The notes under the pieces: model-generated
Databases searched by the model: none
Seen by the model: the letters and a program-made list of their open reading frames with translations, nothing else
What the model was told of the DNA's origin: nothing
Assembly: GCF_016863275.1 (NCBI RefSeq)
Contig: NZ_BOOO01000038.1
Span: 62,001 to 126,000 of the forward strand
Length of the DNA stretch: 64,000 nucleotides
Direction: 5' to 3'
DNA from: Planotetraspora mira
Lineage (GTDB): Bacteria > Actinomycetota > Actinomycetes > Streptosporangiales > Streptosporangiaceae
Translations under genes and position numbers: made by a program
Shown: positions 1-64,000 of the stretch, in pieces
Position numbering within the stretch: the first letter of the stretch is position 1
How the letters are laid out: every line of letters begins with the position of its first letter

Positions 1-828
1 ACGGGCCGCGAGCGGGCCGAACTCGGGACCCCGCCCGACGACGTGGACGTGCAAGCCCGGCCAGTCCCCCGCCAGGTCGGCGGCGAGCGCGACCACCCGT
101 TCCACGCGTTTGTGCCCGACCAGCCGGCCGAGGTAGACGACGGCCGGGTCCCCCGGCACCGCGTCACGCGCGATCGGCCGGGCCACCGGGCTGCCGTTCG
201 GGACGATCTCGATCGGCGCGAGCCAGCGCAGCCGCTCGCGCAACTCGGTGGCCGACGACTCCGACACCGTGACGGTGAGGCAGCGCCGATAGATCAGCCG
301 GGCGACCGGCCCCTCGACGAAGCATCCGATCCGCGCGATCCGCCGGGAGAAGAACGCGTAGAACTGACGGTCGTGCACATGGTGGATGAGGGAGATGACC
401 CGCGTCCTGCGCGACACCACTACGGGGGCGAAGAACGGGATGCCGTTCATGCAGTCGACCACCAGGTCGAACCGCCTGCGCCGCAGCAGCAGCCACAGCG
501 GGACGAGCAGGTGGACGAGGTAGCGGTTGCCCATCCTCCGCAACTCGACGCCGTCGCGGCGCTCGGCGCGCGGCTGTCCGGGCTCCCTGCTCGTCACGAA
601 ATGCACTCGGGCGCCCTGCCCGACCAGGTGGACCGAAACCTGCCAGGCGTACTCCTCGGCGCCGCCGGCGACCGACTGGCCCGGCTCCCGGAAGTTCAGC
701 AGGGCCACGCGCACGCCGCGCAGAGCCGGTGCGGACGCGGGTTGCCCGGCGGTCAGCTGCGGCCTGTCGCGGTCCGTGAGAGACGAGACGCGCCCGGCGG
801 GGTTGGTGTTCGCCCTCTGTGCGACCAC
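1..828 (-). CDS. GT4-family glycosyltransferase, N-terminal part (cut by window edge)
   Basis: My own translation of the minus strand gives about 276 residues of a GT-B fold glycosyltransferase with no stop before base 1. A donor-independent N-terminal Rossmann domain begins with ALLNFREPGQSVAGGAEEYA near residue 45, including the GGAE glycine motif. The linker VPNGSPV is followed by VVYLGRLVGHKRVERVV, the usual start of the GT4 nucleotide-sugar domain. It probably transfers a sugar from an activated donor on the cytoplasmic side, in cell-envelope or exported glycan synthesis; acceptor and donor cannot be told. The start GTG at 828 is chosen because GAAGGAG ends 5 nt upstream; an overlapping GTG at 834 is possible. 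The C-terminal catalytic E-x7-E region lies outside the window. Confidence 0.85.
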   Translation of the reverse strand, partial: MVAQRANTNPAGRVSSLTDRDRPQLTAGQPASAPALRGVRVALLNFREPGQSVAGGAEEYAWQVSVHLVGQGARVHFVTSREPGQPRAERRDGVELRRMGNRYLVHLLVPLWLLLRRRRFDLVVDCMNGIPFFAPVVVSRRTRVISLIHHVHDRQFYAFFSRRIARIGCFVEGPVARLIYRRCLTVTVSESSATELRERLRWLAPIEIVPNGSPVARPIARDAVPGDPAVVYLGRLVGHKRVERVVALAADLAGDWPGLHVHVVGRGPEFGPLAAR

Positions 829-1104
829 GACCACTCCTTCGGGTGACACCGCGCGGGGCGAGCCAGTCGCGGTCGCGGGCTGAAAGGACGCTGACAAAGG
901 ACGGGGGACCGGGACAGGACAGAGACGGGCCCGGATCCGGGCATGGCGGGATGGGGACCCGGCGTGGCCGGGCCGCCCATCGGAAATCCATCGGCCGTCC
1001 GCGCCGCTCCCGCGGCTGCGACGTCCGGTACGGCGGGCCGCCGCGCGTCAAGGAAGGCCGCTCCTCGATGAAGGAGGGCCCTCAGAGAAGGAAGGCCCGA
1101 CGCC

Positions 1105-1236
1105 TCACCTGTCGCCGTAGTTGTAGAGAGGCTTGTTCGGCGGCGCCGGGGCAGGTGAAGCCACGTTGACCACCGCCACCGAGGCGAGGCCGGCGAGCAC
1201 GGCTCCGACCACCAAAGCGGCTAGTACTTTCAACAC
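1105..1236 (-). CDS. DUF2613-type small exported protein (43 aa)
   Basis: This 43-residue gene has a GTG start preceded at good spacing by GGAGGGAG. The product has one hydrophobic helix (about residues 4-26, Leu/Ala/Val-rich), then a short Pro/Ala segment, and ends in YNYGDR. A single-helix protein of this size ending in YGDR is the hallmark of the actinobacterial DUF2613 family, annotated in mycobacteria as a small secreted hydrophobic protein (Rv0236A, beside aftD). As there, it sits next to a large polytopic membrane protein and a glycosyltransferase, so a role in envelope polysaccharide assembly is an inference from context. Function is unknown. Confidence 0.75.
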   Translation of the reverse strand: MLKVLAALVVGAVLAGLASVAVVNVASPAPAPPNKPLYNYGDR

Positions 1237-1375
1237 GAGTGCTTCTCCCTCCACGTGCGGAATCCGCAGTGGGCCGAGACTAGAACGTGATCCAGGTCAT
1301 AATCCATAGCATTCGTCAAACCGTGATAAAAAACGTTACTCACGGGTATAGCGCGAAAAAGCAGTGGGAAGCGGC

Positions 1376-2935
1376 TCACAGTCGTATCAGCAGCAGTTCA
1401 GCGTCCCGCCAGACGGGAATCGCTCCAGGTAGCCGGGACAGGAACGCGTTCTGATTTCGGCTTTCCACCAGGACATAACGCACTCCCTCATCGGCGAACG
1501 CCGCGGTGAGCGGACCGCTCCCGGAGACCAGGGCCCCGACTCTGCGGTTCAGCGGATCCTCCGAGGCCACCCGGATGCGTCCTCCGCCGGGGACGCCCAC
1601 CACCAACGCGTCGTCCCACACGACCCGTCGCGCGAACGACTTGGTCGCCGGGTCGAGCACCACCCGGCCCTCGTTCCAGCCGAACGCCCGGTAGGCCCCC
1701 CAGGGCAGCGACACCAGCGCGCCCGGAGCAGGGTCGTGGTTCACGATGGCCTGGACGGCCCGCCACCCGTCCGGGTACTCGGCCGATCCGAGCCTCCCGA
1801 AGGCCCCCAGGGCGAAGGTCGGCAGGGCGAGCACGGGCACGGCGGCCGCCGCGAACGCGATCCGGCCGAAGGCGGCCCGGTCCAGCCACGTCACCGCGGC
1901 GGCGAACCCGACGGCGAGCGCCAGGGCCAGCGGGGCGATGTACAACTGGCCGTCGCGGAACGGCCCGAAACCGGCCCACACGCCCATCAGACTCTGGAGG
2001 ACACGAGGGGCGAACGCTCCCGTGCACGCGATGACCAACCCGGCCGCCGCCGCTACCGCGAGACCTCGGACGTACGACTCGTCTCCCTGAAGCCGGCCGC
2101 GCAGGGCCTGCCGTACGAACCCGGTGAGGGCCACGGCGGACAGGACGAGACGCACGGCGGCCGTCCCCCAGGAGCCCTGGCCGGGGACGCCGGCCTCGGC
2201 GTTCCAGATGCCGCCGAGACAGAGCAGGCTGCCCAGCGTCCCGAACGGCCCGTCGGCCCTCGGCGCGAACGCCGCGACCCCGGCCGGGTCGGCGATCGCG
2301 TCGGAGCGCAGGGCAGGAACCAGCCAGGGCAGGCTGAGCACCGCCATCGTGGCCGCGCTCGCGACAATCCCGCGGACGCGGGCCCGCCACCCGTCCGCGG
2401 AGCGGAACGCCGCCACCGGCAGTACGGCCACAGCGGTGACGAGCATGGCCTGGAAGCCCCCCACGGCGGCCGGGAGCAGCGCGGCGGCCAGACGGAGGAC
2501 TCCGCCCCGCGCCGCCGCCCGTACGGCCCAGGGCAGGCCCGCGAAGCCGAGGAGCAGCGCCCACTGCCCGAGCAGCAGACGCTGGGCGAGGTAGGCGTTC
2601 CAGGCGTAGAACGCGGCGGCCGCGAGGCGGGCGGCCGTCCTGTCCGAGGGGACCAGCGCCGCCGCTCCCGATGCGGCCAGCACGAAGATCCCCAGCAGGA
2701 CGGCCTTCTGGACGATCTGCCCGGGGACGACCGCCGACAACAACGCCACGACCTGGTCGCTCGGCACGGCCCTGGGGAACCCGCCCGTGTGGGACCCCCA
2801 CACGGGGTCGGGGACGAACACCATGTCGTAGCGCAGCGTGAAGCCCGGCCCGAGCGCCGGCCCCAACGCGAGCACGCCGAGGACGAGCCCCAGTGCGGCC
2901 GGTGCGAAGCGCACGAATCTGGAGGGTGGCCGCAT
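1376..2935 (-). CDS. Polytopic membrane protein, possible GT-C-like envelope protein
   Basis: About 519 residues, strongly hydrophobic, with roughly 10-11 predicted membrane helices (clear blocks near residues 10-30, 70-95, 100-120, 125-160 and the 280-380 region) and a soluble C-terminal portion of about 110 residues. The early loop has an acidic pair (YDMVFVPDP), a position where GT-C glycosyltransferases often carry catalytic acidic residues. The arrangement next to DUF2613 recalls the mycobacterial aftD neighbourhood, but this protein is far shorter than AftD, so the name is not used. The start is uncertain: ATG at 2935 has TAGCCT 7 nt upstream, as expected for a leaderless mRNA; in-frame ATGs also occur at 2956 and 2974. 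Confidence 0.7.
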   Translation of the reverse strand: MRPPSRFVRFAPAALGLVLGVLALGPALGPGFTLRYDMVFVPDPVWGSHTGGFPRAVPSDQVVALLSAVVPGQIVQKAVLLGIFVLAASGAAALVPSDRTAARLAAAAFYAWNAYLAQRLLLGQWALLLGFAGLPWAVRAAARGGVLRLAAALLPAAVGGFQAMLVTAVAVLPVAAFRSADGWRARVRGIVASAATMAVLSLPWLVPALRSDAIADPAGVAAFAPRADGPFGTLGSLLCLGGIWNAEAGVPGQGSWGTAAVRLVLSAVALTGFVRQALRGRLQGDESYVRGLAVAAAAGLVIACTGAFAPRVLQSLMGVWAGFGPFRDGQLYIAPLALALAVGFAAAVTWLDRAAFGRIAFAAAAVPVLALPTFALGAFGRLGSAEYPDGWRAVQAIVNHDPAPGALVSLPWGAYRAFGWNEGRVVLDPATKSFARRVVWDDALVVGVPGGGRIRVASEDPLNRRVGALVSGSGPLTAAFADEGVRYVLVESRNQNAFLSRLPGAIPVWRDAELLLIRL

Positions 2936-3036
2936 GCGGTACAGGCTAGGGCTCATCCCCTCAGAACAGCTCATGTCGAGGTACCACGGCGGTCACGCGG
3001 CCGGAAGGGGGAAGACCTACCGCGTGACCGCCGAGA

Positions 3037-5244
3037 CTATTTGCCGGGCTCGGGGTCGCGCGGCAGGCCCAGCATGCGTTCGCCGATGATGTTGAGCTGC
3101 ACCTCGGTCGTTCCGCCGTAGATCGTCATCGCCCGGGTGGCGAGGACGGCGCGGTTCCAGTAGCCCCCGTCACCGAGCTTCCAGTCGGCCGCGACGACCG
3201 CCCCGGAGCCGAGCAGGTCCACGGCCGTCTCCGACACGTGCTGCGCGTGTGAGGTGGACAGCAGCTTGCGCACCGACGCGTCGGCGCCGGGCTCCGCGCC
3301 CGCGAGTTGCTTGAGCGTCACGCGCAGGGACAGCGCGTTGATCGAGTGCCCCTCGCACACCACGTCGGCCAGTTGCCGCCGCTCCACCGGCGTCAACTCC
3401 CGCCCGAGCCTGCCCACCAGACCGACGAGGTCGGGCACCGAGGCGCCGGTCCCGCCCGAACCGGCCGACAGCGACACGCGCTCGTTCGACAGCGTGTTGC
3501 GCGCCACCTTCCAGCCTTCGTCGACGTTGCCGACCACGAGGTCGTCGGGCACGAAGACGTCGTCGAGGAATACCTCGTTGAACAGGTTCTCCCCCGTCAT
3601 CTCGGTCAGCGGCCGGACGGTGACGCCAGGCCCCTTCATGTCGACGAGGAAGTAGGTGATGCCGTCGTGCTTGGGCTTGGAACTGTCCGAGCGGGCGATG
3701 CAGATGCCCCATTCGGCCACGTGGGCGACCGACGTCCAGATCTTCTGGCCGTTGAGCTTCCAGCCGCCCTCGACCTTCTCGGCCTTCATCTGCAGCGAGG
3801 CCAGGTCGGAGCCCGCGCCCGGCTCGGAGAAGAGCTGGCACCAGATCGTCTCGCCGCTCAGCGTCTTGGGCAGGAACCGCTCCTGCTGCTCCGGCGTGCC
3901 GTAGGAGACGAGGGAGGGGACCACCCACGCACCGATGATCATCTGAGGCAGCTTGATCTTGGCCGCCCTGATCTCCTGGTGGATGAGCACCTGCTCCAGC
4001 GGCGTCGCCTCGCGGCCCCACGGCCTCGGCAGGTGCGACATGACGAACCCGGCGCCGGCCAGCGCCCGCTTCTGCTCCGCGCCCTCGAGCGCCGCGATCT
4101 CGGCCAGTTCGGCGCGGATGGAGGCCCGCTGCGACTCGGACTCCGCGGGCAGGTCGATCTCCATCTCGCGCGTCACACCGTCCAGCGCGAGTGAGGCGAC
4201 GGTCTCGGCCCACTCCGCCGATGACCCGAGCAGCGCCCGGATCGTGAGCGCCCGCCGGTAGTAGAGGTGCGCCTCGTGCTCGAAGGTGTAGCCGATACCG
4301 CCGAAGATCTGGATGGCGTCCTTGGCGCACTGCACCGCCGCGTCGGGAGCCGTCACTCCGGCGATCGCCGCCGCGTAGGCGAGTTCGTCCCCGGTCGCCC
4401 TGGTGGCGTCCCAGACGGTCGCCCTCGCCTGCTCCAGCGCGACGAGCATCCGGGAGAGCTTGTGCTTGATGCCCTGGAACTGTCCGATCGGCCGGCCGAA
4501 CTGCACCCGGACCTTGGCGTAGTCGGCCGCGGCCGCCACGCACCAGGCCGCGACGCCGATCGCGTCCGCGCCGAGGACGATCGCCGCGAGGTTGAGGACA
4601 TCGGGGCCCTCGAGCCCGTCGAGGACCCTCTCCTCCGGTACGGCCAGTCCCTCGACCTCCACCTTCGCGACACCGCGGGTGAGGTCGAGCGGCTTCACCG
4701 GGGTGATCGTCGCCTGGTCGGCGTCGATCGCCACCCACTCCTCGCCGAGGTCCGTCGAGACCGGCAGGACGAGCACGTCGGCGAGAGCCGCGCCGAGGAC
4801 GGGCTCTGCGGCACCGCTGATCGTCAGCACGCCGCCTTCGCGCACGCCCGTCAGGGAGCCTCCAAGTGCGACCGCGCCCGTCAGCGACCCGTCAGCGAGA
4901 CCGGGCAGCAGCTTGGCGTGCGCCTTGCCGCTGGACGCGAGGATCGCGGCGCTCGCCAGCACGGTCGGCACCAGCGGCCCGGGGGCCACGCGCTCGGACA
5001 GTGCCTCGATCACGACGGCGGCCTCGAGCAGGCCGTAGCCGGAGCCGCCGTGCTCCTCGGGAATGTGCAGTCCGAGCAGACCCTGGTCGGCGAGACCCGA
5101 CCAGAAGGCCGGCCGTTCCTCGGCGCCCGAGCCATTGAGATCTCCGACGGAACTGCGGACCACCTCGACGGGGATGTTCCGCTCGGCCCATCCCGCCACC
5201 GACTCGCGGAGCGCCTCATGCTCCTCGCTCAGCCCGATCGCCAT
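3037..5244 (-). CDS. Fused two-domain acyl-CoA dehydrogenase (FadE34-like)
   Basis: 735 residues, twice the usual acyl-CoA dehydrogenase length, with two complete domains in tandem. Domain 1 (about 1-370) has the N-terminal helical region with the GLHIPEEHGGSGYG motif and ends in IQIFGGIGYT. Domain 2 (about 375-725) has the FAD/substrate loop SEPGAGSDLASLQ, NGQKIWTS and the C-terminal IYGGTTEVQLNIIGERMLG. FAD-dependent alpha,beta-dehydrogenation of an acyl-CoA is the family reaction. Fused enzymes of this layout in mycobacteria (FadE34) act on steroid side-chain CoA esters; substrate here is unknown. ATG follows GGAGG at 9 nt. A TAGAA-N5-TTCTA palindrome lies about 30 nt upstream and is a plausible operator. 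It stands alone as a transcription unit. Confidence 0.9.
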   Translation of the reverse strand: MAIGLSEEHEALRESVAGWAERNIPVEVVRSSVGDLNGSGAEERPAFWSGLADQGLLGLHIPEEHGGSGYGLLEAAVVIEALSERVAPGPLVPTVLASAAILASSGKAHAKLLPGLADGSLTGAVALGGSLTGVREGGVLTISGAAEPVLGAALADVLVLPVSTDLGEEWVAIDADQATITPVKPLDLTRGVAKVEVEGLAVPEERVLDGLEGPDVLNLAAIVLGADAIGVAAWCVAAAADYAKVRVQFGRPIGQFQGIKHKLSRMLVALEQARATVWDATRATGDELAYAAAIAGVTAPDAAVQCAKDAIQIFGGIGYTFEHEAHLYYRRALTIRALLGSSAEWAETVASLALDGVTREMEIDLPAESESQRASIRAELAEIAALEGAEQKRALAGAGFVMSHLPRPWGREATPLEQVLIHQEIRAAKIKLPQMIIGAWVVPSLVSYGTPEQQERFLPKTLSGETIWCQLFSEPGAGSDLASLQMKAEKVEGGWKLNGQKIWTSVAHVAEWGICIARSDSSKPKHDGITYFLVDMKGPGVTVRPLTEMTGENLFNEVFLDDVFVPDDLVVGNVDEGWKVARNTLSNERVSLSAGSGGTGASVPDLVGLVGRLGRELTPVERRQLADVVCEGHSINALSLRVTLKQLAGAEPGADASVRKLLSTSHAQHVSETAVDLLGSGAVVAADWKLGDGGYWNRAVLATRAMTIYGGTTEVQLNIIGERMLGLPRDPEPGK

Positions 5245-5270
5245 GTGATTCCTCCACCACTAGACCCGTA

Positions 5271-5285
5271 TAGAACCATATTCTA
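5271..5285 (-). promoter_or_regulatory. Candidate operator upstream of the acyl-CoA dehydrogenase
   Basis: The plus strand reads TAGAACCATATTCTA, a perfect 5-5-5 inverted repeat (TAGAA/TTCTA) located 27-41 nt before the start codon, where an operator would block the promoter. Many acyl-CoA dehydrogenase genes are controlled by TetR-type regulators binding short palindromes; no regulator is encoded adjacent, so the partner is unknown. It does not match the KstR (cholesterol) consensus. A GGTCTAG heptamer also lies between it and the ribosome-binding site. Confidence 0.4.
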
Positions 5286-5301
5286 GAAGAAGGTTCGCGG
5301 G

Positions 5302-6348
5302 CTAGATCGGGCGGATGCTCTGCGCGAGAGTATTCAGGTCACGGAGCAGGGCCTTGTCGGTGTCCGGCACGGTCGCGAACAACATGGCCGGCTTCTGCTT
5401 GCCGGCTGCTCCCACCACGACCACGATCGCCCGGGACGAGTGCTTCTCGCCGTCGATCAGGTAAGTGATCTTGTAGCCCAGCAGCCAGCCGACGCCGTGT
5501 GCCGCCGGCTGCGAGGCGGTCCACACGAGCCTGCTGCCCTCCGGCTGGCGGCGCAGCGTCCACTTGGCCGCCTTCTCGGCGTAGTACCGGTAGTCGGACA
5601 GATCGTCGAGCCGCTTCGGCACAGCGCCGGGAAGGGGACTCGAGGCGATCATCGCCTGCGCCGACCCCTCGAGGCCGGACCGCTGCACGAACGAGAACGG
5701 CGCCGGGGTGGCCGTCTGCCAGGGCGGGCCGAACTTCGCGTAGCCGATGCCGGATTTCTGGTCGGCGACCGAGGACACCACCGTCGTGGCCTGCCCGGCG
5801 AAGGTCGCGAGTTCCATGCTGCTCGTCGGAAGCGTGGGCACCGCCGACGCCGGCGACTTCGGCGTCACACTCGGTTCGGCACTCTCCGACGGGCTGACCT
5901 GGGCCTTCGCCTGGTAGAGCCGGTCGACTCCGGCAGGCTCCCTGCGGAAGAAGACGAAGACGAGGAGGCTCACCACCGCCATCGTCACCACGATCGCGAT
6001 GACCGCGTAGCGGCCCACCGGCTCCTCACCGGCTTCCCCGGCACTGTGGCGGCCGCCTCGGGAGGCGTTGCCGGGGCCGTGCGCGGAACCGCGACCGCCG
6101 GGCCCGTCGACGGGGCCGGTCCCGCGACCCCCCGGGGCTGCGGGGTTCCCGCCCGGGCCGGAGAGACGGCGGCCGGCGACCATGCGGTCCTGAGCGGGGC
6201 CGGACCTGCGGGAGCCTCTGGGCCGCGCACTCTGGCCGAGCCCGTCGGGCCCCACCCGCGGAATGGGCGTCGTGGGGGCGTCGTAGGAACGGACGAAGCG
6301 CTCCCCGGACCTGTCACGTCCGGCCGGGTTCGCACCATCCTCAGCCAT
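5302..6348 (-). CDS. Hypothetical single-pass membrane protein with disordered N terminus
   Basis: 348 residues, family not recognised. Residues 1-112 are Gly/Pro/Arg/Ser-rich and probably disordered in the cytoplasm. One strong membrane helix follows (about 113-135, after GEEPVGRYAVIAIVV). A Ser/Thr/Pro linker leads to a compact extracytoplasmic domain (about 185-348) with conserved-looking WQTATPAPFSF and YRYYAEKAAKW segments. This layout is common among actinobacterial anchored proteins of unknown function. The gene is divergent from the HtrA-like protease across 170 bp, which may reflect shared envelope-stress control, but nothing in the sequence proves it. Confidence 0.75.
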   Translation of the reverse strand: MAEDGANPAGRDRSGERFVRSYDAPTTPIPRVGPDGLGQSARPRGSRRSGPAQDRMVAGRRLSGPGGNPAAPGGRGTGPVDGPGGRGSAHGPGNASRGGRHSAGEAGEEPVGRYAVIAIVVTMAVVSLLVFVFFRREPAGVDRLYQAKAQVSPSESAEPSVTPKSPASAVPTLPTSSMELATFAGQATTVVSSVADQKSGIGYAKFGPPWQTATPAPFSFVQRSGLEGSAQAMIASSPLPGAVPKRLDDLSDYRYYAEKAAKWTLRRQPEGSRLVWTASQPAAHGVGWLLGYKITYLIDGEKHSSRAIVVVVGAAGKQKPAMLFATVPDTDKALLRDLNTLAQSIRPI

Positions 6349-6518
6349 GCAGGCAGATTACGACACAAATGATGGCCTTCGCGGGTACTCGCATCACGCT
6401 TCAGCCGCGTTCCCGATGGTCCCCGATTCCCCTCGCAATGGAACGGCCCAGGTCACCGCCACGGCGACCCCGGGCGCGTTGCGTGGATACGCGTCGCCGG
6501 CATCGATAGACAAGAAGC

Positions 6519-7595
6519 ATGGATTTCTCACGGGGGGCCACCCGCGTCGCGGCGGCGCTGGCGATGGTCGCGATCTCCTCCTGCGGGGGTGTCACCGACA
6601 GCCTGGGAACGGCTCCCGCCGCACGGTCGACGACCGCGTCCGTGCCGCCTTCCGGCGCTCCCGAGGCGGTCGCGCTCGAGAGCGCCCTCGAGCAGGTGAT
6701 CAAGAAGGTCCTCCCGTCCATCGTGCAGATCACCACGGCGCAGGGCCTCGGGTCCGGGATCGTGTACGACACGAAGGGTCACATCGTGACCAACGCCCAT
6801 GTCGTCGGGACGGCCCGGGAGTTCCAGGTCACCCTCGCGGGCGGTGGCCAGCCGAGGAAGGCCACCCTCGTCAACACCTTCCGCGCCGGCGACCTGGCGA
6901 TGATCAGGGTCGAGGACGCCCGCGGGCTCACCCCCGCCGCCTTCGGCCGATCGTCGCAACTCCAGGTCGGTCAGATCGTGCTCGCCATGGGCAATCCCCT
7001 GGGCTTCTCCGGCAGCGTGACCCAGGGCATCGTGTCCGCCCTCGGCCGCACGGTGTCCGGCCAAGGGCCGCACGGGACGCCCGGGGCGACGATCACCAAC
7101 GCGATCCAGACGTCGGCCCCCATCAACCCGGGCAACAGTGGCGGGGCGCTCGTCGACCTGTCCGGTCAGGTCATCGGCATCCCGACGCTGTCGGCCGTCG
7201 ATCCCGAGCAGGGCGCGGCGCCCGGCATCGGCTTCGCCATCCCCAGCGACACGGCCACGGACGTCGCGGGACAGATCATCCGGTACGGCCGGGTCGTCAA
7301 CAGCCGCCGTGCAGCACTGGGCGTCCGCGTGGGCACGGCCGTCGACACCGAGGGGAACCCGATCGGGGCCGTGGTGGGCGCGGTCACACCGGGCAGCGGC
7401 GCGACCAAGGCGGGCATCAAGCCCGGTGACGTGATCGTCAGTATCGGCGGCATCCCCACTCCGACGTCGAACGCCCTCTCCCAGGTGCTCGCCACCCAGA
7501 AGCCGGGCAACCGGGTCAAGGTCCAGCTCTTCCATCCCAGCGGCCAGACCACCACGGTCACGGTCGCGCTCAGCGAACTGCCGTCCAGCGGCTAG
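6519..7595 (+). CDS. HtrA/DegP-like trypsin-family serine protease with PDZ domain, lipoprotein
   Basis: 358 residues. The N terminus looks like a lipoprotein signal, with a hydrophobic stretch ending ISSC (Cys22). The S1C protease domain spans about 50-240. The catalytic triad is visible: His94 in VTNAHVV, Asp125 in RAGDLAMI, Ser207 in INPGNSGGALV. A PDZ domain follows (about 262-350), containing TPGSGATKAGIKPGDVIVSI. Members of the family degrade or refold misfolded exported proteins at the cell surface. The start ATG has TAGACA at 6507-6512, 6 nt upstream and no Shine-Dalgarno, so the mRNA is probably leaderless. Only one PDZ is present, as is usual for actinobacterial HtrA paralogues. Confidence 0.92.
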   Translation: MDFSRGATRVAAALAMVAISSCGGVTDSLGTAPAARSTTASVPPSGAPEAVALESALEQVIKKVLPSIVQITTAQGLGSGIVYDTKGHIVTNAHVVGTAREFQVTLAGGGQPRKATLVNTFRAGDLAMIRVEDARGLTPAAFGRSSQLQVGQIVLAMGNPLGFSGSVTQGIVSALGRTVSGQGPHGTPGATITNAIQTSAPINPGNSGGALVDLSGQVIGIPTLSAVDPEQGAAPGIGFAIPSDTATDVAGQIIRYGRVVNSRRAALGVRVGTAVDTEGNPIGAVVGAVTPGSGATKAGIKPGDVIVSIGGIPTPTSNALSQVLATQKPGNRVKVQLFHPSGQTTTVTVALSELPSSG

Positions 7596-7690
7596 CGCTA
7601 CCCGGCAGGAACGGACAAAACTAACAAAATAGTGCGAGAAACGATGATTTAGCTTGGTGGCGGCCGGGATCCCCTTGTTACCGTCATGCC

Positions 7691-8710
7691 GTGCTCACCC
7701 CTGAAACCACCGAGTTCATCGCCGGGCTGCCCAAGGCCGAGCTCCACGTCCACCACGTCGGCGCCGCCTCCCCGCGGATCGTCGCCGAGCTGGCCGCGCG
7801 CCACGAAGGGTCGACATCCGTTCCCGCCGACCCCGCGCTGCTGGAGACGTTCTACGACTTCCGCGACTTCGCACACTTCGTCGAGATCTATGTGGCCGTC
7901 GTGGACCTCATCAGGGAGCCGGACGACCTGTGGGCCCTGATCCACGGGGTCGGCCGCGACCTGGCCGGTCAGCGGGTGCGCTACGCCGAGCTGACCGTCA
8001 CGCCCTACACGCACCTGCTGCGCGGCTTCGCGGACGCCGAGTTCTGCGAGATCATCGAGGACGCGCGCCGCCGCGTCGAGGCCGACTTCGGCACGACCCT
8101 GCGCTGGTGCTTCGACATCCCCAGCGAGTACGGCGTCGCCGGCGCCGACCGGACCTTGTCCGTCGCCCTCGACCAGCGGCCCGAGGGGCTGGTCTCCTTC
8201 GGTCTCGGCGGACCGGAGATCGGCGTGCCGCGTGGCATGTTCGCCTCTCACTTCGCCGCCGCCAGGGCGGCCGGCCTGCACTCCGTGCCGCACGCCGGAG
8301 AGAGCACCGGCGCGGAGACGGTCTGGGACGCCATCCGCGACCTGGGCGCCGAGCGGATCGGCCACGGTGTGCACAGCGTGGAGGACCCCGCCCTGCTGGA
8401 GCACCTGGCGACCCACGGCATCACGCTGGAGGTCTGCCCGACCTCCAACATCCGCACCCGCGTCGTCCCCACCATGGCCGACCATCCCCTGCCCGAGCTG
8501 GTCAAGGCGGGCGTGCCCGTCACGATCAACTCCGACGATCCGCCGATGTTCGGCACGACCCTCAACCAGGAGTACGCGGTCGCCGCCGAGTTGCTCGATC
8601 TCGATCGGGACGGGATCGCCGGCCTGGCGCGGTCGGCCGTCCGGGCCTCCTTCCTCGCACCCGAGGGGAAGTCCGCCCTCCTCGCCGAGATCGACGCGTA
8701 CGCGGGTTAG
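7691..8710 (+). CDS. Adenosine deaminase-family hydrolase
   Basis: 339 residues, full length for the family. The zinc site is intact: His19/His21 in AELHVHHVG, HAGEST near residue 200 with the catalytic Glu, ERIGHGVHSVED, CPTSN, and the distal Asp pair in INSDDPPMFGT. It deaminates an adenosine-like purine nucleoside. Several Streptomyces homologues of similar sequence act on 6-aminodeoxyfutalosine in the futalosine menaquinone pathway; that alternative cannot be excluded, but no other men/mqn gene is nearby. GTG start with TACCGT at 7679-7684 ending 6 nt upstream, again suggesting a leaderless transcript. Confidence 0.88.
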   Translation: MLTPETTEFIAGLPKAELHVHHVGAASPRIVAELAARHEGSTSVPADPALLETFYDFRDFAHFVEIYVAVVDLIREPDDLWALIHGVGRDLAGQRVRYAELTVTPYTHLLRGFADAEFCEIIEDARRRVEADFGTTLRWCFDIPSEYGVAGADRTLSVALDQRPEGLVSFGLGGPEIGVPRGMFASHFAAARAAGLHSVPHAGESTGAETVWDAIRDLGAERIGHGVHSVEDPALLEHLATHGITLEVCPTSNIRTRVVPTMADHPLPELVKAGVPVTINSDDPPMFGTTLNQEYAVAAELLDLDRDGIAGLARSAVRASFLAPEGKSALLAEIDAYAG

Positions 8711-8718
8711 CGAAGGGA

Positions 8719-9318
8719 TCAGAACTCGTCGGCGCCGGTCACCTGGACGATGGGGAAGACGTGGCGGGACGCGGCGCAGATGGTCTCCAGGACATGGATC
8801 GGCACGTCGTCGGCCGAGTAGCCGGCACGCACGATCTGCACGACCCACTCCCCCGGCTCGAGATCCAGGACGGCGGCCTCCACCTCCGTGGGAGGCCGCG
8901 CGGTCAACTGCTCCTCGGCCCGGCCGAAGCGGTGCCCCAGTGCCTCGATCCCCGCCTGCAGGCTCGGCCGTACGAAGCCCGGCTCGCAGAGCGGGGTCCC
9001 GCCGAAGACGTCCATCCGGAAGTAACTCGTCGCGACCCGGACCGGCACGTCGTCGGCCAGCATCATCTTGCGCCGAGCCAGGATCTCGGCTCCGGGTTCG
9101 ACGCGCAGGGCCAGGGCGATGTGCTCGGAGGCCGGCTCCGGTCCCACGTACAACATGCGCCGGTCGGCCCGGATGCCCTGCCGCCCGGCCTCGGTCATGA
9201 ACAGCGACGCCGAGCCGCGCACCGCCGGTTCGGTGGGCAGGGAACGCCGGACGACGACACGCGGTCGGTCCTTTCCCCAGTCGCCGGGAGTCGTCCCGCC
9301 TCGCACCCGTTCGTTCAC
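8719..9318 (-). CDS. Stand-alone UTRA-domain protein (GntR effector domain without HTH)
   Basis: About 199 residues matching the UTRA ligand-binding domain of HutC/GntR regulators: the central IALALRVEPGAEILARRKMM and VATSYFRMDVF segments and the C-terminal EWVVQIVRAGYSADDVPIHV are the usual UTRA beta strands. The N-terminal winged-helix DNA-binding domain that normally precedes UTRA is absent; about 45 non-helix-turn-helix residues stand in its place and the upstream 150 bp encodes none in any frame. It may sense a small molecule and act through a partner regulator, or be a relic. GTG at 9318 is preferred because GGAAGGAG lies upstream; GTG 9339 is the alternative. It converges on the adenosine deaminase gene 9 bp away. 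Confidence 0.75.
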   Translation of the reverse strand: MNERVRGGTTPGDWGKDRPRVVVRRSLPTEPAVRGSASLFMTEAGRQGIRADRRMLYVGPEPASEHIALALRVEPGAEILARRKMMLADDVPVRVATSYFRMDVFGGTPLCEPGFVRPSLQAGIEALGHRFGRAEEQLTARPPTEVEAAVLDLEPGEWVVQIVRAGYSADDVPIHVLETICAASRHVFPIVQVTGADEF

Positions 9319-9490
9319 AGCCGCCCGGTCTCCTTCCACCCGTTCACCACCACAGCGACTCTAACCAGCGGCAGGGGGCGGCCTCGCGCGAGGCCATGAG
9401 ACCCCGGAAACGATCAAAGGGCGGCCGATCCGGCGATGTCGCCGAACCGACCGCCCTCAGGCGATCCGTACGTCCAGAAGGACGTACACG

Positions 9491-9873
9491 TGGAGGTGGC
9501 GGGAATCGAACCCGCGTCCTTCAACACCAAGACAAGGCTTCTCCGGGCGCAGCCTGTTGCGATTTTCTCAGCCCCGGCGATCTCACAGGCGAGTCGCCGA
9601 CGGGCTCAGTCACTGTTTGTTTTCCCGCTCGACCCCGTGACCGGGTCGGTCGGTTGAGCCTCCTAGCGATGTCAGTTCCGGGCCGGAGGCCCTCCCGGGC
9701 TGACAGAGGTCACTCGCTGCTTAGGCGGCGAGAGCCAGGGAACCCTGGCTAGCCTCAGTGCGCATGTTATTGGCACTTATTGGTTTGCGGTCACAGTGTT
9801 AACGAGGTTATGTCCGCAGTCCTCGGCCCGCTTCCCTTGACTTGCAATGCCGAAGTCGAAACCGGTCACCCCC
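9491..9873 (-). ncRNA. ssrA: tmRNA (ssrA)
   Basis: The 3' end is tRNA-like, with T-arm GGACGCGGGTTCGATTCCCG and acceptor strand CACCTCC plus discriminator A. The 5' strand GGGGGTG at 9873-9867 pairs with it over seven positions with one G-U. The 5' domain continues with the conserved ACCGGTTTCGACTTCGG. CCA is not encoded. The resume codon is GCC at 9774 and the tag reading frame (9774-9721) encodes ANNMRTEASQGSLALAA and stops at TAA, ending in the expected protease degron LAA. With SmpB (12081-12563) it rescues stalled ribosomes by trans-translation. About 383 nt is normal for actinobacteria. Confidence 0.93.
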
Positions 9874-10166
9874 TGTTGAGTTGTCAATCCCCAGCTCAAG
9901 GAGCCAGGAATGGAACCCTACATTCTCAACGTTCGCGGCGCGAACCGAATTCCAGCCGGTACGGCGAAGCCCCCGGGAACGCGGCATAGCACGCGCCCCC
10001 GGGGGCCGACCGGCAGGGTCGAGCCGGTCCGGACGGAAGGGCTCCCCCCGAGATGGAGCCCTGATCTCATCACGGTGACCGGGACCGCAACCCCCCAAGC
10101 GGTGCCCAGTCACCTAGAAAGACGCAACGAGCACCCTCGATGGTTGCTTCTGAGGCGGAAGTTTTT
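9874..10166. other. Intergenic region upstream of tmRNA
   Basis: 293 bp without a convincing gene. It must hold the tmRNA promoter on the minus strand; the first 80 bp upstream of the 5' end is noticeably AT-richer than the surroundings (TTGAGAATGTAGGG, then ATTGACAACTCAACA), but no clean -35/-10 pair stands out. Around 9967-10012 there is a GC-rich segment with CCCCCGGG and CCCCCGGGGG blocks that can fold back and may terminate transcription from the penicillin-binding-protein-like gene. Confidence 0.4.
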
Positions 10167-12077
10167 TCAGGTCTGTGAATTGATCTGCGCGTTGCTCTGC
10201 ATCTGCAGGTAGCGGAAGAAGTCCCCGGCGATGCCGGCGGACGTCGTCGCGTCGGCGCTGTGGGAGAGCACGGCCACGGCCACGTCGCCCTGCCAGCCGA
10301 CGAACCACGACAGGTTGGTGCGCTTCTTCTTCACCACCTGGGTCACCTCGGACGCCACACCATGCACAGCTTCACCTCGGGCCGCGGCGCCGCGGGCCGT
10401 GCCACGCGTGACGCCCACCCGCATCAGGGCGCGCAGCGTCGCGACCCTGGCGGGGTCGAGCACCTGCGGCGCCGGCGGGACCGTCGGGGGCGCCTCGGCC
10501 GAGGCGTCCGGCGTGGAGGGTGAGGTGACGAGTACGGGGGGCCGCCAGGTGCCGGAGTCGACCGCCGCGGCGACCAGCGCCATCGACAGGGGGCTCACCC
10601 GGACGCTCTGGCCGGCGATCATCTTGGCCACGGCGGCATCGGTCGCCGCCTCCGGAATGGACCCGGTGAAGGTCTTGAGCGGGAGGCCCCAGTCTCCGCC
10701 GATGCCGAACTTCGACGCGCTCTCGGCGATCGCGGCCCCGTCGACCCGCCTGGCCAGGGAGGCCAGCGCGGTCACACACCCCTGGGCGAAGTCTCCCGAG
10801 AAGGTGGGGGTCTCGGCTCCGAGCAGTCCGGGCTGGGTGAACCGCGCGCCGCCGACCGTTCGGTCAGCGCTGCAGGGCAGCCGTTGCGACGGTTTGAGGC
10901 CGCCCTTGAGGAGCGCGTCGGAGGCGACGATGGAGAACGCCGTTCCTGGCGGATACTTCCCCGCGAGGGCGTCCTTCTCCTGGTTGAGCTGGTTCGTGGA
11001 CACCGCGAGGACCTCGCCCGTGGTCGCGTTGACGGCGACGAGCGCGGCCGGCCTGGAGCCGGCCACTGCGCCGTCGCCGGCGTGCTGGACACGGCTGTCG
11101 ATCGTGGTCCTGACGGAGTCGTTCTTCCGCCCGGGCCAGGCCTTGAGCTCCTTGACCTGCTTTGACGTGGCGCTGTCCAGGATGACGACGCGGGTCTCCG
11201 TCGAACCGGTCAGCTGGTCCTGATAGGCCTTCTGGAGCCCGTCCCTGCCCACGGTGTCGCCCGCCCGCTGCGGCCCGCCGAGCTGCTGCTCGGCCTCCGG
11301 CGTGATCGCCGCGACGCGCCCCACTATCTGGACGGGCGACTTCGGGGCGACCGGCGGGTGGTCCACCTGCATGTCGAGGTCCTTGATCGCCGCCAGCTTG
11401 GCCTGGATGCTGGCGTACTTGGTGCCGCCGAAGGTGGCGAGCGGTACGAATTCCTGCGGCGGCGAGGAGAGGATCCGGCTCAGCAGGCGGTCCTGGGCGA
11501 AGCCGGTGACCTTCGAGAGCTGGTCGCACAGCCGGCCCGGGTCCTTGACCTTCGCGGGGTAGACCCCGGCCACGTAGAGCTTCGTCTCCTCCTGCAGCGG
11601 GTTGCCCTGGTTGTCGAGGACGGGCTTACGGCCTTCGGGCACCGTCGCCACGGCGAGGCGCTGCCCCGCGTGGAGATCCGGATGGATGATGCTCGGCGAC
11701 CAGCGGACCTTCCATTCGCCACCCACCAGGTGCATCGGCAGAGCGCCGTCGTACTCCCACAGGGGGTTGTTCTCCCCCAGGTCGACCTGGGCGCGGAACT
11801 CGGCCTTGGCGTCGTCGCCGGTGCGCTGGATGCCGGTCAACGAGAACCGGATCGAGGCGGCGTCGAGCTGAACCTCGAAGTTCTGCAGGGCGCTCCGCAC
11901 GGTCGCCGGATCGCCGTCGACCCGCTTCGCGGCGTCGACGTAGTCGCCCGTCTGCCATCCGACCAGGAAACCCCGGACGGCCTCGTGCGGTGACGGCTCC
12001 TCGAAACATCCGGTGAGCATCGGCGCCACCAGGCCGATCGCCAGCGCGGCGCGCAGGACTCTCGCGTGCACGGACAC
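10167..12077 (-). CDS. Degenerate penicillin-binding protein homologue, lipoprotein
   Basis: 636 residues with the layout of MecA-N/NTF2-like class B PBPs: lipobox LTGC (Cys24), NTF2-like domain (about 30-150), PBP dimerisation region (about 165-310, with FVPLATF) and a transpeptidase-fold C-terminal domain (about 320-630) ending in NLSWFVGWQG. All three catalytic motifs are altered: the SxxK position reads TAFS (379-382, after YPPG), the SxN position reads GCV (near 430), and KTG reads HGV (near 570). It is therefore predicted to lack transpeptidase activity and to serve as a scaffold or regulator in cell-wall synthesis at the cell surface. It begins 3 nt after the smpB stop and is probably translated from the ftsE-ftsX-smpB transcript. 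Confidence 0.82.
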   Translation of the reverse strand: MSVHARVLRAALAIGLVAPMLTGCFEEPSPHEAVRGFLVGWQTGDYVDAAKRVDGDPATVRSALQNFEVQLDAASIRFSLTGIQRTGDDAKAEFRAQVDLGENNPLWEYDGALPMHLVGGEWKVRWSPSIIHPDLHAGQRLAVATVPEGRKPVLDNQGNPLQEETKLYVAGVYPAKVKDPGRLCDQLSKVTGFAQDRLLSRILSSPPQEFVPLATFGGTKYASIQAKLAAIKDLDMQVDHPPVAPKSPVQIVGRVAAITPEAEQQLGGPQRAGDTVGRDGLQKAYQDQLTGSTETRVVILDSATSKQVKELKAWPGRKNDSVRTTIDSRVQHAGDGAVAGSRPAALVAVNATTGEVLAVSTNQLNQEKDALAGKYPPGTAFSIVASDALLKGGLKPSQRLPCSADRTVGGARFTQPGLLGAETPTFSGDFAQGCVTALASLARRVDGAAIAESASKFGIGGDWGLPLKTFTGSIPEAATDAAVAKMIAGQSVRVSPLSMALVAAAVDSGTWRPPVLVTSPSTPDASAEAPPTVPPAPQVLDPARVATLRALMRVGVTRGTARGAAARGEAVHGVASEVTQVVKKKRTNLSWFVGWQGDVAVAVLSHSADATTSAGIAGDFFRYLQMQSNAQINSQT

Positions 12078-12080
12078 GGC

Positions 12081-12563
12081 CTAGCGGCCCCCTCGGCGAC
12101 GGACCGCGGTGGACATGGCGCGGGCCATGTCCCGGTTCGCCTGCTTCTCCATCAGGGTCTGCCGCTTGTCGTAGTCCTTCTTACCCCGGGCGACGCCGAT
12201 CTCGATCTTGGCCTTCCCGTCCTTGAAGTACATCGCGAGCGGGATCAGGGTCAGGCCACGTTCCTTGAGCGTTGCGCTGATCTTGCTGATCTCCTTGCCG
12301 TGAAGCAGCAGCTTGCGCGTGCGTCGTGAGGCATGGTTGGTCCACGTGCCCTGGCTGTACTCCGGGATGTACACGTTGATCAGCCACGCCTCGCCGTTCT
12401 CCACCGAGGCGTAGCCGTCGGTGAGGTTGGCCTTGCCCGCGCGGAGCGATTTCACCTCGGTGCCGGTCAGGACCAGACCGGCCTCGTAGGTGTCCTCGAT
12501 GAAGTACTCGTGCCGGGCACGCTTGTTCTGGGCGATCAGTTTTCGCCCGATCTCACGTGGCAT
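12081..12563 (-). CDS. smpB: SsrA-binding protein SmpB
   Basis: 160 residues, standard length. It shows the SmpB oligonucleotide-binding beta-barrel signatures: [20 protein letters not shown] near the N terminus, [14 protein letters not shown], and [20 protein letters not shown] followed by the basic tail [19 protein letters not shown] that folds into the decoding centre. It delivers alanyl-tmRNA to stalled ribosomes; the tmRNA gene lies 2.2 kb downstream. The gene follows ftsX in the order ftsE-ftsX-smpB seen in many actinobacteria. Confidence 0.97.
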
Positions 12564-12632
12564 ACAGGGAGCCTACCGTTGACGCGGGGGGCGGAAACGA
12601 CGTGCGCGTACGCTCGGGAGACCGCCCACCGG

Positions 12633-13532
12633 TCACACGCGCAGGTAGCGACGGAGCGTGACGAACGAGGCGAGCACACAGATCACCACGCCGACGGCCA
12701 TGGTGAACGTGATCACACCCGCGACCGTGTTCCATCCGAGAGGGATGGCCATATAGGTCTGGATGCCCTCGAACAACAAGATCTTGGTGACGATCAGCAG
12801 GACCGCGGCGAACACGCCGCCGATGAGGCCCGCGATCACACCCTCCATCACGAACGGCAACTGGATGTAGATGTTCGAGGCGCCGACCAGCCGCATGATG
12901 CCGGTCTCCCGGCGTCGGTTGTACGCCGACAACCGGACCGTGTTGCCGATCAGCAGTGTCGCCGCGAACACCATCAGGATCGCCACACCCAGGGCCATGT
13001 TCCTCAGCTTGCCCAGGAACCCGAAGTAGGTGTCGAGGATCTCGCGCTGGTTGACGATGTTGGACACGCCCGCCTGTCCCGTGATGCTCTCGGTGACGGC
13101 GGTGGCGTTGTTGGGGTCCTTGAGCTTGACGCGGAAGGACTCCGGCAGGTCGTCGGGCTGAACGACCGACAGCAGCAGGCTGTTGCCCTGCTGTGCCTGG
13201 AAGTTCTTGTACGCCTGCGCCTGGTCCTCGAAGTCGACCCGCTCGACCTCGGGCATGCCCCCGATCGTCTGCTTCAGGGCCGCCTTCTGCTCGTCGGTGA
13301 GCGGGGGCTTGTTCTTGCAGGACGGGAAGACGTCGTCCTTCTTGCACAAGAAGACCGACAGCTCGACCTTGTCGGTCCAGTAGCTGGTCATGGACGAGAC
13401 CTGAGAGTTGATCATCAGTCCGATGCCGAGCAGTGCCATGCCGACCGCGACGGTCACGATGACGGCGATCGTCATCGTGAGGTTACGGCGAAGGCCGATC
13501 CAGACCTCGGAGAAGATGAAGTTGGCCCGCAT
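12633..13532 (-). CDS. ftsX: Cell division protein FtsX
   Basis: 299 residues. An N-terminal cytoplasmic segment MRANFIFSEVWIGLRRNL precedes TM1 (about 20-42). A long extracytoplasmic domain (about 43-170, with Cys pair LCKKDDVFPSC) follows, then three C-terminal TM helices (about 175-290). Motif RRRETGIMRLVGASN lies at the cytoplasmic loop typical of FtsX/MacB-type permeases. With FtsE it forms the ABC-like complex that activates peptidoglycan hydrolases at division. The gene starts 14 nt after ftsE ends, consistent with an operon. Confidence 0.95.
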   Translation of the reverse strand: MRANFIFSEVWIGLRRNLTMTIAVIVTVAVGMALLGIGLMINSQVSSMTSYWTDKVELSVFLCKKDDVFPSCKNKPPLTDEQKAALKQTIGGMPEVERVDFEDQAQAYKNFQAQQGNSLLLSVVQPDDLPESFRVKLKDPNNATAVTESITGQAGVSNIVNQREILDTYFGFLGKLRNMALGVAILMVFAATLLIGNTVRLSAYNRRRETGIMRLVGASNIYIQLPFVMEGVIAGLIGGVFAAVLLIVTKILLFEGIQTYMAIPLGWNTVAGVITFTMAVGVVICVLASFVTLRRYLRV

Positions 13533-13546
13533 GCTCCCAGTTACTC

Positions 13547-14236
13547 CTAATACGCCTGACCGTAGACGCCACGCGACTGGTCACGGACGATCTTTCCGTC
13601 CTCCAGCTCGACCACGCGCTTGCGCATGGAGTCGACGATGGCGGCATCGTGTGTGGCCATGAGGACGGTGGTGCCGGTCCTGTTGATGCGGTCGAGCACC
13701 TTCATGATGCCGATGCTCGTCGCGGGGTCGATGTTTCCAGTGGGCTCGTCCGCCAGAAGGATCATGGGCCGGTTGACGAAGGCGCGCGCCATGGCGACAC
13801 GCTGCTGCTCGCCGCCGGAGAGCTCATCAGGCATGCGATGCGCCTTGCCCTCCAGCCCGACCAGTTCGATGACCTCCGGCACCACCTTGCGGATGAACCG
13901 CCGCGGCTTGCCGATGACCTCCAGCGCGAACGCCACGTTCTCGTAGACGTTCTTGTTGGGCAGCAACCGGAAGTCCTGGAAGACACATCCGATGCGGCGC
14001 CGCAGGTGGGGAACCTTGAAGTTGGACAGCCGGGAGAGGTCCTTGCCGGCGACATGGATCGCCCCGGAGTTGGGCCGCTCCTCCTTGAGGACCAGGCGAA
14101 GGAAGGTGGACTTCCCTGATCCGGAGGGACCGACCAGGAACACGAACTCGCCTTTGTCGACGTCCACGCTCACGTGGTCGAGGGCAGGCCGGTTTTGGTT
14201 CGTGTAGACCTTGGTGACATTATCGAAATGGATCAC
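13547..14236 (-). CDS. ftsE: Cell division ATP-binding protein FtsE
   Basis: 229 residues from GTG 14236, where homology to FtsE begins ([11 protein letters not shown]). Walker [10 protein letters not shown] at 36-44, Q-loop [19 protein letters not shown], signature [14 protein letters not shown], Walker [13 protein letters not shown] and switch His in MATHD are all intact. It powers the FtsEX complex at the division site. The open frame extends 87 codons further upstream, but that part has no family similarity and overlaps the promoter. TAGACT lies about 19 nt before the GTG and may be the -10 box of the ftsE-ftsX-smpB operon. Confidence 0.95.
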
Positions 14237-14411
14237 AGGCGCATCACGGCAAGCCAGTCTAGGGGGCGGGGACATCCAGCGCGGAGGGCGACCGTAAGTT
14301 TCGATCGACGTTCCGGTTGGCCGTACCTCAGTGTAGGGGTAACACTGGCATGGAACGTCCATAACGGAAACAAAACGATTAGGCCTTGGGTCATGGGATG
14401 GTAAGGGTGCT

Positions 14412-14600
14412 ATGAGCTGCGAACATCTGATCTGCGCGGCCTGCGCGGGCCCTGTGGTAGAGGGCCGGTGCCCTGTCTGCCGCGAAGGACGCGCCAAACT
14501 TCACCATCACGGGTTCATGGGGCTTTCGCCCGTGCTCATCGCACTGGCCATACTGCTCGCCGTCGCTCTGCTGGCCCTGTCCCACATCAGCGGGTACTAG
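14412..14600 (+). CDS. Small CxxC protein with one C-terminal membrane helix (62 aa)
   Basis: 62 residues. The N-terminal half is a possible zinc knuckle with Cys3, Cys8, Cys11, Cys20 and Cys23 (CEHLICAAC and RCPVC). The C-terminal half is one hydrophobic helix (about 39-58, [16 protein letters not shown]). ATG follows TAAGGG at about 6 nt. It lies between divergent ftsE and convergent prfB. Coding is supported by start, Cys spacing and amphipathy rather than family recognition; the function is unknown, though a membrane-tethered zinc ribbon could serve a redox or adaptor role. Confidence 0.6.
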
Positions 14601-14605
14601 ACCGC

Positions 14606-15715
14606 TCAGTGCGCCTCCTGGCGGCGCATCCACCGGATCTCGCCCTCGATGAACTCGTCGAGGTCGCCGTCCAGGACGGCGGTCGGGTTCCCCGCCTCGA
14701 CCCCGGAGCGCAGGTCCTTGACGATCTGGTAGGGGTGCAGCACGTAGTTGCGGATCTGAGTGCCCCAGGACGTGGTGGACTCGCCGCGCAGCTCGTTCAT
14801 CGCGGCCGCCTCCTCCTGGCGTTTGCGCTCCAGCAGCTTCGCGGACAGAACGGTCATCGCGGAGGCCCTGTTCTGCAACTGGGACCGCTCGTTCTGGCAG
14901 GACACCACGATGCCGGTCGGCAGGTGGGTGATCCGGACGGCGGAGTCGGTGGTGTTCACGCCCTGGCCGCCGGGCCCTGACGACCGGTAGACGTCGATGC
15001 GCAGGTCGTCTTCGTTGATGTCGATGTGGTCGGTCTGTTCCACGACCGGGACCACGTCCACGCCGGCGAAGGAGGTCTGGCGGCGGCCCTGGTTGTCGAA
15101 CGGACTGATCCGGACCAGACGGTGGGTCCCGTGCTCACCCCGGAGCGTGCCGTACGCGTAGGGCGTCTTGATCACGAATGTGGCCGACTTGATGCCGGCC
15201 TCCTCGGCGTAGGAGGTGTCGTAGACCTCGGTCGAGTATCCGTGGCGCTCGGCCCACCGCAGGTACATGCGCAGGAGCATCTGCGCCCAGTCGGCCGCGT
15301 CGACGCCGCCCGCCTGGGAGTTGATCGTGACGAGCGCCTCCCGCGAGTCGTACTCGCCCGCCAGCAGGGTACGCACCTCGAGCGCGCCGACGTCGGACTT
15401 GAGCGAGCCCAGTTCCTTCTCCGCCTCCGCGAGCGCGTCCTCGTCGCCCTCCTCGGCCGCCAGTTCGAACAGGATCGGCAGATCCTCCAGGCGGCGGGCC
15501 AGGCCCTCGACGCGATTGATCTCGCTCTGCAGATGGGACAGCTTGCTGGTCACCTTCTGCGCCTGATCGGGGTCGTTCCACAGATCAGGCGCGGCAGCCT
15601 GCGCCTCCAGGTCGGCGACCTGCTTGCGCAGGGCATCGAGGTCGAGCACGTCCTGGATGCCCCGAAGGGTGCCGGTAAGCTCGCTGATCTCTTCGGCTGG
15701 ATCGATGACTGCCAC
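14606..15715 (-). CDS. prfB: Peptide chain release factor 2
   Basis: 369 residues from GTG 15715. The stop-codon recognition tripeptide SPF ([11 protein letters not shown]) identifies RF2, which reads UGA/UAA. The GGQ motif in [17 protein letters not shown] near residue 250 catalyses peptidyl-tRNA hydrolysis. The chosen start gives MAVIDPAEE, matching the usual actinobacterial N terminus; TACCCT ends 8 nt upstream, so the mRNA may be leaderless. The frame is continuous: the programmed +1 frameshift that regulates prfB in many bacteria is absent. Confidence 0.95.
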
Positions 15716-15798
15716 GTCTCCAAAGGGTACGCGAACGGGAGACCCTGTCGGGTCTCGCACCTCGGCTAGCATGTGGATCCTTGTACTAGGAGGCAGGC

Positions 15799-16845
15799 GT
15801 GAACGGGGTCGTCCGGAGTGCGCTCGTCGTGGCGCTCCTCGCCGGTACGGCTGCGGCCTGCAGCGGCCCGGCGCCGGCCGCGCCGTCCGCGAGCCCTGCC
15901 GCCGCCACGTCGAGCGCTCCCGTGCCGAGTCCCAGCCACAGCCCCGAGCCTCAGGCCGTGACGGTCCCGGAGGCCGAGAAGGCGTTCAGCGGGTTCCTCG
16001 CCACCGACGAGGTCCTCAGGGCGGCGGGCGCGGACAGATGGACGCTCTCGCTCGCCCGTGACGGCCAGCGCCCCATCTCCGCGGCCCAGGTTCACTCCTA
16101 CGGCGCCAAGCCGCCCCATTACACCTGGGCGCATCCCGCCGTCTTCGTGCCCCGGCAGAGCGCCGGAGCGGGCCTCCAGTGGTTCGCCGCGACGGCCGAG
16201 CGCCGGAACTCGACGGGCGACGTCCGCACGGCCGTGTTCGCCTTCACCCGGCCCAACGCGGCCTCCCGCTGGCAGAACAGCTTCGAGTCCCTGGTCTACC
16301 CCGGCGACCAGCCGCCGAAGATCTCCGTGGACGCTGAGGGCTATGCGACGTCACTCGCCTCCCGTGACCAGAGCGTCGCGATCAGTCCCAACCTGATGGG
16401 CCCCCTGCACGCCACGGTCGCCGAGGAGGGACAGGACGGTTACGCCTCGGGCCTCATCGCGCCGGGCCCGCAGACGACCGGATTCTCCGCCGTGATCAAG
16501 GCCGACAAGCAGAAGGCGTTGAAGAACGGCCTGAACTACAACTCCCTCTTCGCGATAGCGGCGACCTACCCGAGCTTCGCCCTGCGCACGGGCGACGGAG
16601 GCGCGCTGATGTTCTACACGCTGATCCGCACCTCCACGTGGACGCCGGAACTCGAGTTCGCCAAGGGGCGCCCGGTGCCCATCCCCCCGGCGGCCCGGTG
16701 GACGCTGCAGAACCCGGCCATCTGGGACGAGAGGCGGATCGAGGAGACGCAGCAGTACGTGAGCGCGGTGCCGCCCAAGACGTCCACCGCGCCCGCTCGT
16801 GTCATCGCCTACGACAGCTTCGTCACCAGGGCCTCCGCCACCTGA
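15799..16845 (+). CDS. Hypothetical lipoprotein
   Basis: 348 residues. Signal peptide with lipobox TAAAC (Cys21) followed by a Pro/Ser/Ala-rich linker (about 22-52) and a globular extracytoplasmic domain (about 55-348). No catalytic motif was recognised. The linker-plus-domain layout is that of surface-exposed actinobacterial lipoproteins of unknown function. GTG is preceded by AGGAGGC at 4 nt. It is divergent from prfB across 83 bp and converges on the glutamate dehydrogenase gene with only 9 bp between stops. Confidence 0.8.
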
Positions 16846-16854
16846 TCTCGGGTC

Positions 16855-19800
16855 TCACGACTCGGCGTGTGGCAGGTTGCTCGTCGCGACCAGGGTTCGT
16901 ACGGCCCGCAGCGCCACGGAAAGTGTCGCGAGGTCGAACGTGTCGCTCTCCCAGATCTCCGACAACGTCTGCCTGGCCCGCTCGACGGCCGCGTTGTTCG
17001 CCTCCGACCAGCTGGCCAGCCGTTCCTCCGGGGACAGGCCGGGCTTGCTGTGGATCAGCACGTCACGGGTGAGCGTGGCGTGTGCCGCGTACAGGTCGTC
17101 CCGCAGCGCGGACCGGGCCATCGAGTTCCACCTGCTGTCGCGCGGCAGGTGGATGACCCGCTCCCTGAGCCGCGCGAGCTGGAGCCGGTCGGCCAGGTCG
17201 AAGTAGACCTCGGCGACCTCGTTCACCGGCCTCCCGGTGAACGAGGAGATCTCCACCAGGTCGAACGTGGAGTAGGCGGGCACCATCGAGGCCACGCGCT
17301 CGGCCAGGTCGTCCGGCACGCCGCGGGCCACGAAGGAGTCCCTCCTCTCCTCGTACGCCACCAGGTCGGGCCCGGTGAGGAGCTTCGGCAGGTGGGGAAG
17401 CAGGCCGTTGGAGCCCTCGATGAACGCCTTGGCCGTGGACGCGAGGTCGAGAGGCGGCCGGCGGTTGCCGAGCAGCCACCGGGTCCCGCGCTCGGACAGC
17501 TTCCGGCTCTCGAAGAGCATCGCGAGCTGCGTGGCGGTGTCGACCTTGTTGTCCAGCGCCTCCACCTGACGGCGGAATGCGGCCAGGTCGAACACCTCGC
17601 GGGTCACCAGATACGCCCGGACGACGTCGGCCGTCGAGGCGCCGGTCTCCTCCCCGAAGCGGAACACGAAGCTGGTCCCGCCCGCGTTGACCACGTCGTT
17701 CACGACGCGGGTGGTGATGATCTCCCGGCGCAGCGGGTGGGAGTCCATGTAGGAGCGCAGGCGTTGCCGCAGGGCGGAGGGGAAGTAGGACACGAGCCAC
17801 GACGCGAGGTACGGATCGTCGGGGATGTCCGAGGCGAGCAACTCGGCGTCCACCACGTGCTTGGTGTAGGCGAGCAACACCGCGAACTCCGGCGCGGTGA
17901 GCCCCAGCCCGGACTGGCGGCGCTCGGCCAGCGTCTTGTCCGACGGGAGGAACTCCAACTGCCGGTCGACCAGTCCTGCCCTCTCCAGGCGCCGCAGATA
18001 GCGGGCGTGGATGTGCAACATCGAGGACGCCTGGGCGCGCGAGGCGGCCAGCACCACGTTCTGCGCGTAGTTGTCGTCGAGCACCAGCTCGCCCACCTCG
18101 TCGGTCATCTCGAGGAAGAGCTGGTTGCGCTGCTTGTCGGTCAGCTCGCCGTCGCGCACGACCTGGTTCAGCAGGATCTTGATGTTGACCTCGTGGTCGG
18201 AGGTGTCCACCCCGGCCGAGTTGTCGATGAAGTCGGTGTTGACCAGGCCGCCGCCCAGCGCGAACTCGATCCTCGCCAGCTGGGTGAGACCGAGGTTGCC
18301 GCCCTCGCCCACGACCTTGCAGCGCAGGTCCGCGCCGTTGATCCGGAGACCGTCGTTGGCCTTGTCCCCCACGTCGGCGTGGGTCTCGGACGTGGCCTTG
18401 ACGTAGGTGCCGATGCCGCCGTTCCAGAGCAGGTCCACAGGGGCCTTAAGGATGGCGCTGATGAGGTCGTTGGGGGCGAGCGCGGTGACGCCGCCCGGGA
18501 TGCCGAGCGCGGCGCGCATCTGCGCCGACACGGGAATGGACTTGGCGGTCCGCGGCCACACGCCGCCGCCGGCGGAGATGAGCGCGCGGTCGTAGTCGGC
18601 CCAGGAGCTGCGCGGCAACGCGAAGAGCCGGCTGCGCTCGGCGAAGCCGCGGGCGGCGTCGGGCGAGGGGTCGACGAACACGTGCCGGTGGTCGAACGCC
18701 GCGACCAGCCTGATGTGCTCCGACAACAACATGCCGTTGCCGAAGACGTCGCCCGACATGTCGCCGATGCCGACGACCGTGAAGTCGGTCGCCTGGACGT
18801 CGACGCCGATCGTGCGGAAGTGGTATCGCACCGACTCCCAGGCGCCCTTGGCGGTGATGCCCATGGCCTTGTGGTCGTAGCCGACCGAGCCGCCGGAGGC
18901 GAACGCGTCCCCGAGCCAGAAGGCGTATTCCTTGGACACCTCGTTGGCGATGTCGGAGAACGTCGCCGTGCCCTTGTCGGCGGCGACCACCAGGTAGGTG
19001 TCGTCGCCGTCGTGCCGTACGACGTCGGGCGGGGGCACGACCTCACCGGCGACCAGGTTGTCGGTCAGGTCGAGAAGGCCGGAGATGAACTGGCGGTAGC
19101 AGGCGATGCCCTCGGCGAGCTGCTCGTCACGCCCGCCCGCCGGTGGGCGCTTCACCACGAACCCGCCCTTGGAGCCGGTGGGCACGATGACGGTGTTCTT
19201 CACGGTCTGGGCCTTGACCAGGCCGAGGACCTCCGTGCGGAAGTCCTCCATCCGGTCGGACCAGCGCAGACCGCCGCGGGCGACCTTGCCGAAGCGCAGG
19301 TGCACGCCCTCGACCCTGGGCGAGTAGACGAAGATCTCGTACTTCGGGCGCGGCAGCGGCAGCACGCTGATCGCCTGCGGGTCGAACTTCAGCGCGATGT
19401 ACGGCTTGCGCCGGCCGGAGACGAAGTGGCTGCCCCCGGCTCCGGCGTCCCTGCCCTCACTGCCGGCGGCCTGGAAGATGTTGGTCCGCAGAGTGGCGGT
19501 GATCATCTCCAGGTAGGCCCGGAGGATGCGGTCCTCGTCGAGTGAGGCCACCTCGTCGAGCGAGGCGAGGATCTCCTCGGTGAGCGCGTCGCACACCTCT
19601 GTTCTGGCGTCGTCGGGCCGTCTCGGGTCGAGCCGCGCCTCGAAGAGCCTGACCAGCAGCCGTGCCAGCCGTACGTTGCCGAGCAGCACGCGTTCTATGT
19701 AGCTCTGGCTGAACATGGTGCCGGCCTGCCGGAGGTACTTGGCGTACGCCCGCAGGATCTCGGCCTGTTCCCAGGTGAGGCCGCCGGCCAGCACGAGCGC

Positions 19801-21807
19801 GTTGAAGCCGTCGTTCTCCACGTCGCCGCGCCACAACGCGCCGAACGCGTCCTGGAACAGCTGCTTGAAGTCGTCGCGGTCCACGTCGTCCGCCGGTGTG
19901 TACCGCAGGCCGAAGTCGTAGATCCAGGCGTCCTGGGAGTCCTTGTCGTGGTCCCTGTCCACCTCGTACGGGCGCTCGTCGACCACCTCGACGCCCATCC
20001 GCTGGAGCAGCGGCAACACGTGGGACAACGAGATGGGCGCGCCCATCCGGTAGAGCTTGAAGCGCCGCTCGCCCTCTGCCGCGCCGTACGGCTCGTAGAG
20101 GTTCATGCCGATCTCGGACGGGTCCGCGGCGAGCTGCTCCAGCCGCCGGAGGTCGGCCACGGCCGTGCGCGGCGGGAAGTCGGCCTTGTATCCCTCGGGG
20201 AAGGCCGTGCTGTAGCGGCGGATCAGCGCGGGCGCCTCCTCCTCCGAGCACAGCTCGTTGATGGCGACGGCCAGGTCGTCCTCCCAGGAGCGGGTGACGG
20301 CCGCGAGGCGCGTCTCCAGGTCCTCGACGTCGACCGGGAGATCGCCGAGGGGCTTGCCGCGCTCTCCCCGGATGACCACGTGCAGCCGGGCCAGCGCCGA
20401 CTCGCCGATCATGGCGCTGTAGTCGAGCGTGGTGCCGCCGAGCGCCTTGAGCAGGAGCTGCTGCATGGCCAGCCGGACCTTGGTCGTGTAGCGGTCGCGC
20501 GGCAGGAAGATCAGGCAGGAGATGTACCGGCCGTAGTCGTCACGGCGGAGGAAGAGCTTGACCTGCTTGCGCTCGCGCAGTCGGAGCACGCCGAGCGCGA
20601 TGGGCAGCAGCTCGTCCACGGAGATCTGGAAGAGCTCGGCACGCGGGTAGGTCTCCAGGATCTCGATGAGGTCCTTGCCGTCGTGGCTGTCCGGGGGGAG
20701 CCCCGCCCGGTCGAGGACCTCGCCGAGCTTGCGCCGGAGCACGGGGACCCTGGAGATCGACTCGTTGTACGCCACGTGGGTGAACAGCCCGAGGAACCGG
20801 CGCTCGCCGGTCACCTCGCCGTCCGGGGAGAAGAACTTGACGCCGATGTAGTCGAGGTACTGCGGGCGGTAGACGGTCGCGCGGCTGTTGGCCTTCGTGA
20901 CGATCAGGACCTGCTTCTCCCTCGCCTTCGCCCGCATCGCGGGCGGCATGGCGGCGAAGCTGTCCGATCCGGCCTTGTCGGCCCGCAGGATGCCGAGCCC
21001 GGTGCCGGGGATGGCCCGCAGGCTCTCCCCTCCCTCGGTCTCGACCAGGCGGTACTCCCGGGTGCCGAGGAACGTGAAGTGGCCGTCGGCCAGCCAGCGG
21101 AGCAGCTCCTGGCTGTCCTCCACCCCGGCGGGGTCGAGCGGGGGCGGATCGGCCGACAGCTCGTCCGCCGTGTGCACGGCCAGCGCCCGCATCTTGGCGA
21201 AGTCCTCGACGGCGCAGCGCACGTCGAGCAGGACCCGCTGCAGGTCGCCTTCCAGCTGCTTGAGCTCGGCGGCGTCGGTCTGGCGGTCGATCTCGATGTG
21301 CATCCACGACTCGCGGAGCAGCTGGCCGGTGACCTCCTTGTGACCGGCGACGTCCTCCTGGCCGGCTCCGGCCACCAGCGCGCCGGTCACGTCACGGCGC
21401 ACCTGCATCTGCGGGTGGACGATCAGATGGGTGCCGAGCTCGTGCCTGTCGATCTCACTCGTCACCGAGTCGAGGAGGAACGGCATGTCGTCGGTGACGA
21501 TCTGCACCACGGAGTGGCCGGGGTCCCAGCCGTTCTCCTCCAGCGTGGGCGTGTAGACCCGGACCACCGCCCGCCCCTGCGGCCGGTGCTCGGCCAGGTG
21601 GCGGTGGGCCACTGCCGGCCCGAACACGTCCACGGGATCTCGGTCGGCAAGATCCTCGACGGCGGTATGGAGGTAGTACCGCCGGAGGAAGGCGAGCACC
21701 TCCTCGCCGTCACCCGGCGCACCGGGCGCGTGGGCGCACCTCTCAGCTGCGGTACGGAGAAGCTCGTCCAGCGCTTCCTGAGAATTTTGCGCCATATCGA
21801 GCGGCAT
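16855..21807 (-). CDS. gdh: NAD-dependent glutamate dehydrogenase, 180-kDa class
   Basis: About 1650 residues, the length of the large NAD-specific glutamate dehydrogenases. The N-terminal third carries ACT-like regulatory segments. The catalytic centre lies in the middle, with VARGGLRWSDRMEDFRTEVL and VIVPTGSKGGFVVK (substrate-binding Lys region), and the NAD-binding part includes VVGIGDMSGDVFGNGMLLS. The reaction is oxidative deamination of glutamate to 2-oxoglutarate with NAD, feeding nitrogen and carbon catabolism. ATG 21807 is chosen because AGGGG precedes it and because the upstream extension overlaps the tryptophan dioxygenase gene; GTG 21819 is an alternative. It starts 32 bp after that gene, so the two may be co-transcribed. 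Confidence 0.93.
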   Translation of the reverse strand: MPLDMAQNSQEALDELLRTAAERCAHAPGAPGDGEEVLAFLRRYYLHTAVEDLADRDPVDVFGPAVAHRHLAEHRPQGRAVVRVYTPTLEENGWDPGHSVVQIVTDDMPFLLDSVTSEIDRHELGTHLIVHPQMQVRRDVTGALVAGAGQEDVAGHKEVTGQLLRESWMHIEIDRQTDAAELKQLEGDLQRVLLDVRCAVEDFAKMRALAVHTADELSADPPPLDPAGVEDSQELLRWLADGHFTFLGTREYRLVETEGGESLRAIPGTGLGILRADKAGSDSFAAMPPAMRAKAREKQVLIVTKANSRATVYRPQYLDYIGVKFFSPDGEVTGERRFLGLFTHVAYNESISRVPVLRRKLGEVLDRAGLPPDSHDGKDLIEILETYPRAELFQISVDELLPIALGVLRLRERKQVKLFLRRDDYGRYISCLIFLPRDRYTTKVRLAMQQLLLKALGGTTLDYSAMIGESALARLHVVIRGERGKPLGDLPVDVEDLETRLAAVTRSWEDDLAVAINELCSEEEAPALIRRYSTAFPEGYKADFPPRTAVADLRRLEQLAADPSEIGMNLYEPYGAAEGERRFKLYRMGAPISLSHVLPLLQRMGVEVVDERPYEVDRDHDKDSQDAWIYDFGLRYTPADDVDRDDFKQLFQDAFGALWRGDVENDGFNALVLAGGLTWEQAEILRAYAKYLRQAGTMFSQSYIERVLLGNVRLARLLVRLFEARLDPRRPDDARTEVCDALTEEILASLDEVASLDEDRILRAYLEMITATLRTNIFQAAGSEGRDAGAGGSHFVSGRRKPYIALKFDPQAISVLPLPRPKYEIFVYSPRVEGVHLRFGKVARGGLRWSDRMEDFRTEVLGLVKAQTVKNTVIVPTGSKGGFVVKRPPAGGRDEQLAEGIACYRQFISGLLDLTDNLVAGEVVPPPDVVRHDGDDTYLVVAADKGTATFSDIANEVSKEYAFWLGDAFASGGSVGYDHKAMGITAKGAWESVRYHFRTIGVDVQATDFTVVGIGDMSGDVFGNGMLLSEHIRLVAAFDHRHVFVDPSPDAARGFAERSRLFALPRSSWADYDRALISAGGGVWPRTAKSIPVSAQMRAALGIPGGVTALAPNDLISAILKAPVDLLWNGGIGTYVKATSETHADVGDKANDGLRINGADLRCKVVGEGGNLGLTQLARIEFALGGGLVNTDFIDNSAGVDTSDHEVNIKILLNQVVRDGELTDKQRNQLFLEMTDEVGELVLDDNYAQNVVLAASRAQASSMLHIHARYLRRLERAGLVDRQLEFLPSDKTLAERRQSGLGLTAPEFAVLLAYTKHVVDAELLASDIPDDPYLASWLVSYFPSALRQRLRSYMDSHPLRREIITTRVVNDVVNAGGTSFVFRFGEETGASTADVVRAYLVTREVFDLAAFRRQVEALDNKVDTATQLAMLFESRKLSERGTRWLLGNRRPPLDLASTAKAFIEGSNGLLPHLPKLLTGPDLVAYEERRDSFVARGVPDDLAERVASMVPAYSTFDLVEISSFTGRPVNEVAEVYFDLADRLQLARLRERVIHLPRDSRWNSMARSALRDDLYAAHATLTRDVLIHSKPGLSPEERLASWSEANNAAVERARQTLSEIWESDTFDLATLSVALRAVRTLVATSNLPHAES

Positions 21808-21839
21808 GTCGCTACTCACCCCTTTGTGAGCTTTTAGGT

Positions 21840-22661
21840 TTAAAGCCAGGCCCTTAATTCCCACAGGAGGGGAAAGAACTGCATTCGTGTGCGTCCGCGG
21901 AGGTACGGCGCTCCGGACGAGCCGCCCGTACCGGATTTGGTGCCGATCTGGCGCTCGACCATCTGAACGTGGCGCATCCGCCAGTGAGCAGTGGTCTCGT
22001 CGTGCGTCAGCAGATCTTCGGCGAGTTCCCACAGATCGTCGTACGATCCGCGATCCCTCGCCACGGCCAGCAGGGAGTCCATGATCTCCTCATCGGAGAC
22101 AGCGAGGCCACGCTGGGAAAGTGCGGTGAGGTAAGCATCCCACAGCGTGGGTTCGGCCAGCCGCCGCCTGAGCCTGGCGAGTTCCGCGTCGTCGGCGTCC
22201 CGGAGCCGGCCGAGATAGGCCTCGTCCTTCGCCCCGGAGAGGAACTCGAGCTCACGGAACTGGACCGACTGGAACCCGCTGGCCGGTGCGAGAACCGACC
22301 GGAACTCCAGGAAGTCCTGCGGCGTCATGGTCTCCAGCACCTGGACCTGTTCGACGAGGACCCGCTCCACCGCGTGGACCCGGCGGAACAGGTGCCTGGC
22401 GCGCCACAGCGCGCCCTCGATCATCGCGTCCCTGATGCGCTCCAACTCGTGCAGGAGCAGCTTGAACCACAGTTCGTAGACCTGGTGGATCGTGATGAAG
22501 AGCAGTTCGTCGCTCGCGCCCGACTGGGGCGCCTGCTGGGCGAGAAGATCTTTCAGGCGGAGGTAGTCGCCATAGGAGAGGCGAGCGCCCTCCTCGCCGA
22601 AACTCCGTGGAGGAGGCGAAGCGTTCGCGGCCCGGGCCTGCCTATCCGGCAACGCAGCCAT
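21840..22661 (-). CDS. kynA: Tryptophan 2,3-dioxygenase
   Basis: 273 residues. Family signatures: SYGDYLRLKDLLAQQ, ELLFITIHQVYELWFKLLLHEL (active-site His and substrate pocket), SGFQSVQFRELEFLSG, and the C-terminal heme-proximal WRMRHVQMVERQIG followed by the carboxylate-binding TGGSSG. The heme enzyme opens the indole ring of tryptophan to give N-formylkynurenine, the first step of kynurenine catabolism. No kynurenine formamidase or kynureninase is nearby. ATG 22661 has GAGGAG at 6 nt. Located just upstream of glutamate dehydrogenase, which would suit joint amino-acid catabolism. Confidence 0.95.
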   Translation of the reverse strand: MAALPDRQARAANASPPPRSFGEEGARLSYGDYLRLKDLLAQQAPQSGASDELLFITIHQVYELWFKLLLHELERIRDAMIEGALWRARHLFRRVHAVERVLVEQVQVLETMTPQDFLEFRSVLAPASGFQSVQFRELEFLSGAKDEAYLGRLRDADDAELARLRRRLAEPTLWDAYLTALSQRGLAVSDEEIMDSLLAVARDRGSYDDLWELAEDLLTHDETTAHWRMRHVQMVERQIGTKSGTGGSSGAPYLRGRTRMQFFPLLWELRAWL

Positions 22662-22776
22662 GCACCACTCCTCTGGCGGCACAGCATCTCCCTGTCCCCA
22701 TTGACAGAAAGCGTGGCACCACCGCACCCGATATCACCCGAAAAGGCCCCATACGTCAACTTAACGTACAGGCGAC

Positions 22777-22974
22777 TCAGGGGCGGGTCCGCTCGGGGGA
22801 CACGGAGTCAGCCTTGACCGCGTCGAGCATACCGGGAACGTCGTGGCTCTCCAGCAACTCCGACTGGCACTGAGCACAGCCGTCGAGGTGGCGCTCGAAC
22901 GCCTCCACGTCGTCGTCATCGAGCACTCCAAGGGCATAGGCGGCCACATCGAAGTGTTCCGACGACGCGGACAT
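22777..22974 (-). CDS. Short zinc-finger anti-sigma factor (zf-HC2, 65 aa)
   Basis: 65 residues. It carries the ZAS/zf-HC2 signature: an early His in EHFDVAAYALGVLDDDD, then ERHLDGCAQCQSEL giving H-x3-C-x2-C. Such domains bind and silence ECF sigma factors. The start ATG shares one base with the sigma gene stop (TGATG), so the pair is translationally coupled. Unusually, the protein ends about 30 residues after the Cys pair: there is no membrane helix or extracytoplasmic sensor domain, so it would be a soluble anti-sigma. Confidence 0.82.
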   Translation of the reverse strand: MSASSEHFDVAAYALGVLDDDDVEAFERHLDGCAQCQSELLESHDVPGMLDAVKADSVSPERTRP

Positions 22975-23540
22975 CAGCTGGCCACCCCCCTTTCCTTCAG
23001 TGCCGAACGCAGAGCGCGCAGGGCATAGAAGAGCCTCGATTTCACGGTACCCGGCGGGATCCCCAGAATCTCCGCCGCTTCGCTTACCGTACGGTCCCGT
23101 AAGTATGTCTCTTCGATAACTTCCCGGTGCTGGGCCGACAGTCCGCGTAGTGCGTCGGCGACCACGATGGCCGCCAGTGTGCGGTCGGAACCGTCCGGGA
23201 CGGCGATGGTGTCCTCTTCCGGAGCCTCCACCTCTCTGGGGCGGACGCCCCTGCGACGGCGCCCGTCGATCACGATGCGGCGGGCCACGGTCAAAAGCCA
23301 GGCCCACAGAAGGCCGGGTTCCCAGGTCAGCTTCGCGGAGTTACGCCAGGCGCGAACAAGCGTCTCCTGGACCACGTCCTCGGCCCATTGCAGATCGTTT
23401 CCGGTCGTCTTCCGCACTTGACGCAGCAGCGGACCACCGAACTCCTGGTACAGCTCCCTGATCAGATGATCGTCCCGATCAGGGTCGCCGTAGGAGTCCT
23501 GACGCACGAACCGGCTGTCGAGTTGTCGACGCACGGGCAC
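22974..23540 (-). CDS. ECF RNA polymerase sigma factor
   Basis: 188 residues. Sigma-70 region 2 (about 25-95) contains DLQWAEDVVQETLVRAWRN. Region 4 (about 125-180) contains LSAQHREVIEETYLRDRTVSE followed by the helix-turn-helix IPPGTVKSRLFYALRAL. It directs RNA polymerase to stress promoters and is presumably held inactive by the adjacent 65-residue anti-sigma. The divergent neighbours are exported DUF4142 and DUF1996 proteins, which may belong to its regulon (inference). The exact N terminus is uncertain because several GTGs lie close together. Confidence 0.92.
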   Translation of the reverse strand: MPVRRQLDSRFVRQDSYGDPDRDDHLIRELYQEFGGPLLRQVRKTTGNDLQWAEDVVQETLVRAWRNSAKLTWEPGLLWAWLLTVARRIVIDGRRRRGVRPREVEAPEEDTIAVPDGSDRTLAAIVVADALRGLSAQHREVIEETYLRDRTVSEAAEILGIPPGTVKSRLFYALRALRSALKERGVAS

Positions 23541-23663
23541 ATGTTTGCATCAGTTTTCCTCGCCCGTACTCGACTCTGCTAACTCCAGTCATTTCTGACT
23601 ATTTCCTGAACCGCCTGACACACCTCCGCGTACCTCCCACCGAAGGTCACGAAAGGAGGCACG

Positions 23664-24251
23664 ATGCGGTTCCGGTTTGGGGAACTCCTGGTGTTCGGCG
23701 TCTTCCTCTTCGCCGCGGCCATCGCCGTGGTCGTGGTCGTCCCCCGAGGTGAGGCGGCCCAGGCTGGATGGACTCAGACGCAGTGGGGGCCCCTCAGCCC
23801 GGCCGACCGCGACCTGCTGGTGCGGGTCCGGTGGGCAGGACTCTGGGAGATCCCCGCCGGCCGATGGGCCCAGGATCGCTCGAACAGCGACAAGGTCAAG
23901 GACGTCGGCATGCACCTGGTGACCGACCACACCAAGCTCGACGCCGAGGTGCGCGCCCTGGCCGACAAGCTCGGCGTCCTGTTGCCCAACGAGCCCAACC
24001 CCGATCAGCAGGGGTGGCTCGACGAGATGTCGGGAGCCAGAGGGCCCGAGTTCGACCGGATCTTCGTCGACCGGCTCAGAAACGCCCACGGCAAGGTCTT
24101 CGCGGTCGTCGCCGCCGTACGCGCGGGCACCCGCAACGACCTGATCCGCGAATTCGCCACGACGGCGAACAACGTCGTCATGAAGCACATGTCCCTACTG
24201 GAGAGCACAGGCCTCGTGGATTACTCCACGCTTCCCGCCCCCACGGTCTAG
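23664..24251 (+). CDS. DUF4142 exported/anchored protein
   Basis: 195 residues. N-terminal hydrophobic segment (about 8-27) is a signal anchor. The rest is a helical DUF4142 domain with LSPADRDLLVRVRWAGLWEIPAG and HLVTDHTKLDAEVRALADKLGV, the ferritin-like four-helix pattern of the family, and a last helix with TTANNVVMKHMSLLE. The molecular function of DUF4142 is not established. AAAGGAGG lies 5 nt before ATG. It precedes the DUF1996 gene by 22 bp and is probably in one operon with it. Confidence 0.88.
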   Translation: MRFRFGELLVFGVFLFAAAIAVVVVVPRGEAAQAGWTQTQWGPLSPADRDLLVRVRWAGLWEIPAGRWAQDRSNSDKVKDVGMHLVTDHTKLDAEVRALADKLGVLLPNEPNPDQQGWLDEMSGARGPEFDRIFVDRLRNAHGKVFAVVAAVRAGTRNDLIREFATTANNVVMKHMSLLESTGLVDYSTLPAPTV

Positions 24252-24273
24252 TCAGGTTCAGGAGTTATCAAAC

Positions 24274-25542
24274 ATGCGAAAACGGCTGATGCTTGCGAGT
24301 GCCGGCCTCCTACTGAGCAGCGCGCTCGTCGGGCTCGACGTGCCGGCGGCCTCCGCTCACTGCGATCCCACCGTGCAGGGACACGACGAGTGTGCGGACG
24401 TCGGCCCCTTCCTGGAGGATTTCGTCGACATCCGGAAGGTCCCCCGCGGGAACACCGGCGTCGTCGCGGGACGCGGGTCATTCGTCTCCCGCTGCGGCCG
24501 CAACGAGAACGGGCACCACAACTCGGACAACCACATCGTCGCCCCCGGCGTGTCGAACGGCGCGCACCACATCCACGACTACGTGGGCAACCTGACCACC
24601 AACGGATTCTCCACAGACGAGAGCCTCTCCGCGGGCGGCACCACCTGCCGCCTGGGTGACAAGTCCACCTACTTCTGGCCCGTTCTGCGGAGCAGGACCG
24701 GGGCGACGGCGATCAAGAGCCGCGCGGAAGCGGAGGCGGACGCCGACGCGGACGCGGATTCCGAGGCGCCGGCCTCCGAACCCCCCGCGTCCGAACCCCC
24801 CGCGTCCCAGGCGCCGGCTTCCGAGGCTCCGATTGACCCCGCGGTTTCCGAGACCCCGGCTTCCGAGGCGCCGGCTTCCGAGACTCCCGCTTCCGAGACT
24901 CCGACGGACGCGGCGACGTCGCCGGGCGCACAGGCGGATCCCGCCACCCCCGCCCCCGAGGACACGGCTCCGGCCCCCAGCGCGTCGGCTCCCGCTCCTG
25001 CGGACCCGGGGCACGGCGCGGAGGGGAACGTCGGGACGATCCTCCTGCCGAAGGTCGTGACGCTGCAGTTCCGCGGCAACCGGTTCAACCGGGTCGTGGC
25101 CATGCCCCGGTTCCTCCGGCTGATCACCGGTGACGCCAAGTCCGGCACCAACGGCCCCGCGAACGCGCGTGCCCAGTGGACCTGTTCGGGATTCACCAAC
25201 CGCACCACCACCAAATACCCCATCTGCCCCAGAGGCAGCATGGTGCTGCGGATCCTGGACTTCCCGAGCTGCTGGGACGGCGCGAACATCGACAGCGCCA
25301 ACCACAGGACGCACGTCACCTTCCCCGCCGCCAACGGGCGGTGCGCGGCCGGGACCAAGGCGATCCCCCAACTGCGCATGACACTCGGCTACTCGGTGCC
25401 GCGTGGCGCGTCCTTCGCCGTCGACAGCTTCCCCGAACAGCTGCACAACCCGATAACCGACCACGCCGACTTCGAGAACGTGATGCCGGCACGCCTGATG
25501 AACACGGTCGTCAACTGCATCAACCGCGGCCCCCGCTGCTGA
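24274..25542 (+). CDS. Secreted DUF1996 protein with a low-complexity insert
   Basis: 422 residues. Sec signal peptide 1-28 ending in AASAH. The DUF1996 domain is recognisable on both sides of an insert: residues 65-145 (RGSFVSRCGRN, SNGAHHIHDYVGN, TYFWPVLRSR) and about 255-420 (ILDFPSCWDGANIDS, HRTHVTFPA). The insert (about 149-250) begins with alternating Ala/Asp/Glu and continues as repeated P-A-S-E units rich in Pro, Ala, Ser and Glu. DUF1996 proteins occur in fungi and actinomycetes and are suspected to act on polysaccharides, without firm biochemical proof. Follows DUF4142 and is followed by two strong hairpins that would end the operon. Confidence 0.85.
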   Translation: MRKRLMLASAGLLLSSALVGLDVPAASAHCDPTVQGHDECADVGPFLEDFVDIRKVPRGNTGVVAGRGSFVSRCGRNENGHHNSDNHIVAPGVSNGAHHIHDYVGNLTTNGFSTDESLSAGGTTCRLGDKSTYFWPVLRSRTGATAIKSRAEAEADADADADSEAPASEPPASEPPASQAPASEAPIDPAVSETPASEAPASETPASETPTDAATSPGAQADPATPAPEDTAPAPSASAPAPADPGHGAEGNVGTILLPKVVTLQFRGNRFNRVVAMPRFLRLITGDAKSGTNGPANARAQWTCSGFTNRTTTKYPICPRGSMVLRILDFPSCWDGANIDSANHRTHVTFPAANGRCAAGTKAIPQLRMTLGYSVPRGASFAVDSFPEQLHNPITDHADFENVMPARLMNTVVNCINRGPRC

Positions 25543-25567
25543 TCGCGCCGTCCCGGAGACCCAGGAC

Positions 25568-25625
25568 GTGCCGTTCCCCGTCCGAACTCCCGCGGTCCAC
25601 CCCGCGTGAGGACGGGGAGCGGCAC
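25568..25625 (+). terminator. Long hairpin, likely terminator of the DUF4142-DUF1996 operon
   Basis: A 16-bp stem pairs 25568-25583 (GTGCCGTTCCCCGTCC) with 25610-25625, with a single G-T wobble and a 26-nt loop. It starts 26 nt after the DUF1996 stop. No U-tract follows, as is usual in very GC-rich actinobacteria. Confidence 0.7.
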
Positions 25626-25655
25626 CCTTCCGCGTCCTGAGCCTCGCACCCCCCG

Positions 25656-25687
25656 CGGCGATCTCCTCGCTCGCGCCGAGATCGCCG
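25656..25687 (+). terminator. Second perfect hairpin in the same intergenic region
   Basis: CGGCGATCTC at 25656-25665 pairs perfectly with GAGATCGCCG at 25678-25687 around a 12-nt loop. It lies 36 nt before the TTG start of the next gene, so it may be a second terminator or a leader structure of the electron-transfer operon. Confidence 0.5.
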
Positions 25688-25723
25688 GAACACCGATCAC
25701 AGTTTCATCCGACGGAGGAATCC

Positions 25724-26593
25724 TTGCCCCACCGACGGGCTCCACGGCACACCCGGCCAGACGAAGGTCTGGATCTCAACAGACCGGGTGTGCGCATCGG
25801 CCTAGGCGCCGCGGTCACCGTGGTGATGACCGGTGCGCTCTTCGCCGCCTACAACGGGATCGGCACGCCGCTGCTGGATGCGGCACAGACCTTTCTCACC
25901 TACTACGCGGGCGTCATCTCCCTGGTCGCCCTCACCACGACCGTCGCGCTCGGGCTCGCCGCCAGCGACCGCGTGGTGTTGCCGATCCCCCAGCGCGTCC
26001 GCGCCCAGCTCGTGCACCGGGCCGCCGCCCTGGTCGGCGTCGGCTTCCTGGTCACCCACATCGGCATGAAGATCGCCGCTGGGCTCGTTCCCGCGTACGG
26101 CTCGGTCGTGCCCACCACCTCGCTGTACGTGGGCATGGGCGCCCTGGCGTCCGACCTGATGATCGTCATCGTCGCGACGGGCGTGATGCGCGGCCGGTTC
26201 GCCCAGGCCGAGCGTCCCTGGACGTGGCGCGTCCTGCACGACCTCGCCTACCTGGCGTGGCCGCTGTCCATCCTCCACGGGCTCATGGCCGGCCGGACCC
26301 CCGCCGCCTGGGTGAGCTGGAGCTACGTGCTCTGCCTCGTCGCCGTCGGGTCGGCCCTGCTGATCCGGGTCATGGCCACCTTCCGGCCCGCCTTCGAGGC
26401 CGGCGTGGTCGACGCCGTCGACATGACGCAGACGCAGCCGATGCCGCGTGCCGTACCCAAGTCGTCCCCGGAGAGGACTCCGCAGACGATGCCGGAGCCG
26501 GTTCCCCTGCTCGGCCGCACCGGAACGGACGCGACGCCCATCGGACGGGCGGCGCGCAGATCACAGGACACCAAACTCCGGAGGATCGTGTGA
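25724..26593 (+). CDS. Ferric-reductase-like membrane cytochrome b protein
   Basis: 289 residues with about six membrane helices between 25 and 220. Two bis-His pairs sit within or between helices: HRAAALVGVGFLVTH (14 residues apart) and HDLAYLAWPLSILH (13 apart), the spacing of heme b ligands in the ferric reductase/NADPH-oxidase-type membrane domain. A cytoplasmic Pro-rich tail (about 225-289) has no cofactor motif. It would carry electrons across the membrane, receiving them from the overlapping flavoprotein gene. TTG start with GGAGGAA 3 nt upstream. The stop overlaps the next start by 4 nt (GTGA), indicating translational coupling. Confidence 0.82.
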   Translation: MPHRRAPRHTRPDEGLDLNRPGVRIGLGAAVTVVMTGALFAAYNGIGTPLLDAAQTFLTYYAGVISLVALTTTVALGLAASDRVVLPIPQRVRAQLVHRAAALVGVGFLVTHIGMKIAAGLVPAYGSVVPTTSLYVGMGALASDLMIVIVATGVMRGRFAQAERPWTWRVLHDLAYLAWPLSILHGLMAGRTPAAWVSWSYVLCLVAVGSALLIRVMATFRPAFEAGVVDAVDMTQTQPMPRAVPKSSPERTPQTMPEPVPLLGRTGTDATPIGRAARRSQDTKLRRIV

Positions 26594-28056
26594 TTCCCTA
26601 TCGCGTGTCCCAGATCAGGCGGCTCGGCCCCGCGCGGCTCACGGCCGGGCTCGACCAGCACCGCAGACTCGACCTCGACGCCCATCGCTCCATCCACGGC
26701 GAGCTCGGCACCGAGTCCGTCGACACGCTCATCTCGATGGCGGAGGACGTCGACCTGCGGGGGCGCGGCGGCGCGGCCTTCCCGTTCGCGCGCAAGCTGC
26801 GCGCGGTCGCCGCGCGGGCCCGCGACTCCGAGACCGTCGTCCTGGTCAACGGCGCCGAGGGCGAGCCCGCCAGTGTGAAGGACAAGATGCTGCTCACCCG
26901 GGCGCCTCACCTCGTCCTCGAGGGCGCACTGCTGGCGGCCGGCGCGCTCAACGCGCGGCAGGTCGTGGTCGCGGTGGCCTCGGGCGACATGGCGGAGGCC
27001 TCCATGACGGCCGCCGTCGCCGAGCGGGGCGCCGAGGACTCCGTCCGCGTCGCCGCCATCCCGGAGCGGTTCATCTCGGGCGAGGGCGGCGCCCTGGTCA
27101 AGGCCGTGAACGGTCAGGCGGGCATCCCGCCGGGGCGCAAGGCCCGCTCCTCCGACAGCGGCGTGGACGGCCTGCCGACGCTGCTGTCCAACACCGAGAC
27201 CTTCGCCCAGCTCGCCGTCCTCGGGGAACTGGGCGCGGAGGTGTACGGCTCGGTGGGAACCGTACAGGAACCGGGGACCACCCTCCTGACCGTCGGCGGC
27301 TCGGCCGTCTTCCCGGCCGTCGTCGAGGTCACGCCGGGCGTGCCGCTGGCCTCCGTGCTCGACCTGTGCGAGGCGGCCGTCGGCGACGGCGTTCTGGTCG
27401 GCGGGTACCACGGGGCCTGGTTGTCGGCCGCCCAGGCCTACGGGGCGGTCGTGTCCCGCCGCGGCATCTCGCAGGCCGGTGGATCTCTGGGCGCGGGAAT
27501 CGTGGTGCCGCTCGGCGGCGAGACCTGTCCCCTCGGGGAGGTGCTGCGGGTCGCCAACTACCTGGCCGCGCAGTCGTCGGGTCAGTGCGGGCCCTGCCGG
27601 CTCGGCCTGCCCGACCTGGCCCGCGCCATGGCCGAACTGTCGGGCGGTTCGTCGCACGGCATCGAGCTCGTACGGCGGGCCGCGTCAGCCGTACGAGGCC
27701 GGGGGGCGTGCTTCCACCCCGACGGCTCGGCCCGGTTCGTCATGTCGGCGCTCGAGGCGTTCGCCGACGACGTGGAGGAGCACCGGATCCACGGGACCTG
27801 TGGGCGGCCGGTGCTCGAGATGCTGCCTCTGCCGGCCTCCGAATCTCTCGAGGCCAAGTTGGTGGTCGACTGGACCCGCTGCCAGGCCCATGGGCTCTGC
27901 GCGCACGTCGCCCCCGAGCTGGTCAAGCTCGACCAGCACGGCTTCCCTGCCGTCGAGGAGGGCGGCGTCCCCCCGTGGCTGCGTGCCGAAGCCCGCCGAG
28001 CCGTGGAGATGTGCCCCGCCCTAGCCCTCCGCTTCCCCAACGCCCCTCCGGCGTGA
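26590..28056 (+). CDS. NuoF-like flavoprotein fused to a ferredoxin domain
   Basis: 488 residues. The first 300 resemble the complex I 51-kDa subunit: FMN/NADH loop RGRGGAAFPFARKLRAV, NGAEGEPASVKDKMLL, and an SLBB-like segment (EVTPGVPLASVL). An Fe-S region follows, SSGQCGPCRLG plus a later Cys in GACFHPDG; the first Cys of the NuoF CxxCxxC is Ser. The C terminus (about 420-485) is a small ferredoxin with C-x5-C (RCQAHGLCAHVAPELV) and a distal MCP, the three-Cys pattern of 3Fe-4S ferredoxins. It probably oxidises NAD(P)H in the cytoplasm and reduces the membrane cytochrome encoded upstream. GTG start overlaps the upstream stop. Its own TGA stop lies within the first 53-bp repeat motif. Confidence 0.85.
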   Translation: MIPYRVSQIRRLGPARLTAGLDQHRRLDLDAHRSIHGELGTESVDTLISMAEDVDLRGRGGAAFPFARKLRAVAARARDSETVVLVNGAEGEPASVKDKMLLTRAPHLVLEGALLAAGALNARQVVVAVASGDMAEASMTAAVAERGAEDSVRVAAIPERFISGEGGALVKAVNGQAGIPPGRKARSSDSGVDGLPTLLSNTETFAQLAVLGELGAEVYGSVGTVQEPGTTLLTVGGSAVFPAVVEVTPGVPLASVLDLCEAAVGDGVLVGGYHGAWLSAAQAYGAVVSRRGISQAGGSLGAGIVVPLGGETCPLGEVLRVANYLAAQSSGQCGPCRLGLPDLARAMAELSGGSSHGIELVRRAASAVRGRGACFHPDGSARFVMSALEAFADDVEEHRIHGTCGRPVLEMLPLPASESLEAKLVVDWTRCQAHGLCAHVAPELVKLDQHGFPAVEEGGVPPWLRAEARRAVEMCPALALRFPNAPPA

Positions 28057-28406
28057 TCATGCACACATTCGTGAAATGCCCCGCCCACCTGCGCCGCTTC
28101 CAGCCGTGATCATGCACAGATTCGGAGAATGCCCCTTCCACCTGCGGATTCACTTTTCGTGATCATGCACAGGTTCGGCGCGACCGCCGACGACCTGTGC
28201 TTTTCTGCTGCGTGATCATGCACACTCGGGGCTACCACATGATCACGAAAGGCGTTTCCCCAGCTCGTACGGCACGCACCCGAATCCGTGCATGATCACG
28301 AAAACAGTCCGCACAGCTCAAGGGCCCTGATCCCGAACCTGTGCATGATCACGAAAAGGATTTGGGCAGGCCAGGAGGCCTGATCACGAACCTGTGCATG
28401 ATCACG
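28052..28406. repeat. Dyad-symmetric array of 53-bp units with a conserved 20-bp motif
   Basis: Eight copies of a motif with consensus CGTGATCATGCACAGGTTCG. Four point forward, starting at 28052, 28105, 28158 and 28211. Four are inverted, ending at 28247, 28300, 28353 and 28406. Every step is exactly 53 bp, and each forward copy has its mirror partner about position 28229. The two copies nearest the axis are partial. The 33-bp interval diverges but keeps (A/G)(C/G)CTG at interval positions 16-20 and often ends in TTTT. It fills the whole space between two convergent genes. Possible roles are a phased protein-binding site, a bidirectional terminator hairpin or a structured RNA; none is proven. 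Confidence 0.9.
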
Positions 28407-28420
28407 CGGGGGCTGCAGGA

Positions 28421-30349
28421 TCACGCGGGGGGCACGGGGGGGTGGAAGTGGCGGAGGACCTCTGGGTTGGCCATGGCGTCGGGGTTGGCGGCCTGCTCGA
28501 CGGGTGTGCCGAGGAGGATCTTCCGTACCGGGATCTCCAGCTTCTTGCCGGACAACGTCCGGGGGATGCCGGGGACCTCATGGATCTCGTCGGGCACGTG
28601 CCGCGGGGACAGCTCGCTTCGCAGCGCCCCCTTGAGCCGGCTCACGAGATCGTCGGAGAACGTGCCGCCCACCGCCAGCGTGACGTAAAGCAGGAGGCGG
28701 CCCTCCTGTCCGAGCCGTCCGGTGTCGATCACCAGGCTGTCGGCGATCTCCTCGAACCGCTCGACGACCCGGTAGAACTCGCTGGTGCCCATCCGGACTC
28801 CACCCCGGTTGAGGGTCGAGTCGGACCGCCCGTAGATCACGCAACTCCCATCGGAGTTGAGCTTGATCCAGTCGCCGTGCCGCCAGACTCCGGGGTAGTC
28901 GGCGAAATAGGACTCGCGGTAGCGGACACCGGACGGGTCGTTCCAGAACATGACCGGCATCGACGGCATGGGCTGCGTCACCACGAGTTCGCCCACCTCG
29001 CCGACCACGGACACGCCGGACGGGTCGAACGACTCCACCATCGCGCCGAGACACCGGCACGGGATGACCCCCGCCCTGACCGGAAGCGACGGCACCCCGC
29101 CCACGAACCCCGTGCAGACGTCCGTGCCCCCGGAGAACGACCCGAGCTGCACATCGGCCTTGACGTCGGAGTAGACCCACGCGAAGCCCTCCGGCGGCAG
29201 CGGCGATCCGGTCGAGCCGATCCCCCGCAGCCGTGAAAGGCCCGTGGGCCTCAGCCCCGCCTTCATCGAGGCGACGATGTACGGCGCGCCCGTGCCGAAG
29301 TAGGTGACCCCCTCCTCGTCCGCCACCCTCCACAGGGCGTCGGGCCCGGGATGGGCCGCGCTGCCGTCGTAGAGGACGACGGTGGCGCCCACGAGAAGGC
29401 CGCCGATGAGGTAGTTCCACATCATCCAGCCGGTCGTGGTGTACCAGAAGAACACATCCCCGTCGCCGAGGTCCTGGTGGAAGGAGAGCGACTTCAGGTG
29501 TTCGAGCACGATTCCGCCGTGCCCGTGCACGATGGGCTTGGGCAGGCCGGTCGTGCCCGAGGAGTACAGCACCCACAGCGGGTGCCCGAACGGGACCGGC
29601 TCGAACACGAGCTCGCCGGCCTCGTCGTGGAGGTCGTTCCAGCTCAGGCCGCCTTCAGACGCGGGGGCATCGGTGTCCAGGTAGGGGATCCACACGGTCG
29701 CCGCGAGGGTGGGCAGCTTGGCCGCGATCTCGCGGACGACGCCCGAGCGGTCGAAGGCCTTGCCGCCGTACCGGTATCCGTCGACCGCGATGAGCACCTT
29801 GGGCTCGATCTGGGTGAACCGGTCGATGACGCTCGGCGCGCCGAAGTCCGGCGAGCACGAGGACCAGACGGCCCCGAGCGAGGCGGTGGCCAGGAAGGCG
29901 ATCAGCGCCTCGGGGATGTTGGGGACGTACGCCGCCACCCGGTCGCCACGCCCCACCCCGAGCCGGACCAGACCGGCGCGCACCCGGCCGACCTCTTCGC
30001 GCAACTGCCCGAGCGTGTACGTCTGCCGATTCCCCGCTTCATCGCGAAAAATCACAGCAAGGTGGTCGGAGTCGCCACGCAACGCGTTGGCGGCGTAATT
30101 GATCGTGGCTCCGGTGAACCATCGGACGTCCGGCATCGTCCCACTGATGACGGGCCCGTCACCACGCTCCCCCACGACGCCGAAGTAGTCCCACACCGAC
30201 GTCCAGAAGTCGGCCGGATGGTCGACCGACCACTGCCAGACGTCGTCGTACGTCCCGGACCGCCCGAGCCAGTCCGCGTAGCGGGTCACCCGAGCGTCGC
30301 GGACGATCTCCGGCGTCGGTTCCCAGAGCAGAGCGCCTTCCTCAACCAT
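28421..30349 (-). CDS. acsA: Acetoacetate-CoA ligase (acetoacetyl-CoA synthetase)
   Basis: 642 residues, normal for the family. It has an ANL adenylation fold: N-terminal MPDVRWFTGATINYAANAL (acetyl/acetoacetyl-CoA synthetase cap), nucleotide loop YSSGTTGLPKPIVHGHGG, WYTTTGWMMWNYL, YGRSDSTLNRGGVRMGTSEF (A8 hinge) and the C-terminal lysine region GIPRTLSGKKLEIPV. FFWYTTTGWMMW and GSTGSPLPPEGF are typical of acetoacetyl-CoA rather than acetyl-CoA synthetases. It activates acetoacetate with ATP and CoA in the cytoplasm. ATG 30349 follows AGGA at 7 nt. The stop codon lies in a partial copy (CGTGATC) of the repeat motif. Confidence 0.93.
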   Translation of the reverse strand: MVEEGALLWEPTPEIVRDARVTRYADWLGRSGTYDDVWQWSVDHPADFWTSVWDYFGVVGERGDGPVISGTMPDVRWFTGATINYAANALRGDSDHLAVIFRDEAGNRQTYTLGQLREEVGRVRAGLVRLGVGRGDRVAAYVPNIPEALIAFLATASLGAVWSSCSPDFGAPSVIDRFTQIEPKVLIAVDGYRYGGKAFDRSGVVREIAAKLPTLAATVWIPYLDTDAPASEGGLSWNDLHDEAGELVFEPVPFGHPLWVLYSSGTTGLPKPIVHGHGGIVLEHLKSLSFHQDLGDGDVFFWYTTTGWMMWNYLIGGLLVGATVVLYDGSAAHPGPDALWRVADEEGVTYFGTGAPYIVASMKAGLRPTGLSRLRGIGSTGSPLPPEGFAWVYSDVKADVQLGSFSGGTDVCTGFVGGVPSLPVRAGVIPCRCLGAMVESFDPSGVSVVGEVGELVVTQPMPSMPVMFWNDPSGVRYRESYFADYPGVWRHGDWIKLNSDGSCVIYGRSDSTLNRGGVRMGTSEFYRVVERFEEIADSLVIDTGRLGQEGRLLLYVTLAVGGTFSDDLVSRLKGALRSELSPRHVPDEIHEVPGIPRTLSGKKLEIPVRKILLGTPVEQAANPDAMANPEVLRHFHPPVPPA

Positions 30350-30411
30350 GCGTCCATCCTTACGAGGCGGACGGCGTATGTCACCGTCACCGCCCACATA
30401 GAAACCACCTG

Positions 30412-30659
30412 TCATATGTGTGCGCGCAGGTGGTCGATCGCGACCCGCGCGGCGGATCCGATCGCGGCGTCCGCCCGGGGCTGGTTCTGGGCCGTTCCGA
30501 ACGAGCGGGTGAAGACCGCGACGGCGTACCGGCCTCCGTCGGGGTGCCCGACGACACCGATCTCGCCGCGGAGTGTGGGCGGCGTCCCGGTCTCTGACCG
30601 CCACGTCGTCGAGCGGACACCCCGAAGCAAGCCGGTGCGGCCACGCTTCCCGGACGTGC
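30412..30659 (-). pseudogene. C-terminal remnant of a class-A beta-lactamase-like serine hydrolase
   Basis: About 82 codons in frame, ending at TGA 30412. They encode the C-terminal part of a serine hydrolase/beta-lactamase fold: TGLLRGVRSTTWRSETGTPP (K/R-T/S-G region as SETGT), GEIGVVGHPDGGRYAVAVFT (last beta strands) and a terminal helix. Family members have about 270-300 residues with an SxxK motif; the N-terminal two thirds, including that motif, is absent. The fragment begins exactly where the HAD hydrolase gene ends on the same strand, so a deletion fusing the two loci is likely. No ribosome-binding site is evident. Confidence 0.65.
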
Positions 30660-31454
30660 TCAGCCGGCCTTGCGGTCGGCGGGGCTGGTGAGCCGCGCGA
30701 CGGCGGCCACGACCTCCGAGGCGTTCGTCAGGTCGGGGAGCACGATGTCGGCGCCGGCCTCGTGCAACTCGGCCGCCATGGAACGGCCCGAGGCGACGGC
30801 GATCACCGCGGCCCCGCCGATCCTGGCCGCCTGCACGTCGCGGGTCGAGTCGCCGATCAGCACGGTGTTCTGCGCGGTGAAGGGCGCGCCGTACTTGGTC
30901 TTGGCCCTTCCCTGCGCCACCTGGAGGAGGGTCGCCTTGGGGTAGACCTCCTCGCCGTAGCCGCCCACCTCGAAGTCGACCCACTTGTTCAGGCCGAAGG
31001 CCGTCAGCTTGTGGACGGCGTTGCCCTTGATGGTCCCGGTCAGCACGGACTGGACGGCGCCGTCGAGCCGGGACACGGCGGTGAGCGCGTCCTTGGCGCC
31101 GGGCATCATCCGGCCCTCCTTCGCCAGCCGCTTGTGCTTGGCGGCGAAGCTGACGGCGAGCGCGTCGAGGAACTTGGGCAGGTGCTGATCCTCGACCACG
31201 ATGCCGTTGATGGCCAGCGTCTCGAAAATGATCTCGGAGTCCGGGCGGCCCATCGCCGGAGCGAGCTTGACCAGCGGTCGGCCGGTCACCATCCGGAACG
31301 CGTCCGCGTAGGCCTCGCGGGTGACGATGGTCGCGTCGACGAGAGTGAGATCGACGTTCCAGAGGACGAGACGGTTGATAATGGCCTCCGTGGGGGGTTC
31401 GGCATGGCTCGTGCCCAAGGGTACGGCTATCACCCGGTCATGAGGACCTGTCAT
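30660..31454 (-). CDS. HAD-family hydrolase with an Asn at the nucleophile position
   Basis: 264 residues. Haloacid-dehalogenase fold with a helical cap: motif I RLVLWNVDLTLVDAT, motif II SVLTGTIKGN, Lys in VYPKATLL, motif IV NTVLIGDSTRDVQAA. In motif I the first Asp of DxD, the usual phosphoaspartate nucleophile, is Asn (NVD). The rest of the active site is kept, so this may be a subfamily trait rather than a mutation. Substrate unknown. ATG 31454 is chosen because TACAAC ends 6 nt upstream (leaderless pattern); the open frame extends to 31523. Confidence 0.8.
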   Translation of the reverse strand: MTGPHDRVIAVPLGTSHAEPPTEAIINRLVLWNVDLTLVDATIVTREAYADAFRMVTGRPLVKLAPAMGRPDSEIIFETLAINGIVVEDQHLPKFLDALAVSFAAKHKRLAKEGRMMPGAKDALTAVSRLDGAVQSVLTGTIKGNAVHKLTAFGLNKWVDFEVGGYGEEVYPKATLLQVAQGRAKTKYGAPFTAQNTVLIGDSTRDVQAARIGGAAVIAVASGRSMAAELHEAGADIVLPDLTNASEVVAAVARLTSPADRKAG

Positions 31455-31573
31455 ACCGAGGTTGTAGCCGCCCGGCCGGTTCTCACACTCCCTGGTCACG
31501 CACGAGGTCACCCTGTGAGTCACCTGGTGGGTCGCAGAGGACGGGCGAGAGCCGTCCGCGGACCGCTCCTCGG

Positions 31574-32209
31574 TCAGACGACCCTGCCGAGGGCGTCGGC
31601 CAGCGAGTCGACGACCGGGAAGCCCAGGGCCTCCAGCTCCGACCGTCTGGTCATGCCACCGGTGTAGAGGATCGCCTGCGCGCCGACGTGCTGGGCCGCG
31701 TGCCCGTCGTCGACGCTGTCACCGATGACCACCACGGTCTCCGGGTCGAGGCCGAGGGCCCGCAGGTGGGCGACCATGTGCTCGGCCTTGGTGCCACCCG
31801 AGGCGGAGCGCAGCCCGTCGACCCGGGCGAAGTGCCCGCCGATGCCGAACTCGCCGACCTTGGGGACCAGCCGGTCATGGGCCCACATGGACAGCAGCGA
31901 CTGCGTCCGGCCGGAGCCCTCCCACTCCCGGAGGCAGGACTGCGCGTCCTTCGCCAGCTCACAGGCCAGCATGAGCTGGTGGTAGTGCTCGTGGAACGCG
32001 ACGTCGAGCCGCTCCCACTCGCCCTCGTCGAGCGGACGGCCGAGCATGCGCTCGTAGGCCACCCAGATCGGCCGGGTGTAGACCTCGCGGAAGGAGTCCG
32101 CGTCGAAGGGGGCCAGCCCGTAGGGGAGGAAGACCTCGTTGGTGGCCCCGACCACCGCGTCTATGTCGTGGAACAGCGTGCCGTTCCAGTCCCAAACTAT
32201 GTGTCTCAT
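31574..32209 (-). CDS. HAD-family hydrolase, phosphoglycolate phosphatase-like
   Basis: 211 residues. Motif I is HIVWDWNGTLF (DxN variant with the nucleophile Asp intact); a helical cap covers about 20-85; motif II has LLSMWAHD; the conserved Lys lies in GGTKAEHM; motif IV is VVVIGDSVDDGHAA. This is the pattern of small-molecule phosphatases such as phosphoglycolate phosphatase; substrate not deducible. The start ATG sits 3 nt from a perfect palindrome, GCTCTAGAGC (32213-32222), that could be a regulatory site. Confidence 0.87.
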   Translation of the reverse strand: MRHIVWDWNGTLFHDIDAVVGATNEVFLPYGLAPFDADSFREVYTRPIWVAYERMLGRPLDEGEWERLDVAFHEHYHQLMLACELAKDAQSCLREWEGSGRTQSLLSMWAHDRLVPKVGEFGIGGHFARVDGLRSASGGTKAEHMVAHLRALGLDPETVVVIGDSVDDGHAAQHVGAQAILYTGGMTRRSELEALGFPVVDSLADALGRVV

Positions 32210-32212
32210 ATC

Positions 32213-32222
32213 GCTCTAGAGC
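32213..32222. promoter_or_regulatory. Palindrome GCTCTAGAGC at the HAD gene start
   Basis: A perfect 10-bp palindrome 3 nt upstream of the ATG at 32209. Its CTAG core resembles, but does not match, the GGTCTAGACC operators of the GlcNAc locus 5 kb away. It occupies the place of the ribosome-binding site, none of which is visible. Confidence 0.3.
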
Positions 32223-32260
32223 TTAAGGGCGACCTGTGACAAGTCCGTGAACGTTCCAGG

Positions 32261-32767
32261 TCAACTCAGCAAGTCGGGGATTTCCTGCGTGGCGTACCAC
32301 ATCAGTTCGTGGTCCTCCGCGCCGTCCACGGCGAACTGCGCGTCGTCGTCCCCGCCGTCGGCGGCGGGCAGCGCGGCGATGGCCGCCTCGACGTCGGCGG
32401 CGGCGGACAGGTCGTCGACGTGGATGGACGCGAGCTCGGCGATCGGGACCGACTTCAGCAGGCGCACCCGCGCGCGTTCCTCCAGGTCGGTGCCCATGTT
32501 CACGGCGCTGTCGGGAATCTCGGCGGCGACGACGACCCGCCGCGCGGCCACCTCGACGCCGTCCGCGCGATCGGCGGCGAGCATCCGCAGGGAGGCGCGG
32601 GCGGCCTCGGTCAGCGCGACGTACTCGAGTTCCTCCGTGTCACCCGAGGCGTACCACTCGACGAGTGCCGGGGTCACGGCATAGCCGGTCAGCGGGGCCG
32701 GTCCCAGCTCTCCCGCGGCGACCACCCGGGCCAGTGCGGGGAGCGTGCACGGCAGGTACACGCGCAT
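32261..32767 (-). CDS. DUF6912-like conserved actinobacterial protein
   Basis: 168 residues from ATG 32767. The segment MRVYLPCTLPALARVV, followed by GYAVTPALVEWYASGDTEEL and YVALTEAARASLRML, is the N-terminal signature of a conserved actinobacterial family I associate with DUF6912. The C-terminal half is acidic (DDLSAAADVEAAIAAL). No function is known and no catalytic motif is visible. GAGGAAG lies 11 nt before ATG. A longer form from GTG 32794 would overlap the upstream HAD stop by 4 nt (GTGA). Likely co-transcribed with that HAD gene. Confidence 0.7.
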   Translation of the reverse strand: MRVYLPCTLPALARVVAAGELGPAPLTGYAVTPALVEWYASGDTEELEYVALTEAARASLRMLAADRADGVEVAARRVVVAAEIPDSAVNMGTDLEERARVRLLKSVPIAELASIHVDDLSAAADVEAAIAALPAADGGDDDAQFAVDGAEDHELMWYATQEIPDLLS

Positions 32768-32790
32768 GTGTTTGTCTACTTCCTCCCGGC

Positions 32791-33444
32791 TCACGCCCGG
32801 AACGGCAGGCTGAAAAGCTGCTCCATCTCGCTGATCGTCGTGACGGCCTCACGGTGATGGACGCCGACGATGCCCAGAGCACGGGCGGCCTCGATGTTGG
32901 CCTCGATGTCGTCGATGAACACGCACTGCTGCGGCTCCAGGGCGACCAACTCGAGCGCGTGGTGGAAGATGCGCGGCTCCGGCTTGCGCATGCCGACCTC
33001 ACCCGAGATGACCACGGCGTCGAAAAGCTCGTCCCAGTCGTCGCGGGGATAGTCGTTGGCCCACGAGTTCGACAACAGGCAGGTGGTGAGCCCGGCCGCG
33101 CGGGCCCGCCGCACCATCTCGTTCATCTCCTCGACCGGCTGGAACCCGGCGAACATGCGGGTGAGCAGCCCGTCGGCCTCCGGGGGCACGCCGTCCAGCG
33201 TCAGCAGCCGGGCGGCCAGGTCCCGTTCGAACTCGGCGGCCGAGACCTCCCCGCGCTCCAGCGCGTGGATCGGGTTCTCCGCGCCGCCGTCCGCGCCCGT
33301 GTCGTACGCGTGCATGACGAGGTCGCGCATGACGTCGCGGTAGTGCACCGAGTCGATCCGGTCGGCCTCGAGCCAGTGGACGATGGAGTCGCCCAGGCTC
33401 GTGGTGAGGACACCACCCCAGTCGATCAGAACGCCCTTGAGCAC
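32791..33444 (-). CDS. HAD-superfamily hydrolase (HAD-IA, epoxide-hydrolase-N/dehalogenase-like)
   Basis: 217 residues from GTG 33444, with GGGAGG 4 nt upstream. Motif I is LIDWGGVLT (DxGGVL, as in the HAD-IA sub-branch including sEH N-terminal domains), motif II LLSNSW, the Lys region RKPEPRIFHHAL and motif IV VFIDDIEANIEAARALG. It is a probable phosphatase or dehalogenase on a small molecule; the substrate is unknown. It starts a two-gene unit with the DUF6912-like protein. Confidence 0.87.
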   Translation of the reverse strand: MLKGVLIDWGGVLTTSLGDSIVHWLEADRIDSVHYRDVMRDLVMHAYDTGADGGAENPIHALERGEVSAAEFERDLAARLLTLDGVPPEADGLLTRMFAGFQPVEEMNEMVRRARAAGLTTCLLSNSWANDYPRDDWDELFDAVVISGEVGMRKPEPRIFHHALELVALEPQQCVFIDDIEANIEAARALGIVGVHHREAVTTISEMEQLFSLPFRA

Positions 33445-33502
33445 GGCACCTCCCGTTGACACGCGTAACAGGATATGCGGGTCGCCGCCGGGAGCGAACC
33501 GT

Positions 33503-34819
33503 TCAGGCCGCGGACCGCGTGGCCGCCTTGAGCCGCTTGGCGACCTGGAGATGCTCGCTCGACTTCAGCGCACCGGGATCGGTCTCGATCGGGCCGAACA
33601 CGCCGCGCGCCTTCTTCAGCCGAAGGATGCGCAGAACCGACTCGTCGAGCCGCTGCTCGGTGATGCGCCCTGTATCGACGGCCTTGAGCAGCGCCTTGTA
33701 CGCCGTGGGGTAGTCGGGCGGCATCAGCAGCACGTCGGCGCCGGCGAGGATCGAGCGCACGGCCACCTCGGCGTCGCCGTACTTCTTCCTGACGCCCGCC
33801 ATGTCGAGCGCGTCGGTGGTGACCACTCCGTCGAAGCCCAGCTTGTCGCGCAGGAGCCCGGTGAGGATCTTGTGCGAGAGGGTCGCGGGGTCTCCTGAGG
33901 GGTCGAGCTTCGGCATCACGACGTGGGCGGTCATGATCGCGTCGACGCCCTGCTTGATCGCCTCGCGGAACGGCGGCGCGTCCAGCTTCTCCCACTGCGC
34001 CATCGAGTGCTTGATCACGGGAAGCCCGGTGTGGCTGTCGACCGAGGTGTCTCCATGGCCGGGGAAGTGCTTGGCGACGGTGGCGACGCCCGCGTCGTGG
34101 AACCCGTCCACGGCCGCCCCGACCATCGCGGCCACCTTCTGCGGGTCGGACCCGTAGGCCCGGGGACCGATCACCGGATTGTGCGGATTGATGTTGACGT
34201 CGGCGACCGGCGCGAAGTCGACGGAGATGCCGAGCGCCTTGAGTTCCTCACCGGTCACCCGTGCGGAGTCGCGCGCGTTGCCGGGATCGCCGGTCGAGCC
34301 GATGGCCAGGGCTCCCGGCAGTTCGGTGATCAGCGGGGACAGCCGGGACACGATGCCGTTCTCCTGGTCGACGCCGATCATGAGTGGCGTGTCCGAGGCC
34401 TTGCGCAGCCCGGTGGTGAGCGCGGCGACCTGTTTCGCGTCGGAGACGTTGTCCGCCCAGTTGAACAAGATCACACCACCCGGGCGGTACTTCTCGACGA
34501 CCTCCGCCGGGGTGTCCACGCCATACCTGGCCCGGTTCTCCTTGCGGGCGGAGTCGGCCCGCCCGCCGTATACGACGGCCACCAGCAACTGCCCGATCTT
34601 GTCCTCGTCCGTCATCGCGGCCACCGTCGCCTCGAGGTCACCCGGTGACGGCGACGGCGGGGCGCTCACGACCGGGGACCGCGTGAGTGAGGGCGAGGGC
34701 ACGGCGGGAGACCCGACCGGCGCGGCGGGCGATGACGACGCGGTGGCCCCGAGTCCGGCCGAGCATCCGGTCATCAGGAGAGCCGCCAGACCAACCGCAC
34801 CAGACCGCAGTTTTAGCAT
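33503..34819 (-). CDS. GH3 beta-N-acetylglucosaminidase lipoprotein (NagZ-type)
   Basis: 438 residues. Lipobox LMTGC (Cys19), Pro/Ser linker (about 25-60), then a GH3 barrel. The diagnostic NagZ loop KHFPGHGDTSVDSHTGLP carries the His/Asp general acid pair, and DGVVTTDALDMAG carries the catalytic Asp nucleophile. No second alpha/beta domain follows, as expected for NagZ. It should release N-acetylglucosamine from peptidoglycan or chitin fragments outside the membrane. Its place beside the GlcNAc PTS locus suggests it supplies that transporter's substrate. An 80-bp gap separates it from ptsI; no GGTCTAG operator is seen in that gap. Confidence 0.9.
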   Translation of the reverse strand: MLKLRSGAVGLAALLMTGCSAGLGATASSSPAAPVGSPAVPSPSLTRSPVVSAPPSPSPGDLEATVAAMTDEDKIGQLLVAVVYGGRADSARKENRARYGVDTPAEVVEKYRPGGVILFNWADNVSDAKQVAALTTGLRKASDTPLMIGVDQENGIVSRLSPLITELPGALAIGSTGDPGNARDSARVTGEELKALGISVDFAPVADVNINPHNPVIGPRAYGSDPQKVAAMVGAAVDGFHDAGVATVAKHFPGHGDTSVDSHTGLPVIKHSMAQWEKLDAPPFREAIKQGVDAIMTAHVVMPKLDPSGDPATLSHKILTGLLRDKLGFDGVVTTDALDMAGVRKKYGDAEVAVRSILAGADVLLMPPDYPTAYKALLKAVDTGRITEQRLDESVLRILRLKKARGVFGPIETDPGALKSSEHLQVAKRLKAATRSAA

Positions 34820-34900
34820 GTCTTTACGTTATCGGCGCTCTCCCGCCAACCGTGCGCGAACGCACATCGGTGACCCCACACGCGGTCGCGGTCGCGACGC

Positions 34901-36634
34901 TCAGAGCGACAGCGACCCGAGTTCCGGAAGCTCCGCCCGGGCGGCCGTCCTCGCACCTGCGGGCGACGTGGACGACCGGGCGGCCTCGGCGGCCAGCCGG
35001 CACTGCTCACGCGTGTGCCGTGCCAGCGCGGCACGCACCAACCCGAGCGCGGGCGCCGACATGGACAGCGAGGTCACCCCCATGCCCACGAGCACGCAGG
35101 CGAGGATCGGGTCGGCCGCGGCCTCTCCGCAGACCCCGCATCCCTTGCCCGCGGCCGTGGCCGCCGACGCGGCCATGCCGATGAGGTCGAGCACGGCGGG
35201 ATGCCACGGATCCTGGAGCGTGGCGACCTCACTGACCTGCCGGTCAGCGGCGAGCGCGTACTGCGTGAGATCGTTCGTCCCGATCGAGAAGAAGTCGACC
35301 TCCTCGATCAGGTCGGCGGCCCTGATCGCCGCCGACGGCACCTCGATCATGATCCCCGCGTTCTCCAGCCCCGCCGTACGGCAGGCCTCGGCGAACCACG
35401 CGGCCTCCTCGACGGTCGCCACCATCGGGGCCATGATCTCCGCCTTGGCCGCGGTGCCCGCCGCCGCACGGGCGAGAGCGCCGAGCTGAACGGCCATGAT
35501 GTCCGGATACCGCCGGAACAAGCGGATGCCGCGCTCGCCGAGTGCCGGGTTCGGCTCCTCGCCGGGAGGCGGCAGGAAGGCCAGCGGCTTGTCGGCACCG
35601 GCGTCGAGGGTCCTGACCACGACGCGCCCTCCGGGGAACGCGTCGAAAACGGCCCGGTAGGCCTCCTCCTGCTCCTCGGGCGTGGGCGCGGTCTCCCTGT
35701 CCAGGAAGAGGAACTCCGTGCGGTAGAGGCCCACTCCCTCGGCCCCCGCCGCCAGCGCGGCCTCGAGGTCGCGCGGGCCGCCGATGTTGGCGAGCAGGGG
35801 CACGGCATGGCCGTCCGCGGTCGCGCCGGGTCCGGAGACCGCCGAAAGGACGGCGCGCCTGGCCTCATCGGCGTTCCGCGCCGCGGTGACCTCGTCCTCG
35901 TCCGGCGAGAGCCGTACGTGCCCGGACGAGCCGTCGACGAGCACGGCCGCGCCCTGCGCGATGCTGGTCGCACCGGCGCACCCGACGACCGCCGGCACGC
36001 CCATCGAACGGGCGAGGATCGCGGTGTGGCTCGTCGGGCCGCCCTGCTCGGTCACGAACGCGGCGACGACGTCCTTGGAGAGCAGAGCCGTGTCCGCGGG
36101 GGCCAGGTCCTTGGCGACCAGCACGAACGGCACGGCGGCGCTGGTGGGGACACCGGGCATCGGCAGCCCGGTGAGCAGGGCGATCGCCCGGTCGCGGATG
36201 TCGTCGAGGTCGGCGACCCGCTCGCCGAGGTATCCGCCCGCCGCCGAGAGCAGATCCCGATATTTCCCGAAAGCTTCGAAGACGGCCCTGGGCGCGGCGA
36301 CGCCCTGGTCGATCAGCTGACCCACCTCCACGGCGAGCCCCGGGTCGCGGGCCATCATGGCCTGCGCGCCGAGCACCTCCTCGGCCTCGCCGCCTGCCCG
36401 GGCGCCTCTCGACTCCAGGTCGGCGGCCACATCGTCCAGGGCCCGTTCGGCCCGATCCCGCTCAGCCGGCGCGTCACCGTCGTGCCGCGATCCTGCGGCG
36501 GGCTCGGGGATGTCTCCCACCACGAGATAGGCGGGGCCGTACCCGGAGCCCGGGCTGACGCCCGTGCCCGTGAGCAGCAGGGGAGCCTGCTCCTGGGACT
36601 CCGGGTGGGTGCTCCCGGTCTCGCGCCGGTCCAT
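34901..36634 (-). CDS. ptsI: PTS enzyme I (phosphoenolpyruvate-protein phosphotransferase)
   Basis: 577 residues, usual length. The N-terminal swivelling domain carries the phosphorylated His203 in GGPTSHTAILARSMGVP. The C-terminal PEP-binding barrel has GVGLYRTEFLF, TLDAGADKPLAF and the active-site Cys in GVCGEAA. It autophosphorylates from PEP and passes phosphate to HPr. An N-terminal extension of about 20 residues before LLTGTGVSPGSGYG is slightly longer than usual. The start lies 5 nt after the HPr stop without an obvious Shine-Dalgarno, so translation is probably coupled to HPr. Confidence 0.96.
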   Translation of the reverse strand: MDRRETGSTHPESQEQAPLLLTGTGVSPGSGYGPAYLVVGDIPEPAAGSRHDGDAPAERDRAERALDDVAADLESRGARAGGEAEEVLGAQAMMARDPGLAVEVGQLIDQGVAAPRAVFEAFGKYRDLLSAAGGYLGERVADLDDIRDRAIALLTGLPMPGVPTSAAVPFVLVAKDLAPADTALLSKDVVAAFVTEQGGPTSHTAILARSMGVPAVVGCAGATSIAQGAAVLVDGSSGHVRLSPDEDEVTAARNADEARRAVLSAVSGPGATADGHAVPLLANIGGPRDLEAALAAGAEGVGLYRTEFLFLDRETAPTPEEQEEAYRAVFDAFPGGRVVVRTLDAGADKPLAFLPPPGEEPNPALGERGIRLFRRYPDIMAVQLGALARAAAGTAAKAEIMAPMVATVEEAAWFAEACRTAGLENAGIMIEVPSAAIRAADLIEEVDFFSIGTNDLTQYALAADRQVSEVATLQDPWHPAVLDLIGMAASAATAAGKGCGVCGEAAADPILACVLVGMGVTSLSMSAPALGLVRAALARHTREQCRLAAEAARSSTSPAGARTAARAELPELGSLSL

Positions 36635-36639
36635 GGGGA

Positions 36640-36897
36640 TCAGGAGGCCGCGGCGATCTCGGCGAGCCGGTCGAGCACCTCGTCGGCGCCCTCCCCCTCA
36701 GCCGAGATGACGATGGACTCGCCCTGCCTGACGTCCAGTGCCAGGACGGACAGGATGCTCTTCGCACTCACCGGCTGGCCGCCGGCCTTCGCGACGGTGA
36801 CGTCGAACGGCGCCTTCGCCGCGGTCTGCACGAACGTCGCCGCCGGGCGGGCGTGCAAACCCACCTCGGACTCGACACTGACCTTGCGCTCGGCCAC
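36640..36897 (-). CDS. ptsH: PTS phosphocarrier protein HPr
   Basis: 85 residues from GTG 36897, preceded by GGAGGAAATC. Active His15 in EVGLHARPAATFV; Ser47 in AKSILSVLAL corresponds to the regulatory Ser46 of Firmicutes HPr. It transfers phosphate from EI to IIA. A GGTCTAGACC palindrome lies 32 nt upstream of the start, giving a DasR-type operator for the ptsH-ptsI unit. Confidence 0.96.
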   Translation of the reverse strand: MAERKVSVESEVGLHARPAATFVQTAAKAPFDVTVAKAGGQPVSAKSILSVLALDVRQGESIVISAEGEGADEVLDRLAEIAAAS

Positions 36898-36918
36898 GAT
36901 TTCCTCCTTCAAATGAAC

Positions 36919-37566
36919 CTAATAACGCGGTCTAGACCACCTTATTCCTGTCAAGGGCCAATCAATACCCGACAGATCGCTGATTACCAGATCCGCGTGC
37001 GACAGTTCATCGAGACGGTGTGTGGTGGCCACCCCCACGCACGCCATGCCGGCCGCCCGGGCCGCGGCTATCCCCGCCAGCGAGTCCTCGAACGCGACGC
37101 ACTCGTCGGGCTTGACCTCGAGCCGGGAGGCGGCCTCCAGGAAGCCGGAGGGGTCCGGCTTGCCCACCACGACGTCCTCGGCGGACACGATGGTCTGGAC
37201 CAGGTCGGCGATCCCCACCTGGGCGAGCCGTTCTCGGGCCCACGCTCGGCCCGCCGACGTGACGAGTCCGATCGCCGAGCCGTGGGCGGCCACCCGGCGC
37301 ACCAGTTCCGCGGCGCCGGGCACGGGAACGATGTCCGGCAGGCCCGGACGGTCGTGATAGGAGTGCACCTCGTCCAGCAGGGCGCGGACGTCTCCGTCAG
37401 GGAAGAACTCGGGGAGCACGTCGGCGCCCCTGCGGCCCATGAACCGCCGCAGCAGCGCCGGGTCGTGTTCCACACCGTGGTTGTCCAGCAACATCGCCCA
37501 CATGGCGAGGCTGCGGCGCTCGGTGTCGATCAGCGTGCCGTCCAGATCGAACAGGGCCGCCCGCAT
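36919..37566 (-). CDS. HAD phosphatase within the GlcNAc PTS locus
   Basis: 215 residues. Motif I ALFDLDGTLIDTE with intact DxD, cap domain about 15-85, motif II GLVTSAGRAWA, Lys in VVGKPDPSGF and motif IV CVAFEDSLAGIAAA: a beta-phosphoglucomutase/sugar-phosphatase-like HAD-IA enzyme. ATG 37566 overlaps the IIA stop by one base (TGATG), so it is translated with IIA. Because it sits between IIA and HPr, a role in dephosphorylating an amino-sugar phosphate is plausible but unproven. Its last codons contain the ptsH operator. Confidence 0.88.
   Translation of the reverse strand: MRAALFDLDGTLIDTERRSLAMWAMLLDNHGVEHDPALLRRFMGRRGADVLPEFFPDGDVRALLDEVHSYHDRPGLPDIVPVPGAAELVRRVAAHGSAIGLVTSAGRAWARERLAQVGIADLVQTIVSAEDVVVGKPDPSGFLEAASRLEVKPDECVAFEDSLAGIAAARAAGMACVGVATTHRLDELSHADLVISDLSGIDWPLTGIRWSRPRY
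36926..36941. promoter_or_regulatory. DasR-responsive-element-like operator at the ptsH promoter
   Basis: The perfect palindrome GGTCTAGACC (36929-36938) lies in a sequence reading GCGGTCTAGACCACC. It matches the core of the dre operator bound by DasR in Streptomyces (consensus around TGGTCTAGACCA). It is 32 nt upstream of ptsH and simultaneously encodes residues near the C terminus of the HAD gene (WSRP, read from the minus strand). Confidence 0.75.
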
Positions 37567-38012
37567 CACGACCACTGGAAGAGCTCGTCGCCGACGACGA
37601 TCCGCCCGGAGGCCACGTCACTGATCGACTCGGCCGAGGCGTCCAGCGCCACGACGGGGCAGATGGGAGAGCGGCCACCCGCCTCGATCTCGGCCGGGTT
37701 CCAGCCCACGACGGGCTGTCCCGCCTCGACGTGGTCGCCCTCGGCGGCGAGCAGGCGGAAGCCCTCGCCCCTGAGCTGCACCGTGTCGATGCCGAGATGG
37801 ACCAGGACCCCCCTGCCGTCGGCCCCGACCACCACGTAGGCGTGCGGGTGCAGCTTGACGATCGTCCCGGTGATCGGAGCCACCGCCTGACCCGGTGCCC
37901 GCTCGGGATCGATCGCCGTCCCCGGACCCACCATGGCCTGGGAGAACACAGGGTCGGGGACGGCCGCCAGTCCAACGGCCGAGCCCGACATCGGCGCGAG
38001 AACAGTCGTCAA
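37566..38012 (-). CDS. crr: PTS glucose-type IIA component
   Basis: 148 residues from TTG 38012, where similarity to actinobacterial Crr begins (MTTVLAPMSG). Phosphorylatable His72 in VLVHLGIDTVQL and the neighbouring His55/His57 in KLHPHAYVVV are present; the PDPVFSQAMVGPGTAIDP block is typical. It shuttles phosphate from HPr to IIB and can act as a carbon-status signal. GGAGGAA/GAAGG lies upstream at 9-12 nt. The 121-bp gap to IIB is very GC-rich and contains complementary GGCCGGCC blocks. Confidence 0.93.
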   Translation of the reverse strand: MTTVLAPMSGSAVGLAAVPDPVFSQAMVGPGTAIDPERAPGQAVAPITGTIVKLHPHAYVVVGADGRGVLVHLGIDTVQLRGEGFRLLAAEGDHVEAGQPVVGWNPAEIEAGGRSPICPVVALDASAESISDVASGRIVVGDELFQWS

Positions 38013-38133
38013 GGTGAAGCGCCCTTCCTCCGGCGCGCGACGGCCGGCCCGCCAAGAGCCCGATCGCCGCGACGCGGGCCCGCCCGTGCACGCGAGCCCG
38101 GGCGGCCGGCCCGAGCCCGCGTCCACGGCGAGC

Positions 38134-38370
38134 TCAGCCGATGATGTCCTCGATGTCGCTGGCGATGGTGTCCGCCTCGGGGCCCACCACGACCTGGACG
38201 ACGTTGCCCGCGGCCATCACGCCGTGTGCGCCGGCCGCCTTGAGGGCCGCCTGGTCGACCTTCGAGGCGTCGTGCACCTCGGTGCGCAGCCGCGTGATGC
38301 ACGGCTCGATCTCGATGATGTTGTCGGCGCCACCGAGTCCGGCGACGATCGCCTCGGCGTCTGCGGCCAT
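38134..38370 (-). CDS. PTS N-acetylglucosamine-type IIB component
   Basis: 78 residues, a stand-alone IIB domain of the glucose/GlcNAc family. The phosphorylated Cys24 is in EPCITRLRTEVHD, flanked by the usual acidic N-terminal helix and the AAGAHGVMAAGNVVQVVVG block. It passes phosphate from IIA to the sugar during transport by the IIC encoded at 40347-41684. It follows the SIS gene by 13 bp, so a SIS-IIB-IIA-HAD operon is likely. Confidence 0.94.
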   Translation of the reverse strand: MAADAEAIVAGLGGADNIIEIEPCITRLRTEVHDASKVDQAALKAAGAHGVMAAGNVVQVVVGPEADTIASDIEDIIG

Positions 38371-38383
38371 GGGGGTTCTCCGT

Positions 38384-39418
38384 TCAGTCGGTCTGGGTGA
38401 CCTTGTTCAGACCACGGGGTGCATCCGGGTCGATACCGAGCCTGCGCGCGAGCGCCTCGGTCAGCAACTGTCCCGGAACGATGAGTCCCAGCGGGGCCAC
38501 CCACTCCGGCAGATCGGGGCCGTTCAGCGCGGCGGTGGACGCGGCGGCCAGTTCGGTGCCGCCACCGACGCCGAAGGCCGAGGCGCCCGCGCCCGTGACG
38601 CGCTGGGCGAGGGCGACCGTGCCCGCGAGCGTCGGGCCCTCGCCCGCCGCCACCAGGATCGCCGGGGTGTCCTCGTCGACGACCGCGATCGGGCCGTGCA
38701 GCAGGTCGGCGTAGGACAGGCCCATGGCGTGCAGGTAGCACGCCTCCTTGAGCTTGAGCGCGAGCTCCAACGCCGTCGAGAAGGCCAGGCCACGGCCCGA
38801 GACGACCACCCCCGGCTTGTCGGCGAGCCCGTCGACGACGGCCTGCAGATCACCGGGGTCGGAGATCAGCTTCTCCACCGCGTCGGGAACTCGCCGCAGG
38901 TCGTCCGGGTCGACGTCGGCTCCGAGGCCCAGGGCCAGCACGGCCAGTGCGGCGAGTTGGGTGGTGTAGGTCTTGGTGGCGGGAACCGCCTTCTCCTCAC
39001 CCGCCAGCGTGCACAGCGCGAGGTCGGCGACCTGGGCCAGCGGCGAGTTCTCGCCGCCGTTGGTGATGGCGACGGTCTTCGCCCCGCAGGCCTTCGCCCA
39101 CTCGATGGTCTCGACGATCTCCTCGGTGCGGCCGGACTGGGAAAGCCCCACGGCCAGCACGCCCTCGAGATCGAGCTTGCGGCGGTAGGTCGTGGCGATG
39201 GAGGGAGCTCCGAGCGCCGACAACCGGCCCGCCCGGGCCTCGATCAGGTACCGGCCGTAGACCGCGGCGTTGTCCGAGGTGCCGCGCGCGACGAACAACG
39301 TCTGACGGGTGTCCTGCGCCAGCGCCTGGACCTCAGCGGTGCGGGGCAGCAGGGCGTCGATCGTCGCCCGCAACGCCGCCGGCTGCTCGGCGATCTCGCT
39401 GCGCATCTTCGTCGTCAT
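38384..39418 (-). CDS. SIS-domain sugar-phosphate isomerase/deaminase (GlmS C-terminal/NagB-II-like)
   Basis: 344 residues with two SIS domains: about 30-160 (VARGTSDNAAVYGRYLIEA, GLSQSGRTEEIVETI) and about 195-320 (GRGLAFSTALELALKLKEA, LLHGPIAVVDEDTP). This is the isomerase half of GlmS without the glutaminase domain, the form that works as glucosamine-6-phosphate deaminase in several bacteria. With the PTS it would take GlcN-6-P to fructose-6-P. A nagA deacetylase is not in the window. First gene of the unit facing the dasR-like gene; its promoter overlaps the double operator at 39498-39519. Confidence 0.88.
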   Translation of the reverse strand: MTTKMRSEIAEQPAALRATIDALLPRTAEVQALAQDTRQTLFVARGTSDNAAVYGRYLIEARAGRLSALGAPSIATTYRRKLDLEGVLAVGLSQSGRTEEIVETIEWAKACGAKTVAITNGGENSPLAQVADLALCTLAGEEKAVPATKTYTTQLAALAVLALGLGADVDPDDLRRVPDAVEKLISDPGDLQAVVDGLADKPGVVVSGRGLAFSTALELALKLKEACYLHAMGLSYADLLHGPIAVVDEDTPAILVAAGEGPTLAGTVALAQRVTGAGASAFGVGGGTELAAASTAALNGPDLPEWVAPLGLIVPGQLLTEALARRLGIDPDAPRGLNKVTQTD

Positions 39419-39497
39419 CCGGTGCTCATCCTCGTTGGCGAATGGGGCCGTTATCGATCCGACGCCGGCCCGTTCATTGACACATATTTCCGGCCTA

Positions 39498-39519
39498 TGG
39501 TCTAGTCCGGACTAGACCA
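39498..39519. promoter_or_regulatory. Double DasR-like operator between the SIS gene and the GntR gene
   Basis: A perfect 22-bp palindrome formed by TGGTCTAGTCC followed by its reverse complement GGACTAGACCA. Each half is close to the DasR dre core (TGGTCTAGACCA). It lies 80 nt upstream of the SIS gene and 51 nt upstream of the GntR start, so one site can control both directions, including autoregulation. Confidence 0.8.
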
Positions 39520-39569
39520 GTAAGAACCTTAACTTATTTCACATGATCAGAACGAGAGGGGAGGGATCA

Positions 39570-40310
39570 GTGGCGCAGATCGATCCGGACAGCCCGGTGC
39601 CGAAGTACTTCCAGCTGAGAGAGATCGTGCTCGACCTCATCGAAAGCAACGAGCTGCCGATCGGCGCGGCGATCCCCTCAGAACGAGAGCTCTGCCAGCG
39701 TTTCGGCCTGTCGCGCATGACGGTACGGCAGGCCGTCGACCACCTGGTGTCGGAGGGCCGCCTGCACCGGGTCCCCGGCAAGGGCACGTTCGTCGCACGT
39801 CCGAAGATCGAACTCGCACTCCAGCTCACCTCCTTCAGTGACGACATGCGGGCACGCGGCATGGAGCCGGGCTCCCGCGACCTGGACCGACGTGTGGTCC
39901 GGGCCAGCGCGCATCTGGCACGGGAACTCGGCATACAGCCGGGAGACTCCGTGCACTTCATCGAGCGGTTGCGCACGGCGGACGGGGAACCGCTGAGCAT
40001 CGAACGCGCCCACATCCCGGTCGTGCTCGCACCCGATCTCGATGACTACGACCTGTCCGGCCGATCCCTGTACGCCCTGCTCGAGTCCCGCTACGGACTC
40101 GTGCTGGACGCCGGGGAGCTCACCATCGACGGCGGTATCGCCGATCCGAGTGACGCCGACCTGCTCAAACTGCCCCGCGGAGGGGCCGTGCTGCTTCTGC
40201 AGCGCCGGTCCTACGCCGGCGGGGTATGCGCCGAACTCGGGGTCTCCACCTACCGTGCCGACCGCTACCAGCTACGGACTCTCCTCGAGATCCCCACCCG
40301 ACGCTCTTAG
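39570..40310 (+). CDS. dasR: GntR/HutC-family regulator, DasR-like
   Basis: 246 residues from GTG 39570 (GGAGGG 4 nt upstream). Winged helix about 10-75: PSERELCQRFGLSRMTVRQAVDHLV, then GKGTFVARPKIELALQLTSF, a block shared with Streptomyces DasR. UTRA effector domain about 90-240, where DasR binds glucosamine-6-phosphate. Predicted to repress the PTS and SIS genes through the GGTCTAG operators until amino-sugar phosphate accumulates. Orthology to DasR is inferred from sequence and context; an in-frame ATG at 39543 is less likely because it lacks a ribosome-binding site. Confidence 0.87.
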   Translation: MAQIDPDSPVPKYFQLREIVLDLIESNELPIGAAIPSERELCQRFGLSRMTVRQAVDHLVSEGRLHRVPGKGTFVARPKIELALQLTSFSDDMRARGMEPGSRDLDRRVVRASAHLARELGIQPGDSVHFIERLRTADGEPLSIERAHIPVVLAPDLDDYDLSGRSLYALLESRYGLVLDAGELTIDGGIADPSDADLLKLPRGGAVLLLQRRSYAGGVCAELGVSTYRADRYQLRTLLEIPTRRS

Positions 40311-40346
40311 CGGTCTCCTCCCGCACCCCCACTCCTGGAGGAAACC

Positions 40347-41684
40347 ATGTCATCCTCGTCCGCAGACGCGGGCCTGCCCGCCGCCCCAGCGCGCCAGTCC
40401 CCCGTGATGGCCGTCCTGTCCCGCATCGGCCGCTCGCTCATGCTCCCGATCGCGTCCCTGGCGGCCGCGTCGCTGTTCCTGCGCGCCGGTCAGGGCGACC
40501 TGCTCGGCCGTACGGACAACAAGACGCTCGACACGATCGCCGATCTGGTGGGCGGCGCGGGCGCCGCGCTCTTCGACGCGCTGCCGCTGCTGTTCGCCGT
40601 CGGTGTGGCCGTCGGCTTCGCCCGCAGGTCCGACGGCTCGACCGCGGTCGCCGCCGTGGTCGGCTACCTCGTCTGGGACCGGGTCACGCACCTGATGTTC
40701 TTCGACGTCTCCTCGGCCGACTCCGCGGTCCACGCGCAGGTGTCTCAGAAGGTCGTGGGCGCGGACGGCAACGCCACCGAAGTGATCAACCTCGCCTCGG
40801 CCAACCCCACCCGTGTACTGGGTGGCATCCTCATCGGCCTCACGGCGGCTCTCCTGTGGCAGAGGTTCTACCGCATCAAGCTGCCGGCCTGGCTCGCCTT
40901 CTTCGGCGGCCGGCGATTCGTGCCGATCATCACCGCTGCCGCCGCGCTCGTCCTCGCCGTCATCTTCGGCCTGATCTGGCAGCCCATCGGTGAGGGCCTC
41001 AGCAGCTTCGGCGACTGGCTGGCCGACAACTCCACGGCCGGCGCCGGCATCTACGGCGTGGTCAACCGGGCGCTGATCCCCTTCGGCCTGCACCACTTCG
41101 TCAACTCGATCGTCTGGTTCACCGTGCCCGATTGCACCGTGGGCGCGACCCAGGCCGCGGGCGACCTGAACTGCTACTTCGCCGGCCAGGACGGCGCGGG
41201 CGCGTTCATGGCGGGCTTCTTCCCGGTCATGATGTTCGGCCTGCCCGCTGCGGCCCTCGCCATGTGGCGCACCGCCCTCCCCCACCGCCGTGCGGCGGTC
41301 GGCTCCATCATGATCTCGGCGGCGCTGATCTCCTTCGTCACCGGCATCACCGAGCCGATCGAGTTCGCGTTCATCTTCGTCGCCCCCGTGCTGTTCGCGG
41401 CGCACGCTCTGCTCACCGGCATCTCGATGGCGGTGGTCGCGGCGCTCGACGGCAGGCTGGGCTTCGGCTTCTCGGCGGGCGCCATCGACGCCGGGTTGAA
41501 CGCGTCGAAGGACAACACCCACAACTTCCTGCTGATCATGGTGATCGGCGTCATCTACTTCTTCGTCTACTACGGGGTGTTCACCTTCTTGATCAAGAAG
41601 CTGAACCTCAAGACCCCCGGCCGCGAGCCGGAGCCCGACGTGGACGCCGGAGAGACCGCCGAGACCGCTCCCAGTCGCACCTGA
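40347..41684 (+). CDS. PTS N-acetylglucosamine-type IIC permease
   Basis: 445 residues, about 10 membrane helices. IIC-Glc family marks: MLPIASLAAASLFLRAGQ, LPLLFAVGVAVGFARR, the substrate loop RALIPFGLHHFVNSIVWF and GITEPIEFAFIFVAP with the conserved Glu. It imports GlcNAc with phosphorylation by IIB. ATG follows GGAGG at 5 nt. It lies 36 bp after the dasR-like gene in the same direction and is closed by a strong hairpin terminator at 41734-41764. IIA, IIB and IIC are separate proteins, as in Streptomyces. Confidence 0.94.
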   Translation: MSSSSADAGLPAAPARQSPVMAVLSRIGRSLMLPIASLAAASLFLRAGQGDLLGRTDNKTLDTIADLVGGAGAALFDALPLLFAVGVAVGFARRSDGSTAVAAVVGYLVWDRVTHLMFFDVSSADSAVHAQVSQKVVGADGNATEVINLASANPTRVLGGILIGLTAALLWQRFYRIKLPAWLAFFGGRRFVPIITAAAALVLAVIFGLIWQPIGEGLSSFGDWLADNSTAGAGIYGVVNRALIPFGLHHFVNSIVWFTVPDCTVGATQAAGDLNCYFAGQDGAGAFMAGFFPVMMFGLPAAALAMWRTALPHRRAAVGSIMISAALISFVTGITEPIEFAFIFVAPVLFAAHALLTGISMAVVAALDGRLGFGFSAGAIDAGLNASKDNTHNFLLIMVIGVIYFFVYYGVFTFLIKKLNLKTPGREPEPDVDAGETAETAPSRT

Positions 41685-41733
41685 CCCACCCTCGCAGTAC
41701 CCCGCACCTCCCTCTCGGGGCACGTATCGGGGA

Positions 41734-41764
41734 AAGGGGCGCCCGGCGATCCTGGGCGCCCCTT
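41734..41764 (+). terminator. Rho-independent-type terminator after IIC
   Basis: AAGGGGCGCCC (41734-41744) pairs perfectly with GGGCGCCCCTT (41754-41764) around a 9-nt loop; a modest T-rich stretch follows. It ends the dasR-IIC unit 49 nt after the stop codon. The remaining intergenic sequence to 42003 shows no gene. Confidence 0.8.
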
Positions 41765-42003
41765 CTGCGTTTCACCGTAGTTCGGGTTGGTCTCACCGTG
41801 GTTCCGGTCGCCGGTAAACGCCCGGTCCCGGGATCCGTAACGGCCGGGCACCGCCCGCCTCATCACCCAACCCGCAGGAATCTTCTCCCGTGAACGACCC
41901 CATAGCGACCTCTTGATCGGCAAAGTTGGCGGCCACTGTATCAGCGCGGCGGACCGGAATCTCTATTAGTCGTCAGGTCAGACGACGACAAGGGAGTCCC
42001 CCG

Positions 42004-42522
42004 ATGCCCAAGCCGATCCCCCTGCCGAGGCTCGCCTCAGTCCCCCCGGCGGACCCTCCGTACGACGACGAGCGCGGCCCGTACGCGGGCCCTCCGGCCA
42101 CGTACGGCTCGCTCGCCCTGGCCCGCGAGCCCCATGTGCACGGGGAGCACCCGGAGGACGGGGAGCACGGCACGGCCGGCGCACGTGGCGGGCTCATCGT
42201 CGCCCCGAGGGGATCGGCGCCGGACGAGCGGCGCCTGCGCGGCCTGGGCCAGGCGATGGCCGAGATCCTCTCCGGGCGCCGGCCGCCGGAGGCGGTCCAG
42301 AACCGGCTGTCGGAGCGGGCCTACCGCGGGCTGGTCAGAGCCGGGAAGATGATCGACACTCAGCGGCCGCCGATGGTCGGGCTGCCCCACGTGCAGCAGC
42401 CCGTCGAGGGGGTCGTCGAGATGTGCGTGCTCGTCCATTGCGGGGAGCGCAGCCGTGTGCTGGCCCTACGCCTCGAGCGCTTCGGCGTGCAGTGGCTGGT
42501 CACCGACTTCGAGACCGCCTGA
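42004..42522 (+). CDS. Rv3235-family (DUF6459-like) protein
   Basis: 172 residues. The N-terminal 60 are Pro-rich and disordered. The C-terminal domain has RRLRGLGQAMAEILSGRRPPE, a hydrophobic helix region and a closing strand set MCVLVHCGERSRVLALRLER, the pattern of the Rv3235 family usually encoded next to secA in actinobacteria. Function unknown. GGAG lies about 7 nt before ATG 42004. It converges on secA with a shared hairpin terminator. Confidence 0.72.
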   Translation: MPKPIPLPRLASVPPADPPYDDERGPYAGPPATYGSLALAREPHVHGEHPEDGEHGTAGARGGLIVAPRGSAPDERRLRGLGQAMAEILSGRRPPEAVQNRLSERAYRGLVRAGKMIDTQRPPMVGLPHVQQPVEGVVEMCVLVHCGERSRVLALRLERFGVQWLVTDFETA

Positions 42523-42559
42523 AGCCCTCCCGGGAGTCGTGGAGACCGTCCGGGAACGA

Positions 42560-42594
42560 CGAACCCCCGCCGGGACCTGCCCGGCGGGGGTTCG
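42560..42594. terminator. Bidirectional terminator between Rv3235-family gene and secA
   Basis: A perfect 15-bp stem, CGAACCCCCGCCGGG (42560-42574) with CCCGGCGGGGGTTCG (42580-42594), around a 5-nt loop, set midway between two convergent stop codons 82 bp apart. It would work in both directions. Confidence 0.88.
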
Positions 42595-42604
42595 TCGCAG
42601 TGCG

Positions 42605-45406
<2,802 letters not shown>

Positions 45407-45620
45407 TTTCGTGAGCTCCTCGCAGGTCTACCTCGGGGATCGGCCGGGGTGTGAGGACGAGATACTTCCCCGTTGCCATCGTAGGCCGTTCCATCACCAG
45501 ACACAGCCACCGGCAACCGGACGGAGCGGCGCGTCATCGGTCGCTTGTTTTCAACGGAAAAACGGCATCTCAGGTTCCCCCAATGTGCGGACCGAGACGT
45601 TCATCAGGTAGAAATCGGGT

Positions 45621-45884
45621 ATGGCAGAGAGCGCACATCAAGGCAGCCACGGCGGAAGCGCCAAGTCCTGGCTGGCGGTCACCGTGATCCTGATCGGCTT
45701 CACGGTCGGCGGGGTGGCCCTCACCATCGGTCCCGACTGGTTCCTCTTCTGGGTCGGCGTGGGAATCGTCGCGATCGGCGGGCTGCTCGCCCTGGCGTTC
45801 GACATCTTCTCCGACGTGATCGTCGACGCGCCCCGCGACATGCCGGCGCTGGAGCACCACTCGCCCTTCGAGCAACGGCACTGA
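45621..45884 (+). CDS. HGxxPAAW-like small membrane protein (87 aa)
   Basis: 87 residues. A short polar N terminus with the motif HGGSAKSW (compare HGxxPAAW), then two membrane helices (about 17-38, VTVILIGFTVGGVALTIG, and 42-62, FLFWVGVGIVAIGGLLAL). This layout is conserved in actinobacteria; the function is unknown. TAGAAA ends 6 nt before ATG with no Shine-Dalgarno, so the transcript may be leaderless. It is divergent from secA over 214 bp, a gap that otherwise holds only the two promoters. Confidence 0.75.
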   Translation: MAESAHQGSHGGSAKSWLAVTVILIGFTVGGVALTIGPDWFLFWVGVGIVAIGGLLALAFDIFSDVIVDAPRDMPALEHHSPFEQRH

Positions 45885-45952
45885 TCACCCGTCTCAAACG
45901 GCCGAAACCGCTGTAGGCGTTTTGTCGGTCACACCATCTAGCATCTCCAGGT

Positions 45953-47194
45953 GTGACCGACCTGACCGCCGACGAGGCCCGCCGCATCATCCTGCGAGCC
46001 CAGGGCTTCCTCGGCGCCGGCTCGCGGACAGGCGGGGTGCCCGCCATGCTCCGGCGGGTGGGCGCCGTCCAGCTTGACACCATCTCCGTGCTCGCCCGCT
46101 CGCACGAGCTGATCGCCTACGCGAGGCTCGGCGCCGTCGGCCGATCCGCGATCGAGCGGGCCTACTGGCACAACCCGGCGCGGGCCTTCGAATACTGGTG
46201 CCACGCCGCCTGCATCCTCCCGCTGGAGGACTGGCCCCTGTACGGCTTCCGCCGCCGGGCCTACCGTGATCGCCGGTTCCGCTGGCACGAGGTGCCGCCC
46301 ATCGTCGACAAGGTCCTCGAGCAGGTCCGCGCCGACGGCCCCCTCACCACCGGCGACATCGGCGGCGCTCGGATCGACCCGCGCGCCTCGGGCGCGACGG
46401 AGCCGGCCGGGTGGTGGGACTGGTCCGACACCAAGATCGCCATTGAGTTCCTGCTGGACATCGGCGAGGTCGTCTGCACCCGGCGGGTCGGCTGGCGACG
46501 GGTCTACGACCTGGCCGAACGGGTGATCCCCGAAGAGCTTCTCGCCGACGACCTGCCCGACGCGGAGGGTGTGACGGGCCTCACCCGGATCGCCGGGCGC
46601 GCCCTCGGCGTGGCGACCCGGGCCGACCTCGTCGACTTCACCCGGGTCAAGGGCAAGTACGCCGCGCTGCTGGACGACGCCCTCCTGAGCGGGGCCGCCG
46701 GCCTCGTGCCCGTGCACGTCGCGGGGTGGCCCTTACCGCGGGCCGGGCGTGGCGCGCCGACCTCGACCGCCGTCCCGAACGCCTGGGCCGACCCCGCCGC
46801 GCTGGAGTCCGAACCGCGGGGCCGCCACCGCACGACGCTGCTGTCCCCGTTCGACTCGCTCGTCTGGGAGCGTGCGCGCGCCGAGCGGATCTTCGGGCTG
46901 AACCACCGCCTGGAGGCCTACGTGCCGAAGGACAAGCGGATCCACGGCTACTTCGCGATGCCGGTGCTCGCCGGCGGCCGGATCATCGGCCGGGTCGACC
47001 CGGCGCGGGAGGGGACCACCCTGATCGCCCGCCAGGTGGGATTCGAGCCAGGTGGCAGCCCCGCCAAGACCGTCGCCGCGATGAGCGACGCCCTCTGGGA
47101 GGCGGCGAGCTGGGTGGGGTGCACGGACGTGCGAGTCGAGCGGGTGAGCTCACCCGCTCTCGAGGCGCCCCTGCGCGCCGAGCTGGCTAGGTGA
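45953..47194 (+). CDS. YcaQ-family winged-helix DNA glycosylase
   Basis: 413 residues. N-terminal LTADEARRIILRAQGFLG and RRVGAVQLDTISVLARSHE: Gln40 and Asp42 form the QxD catalytic pair of the HTH_42/YcaQ-AlkX glycosylases. Tandem winged-helix segments follow, with EYWCHAACILPLEDWPL and LLSPFDSLVWERARAERIFGLNHRLEAYVP, a hallmark of the family. These enzymes unhook interstrand crosslinks or excise bulky alkylated bases; some guard antibiotic producers. GTG start with TAGCAT ending 8 nt upstream (leaderless pattern). Its 3' end overlaps the convergent response-regulator gene by 8 bp. Confidence 0.9.
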   Translation: MTDLTADEARRIILRAQGFLGAGSRTGGVPAMLRRVGAVQLDTISVLARSHELIAYARLGAVGRSAIERAYWHNPARAFEYWCHAACILPLEDWPLYGFRRRAYRDRRFRWHEVPPIVDKVLEQVRADGPLTTGDIGGARIDPRASGATEPAGWWDWSDTKIAIEFLLDIGEVVCTRRVGWRRVYDLAERVIPEELLADDLPDAEGVTGLTRIAGRALGVATRADLVDFTRVKGKYAALLDDALLSGAAGLVPVHVAGWPLPRAGRGAPTSTAVPNAWADPAALESEPRGRHRTTLLSPFDSLVWERARAERIFGLNHRLEAYVPKDKRIHGYFAMPVLAGGRIIGRVDPAREGTTLIARQVGFEPGGSPAKTVAAMSDALWEAASWVGCTDVRVERVSSPALEAPLRAELAR

Positions 47195-47888
47195 TCTCCA
47201 GGAGACGCTCGCGCACGGCGTAGACGACCGCCTCCATGCGGGAGTGGAGCTGGAGCTTCTCGAGGATGTTGCGGACGTGGTTCTTCACCGTGTTCTCGGA
47301 GATGAACAGGTCCTTGGCGATCTCCCGGTTGTTCATGCCCTTGGCGACCAGCCGGAGGACCTCCATCTCCCGGTCGGTCAGCCGGGGCACCGGCAGCTGC
47401 GGCGGCCGCTCCGCCTCCTTGCGGCTCATGTTCGCGAACTCGCTGATCAGCTTGGCCGCCATCGCCGGGTTGATCAGCGACTGCCCCTCGTGCACGCCGC
47501 GAACCGCGTCGGGCACCTCGTCGATCTGGACATCCTTGAGCAGGTAACCGGTGGCGCCCGCCTTGATCGCCTCGAAGAGGTCCTCCTCCTCGTCGCTGAC
47601 CGTGAGCATGATGATCCGCGTGCTCGGCACGGACTCCTTGATGCTCCGGGTCGCCCCGATCCCGTCCTGCCGCGGCATGCGGACATCCATCAGGACGACG
47701 TCAGGCAGGAGACGATCGGCCATGCCGACCGCCTCCTGCCCGTCGCTCGCCTCGCCGACCACCTCGATGTCCGGCTCCGCGGCCAGGGCCAGCTCCAGGC
47801 TGCGACGGATCAGCGCATGATCGTCAACGATCATCACGCGGATCGGCTCACGACCGGATGCTCTGGCCGCCTCGTCGGGTCGGGTCAC
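47187..47888 (-). CDS. NarL/LuxR-family response regulator
   Basis: 233 residues from GTG 47888 with AAGGAGG 4 nt upstream. Receiver domain about 15-135: VMIVDDHALIRRSLELAL with the acidic pair, phospho-acceptor Asp68 in VVLMDVRMP, Lys in YLLKD. LuxR helix-turn-helix about 165-225: LTDREMEVLRLVAKGMNNREI and FISENTVKNHVRNILEKL. No partner histidine kinase is adjacent; the only kinase in the window is MtrB. It lies in the conserved block next to hpf, which its homologues might control (inference). Confidence 0.93.
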   Translation of the reverse strand: MTRPDEAARASGREPIRVMIVDDHALIRRSLELALAAEPDIEVVGEASDGQEAVGMADRLLPDVVLMDVRMPRQDGIGATRSIKESVPSTRIIMLTVSDEEEDLFEAIKAGATGYLLKDVQIDEVPDAVRGVHEGQSLINPAMAAKLISEFANMSRKEAERPPQLPVPRLTDREMEVLRLVAKGMNNREIAKDLFISENTVKNHVRNILEKLQLHSRMEAVVYAVRERLLEIT

Positions 47889-48016
47889 GGAACCTCCTTG
47901 CGGGGGCCAAGGACGCTGGATCGCCATCATTACACGGGTTTCGCGCTCAGTGCTGATCTTCGTCATGCCGGATGCGCAGATCCGTGGATTCCGCACGGGT
48001 GGTCTACGGGCGACGA

Positions 48017-48676
48017 CTAGCTCTCGATGAGCCTCAGCACGCCGTAGTCGTAGCCTCGCCGCCGGTAGACGACGCTGGGCTGGCCGCCTTCCTTGTCGCG
48101 GAACAGATAGAAGTCATGGCCGACGAGTTCCATCTCCAGGAGCGCCTGCTCGATCGTCATGGGATCGGCCTCGTGGAACTTCTCACGGACGACGAGCGGC
48201 CCGTCGCCGTCCATCTCGATGGGAACGACCGCCTCGGCGGGGCTGCGCCGCTCCTGCGCGTACTCGACTCGGGCCGGCGGCTCCGTTCGACTGAGCGCCT
48301 CGGCCGCTTCCAGTCCCCCTTCGCCCATGAAGGCCGTGATCTCGGCCAGCGACGGCGGGCAGTTCTTGCCATGGTGGATCTTGCGCCGGTCGCCGAGCCT
48401 GCGGAGGCGCTCGACCAGCTTCCCGAGCGCGATGTCCAGTGCGGCGAATCGGTCATCCGCATCCGCTTCCGCGCGGATTGCCGGACCACGCGAGTGGATG
48501 GTCAGCTCCACCCGTTCTCTTTGTCCACTGACGCGGTTGCCGGCCTCCTTGGAGACCTCGACATCCACGCGTATCAGCTTGTTGTTCAGTCGCTCGATCC
48601 TGGCCAGCTTGGTAGTCGCATGATCGCGGAATCGGTCACTCACTTGCGTGTGCCGTCCCTTGACGATGATGTCCAC
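48017..48676 (-). CDS. hpf: Ribosome hibernation-promoting factor, long form
   Basis: 219 residues. The N-terminal S30AE/YfiA domain (about 1-100) has MDIIVKGRHTQVSDRFRDHA and RVDVEVSKEAGN. A linker precedes the C-terminal dimerisation domain (about 155-219), VVREKFHEADPMTIEQALLEM and GHDFYLFRDKEGGQPSVVYRR, that joins two 70S ribosomes into inactive 100S particles. The GTG start follows GAAGGGGGG. The unusually long 640-bp upstream gap may hold stress-responsive promoters. Confidence 0.95.
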   Translation of the reverse strand: MDIIVKGRHTQVSDRFRDHATTKLARIERLNNKLIRVDVEVSKEAGNRVSGQRERVELTIHSRGPAIRAEADADDRFAALDIALGKLVERLRRLGDRRKIHHGKNCPPSLAEITAFMGEGGLEAAEALSRTEPPARVEYAQERRSPAEAVVPIEMDGDGPLVVREKFHEADPMTIEQALLEMELVGHDFYLFRDKEGGQPSVVYRRRGYDYGVLRLIES

Positions 48677-49314
48677 ACAAAGCCCCCCTTCGCATATCGA
48701 CTGTGGCTCTGCGGCACCCGTCCGTCCGACCTGGTCTTCGTCCCCACATCCGCCTGCTGAGGGGTTCGCAGCTCAGTTGCCACTACTGCCCTTCTCCTCT
48801 TGCGGGGGACATCTGGACCCCCGGGAAGGCAGGACTTACCTCTAAGCCGCACCGTGATCAGTCGACCAAGAGTCGCCTTACGTGGACCGTTTCGCCTGCG
48901 GCTGGCATCGGCTAGCCAGACCGATCCCCTGACGGGGAGAGGCCCGGTGCAACCACGGACCCGGACGGGTGCCATGTCTGCACGCTAGTCCCTAGCGGCC
49001 CGAATGTCAGCCAGGAGATCCGCGAAACGATCACTGCCCGTGATGTCGCTGCGCGCCGACGCACCGCCGGAGACGATCACGGGATCGTGGAATCCCCGCG
49101 CGCGGCGCGCTCCGTCATCCAGGTGAGCTGGCCGGACCTCCGGGGCGGGTCACACAGGTATGTCCTGGCGGTCAGCATGAGAATTGGCCAACCTTTACTC
49201 TCCGTTACAAAGAGAGACTTGACGGTCCCGGCGTGTCGCGGTTCGCTCCGGCCGTAAGCCGTCGGGCGGCATGTCGGACGCCATGGGGTGAACGCATGAC
49301 GTCCGGCGGACGGA
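48677..49314. other. Long intergenic/leader region upstream of hpf
   Basis: 638 bp with no credible gene. It holds several hairpin-capable elements: GGGGG-N9-CCCCC at 48804-48822 and the perfect inverted repeat CGCTAG-TCC-CTAGCG at 48983-48997. An AT-rich patch near 49186-49220 (CCTTTACTCTCCGTTACAAA on the plus strand) is a likely promoter area for the minus strand. I recognise no riboswitch class. The length suggests a structured 5' leader or several promoters for hpf. Confidence 0.45.
48983..48997. promoter_or_regulatory. Inverted repeat CGCTAG-TCC-CTAGCG upstream of hpf
   Basis: A perfect 6-3-6 inverted repeat about 310 nt upstream of the hpf start. Size and symmetry suit a dimeric regulator site or a small RNA hairpin in the leader; nothing identifies the binding protein. 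Confidence 0.35.
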
Positions 49315-50046
49315 TCAGCGTCGGGGCGCCGCCGTACGACCGGTTCCTGACGGCCGATTGGAGGTCGCCGACCGCCGGGAGGTCGCCGCGACCGTGATCG
49401 CCAGAGCGGCGGGAGCGCCGGCGGCGCTGAGCACCCGCGCGGCCTCGGCCAGCGTCGCGCCCGTCGTGACGATGTCGTCGACCAGTAGGACGCGGGCGTG
49501 CCCGAGCGGGCCGAGGCCGCCGCCCACGACGCCGAAGGCTCCCGACAGGTTCCGGGCGCGCTGGGCGGACCCGAGCCCGGCCTGGTCGGCCACCCGCCTC
49601 TCCTGCCTCAGCACCGGTGTCACGGTCGCCCGGAGGCCACTTTCACGGAGACGGGCCGCGGCCGCGGAGGCGAGCGCCCGTACAGGGTCGTGCCCGCGCC
49701 TACGTGAGGCCGCTCGCGCACTGGGGACCGGAACCAGTGCCATCGGGCCCCTCCCCCCGCCGACGGCCGCCAGGGCCGCTACGGCCACGGCGGCGAGGCT
49801 CGTCCCCAGCACCGGCGCGAGAGCCGTACGGCCGCGCTCCTTGTAGGCGAGCACCATGCGCCGGGCCGCGCCGTCGTAGCCCGTCGCCGACCAGCACGGC
49901 GGCAGACCGGGCGGCGCCGGCTCAGGAGAGCGGGCGGCGGGAGCCCTGACAAGCTCAGCGATGCACGAACGGCACGCCGTGGACCCCGCTTCGCCGCAAC
50001 CGGCGCAGCGGGCGGGAAGGATCAGGTCGACGAGCGCCGCGAGCAC
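49315..50046 (-). CDS. comF: ComF-family phosphoribosyltransferase-like protein
   Basis: 243 residues. N-terminal zinc-ribbon CAGCGEAGSTACRSC, then a type I phosphoribosyltransferase fold with the PRPP loop ARVLLVDDIVTTGATLAEAARVL and RRRGHDPVRALA. ComF proteins take part in DNA uptake in naturally competent bacteria; in actinobacteria the role is unclear. The C-terminal 20 residues are Ser/Arg/Thr-rich. It follows lpqB in the conserved order, with a 72-bp gap. Confidence 0.9.
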   Translation of the reverse strand: MLAALVDLILPARCAGCGEAGSTACRSCIAELVRAPAARSPEPAPPGLPPCWSATGYDGAARRMVLAYKERGRTALAPVLGTSLAAVAVAALAAVGGGRGPMALVPVPSARAASRRRGHDPVRALASAAAARLRESGLRATVTPVLRQERRVADQAGLGSAQRARNLSGAFGVVGGGLGPLGHARVLLVDDIVTTGATLAEAARVLSAAGAPAALAITVAATSRRSATSNRPSGTGRTAAPRR

Positions 50047-50118
50047 GGGGTCACCCTGCCAGCCGCCACCGACAGACTCGGCGCGGCCCCGCGGACGGCC
50101 ACGGCCACCGGCCTGGGC

Positions 50119-51921
50119 TCAGCCGAGGGGATAGACCGGATCGGTGGCGCCGTTCTTCGCGATGACGCCCCAGGCCTTCTTGTCGACGTTGTAGGTCCGG
50201 ACCTCGCCATCGGAGCCGGCCAGCACGTGGTCAGGCGGCGCACCGACGATGGACCCGATCTCGGCCTGCGCGTCCAGCTTGATCGCGGCGTCGGGGACCT
50301 CCATGCCCTCCATGACCGACCACGTGGACAACTCCTGGCCGCCCTTCCCCTTGGAGAGCACGAGCAGGCTCGCCGCGTCCTGCCAGGCGATGTCCACGAT
50401 GTCCTGGTCGGTGCGGGCATCGAGCCTCTGGACGTTGGTGATCGTGGCCTCGCCTCCGGACCTGACGATCGTCCCGATCTCGACTGCTTCGCCGTTGGCG
50501 TCCTGTGTGATCGCCGCGACGCGGGCGCCGTCGCGGGACACGCGAAGCGCCAGGACGCGGCTTTCCGCCAGTCCCTTGCCGATGACGGTGACGCGACCGG
50601 CCTGGCCCGAGATCGCCCGCCAGATCTGCGTCTCGTGGTCGCCGACCCGTTCCGCCGTCCAGACGGCGCCGTATCGGTCCCATGAGGGCGGAGTCAGATC
50701 CTCGGTCTTGCCCTCGATCCATCGTTGCCACTGACCGCCGACCGCGGTGCTGGTCACCCAGATCCCCTCGTCGCCGACGAGCGCGGCGACCTGGGGCGGG
50801 GAGTCCACGGACACCGCCGGCTTGTCGAAGCTCGCACCCTGCGCGCCCGCCGCCCCGCCCACCGGTTCGCCGCCCTTCTCCTTCGCCCGGAACAGCTTCC
50901 CGTCCTGCATGTAGTACTGCTGCGGCTGGGACGGCAGGACATTGGGGTCGAACCGCGAGTAGTCCCGGGGGTTGAACCGAAGGGGTGTTCCCCGGAAAGG
51001 CTCCCCGTCGACCCGGATCTCGACGGTCCTGCCCGTGACCAGGTCGCCCAGCGTCCACGTGAGCTGTGCCTTCATCGCCTCGATGCGGTCATCGGGGACC
51101 GACTCCACCGGGGACGTGAAGTCGACCACGACCGTGTCCCCCTCGACGGTGATCTGATTGAGATCGGTCCCGTCGGGGAAGGCGCTGGTGACGGAGTCCC
51201 TTATCGAGGCCGTCGGACCGGCGAGCAGCCTGCGGACCAGCGTCTCCGGCACGCCGGTGCCGGGGTTGATCGGCACCCACACACGGTCGACGACGAGCCC
51301 CACCGCCTGGGTGGCAGGAGGGTAGTAGAGGTCGACCTGCCGGTAGTCGCGCTTGAGGTCGTCGGTCGACAGCAGTCGGGCGTCGGGCGGCGCCTCGATC
51401 CGCCACTGCGCACCGCTCGCCCTGGCCAGGGTGAACTGCTGGGCGACCACCCCCGAGGCCGGCGTGTACCGCCCCTCGGAGTCGATGGTGGCCACCGCCG
51501 TGCCCTTGAGGGTGACCGTCGTGTCCTTGGCGTCCTTGAGGTCCTGGCCCGACAGGCCCTCCGGCACGAGCTTGGTCTCGAAGACCGTCGTCTGCCGCCA
51601 GGGGTTCCACTTCTGGGCGGCCGTTTCCGTGAGGTACTGCCGCGCGACGGCGAGCGTCGGGTCGTCGAAACTGGCCATCGCGGCCTGGAAGCCCTTGACG
51701 ATGTCCTCAGGAGAGGCGTCCTTGCGGGGCGGCGTCGCGATCATGCGGACGTACGGCTGGTTGAGCGTGTCCCTGCTGTTGTCCTCTTCCGCGGCACGTG
51801 GGCTGCCGGTCGTGGGCACGACGGCGCACGCGTTGGCCGCGGCGACCACGACGAGGGCCATCGCCGCGAAGGCCGTGCCCCGGCCGCGCCGCCCTCGGGA
51901 TCGGGTGCCGTCAGTCCACAT
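50119..51921 (-). CDS. lpqB: MtrAB-associated lipoprotein LpqB
   Basis: 600 residues. Signal peptide with lipobox ANAC (Cys32). A GerMN-like domain (about 170-290; AVGLVVDRVWVPINPGTG, PDGTDLNQITVEGDTVVVDF) precedes a C-terminal beta-propeller-like LpqB domain. It interacts with the sensor part of MtrB in mycobacteria and tunes MtrA phosphorylation. ATG 51921 overlaps the mtrB stop by 11 bp, so the two genes are translationally coupled. The open frame extends upstream but lies inside mtrB. Confidence 0.95.
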   Translation of the reverse strand: MWTDGTRSRGRRGRGTAFAAMALVVVAAANACAVVPTTGSPRAAEEDNSRDTLNQPYVRMIATPPRKDASPEDIVKGFQAAMASFDDPTLAVARQYLTETAAQKWNPWRQTTVFETKLVPEGLSGQDLKDAKDTTVTLKGTAVATIDSEGRYTPASGVVAQQFTLARASGAQWRIEAPPDARLLSTDDLKRDYRQVDLYYPPATQAVGLVVDRVWVPINPGTGVPETLVRRLLAGPTASIRDSVTSAFPDGTDLNQITVEGDTVVVDFTSPVESVPDDRIEAMKAQLTWTLGDLVTGRTVEIRVDGEPFRGTPLRFNPRDYSRFDPNVLPSQPQQYYMQDGKLFRAKEKGGEPVGGAAGAQGASFDKPAVSVDSPPQVAALVGDEGIWVTSTAVGGQWQRWIEGKTEDLTPPSWDRYGAVWTAERVGDHETQIWRAISGQAGRVTVIGKGLAESRVLALRVSRDGARVAAITQDANGEAVEIGTIVRSGGEATITNVQRLDARTDQDIVDIAWQDAASLLVLSKGKGGQELSTWSVMEGMEVPDAAIKLDAQAEIGSIVGAPPDHVLAGSDGEVRTYNVDKKAWGVIAKNGATDPVYPLG

Positions 51922-53662
51922 CGAAACCGCCCGCGTCGGCGTTCTCGAGCGACCGCGCGCCGACCTCCGCGACCGCCGGGGACATGACCGGGGTGACATG
52001 ACCGCGCCACGCGCGCCGGATCTCGACCTCGGGCGGCACCAGCGGGAGCGGGGAGCCGCGCAGGTCGGAACCCGCCAGCCGCGGCAGCGACAACCGGAAC
52101 TGCGTCCCCTCCCCCGGCGACCCCCAGGCCTGGAGCCATCCGCCGTGCAACATCGCGTCCTCACGGGAGATCGCCAGACCGAGTCCGGTGCCGCCGATCG
52201 TGCGCGCACGTGACGGGTCGCCCCGCCAGAAGCGGTCGAAGACCAGGTTCTCCTCTCCCGGTTTCAGCCCGACGCCGTGATCGCGTACGGCCACGGCCAC
52301 CGCGTCCCGGTCGGCTCCGAGAGTGACGACGATGTCCCTGCCCTCGCCGTGCTCGATGGCGTTGAACAGCAGGTTGCGCAGGATGCGCTCCACCCTGCGG
52401 CTGTCCACCTCGGCCATGCAGTGCTCACTGGGAAGCCTGAGCTCGAACCTGGTGGCCTGCCGCTCGGCGAGCGCCTCGGAGTCGCCGACCGCGCGCAGGA
52501 CGACGTCGCGCATGTCGACGGACTCGACGTCGAGGGTGGCCGCGCCCGCGTCGTACCTGCTGATCTCGAGCAGGTCGGCGAGCATCGACTCGAAACGCTC
52601 GAGTTGGTTCTGCATGAGCTCGGCCGACCGGGCGGCCGCCGGATCGAAGTCCTCCCTGCTCTCGTAGAGCAGGTCGGCGGCCATCCGCACGGTGGTCAAC
52701 GGGGTGCGCAGTTCGTGGGACACGTCGGAGACGAACTGCCGCTGGACCTGGGACAACTCCTCGAGCTGATGGATCTTCACGGCCAGGTTGGACGCCATCT
52801 CGTTGAAGGACGTGGCCAGCCGCGCGAGGTCGTCTTCTCCCCGGACCTTGAGCCGCTCCTCCAGCCGTCCGGCCGCGAGGCGCTCCGCCGCCTGGCGGGC
52901 GAGCCGTACCGGGGTGACCACCTGGCGGGTGACCAGGTAGGCGATCGCGGCGAGGAGCATGACGAGCGCGACACCCACGCCGATCAACACCCGCTGCACC
53001 GCGAGCAGCGTCGTCTCCTCCGCGCCGAGCGGGAACAGGTGGTAGATCTCGTAGGTGCCGTTGACCCTGCCCCCGATGGCGAGGCCGCTCTCGGGTGACT
53101 TCGTCCCCAGGTAGCGCAGGGTCACCGGCTGGGTGAAGAGGACGCCCTCCTCGCTCGCCTGGACCTTGGCCCGCAACCTCGCGGGGATGCTCCCGTAATC
53201 GATCTTCCCTGAGGCCCGGCCGTCGCCGATGCCGCCCTCGTTGAAGACGACCACGTCGTAGCGGCCGCCGGATCTCTCCGTGAGGGCCGAGACGGCGGCG
53301 TCGACCGGATTGGCGACCTGGCCGCCCGACCCGCCCTCCGGAGACGCGTCGGCCACCTCGGCGGACTGGGGAGCCAGGTATCCGCTCGCCGTGGCGATGT
53401 TGGCCCTCGACTCCTCCACCGCCGCCAGTTCGCGGCTCTTGAGGACAGACGTCGCGATCGACTGCATGAGGAACACGCCGAGCACCGCCACCACGGCCAT
53501 CGAGATGACCAGCGTGCTCGTGACCACCCTCAACTGGAGCGAGCGTCGCCAGACGCGCCGCACCCTCCCGGCGGCACGCCGGGCGCGCCTGCGGACCCCC
53601 CGCGCTATCTGGCGCAGGGTCCTGCGGCGAGGCTTCTTCTTCGCCGGGGCCGGGGCGGGCAT
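51911..53662 (-). CDS. mtrB: Sensor histidine kinase MtrB
   Basis: 583 residues. Basic N-terminal tail (1-40), TM1 about 45-68, extracytoplasmic sensor region about 70-210, TM2 about 225-245, HAMP domain, dimerisation/phospho-acceptor domain with His316 in QRQFVSDVSHELRTPL, and HATPase with LLFNAIEHGEGRDIVVTL (N box) and IGGTGLGLAISREDAML (G2 box). It phosphorylates MtrA in response to cell-wall or osmotic cues. It starts 16 nt after mtrA ends and forms the mtrA-mtrB-lpqB operon. Confidence 0.97.
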   Translation of the reverse strand: MPAPAPAKKKPRRRTLRQIARGVRRRARRAAGRVRRVWRRSLQLRVVTSTLVISMAVVAVLGVFLMQSIATSVLKSRELAAVEESRANIATASGYLAPQSAEVADASPEGGSGGQVANPVDAAVSALTERSGGRYDVVVFNEGGIGDGRASGKIDYGSIPARLRAKVQASEEGVLFTQPVTLRYLGTKSPESGLAIGGRVNGTYEIYHLFPLGAEETTLLAVQRVLIGVGVALVMLLAAIAYLVTRQVVTPVRLARQAAERLAAGRLEERLKVRGEDDLARLATSFNEMASNLAVKIHQLEELSQVQRQFVSDVSHELRTPLTTVRMAADLLYESREDFDPAAARSAELMQNQLERFESMLADLLEISRYDAGAATLDVESVDMRDVVLRAVGDSEALAERQATRFELRLPSEHCMAEVDSRRVERILRNLLFNAIEHGEGRDIVVTLGADRDAVAVAVRDHGVGLKPGEENLVFDRFWRGDPSRARTIGGTGLGLAISREDAMLHGGWLQAWGSPGEGTQFRLSLPRLAGSDLRGSPLPLVPPEVEIRRAWRGHVTPVMSPAVAEVGARSLENADAGGFDVD

Positions 53663-53678
53663 CGTCGGAGCCCGGGCG

Positions 53679-54356
53679 TCAGGCCGGTCCGGCCTTGTAG
53701 CCCACGCCGCGGACCGTCACCACGATCTCCGGGTGCTCGGGGTCCTTCTCGATCTTGGCGCGGAGCCGCTGGACGTGCACGTTGACCAGCCGGGTGTCGG
53801 CGGCGTGCCGGTAGCCCCAGACCTGCTCCAGGAGCACCTCGCGGGTGAACACCTGGCGCGGCTTGCGAGCCAGCGCGACCAGGAGGTCGAACTCGAGCGG
53901 CGTGAGGTTGATCGTCTCGTCGGCCCGCTTCACCGAGTGGCCGGCGACGTCGATGGTGATGTCGCCGATCTGGAGGATCTCGGGCGTCGGCTCGTCCGTA
54001 CGGCGGAGCCGAGCGCGGACACGGGCGACGAGTTCCTTGGGCTTGAACGGCTTGACGATGTAGTCGTCGGCGCCCGACTCCAGACCGAGCACCACATCGA
54101 TGGTGTCGCTCTTGGCGGTCAGCATGACGATCGGCACACCCGACTCGGCGCGGATCCTGCGGCACACGTCGATGCCGTCGGCGCCGGGCAGCATGAGGTC
54201 GAGGAGCACCAGGTCGGGCCTGGTGTCGCGGAACGCGTCAAGCGCCTTGTCGCCGTCCGCGACGAACGACGGCTCGAACCCCTCCCCGCGCAAGACGATG
54301 CCGAGCATCTCGGCGAGAGCGGCGTCGTCGTCGACGACCAGCACACGACCTTTCAT
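53679..54356 (-). CDS. mtrA: Response regulator MtrA
   Basis: 225 residues, OmpR/PhoB class. Receiver: RVLVVDDDAALAEMLG, phospho-acceptor Asp53 in LVLLDLMLPGADG, Lys in IVKPFKPKEL. Winged helix about 130-222 with LTPLEFDLLVALARKPRQVF and YRHAADTRLVNVHVQRLRAK. In mycobacteria and Streptomyces it controls division, cell-wall hydrolases, sporulation and antibiotic genes. First gene of mtrA-mtrB-lpqB. Confidence 0.98.
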   Translation of the reverse strand: MKGRVLVVDDDAALAEMLGIVLRGEGFEPSFVADGDKALDAFRDTRPDLVLLDLMLPGADGIDVCRRIRAESGVPIVMLTAKSDTIDVVLGLESGADDYIVKPFKPKELVARVRARLRRTDEPTPEILQIGDITIDVAGHSVKRADETINLTPLEFDLLVALARKPRQVFTREVLLEQVWGYRHAADTRLVNVHVQRLRAKIEKDPEHPEIVVTVRGVGYKAGPA

Positions 54357-54687
54357 GGCCCCTCATTCGTTCTGCACTACCGGGAGATTTGGGCGTTTGT
54401 CACGGGTTCATCCGAAGGTTACCGGTGGCTGCCACTTACGTGTTACACGACCATGACAAAGGATGCAGTTTAAGGGGCCGGGGAAGAACGCGCGATGATC
54501 TGACCAGATGCGGCCACAACCGCGGGGAACGCTTCAGGGATGACACGTTCCAAGTTTGCGCATGAATATGCCGTTTCTGCTATCCCCACGGCCTGCTGAT
54601 CGCAGTCTGACCACGGAGTTCCGCTCGGCTGGGAGCGCTCACGCGATCACCGCGCCATTAGTCCGTACATCGTGCCAGGATTGGGAC
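54357..54687. other. Divergent intergenic region between mtrA and the multi-TM cluster
   Basis: 331 bp without a convincing gene. Near mtrA it has repeated GT(C/T)AC-like elements: GTCACG at 54399, GTTACC at 54418, CTTACG at 54435 and GTTACA at 54442. Similar hexamers are reported in MtrA-bound promoters, so autoregulation is possible; this is weak evidence. It must also contain the promoter for the gene starting at 54688. Confidence 0.4.
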
Positions 54688-56319
54688 ATGACAGACGGCC
54701 CTGGCCCCACCCCCGATGTGCCATCAGGCTGGGCTGCCGAGCAGCCGCCACCGTACGGACGGTCGGAGGGGGCCTGGACCGCTCCGGGAGCCTCCGGCGC
54801 ACCCGATTCCCAGGGGCAGCCTCCGGCGCAGCCCGCCCCGCCTCCCCCCGGCCAGCAGTACGGGGGTCAGCCGTACGCGGGCCAGCAATACGGCGGCCAA
54901 CCGTATGGCGGCCAGCCGCCCGGGCAGCAATACGGCCAGCAGTACGGCGGCCAGCAGGGTTACGGGCCGTACCCGACGGGGGCATACGGCGCCTACCCGC
55001 CTGCTCCGTACGGCTATCGCCCGCAGGCGCCCCGGCCGGGCATCATCCCGCTGCGCCCGCTCGGCCTCGGAGACATCCTCGACGGCACGATCAAGCTGAT
55101 CCGGTCGAACCCCCGGACCACGCTCGGCCTGTCGGCCATCGTGGCGGCGATCACGACGATCCCGCTCGCGATCGGGCAGGCGTTCTATTTCCAGTCGATC
55201 GGTGACGTCTTCTCCGACCCTGAGTCGTTCGAGGGCGAACTCCCCCTCGGGGGCCTCGTGGCCCAGTACATCGGGACGCTCGCGTCCGCGGCCCTGGGCT
55301 TCGTCGCCACGATCATCCTCACCGGAATCCTGACGCGGGTGCTCGGGCGCGCGGTCTTCGGCGGCCGCATCACGGCGGGGGAGGCCTGGCGGTCGGTGCG
55401 CCCCCGGTTCTGGGCCCTGTTCGGGCTGGTGTTCCTGCAGGGGCTCATCCTCATCGCCCCCTTGCTGATCCTTGTCACGTTGATCGTCGTGCTGGTCGCC
55501 TCCGGCACCTTCGGCGACCTCAACAGCGACATGAACGTAGGCGGGCTGATCGGTCTCGTCCTGCTGTCCATCCTCGCCTGGGCGATCTACTTCGCGTTCT
55601 TCAACACCAAGTTCTCGCTGTCGGCTCCCGCCCTCGTGCTCGAACGGCGCGGGGTCATCGACTCCATGCGCCGCTCGTGGTGGCTGGTGAAGGGCGGCTT
55701 CTGGCGGGTCCTCGGCATCCTGCTCATCACGTCGATCCTCACCGGGCTCCTCAGCGGCATCCTGTCCGTGCCCTTCTCCCTGGGCTCCTCGCTGATCGGC
55801 ATCACCGGGGCGAGCGGGGGCGCCGCGGTCCTCGCCGGCATTCTGATCTTCGCCGGGAACGTGCTGACCGCGATGATCACTTATCCGATCGCAGCGGGCG
55901 TGCACGGACTTCTCTACGCCGACAGGCGGATGCGCGCAGAGGCGTTCGACCTCGTGCTGCAGACGGCCGCCGGGCGGAACCAGGAACAGGGCTGGATCCA
56001 CGAGAGCGTCGACGACTACTGGCATCCCTCCTACGCGGCGGAGTCCGGCGCCCAGTACGGCGCTCAATACGGTCAGCAGTACGGCGGCGCGCCTTACGCC
56101 GGCGTGCCGTATGGCACGGGAGCCGCGCATCCCTACGCCGCCCCGGGAACGGCGTCGTACGAGGCCCCGGGCACGACGCCCTACGGGACTCCGGGGACGG
56201 CGCCGTACGAGACTCCGGGAGCAGCGCCCTATGGGACGACGGCCACCCCTTCCTCCGGAGCTCCCGAGGCATCGCAGCAGGGGACTGCGGAGACCCCTCC
56301 ACACGAGCCGCAGCCGTGA
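54688..56319 (+). CDS. Multi-TM protein with Q/Y/G-rich repetitive tails (GDPD-membrane-domain-like)
   Basis: 543 residues. The N terminus (about 1-115) is a low-complexity run of QQYGGQPY-type repeats with Pro. The core (about 120-420) has six membrane helices and the block PLRPLGLGDILDGTIKLIRSNP, seen in the membrane domain found with some glycerophosphodiester phosphodiesterases. The C terminus (about 455-543) is again repetitive (AQYGQQYGGAPY, then PGTxPY units). No phosphodiesterase catalytic motif is present. First gene of a chain with 4-nt overlaps to the next three genes; the cluster is conserved beside mtrAB. The start is ATG 54688. Confidence 0.82.
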   Translation: MTDGPGPTPDVPSGWAAEQPPPYGRSEGAWTAPGASGAPDSQGQPPAQPAPPPPGQQYGGQPYAGQQYGGQPYGGQPPGQQYGQQYGGQQGYGPYPTGAYGAYPPAPYGYRPQAPRPGIIPLRPLGLGDILDGTIKLIRSNPRTTLGLSAIVAAITTIPLAIGQAFYFQSIGDVFSDPESFEGELPLGGLVAQYIGTLASAALGFVATIILTGILTRVLGRAVFGGRITAGEAWRSVRPRFWALFGLVFLQGLILIAPLLILVTLIVVLVASGTFGDLNSDMNVGGLIGLVLLSILAWAIYFAFFNTKFSLSAPALVLERRGVIDSMRRSWWLVKGGFWRVLGILLITSILTGLLSGILSVPFSLGSSLIGITGASGGAAVLAGILIFAGNVLTAMITYPIAAGVHGLLYADRRMRAEAFDLVLQTAAGRNQEQGWIHESVDDYWHPSYAAESGAQYGAQYGQQYGGAPYAGVPYGTGAAHPYAAPGTASYEAPGTTPYGTPGTAPYETPGAAPYGTTATPSSGAPEASQQGTAETPPHEPQP

Positions 56320-56963
56320 CCCTCTTCCTGTCGCCGTCCCTCGCACCGCTCGGGGCCCCCGTCGACATCGGGCGTGACCAGGCGCAGCAGGAGGCGGCGC
56401 GGGAGCTGCTCAAGTCGGGCTACCAGCACGAGTCCCTGTTCGATCGGATAGGCCGTGTCGTCCAGCAGTTCCTCGACGATCTCCTGGGCGCCGGCGGAAA
56501 CGCAGGCGGCAGCGCGATCTCGCTCATCCTCATCGTGGTCATCCTCGTGATCCTCGGCGCCCTGCTGGTGTGGGCCCTGCGCCGCACATCACGCGGCAGC
56601 CGTACGGGCGTCGTCGTCTTCGGCGGGAAGGAGCGGACGGCCGCGGAGCACCGGGCGGAGGCCGAACGGCTGGCGTCGGCGGGCGACTGGACCCGGGCCG
56701 TCCAGGAACGTCTCCGGGCGATCGCCCGGGGGCTCGAAGAGCGCGCCATCGTCAGCCCGCTGCCCGGCCGTACCGCCCTCGAACTGGCGCAGACCGCAGG
56801 ACAGGCGCTGCCTTCGCACGCCTCCGACCTGCGGTCGGCCGCCCGGCTCTTCGACGACGTGACCTACGGCGAGGTGGCGGGGACGCCCGAGGCCTACGCC
56901 GTTCTCAAGGATCTCGACGAGCGCCTGATGGCCGCCCGCGTCGCGCTGGAGGCCTCCGCATGA
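56316..56963 (+). CDS. DUF4129-domain membrane protein
   Basis: 215 residues from GTG 56316, overlapping the previous stop by 4 nt. An amphipathic N-terminal region (GRDQAQQEAARELLKSGY) precedes one membrane helix (about 73-93). A C-terminal cytoplasmic DUF4129 domain follows, with WTRAVQERLRAIARGLEERA, PGRTALELAQTAG and ARLFDDVTYGEVAGTPEAY. The domain is typical of proteins encoded beside MoxR and DUF58 genes; it may help assemble or regulate a membrane complex. Function not established. Confidence 0.88.
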   Translation: MTLFLSPSLAPLGAPVDIGRDQAQQEAARELLKSGYQHESLFDRIGRVVQQFLDDLLGAGGNAGGSAISLILIVVILVILGALLVWALRRTSRGSRTGVVVFGGKERTAAEHRAEAERLASAGDWTRAVQERLRAIARGLEERAIVSPLPGRTALELAQTAGQALPSHASDLRSAARLFDDVTYGEVAGTPEAYAVLKDLDERLMAARVALEASA

Positions 56964-58171
56964 CGCTCCAGACGACCGAACGGTCGTACTCCGTCTCGCC
57001 CACGGCCCGAAGCATCTGGAAGCGGGGGCGCGCGATCGTCCTGGTCGCCGCCATCGTCGTGGTGGCGGCGGTCGTCCCGGTGCTGCTGCCGTCCGGGTCG
57101 ACCGGTGGCGGCAGCGCGCTCGACCCCGGCGACTCCTCCCTCGCCGGCAGCAAGGCCCTGGCCCAGGTGCTGGGCGCGCACGGAGTCTCCGTCCAGCGCG
57201 TGGACGACGTCGCGACGGCGCTGGCCGGGCTCGGCACGGACGGCCAGATTCTCATCACTGAGGCGACGGACCTGACGGCGAGCGAGGCCGGCCGGATCGC
57301 CGCCGCTCCGGCCGACAGGCTGATCGTCGGGCAGGTGCCGTACCTCGACGTGCTGGCGCCCGGTCTCATCAGCGAGGTCGGCGGCACCTCCTCACGGTCG
57401 CGACCGCCGTCGTGCGGGCTGCGCGAGGCGAACGCGGCGGGCAGCGCCTACATGGGCGGCACCTCGTTCACCGGCCCGCCCGGATCGACGGGGTGCTACC
57501 CGTCGGACGGCAAGCCGACTCTCGTCCGCTACACCGCCGGCGGCCGTACGGTGACCGTCGTGGGCGACGGCCAGTTCATGACGAACCTCAGGCTGGCCGA
57601 GGACGGGAACGCCGCCCTCGCCGTCAACCTCGCGGGCACGAAGTCGCGGCTCATCTGGCTGGTGCCTCCGGCCGAACCCGACCAGATCTCCCAGTCGTCC
57701 GGCCCGGACGGGTCCGACGGTTCTGACGGGGCCGGTTCCGAGCCGAAGAGCCTCGGCGAGCTGATCCCTTCGGGAGTGGGCTGGGCGGTCGTCGAACTCG
57801 TCTTCGCGCTGGGCGTGGTCGCCCTGTGGCGTGGACGGCGGCTCGGCCCTGTCGTCGCCGAGCGCCTTCCGGTGGTCGTGCGGGCGGCCGAGACCGTGGA
57901 AGGCCGGGGACGCCTGTACCGGGCACGCCGCGCACGGGACCGGGCGGCCCTCGCGCTCCGCGCCGCCACGATCGACCGCATCACCCCGCGCCTCGGGCTT
58001 CCCCGCACGGCGACACCCGACGAGATCGTCACAGCGGTGTCCGCGCGAACCGGAGAGGATCCGGAGCAGGTACGGCCGGCTCTGTTCGGCGGCGCTCCCG
58101 CCGACGACGCCGGGCTCGTCGCCCTGGCCGGATACCTCGACACACTCGAAAGGCAGGTACAAGACTCGTGA
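56960..58171 (+). CDS. DUF4350-domain membrane protein
   Basis: 403 residues. TM1 about 26-46 (AIVLVAAIVVVAAVVPVLL), an extracytoplasmic DUF4350 domain about 60-240 (SKALAQVLGAHGVSVQRVDD, TVVGDGQFMTNLRLAEDGNAA), TM2 about 270-290, and a cytoplasmic tail. The domain resembles the GATase-like fold found in MoxR-associated gene clusters. ATG overlaps the DUF4129 stop by 4 nt and its stop overlaps moxR by 4 nt, showing tight coupling. Confidence 0.88.
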   Translation: MTLQTTERSYSVSPTARSIWKRGRAIVLVAAIVVVAAVVPVLLPSGSTGGGSALDPGDSSLAGSKALAQVLGAHGVSVQRVDDVATALAGLGTDGQILITEATDLTASEAGRIAAAPADRLIVGQVPYLDVLAPGLISEVGGTSSRSRPPSCGLREANAAGSAYMGGTSFTGPPGSTGCYPSDGKPTLVRYTAGGRTVTVVGDGQFMTNLRLAEDGNAALAVNLAGTKSRLIWLVPPAEPDQISQSSGPDGSDGSDGAGSEPKSLGELIPSGVGWAVVELVFALGVVALWRGRRLGPVVAERLPVVVRAAETVEGRGRLYRARRARDRAALALRAATIDRITPRLGLPRTATPDEIVTAVSARTGEDPEQVRPALFGGAPADDAGLVALAGYLDTLERQVQDS

Positions 58172-59172
58172 CGACACCTGGATCCGGGGCCTTCGGAGCC
58201 GGAGCCCCGCAGGCCTCCACGCCGGGGGCCGACGCGGCGCGGGAGGCGCTCGCCACGTTGCGAGCCGAGGTCGGCAAGGCCGTGGTGGGGCAGGACGCCA
58301 TCGTCACCGGCCTCGTGATCGCCCTGCTGTGCCGTGGGCACGTGCTGCTCGAAGGCGTCCCCGGTGTGGCCAAGACGCTCATGGTCCGCGCCCTGTCCGC
58401 GACGCTGTCGCTCGACTTCAAGCGGGTGCAGTTCACCCCCGACCTGATGCCGGGCGACGTGACCGGCTCGCTGGTCTACGACGCCAAGTCGTCGGAGTTC
58501 GAGTTCCGCGAGGGGCCGGTCTTCACGAACCTGCTGCTCGCCGACGAGATCAATCGCACGCCGCCGAAGACCCAGGCCGCTCTGCTCGAGGCCATGGAGG
58601 AGCGCCAGATCAGCGTCGAGGGCTCGGCCCGCATGCTCCCCGACCCGTTCATCGTGGCGGCGACCCAGAACCCCATCGAGTACGAGGGCACCTACCAGCT
58701 CCCCGAAGCCCAGCTGGACCGGTTCCTGCTCAAGCTGACTGTCCCGCTGCCTCCCCGGGAGCAGGAGATAGCGGTGCTCGAACGGCACGCTCTCGGCTTC
58801 GACCCGCGCGACCTGACGCACCTCAAGCCGGTCGCCTCAGCGGCCGATCTGGAGGCCGGCCGGGAGGCCGTCAAGCAGGTGCACGTGGCTCCGGAGGTGC
58901 TCGGGTACATCGTCGACCTGGCCAGGGCGACACGTCAGTCGCCGTCGTTGCAGCTCGGCGTGTCACCTCGAGGCGCGACGGCCCTGCTGGCGGCCGCTCG
59001 GGCGTGGGGTTGGCTGTCCGGCCGTTCGTACGTCACCCCTGACGACGTGAAGGCCCTGGCCCGGCCGGCTCTGCGGCACCGCGTTCAGTTGCGCCCGGAG
59101 GCGGAGCTCGAGGGCGCCACCCCCGACGGCGTCCTGGACGGCATCCTGGCCTCGGTCCCCGTCCCCCGCTGA
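58168..59172 (+). CDS. MoxR-family AAA+ ATPase
   Basis: 334 residues. Walker A GVPGVAKT at 63-70, Walker B LLLADEINRTPPKTQAALLEAM, sensor I ATQNPIEYEGTYQLPEAQLDRF, and arginine/sensor II region SPRGATALLAAARA. MoxR ATPases act as chaperones that load cofactors or assemble complexes, usually with a DUF58/VWA partner, here the gene after the repeat array. GTG start overlaps the previous stop. The coupled chain of overlapping genes ends here. Confidence 0.95.
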   Translation: MTTPGSGAFGAGAPQASTPGADAAREALATLRAEVGKAVVGQDAIVTGLVIALLCRGHVLLEGVPGVAKTLMVRALSATLSLDFKRVQFTPDLMPGDVTGSLVYDAKSSEFEFREGPVFTNLLLADEINRTPPKTQAALLEAMEERQISVEGSARMLPDPFIVAATQNPIEYEGTYQLPEAQLDRFLLKLTVPLPPREQEIAVLERHALGFDPRDLTHLKPVASAADLEAGREAVKQVHVAPEVLGYIVDLARATRQSPSLQLGVSPRGATALLAAARAWGWLSGRSYVTPDDVKALARPALRHRVQLRPEAELEGATPDGVLDGILASVPVPR

Positions 59173-59185
59173 CCCACCCCTCCGG

Positions 59186-59306
59186 CGTGATCATGCACAG
59201 GTTCGTGGACAGGCCGGCTGACCTGGCATTACTCCGGGCGTGATCATGCGCAAGTTCGCGATCAAGTGGGCTGACCTGGGAAGATGGAGTTCGTGATCAT
59301 GCACTG
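59186..59306 (+). repeat. Three further 53-bp-period copies of the 20-bp motif
   Basis: Copies start at 59186 (CGTGATCATGCACAGGTTCG, identical to the array 1 consensus), 59239 (CGTGATCATGCGCAAGTTCG) and 59292 (truncated after the first 13 bases). The period is exactly 53 bp, and both complete intervals contain ACCTG at positions 16-20 inside GGCTGACCTGG. All three point the same way. They separate moxR from the DUF58 gene, breaking the otherwise overlapping gene chain. Confidence 0.88.
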
Positions 59307-59357
59307 TGGGGCGGGAGCCGTACGAGCGGGAGCCGTACGAGAAGGAGGGGCGGCACC

Positions 59358-60743
59358 ATGGCGCTGACAGGACGTGCGGGGTTGCTCGCGGCCCTCGGCG
59401 CCCTTGTGGTGCTCTTCGCGCCGCGGCCGGGGCTCGCGGTGCTGGGCATCGTGCTGCTCCTCGCCTTCCTGGTCGTGGTCGACCTGATCTTCGCGGGCGG
59501 AGTGCGCCCCCTGCGCTTCAGCCGCGAGGGCGAGCGGCTCGTACGGCTCGGCCAGTCGGTCACCGTCGGCCTGATCGTGGAGAACCCCGGCACGCGCCGG
59601 GTCCGCGGGGTGTTGCGCGACGCCTGGCCGCCCTCGGCGGGAGCCACGCCGCGGCGACTCGACATCGACGTGCCGAGAGGCGAGCGCCGGCGTCTCACCG
59701 TCACACTCACGCCGACCAGGAGGGGCGACCGTGAGGCGGTCACGGTGACGGTCCGCTCGCTGGGGCCCCTCGGCCTGGCCGGGCGGCAGGGAAGGCATCG
59801 GGTTCCGTGGTCGGTGCGGGTGCTGCCGCCGTTCCTGAGCCGCAGGCATCTGCCCGCCAAGCTGGCCCGCCTGCGGGAGCTGGACGGTCAGCACCCCGCG
59901 CTGGTGCGGGGTCAGGGCACCGAGTTCGACTCGCTGCGGGAGTACGTGGTCGGCGACGATGTGCGGTCCATCGACTGGCGGGCCAGCGCGCGGCGCAACG
60001 ACGTCGTCGTGCGCACCTGGCGCCCGGAACGTGACCGCCGGGTCCTCATCGTGCTCGACACCGGCCGAACCTCGGCGGGCCGGGTGGGCACGGCTCCGAT
60101 CCCGTCGGCGCCTGAACAGGCCGAACCCGCCGGGGGCGACCGATCGGACCAGGGCGACGGCGGGCGGCGTCCGCCTCCCGGATGGCCCCGGCTGGACTGG
60201 TCGATGGACGCCGCGTTGCTGCTGGCCGCCCTCGCCGCCCGTGCCGGCGATCGCGTCGACTTCCTCGCCTACGACCGCGTGGTCCGTGCCTGGCTGTCGG
60301 GCGCGGCGCGTACGGAACTGCTGTCGTCCCTGGTCAACGTCATGGCGCCGATCGAGGCCGAGCTCGTCGAGGCGGACTCGCCCGGCATGGTGGCCGCCGT
60401 CCTCGCCCGGGCGAAGCGGCGTTGCCTGGTGGTGCTGCTGACCGACCTCAACGCGACCGCCATGGAAGAGGGCCTCCTGCCCCTGCTCCCGCAGTTGTCC
60501 TCGCGGCACCTGGTGCTCGTGGCCGCCGTCGCCGATCCGCGCGTCGCGGCCATGGCCTCGGGACGGGGTACGTCGGAGCAGGTCTACGACGCGGCGGCGG
60601 CCGAGCAACTGCGGGGCGAGAGGCGGCGGATCACGTCTCTGCTGCGCCGTCACGGCGTCGAGGTCGTGGACGCCCTCCCTGAGGACGTCGCCCCCGCGCT
60701 GGCGGACGCCTACCTCGCACTGAAGGCGGCGGGCCGTCTCTGA
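59358..60743 (+). CDS. DUF58 (VWA-like) protein
   Basis: 461 residues. Two N-terminal membrane helices (about 5-48), an extracytoplasmic beta-rich stretch (about 50-160), then the DUF58 signature EFDSLREYVVGDDVRSIDWRASAR and a VWA-like domain with VLIVLDTGRTSAGR and LVVLLTDLNATAMEEG. A Pro/Gly/Asp-rich loop (about 245-275) is inserted between the first and second strand. DUF58 proteins pair with MoxR ATPases. ATG follows AAGGAGG. It is separated from moxR by the repeat array but clearly belongs to the same functional cluster. Confidence 0.92.
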   Translation: MALTGRAGLLAALGALVVLFAPRPGLAVLGIVLLLAFLVVVDLIFAGGVRPLRFSREGERLVRLGQSVTVGLIVENPGTRRVRGVLRDAWPPSAGATPRRLDIDVPRGERRRLTVTLTPTRRGDREAVTVTVRSLGPLGLAGRQGRHRVPWSVRVLPPFLSRRHLPAKLARLRELDGQHPALVRGQGTEFDSLREYVVGDDVRSIDWRASARRNDVVVRTWRPERDRRVLIVLDTGRTSAGRVGTAPIPSAPEQAEPAGGDRSDQGDGGRRPPPGWPRLDWSMDAALLLAALAARAGDRVDFLAYDRVVRAWLSGAARTELLSSLVNVMAPIEAELVEADSPGMVAAVLARAKRRCLVVLLTDLNATAMEEGLLPLLPQLSSRHLVLVAAVADPRVAAMASGRGTSEQVYDAAAAEQLRGERRRITSLLRRHGVEVVDALPEDVAPALADAYLALKAAGRL

Positions 60744-60746
60744 CAG

Positions 60747-61739
60747 TCAGCCGGTGGGGGCAAGGTCCGGGGCGAGCTCGATGTCGCCCGTCTCGTCCTG
60801 CCGTACGGCCCGGCGTCCGAAGACGATCACATAGGCGAGGAAGAGGGTCTCGGCGAGCGCGCCGATGCCGATGCGCGCCCATGTGGGCAGGCCGGACGGA
60901 GTGACGCCGGCCTCGATGAGGCCGGAGACGAAGAGCACGACGACCAGGCCCAGCGCGACGCTCATCACGGCCCGCCCCTGCTCGGCCAGGGCCTCCCCGC
61001 GCCGGCGCGGCCCGGGGTCGATGACCGTCCAGCCGAGGCGCATCCCGACCCCGGCGGCGAGGAAGACGGCGGTGAGCTCCAGCAGCCCGTGCGGGAGGAT
61101 CAGCCCCCAGAAGATGTCGGCCTTGCCGTTCGCCGCCATCAGACCGCCGAGGAGGCCGCCGTTCGCCGCGTTCTGGAACAGGATGTAGGGAATCGGCAGG
61201 CCCAGCAGGACCGCGGAGGCGATGACCTGCATGCTCACGTACGCGTTGTTGATCCACACCTGCCCGGCGAACGACGCGGCCGGATTCTCCGAGTAGTAGT
61301 CGGCGAAGTCGTGGTCGACCAGTTGCCTGATGTCCTCGGGGGTCCCGATCGCGGCCTGGACGTCGGGGTTCTTGGCTATCCAGACCCCGATGACCCACGC
61401 GACCACCAGCGAGGCGAGCGACGCCCCCAGCCACCACCTGCGCGCCCGGTAGGCGACCACGGGGAAGGACACCGTGAAGAACCGGACGACCTCGCGCCAG
61501 GCCGGGCTGTGCGCCCCCGTGACGGCCGAGCGGGCCCGGGCGACCAGCGTGGACAGGCGGCCGACCAGGATGGCGTCCCTGGAACCGGACCGGACGATGG
61601 ACAGGTGCGTCGCGGCCCGCTGGTACAACTCGACCAGTTCGTCGACCTCCGCGCCGTTCAGCGAGCGACGCCGCCGGACCAGGTCCTCAAGCCGGTCCCA
61701 GGTCGGCTTGCTGGCCGCGACAAACGCATCGATGTCCAC
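60747..61739 (-). CDS. SpoIIM-like stage II sporulation protein M homologue
   Basis: 330 residues. Soluble N-terminal helical region (about 1-90: VDELVELYQRAATHLSIVRS), then about six membrane helices with NNAYVSMQVIASAVLLGLPIPY, NAANGGLLGGLMAANGKAD and LILPHGLLELTAVFLAAGVGMRLG (PHGLLE is typical of the SpoIIM family). In Bacillus SpoIIM helps remodel the septum; in actinobacteria it is found with RDD and MoxR/DUF58 genes. GTG start with TAGGGT 7 nt upstream. Only 3 bp separate its stop from the DUF58 stop (convergent). Confidence 0.9.
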   Translation of the reverse strand: MDIDAFVAASKPTWDRLEDLVRRRRSLNGAEVDELVELYQRAATHLSIVRSGSRDAILVGRLSTLVARARSAVTGAHSPAWREVVRFFTVSFPVVAYRARRWWLGASLASLVVAWVIGVWIAKNPDVQAAIGTPEDIRQLVDHDFADYYSENPAASFAGQVWINNAYVSMQVIASAVLLGLPIPYILFQNAANGGLLGGLMAANGKADIFWGLILPHGLLELTAVFLAAGVGMRLGWTVIDPGPRRRGEALAEQGRAVMSVALGLVVVLFVSGLIEAGVTPSGLPTWARIGIGALAETLFLAYVIVFGRRAVRQDETGDIELAPDLAPTG

Positions 61740-61779
61740 AGATCAAACCCTATCGACCGCCGCACAGTAGGGTGCGAGT
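61740..61779. promoter_or_regulatory. Back-to-back leaderless promoters of spoIIM and the RDD gene
   Basis: The 40-bp divergent gap carries two identical -10 hexamers in mirror arrangement: TAGGGT on the minus strand (61752-61747), 7 nt before the spoIIM-like GTG, and TAGGGT on the plus strand (61768-61773), 6 nt before the RDD GTG. There is no room for leaders, so both mRNAs should begin at or beside the start codon, and the two -35 regions must overlap the opposite promoter. Confidence 0.6.
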
Positions 61780-62757
61780 GTGTCAGAAGTCGTGACGGGT
61801 GAGGCCGTCGTCGTCGAGGTGCGGATCGCCCAGCTGCCCAGCCGCGCAGCGGCCTTCATCATCGACTGGCTCGTGCAGGTGGCCGCCCTGATCGTGATCT
61901 CGCTGCTGCTGGCCAACGCGACCATCATCACCGATGGCGCGCTCGCCGCAGGCCTGGGCATCCTGTTCTCCGCGCTCGTCCTGGTCGGCTATCCGGTGAT
62001 CTTCGAGACGGTCAGCAGAGGACGGAGTCTGGGCAAGCTCGCGCTCGGGCTCAGGGTCGTCAGCGAGGACGGCGGACCCGAGCGCTTCCGCCAGGCCCTT
62101 TTCCGCGGGCTGGCCGGTCTGGTGGAGTTCTGGGCGCTGTCCGGCGCTCCCGCGCTCATCACCTCGCTGATCAACCAGAAGGGCAAGCGACTCGGCGACG
62201 TCTTCGCGGGCACGATCGTCATCGGCGAGCGCTCGCCGCGACAGGCCCCGCCGCCCCCGATGCCGCTGCAACTCGCCGGATGGGCCTCCTCGCTGCAGCT
62301 CTCGCAACTCCAGGACGAGCTGGCCAACACCGCCCGGCAGTACCTCTCCCGCTGGCACCAGCTGTCCCCGAACGTGCAACACGACATGGGGATGCGAATC
62401 GCGGGCCAGGTGAGCGCGTGCGTCGCGCCGCCGCCCCCGCCCGGCGTCCCGCCGTACGCCTACCTCGCCGCCGTGCTCGCCGAGCGCCGCCGCCGGGAGG
62501 AACTGCGGCTCGCGCAGACCCGGGGTCCCGCCTCGCCGTACGGCCGGGCTTCTCAGTGGAATCAAGGGGCCTCGCAGCCGGCCACACCGCCGTACGACGG
62601 AGCGCCCGGGTCACCCGCGTTCCCGTACGGCACGGCGCCGGCGCACCCGTCGGACGTGGCACCTCGGAGCCCCGGCCAGGAGACTCCTGCTTCCGTCCCG
62701 AACCCGCCCGCGGAGCCGGCCGGTCCGACACCGGGAGGATTCGTCCCCCCGACATGA
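61780..62757 (+). CDS. RDD-family membrane protein
   Basis: 325 residues. The RDD domain (about 10-150) has three membrane helices, with QLPSRAAAFIIDWLVQVAAL (Arg and Asp of the name), GRSLGKLALGLRVVSEDGGP and KRLGDVFAGTIVIGER. The C-terminal half is soluble, with a helical segment (about 165-250) and a Pro/Ser/Ala-rich tail (about 255-325). RDD proteins have been linked to ion or small-molecule transport; here the neighbourhood suggests a morphogenesis role. GTG start is probably leaderless (see promoter entry). Confidence 0.88.
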   Translation: MSEVVTGEAVVVEVRIAQLPSRAAAFIIDWLVQVAALIVISLLLANATIITDGALAAGLGILFSALVLVGYPVIFETVSRGRSLGKLALGLRVVSEDGGPERFRQALFRGLAGLVEFWALSGAPALITSLINQKGKRLGDVFAGTIVIGERSPRQAPPPPMPLQLAGWASSLQLSQLQDELANTARQYLSRWHQLSPNVQHDMGMRIAGQVSACVAPPPPPGVPPYAYLAAVLAERRRREELRLAQTRGPASPYGRASQWNQGASQPATPPYDGAPGSPAFPYGTAPAHPSDVAPRSPGQETPASVPNPPAEPAGPTPGGFVPPT

Positions 62758-62834
62758 GGTGTAGACCCAGGCCAGAGGGGCATGGGTCCGGAATGCAGGT
62801 CATGGGGCCATGCCTGCTAATGGGGTTGAGGTGA

Positions 62835-62875
62835 GGCACGACCAGGTGCGGAGGAGAGGCCGCACGGGTCGTGCC
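62835..62875. terminator. Strong terminator between RDD and ahcY
   Basis: GGCACGACC (62835-62843) pairs perfectly with GGTCGTGCC (62867-62875), and inside it GTGCGG pairs with CCGCAC around an 8-nt loop. On the plus strand a T-rich run (CTTTCTTTT) follows, giving an intrinsic terminator for the RDD gene; it can also act on the convergent ahcY transcript. Confidence 0.85.
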
Positions 62876-62881
62876 CACCTT

Positions 62882-62921
62882 TCTTTTCAGCTCTTTTGTG
62901 CGTCTTTTCAGCTCTTTTGTG
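62882..62921. repeat. Tandem 19-bp direct repeat downstream of ahcY
   Basis: TCTTTTCAGCTCTTTTGTG occurs twice, at 62882-62900 and 62903-62921, with a 2-nt gap (21-bp period, two helical turns). It lies between the terminator and the ahcY stop codon and is markedly AT-richer than the surroundings. Each unit also holds two CTCTTTT/TCTTTT half-repeats. Confidence 0.7.
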
Positions 62922-62924
62922 AGC

Positions 62925-64000
<1,076 letters not shown>

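Follow-up and report, generated by a model that had tools for sequence, protein, structure and literature searches.

The window, a 64,000-nucleotide stretch of the Planotetraspora mira genome, contains two convergent genes whose shared intergenic region is filled by a mirror-symmetric array of a short motif, and a second, one-armed array of the same family about 31 kb further on. The features, with gene starts as given by a home-made gene finder, are as follows.

26590..28056, + strand: upstream gene, NuoF-like (Complex1_51K, NADH_4Fe-4S), with a C-terminal 4Fe-4S ferredoxin domain
28052..28406, both arms: whole mirror array, three full units plus a half-core per arm, centre 28229
28052..28071, + strand: outermost forward motif CGTGATCATGCACACATTCG, which contains the stop TGA of the upstream gene (28054-28056)
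28085..28091, + strand: second conserved block, CCACCTG (consensus YGACCWG), unit positions 34-40
28105..28124, + strand: forward motif 2
28138..28144, + strand: second conserved block, unit 2
28158..28177, + strand: forward motif 3
28191..28197, + strand: second conserved block, unit 3 (CGACCTG)
28211..28247, both arms: 37-bp centre, half-core CGTGATCATG ... CATGATCACG
28261..28267, - strand: second conserved block, inverted unit 3
28281..28300, - strand: inverted motif 3 (one mismatch)
28314..28320, - strand: second conserved block, inverted unit 2
28334..28353, - strand: inverted motif 2
28367..28373, - strand: second conserved block, inverted unit 1
28387..28406, - strand: outermost inverted motif
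28416..28425, - strand: extra degenerate core CGTGATCCTG, not in 53-bp phase, containing the acsA stop (28421-28423)
28421..30349, - strand: convergent gene acsA, acyl/acetoacetyl-CoA synthetase-like (AMP-binding, ACAS_N)
59186..59301, + strand: second array, one-armed, three cores, sense

The geometry given in a preliminary description of this DNA is exact. Forward motifs start at 28052, 28105, 28158 and 28211 and inverted motifs end at 28247, 28300, 28353 and 28406, all in steps of 53 bp and centred on 28229. The motif had been called nearly invariant in its six outer copies; CGTGATCATGCACANNTTCG is exact in five of them and carries one mismatch in the sixth, and the inner two copies are half-cores. 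Both flanking stop codons do lie inside CGTGATC sequences, at 28054-28056 (TGA, left) and 28421-28423 (acsA). A search against Rfam gave no match above the gathering score, and its single sub-threshold match falls outside the array. The array at 59186-59301 occupies a codirectional gap behind a plus-strand gene, and the orthologous gap of a second Planotetraspora species (G001) has cores too.

The motif is abundant in the genome of origin (G000; 9.03 Mb in 100 contigs), where CGTGATCATGCACANNTTCG has 202 + 198 exact copies against none for the reversed control pattern, a number far beyond chance. A survey of 1.228 Mb (C1, the greater part of C2, part of C4 and the C38 stretch that includes the window) located 40 arrays, which extrapolates to roughly 300 per genome. 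In this 1.23 Mb every one of the 173 copies with no more than one mismatch stands in a 52-54-bp phase with another core, and isolated or out-of-phase copies number 0 of 173. The fixed phase proposed from the window thus holds across the surveyed DNA, and the random spacing that would have spoken for simple duplication was not found. When 0.4 Mb of P. kaengkrachanensis (G003) is included, 233 of 273 same-strand core steps are exactly 53 bp; 21 of the other 40 measure 18 bp (10 steps) or 35 bp (11 steps), where a sub-core splits the unit. In some Planotetraspora units a second CGTGATCA sub-core is seen at unit position 19, 18 bp past the first, giving steps of 18 + 35. A mirror array in a convergent gap, the form first described, is correct for this locus and is not the only form: 18 of the 40 arrays are one-armed (22 are two-armed), and many are codirectional.

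Each 53-bp unit comprises a core, CGTGATCWTGY, a lineage-specific tail usually ending in TCG, and a GACCWG block. The consensus of 199 units from the genome of origin begins with an almost invariant CGTGATCATGC, followed by R-C-R, two variable bases, TTCG and a loose stretch; its 3′ part has YGACCWG at positions 34-40 and a weak ACnC at 46-49. A short conserved stretch had been noticed at interval positions 16-20, and it is real: over the same 199 units, positions 36-40 read A (.87), C (.85), C (.94), T (.72) or A (.25), and G (.99). An arm consists of an outside cap, CCCCttnGG, mostly two to four 53-bp units (three to five cores) and a half-core at the inner end. In a wider set of arrays, in which some loci are duplicated (contig 1 of P. 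kaengkrachanensis enters twice, as tiles and as loci) and chain steps are restricted to 52-54 bp, arms with 2, 3, 4, 5 and 6 cores number 16, 84, 94, 52 and 2. The commonest centre length among the 78 two-armed arrays of this set (73 distinct ones once duplicates are removed) is 37 bp (16/78), and 24 of the 78 centres measure 37 + 53k bp (37, 90, 143 or 196). The outermost copies are the most exact, the exact-motif fraction falling from outside to inside as.58,.45,.29 and.21. The cap is equally frequent at stop-facing edges (59% of 86, counting only edges at least 12 bp from the stop and leaving out 47 nearer ones) and start-facing edges (59% of 58), and is found at 23% of 615 inner cores; its equality at the two kinds of edge marks it as part of a DNA element and not of a transcript 3′ end.

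Placement relative to genes was scored with the home-made gene calls, using well-supported neighbours only (33 of the 40 arrays) and gaps of at least 150 bp. Arrays adjoin stop codons and avoid divergent promoters. In the genome of origin they occupy 10 of the 19 convergent gaps, 20 of the 97 codirectional ones and 2 of the 63 divergent ones (2/63 against 30/116 for the other gaps, p=7e-5). Array edges that face a stop codon lie a median of 13 bp from it, and of 42 such edges 12 have a core that includes the stop TGA. Divergent gaps carry an array in 0 of 33 cases in P. kaengkrachanensis, 1 of 15 in G001 (p=0.12), 0 of 14 in G105, a genome of another genus, and 0 of 7 in loci of the genus g69, loci that were chosen for their arrays. 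The gene calls may be wrong at the three divergent-gap arrays (two in the genome of origin, one in G001). Positive supercoils meet in convergent gaps, and the preference for such gaps, together with phased arrays at the DNA level, is compatible with a topological or nucleoid anchor, such as a loading site for gyrase or condensin, that serves supercoil relief or domain structure rather than termination. By itself such an anchor leaves unexplained the 13-bp median distance to the stop and the exchange with hairpins described below, and the evolution of dialects would be odd for gyrase; this explanation is considered improbable.

The preliminary description had offered, as an alternative to DNA-bound protein, that the transcript of either strand folds into one long hairpin. 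Folded as RNA, the array in the window is far more stable than its shuffles (-200.8 kcal/mol, z -12.65), and some single units also fold better than shuffled sequence (z -1.0 to -3.9). Several g69 and g80 arrays have perfect 26-bp palindromes at their centres, and one locus, in G117, is down to a single inverted pair. All of this would suit an RNA-level element in which the array transcript or single units fold to terminate, protect or process the 3′ end. Identity between mirror-partner intervals is reached by none of 1000 permutations, and the excess is confined to 15 of 203 partner pairs with an identity of at least 0.7 (13 of 494 among non-partners), which suggests occasional in-register copying between arms. 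In those 15 pairs, for example at G000 C2:273070 and at L092, the intervals of the two arms are almost the same in register (0.73-0.97), a pattern that copying across the palindrome by quasi-palindrome template switching could produce. With the near-identical pairs set aside, the remaining partner intervals show no excess complementarity (0.445 against 0.438 for non-partners). Within units the 25 strongest column couplings are all at most five columns apart, and because they are so local no RNA structure is proposed for the units. Arms read in antisense are as intact as those read in sense (38 and 45 arms in codirectional gaps, mean mismatches 0.72 and 0.77, p=0.74), and 18 of the 40 arrays have one arm only, which also counts against a folded transcript. 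The RNA-level explanation also gives no reason for an identical tail change at about 500 sites (see below). One long transcript hairpin is accordingly disfavoured, and an RNA-level element appears quite unlikely.

The arrays are inherited in place. Both flanks of 13 C1 arrays from the genome of origin were found in C1 of P. kaengkrachanensis, and for 12 of these the orthologous gap also holds an array. Across 44 full units aligned between the two species, identity is 97.5% in the core, 80% in the block at 34-40 and 58-59% elsewhere in the interval, a contrast that bears out the suggestion of selection on the motif; the intervals, whose equal conservation would have favoured a recent tandem duplication, are far less conserved than the core. 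They are still homologous, with an interval identity of 62.8% against 44.4% for shuffled partners. Gap-free alignment failed for 13 of 57 units in this comparison and for 3 of 18 in that with G001, so that at some array positions the units do not correspond one to one. Phasing, constraint and the unit consensus together uphold the view that the array is not a simple recent tandem duplication.

A selfish interspersed repeat of the MITE or REP type, spreading in trans and tolerated only between genes, would account for the high copy number and for an outermost motif that is kept better than the inside, like a terminal inverted repeat and as in MITEs. It would also suit g69, where presence is patchy and 12 of 25 elements, paired by hand among the matches listed, measure 237-239 bp (the G243 array at the rel locus is 238 bp long). 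Target-site duplications are not in excess, however: a flanking repeat of at least 3 bp occurs at 4 of the 73 distinct two-armed arrays, against 5.5 in the shuffled control. Also contrary to a selfish repeat are the lack of isolated copies in 1.23 Mb, the orthology of the C1 arrays, the presence of arrays at the rel locus in four genera, and tails that changed where they stood. REP/BIME elements of Enterobacteria and Pseudomonas have many extragenic copies, grouped in both orientations, and favour gene 3′ ends over divergent promoters. The arrays resemble them in being extragenic, in numbering hundreds of copies, in combining both orientations in one element and in avoiding divergent promoters; they differ in that a REP is a short stem-loop and the array unit a phased 53-bp direct repeat with in-place dialect change. 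Membership of the REP/RAYT class was rejected, since the Y1 transposase of RAYT type (PF01797) is missing in G000, G002, G003, G004, G105, G115 and G120, seven of the 13 array genomes, and present in the other six. A selfish origin is thus regarded as unlikely.

The strict motif was found in five of 60 genomes, and these are the five of Planotetraspora (5/5), so that the element is not confined to one strain, as it might have been had it arisen by a recent local duplication. In a species collection that leaves out the genome of origin, the 80 stretches listed, out of 92, belong to P. silvatica, P. kaengkrachanensis, P. phitsanulokensis and P. thailandica; G001 is probably P. thailandica, whose locus L095 carries the GAAG tail. 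The pattern CGTGATC-N-ACCWG-N-CGTGATC, which by its fixed core misses arrays with other cores, matched 32 of 341 genomes of the Streptosporangiaceae, 19 of them with one match each. Many copies are present in all five Planotetraspora genomes (84-387), in G105 (160; the only genome examined of its genus), in both g80 genomes (21 and 102) and in 5 of 15 g69 genomes (8-109). A class-wide draw of 296 genomes gave four that match: the genome of origin, G111 and 2 of 268 outside the family, the latter with one match each. Related arrays with other dialects exist in three further genera of the family. The tail is CANNTTCG in the Planotetraspora dialect and GAAGTTCG in that of G001; the G105 dialect is CANNTTCCCG, that of g80 AGAAACTCGCA and variants, and that of g69 has TAGTTTGTCGCA outermost with looser inner tails. 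One Planotetraspora genome, G002, is much poorer in arrays, with 157 core pairs compared with 600-757. In two species of a further genus, g70 (L292 in G126 and L293 in G128), one similar unit each, CGTGATC[T/A]TGTG...GCTGACCTG...CGTGATC, is found at apparently the same gene end, perhaps a relic of the array family.

The change of dialect in G001 is genome-wide. CGTGATCATGCAGAAGTTCG has 244 + 261 copies there against 0-1 in each of the other four species, and only 4 CANN-tail copies stand against these 505 GAAG-tail sites. The GAAG-tail copies in G000, G002 and G004 are ordinary array units. Behind acsA the arrays of G000, G004, G003 and G001 align, with tails altered in G001; G002 has no array behind acsA, only TGATCACG at the stop. 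At four orthologous arrays of G000 and G001, comparing full units only, 15 of 18 units align gap-free. Their cores are 98% identical, and position 13 is changed in all 15 (to G in 14). Interval identity is 41.8% when partners are shuffled and 54.5% in the true pairs, a level that none of 5000 shuffles attained; some single unit pairs go down to 36%. At these four arrays the tails were rewritten where they stood; in-place change at the remaining G001 sites is an extrapolation. Insertion of new copies fails as a cause of such change, and a word that differs throughout one genome, rewritten in place at the arrays compared, points to a trans-acting protein reader. Such a change would resemble the way in which the words of transcription factors or recombination hotspots co-evolve with their readers.

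A further explanation for hundreds of copies of a conserved core with genus- or species-level dialects that change in place is an uptake or exchange-recognition word kept by molecular drive, as in Neisseria. Inverted pairs of the DNA uptake sequence (DUS) at gene ends act as terminators, and the DUS also occurs singly within genes. The array motif shares with it a conserved word with lineage dialects and differs in having no copy outside a phased array in the 1.23 Mb examined (0/173). Phasing, the GACCWG block and the cap have no role in an uptake model, which is very improbable here. Dialects of the DUS in different lineages of the Neisseriaceae are treated in PMC3630211.

Between species, arrays and terminator-like hairpins are exchanged at two loci. 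The convergent rel/DUF349 locus was compared in 30 chosen genomes of 12 genera, scoring inverted repeats within the first 300 nt. Array cores lie in the gap in all 13 genomes of array-bearing species (including G000, cut by a contig end after 87 bp with one core, G002, where the array is decayed, and G003, where the neighbour gene was not found), and CGTGATC in none of the 17 others; the arrays at this locus span four genera. A stem score of at least 26 is reached in 15 of the 17 array-less and 3 of the 13 array genomes (Fisher p=0.0005, only indicative because the threshold was set afterwards and the genomes are related). Among the 15, the G116 stem consists of one motif-like pair; strong stems are missing from G016 and G034, and of the three strong stems in array genomes two come from the array centre and one (G242) lies beside the array. 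The G116 gap (L300) holds GTGACCTTGTAGAAC..GTTCTGCAAGATCAC, a single motif-like hairpin in a species without arrays, a possible intermediate or relic.

A second locus, the 3′ end of an acyl-CoA dehydrogenase gene, was compared in 15 g69 genomes, of which the G113 and G122 sequences end there. Full arrays are present in G120 and G111, where the best stems behind the stop score 16.5 and 11. Seven genomes have no core and stems of 35-52 (G112, G114, G115, G118, G119, G121 and G123), and in G110, G116 and G124 the array is missing too, with stems that score 19.5-20. G115 and G121 have arrays at other loci, so that the exchange differs from one locus to the next as well. Behind the G117 stop (L261) there is a single inverted outer-motif pair with a 14-nt loop and a stem of 49, which looks like an array collapsed into a natural hairpin. 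Hairpins occur at only some of the acsA 3′ ends of other genera, a comparison left out of the evidence since the neighbours there may not be orthologous.

At these two conserved loci arrays stand where relatives often have terminator-like hairpins, and between convergent genes they take the position at the common 3′ end that terminators of known type otherwise have. Within the genome of origin, a stem score of at least 24 is found at 3 of 23 (13%) array-bearing convergent ends against 38% of 141 others, and at 0 of 23 array-bearing codirectional ends against 21% of 289. Array-bearing ends also fold less strongly (MFE p=1.6e-6 for convergent and 0.002 for codirectional ends), a low hairpin content that is partly by construction, since the 70-nt windows hold array sequence. 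Like the intrinsic hairpin terminators of actinobacteria, the arrays lie directly behind stops and the two are swapped between species at two loci; in contrast to them, a strong hairpin occurs in only 3 of 46 array ends, and the array sites are orientation-independent and phased. The exchange of hairpin for array does not by itself prove termination by the array.

A comparison with other known repeats sets the arrays apart. The mycobacterial MIRU of the 53-bp type are intergenic tandem repeats, unmirrored, with recently duplicated units. The arrays are likewise actinobacterial, intergenic and tandem at 53 bp, and are distinguished from MIRU here on the basis of those traits. CRISPR shares short repeats at regular, unlike intervals; the arrays differ in their mirror arms and in forming hundreds of arrays of few cores. 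CRISPR was rejected because the intervals share the GACCWG consensus and are homologous at orthologous loci, and are thus not acquired, unrelated spacers. The REP/RAYT, uptake-sequence, CRISPR, MITE and intrinsic-terminator classes each fail in at least one tested feature. In the open-access papers covered, at the level of titles and abstract openings, no description of the motif or element was found.

The reading that best joins these observations is a dispersed, chromosomally inherited, phased binding array that would act as a bidirectional roadblock terminator or insulator, which we hold to be slightly more probable than its negation. Each unit is most probably a binding site for a sequence-specific DNA-binding factor. 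Fifty-three base pairs fit five turns of B-DNA at 10.6 bp, so that successive copies would lie on one face of the helix and a phased complex could form. Placed behind stop codons, such a complex would most probably block RNA polymerase arriving from either side. The anatomy, phasing, placement, exchange with hairpins, inheritance in place and deviating G001 tail are observed, whereas the factor, its binding and the termination are inferred. The fuller proposal, that a dedicated factor assembles at hundreds of gene ends into filaments that are helically phased and often mirrored, terminates or insulates in both directions, and has a dialect that co-evolves with sites re-optimised in place, is put forward tentatively, with a probability somewhat short of even. 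Reb1/TTF-I and LacI are protein roadblocks to RNA polymerase, and the proposed mode, a DNA-bound protein stopping the polymerase, would be of their kind. Termination of this type has been reviewed (PMC10310618), and in the portions of the literature covered nothing comparable was found to helically phased, multi-site arrays placed at native gene ends in their hundreds. Counted against the proposed role is the viability of the array-poor G002, and against a strict rule of array for hairpin that 2 of the 17 array-less genomes at the rel locus have no strong hairpin, that G110, G116 and G124 have neither at the dehydrogenase locus and that G242 has both.

If the roadblock reading is true, protein-bound DNA arrays have taken the place of hairpin terminators at many genes in part of a bacterial family. 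The species that differ at the same gene ends would provide natural swap pairs for direct tests of termination by a DNA-bound roadblock, and G001 a natural experiment in which a reader and about 500 genomic words changed together. The arrays might also be of use as compact bidirectional insulators. Even under another mechanism, a genome-wide change of tail and a strict 53-bp phasing demand explanation. Should the proposed role hold, the arrays would represent a kind of bacterial gene-boundary system that has not yet been described.
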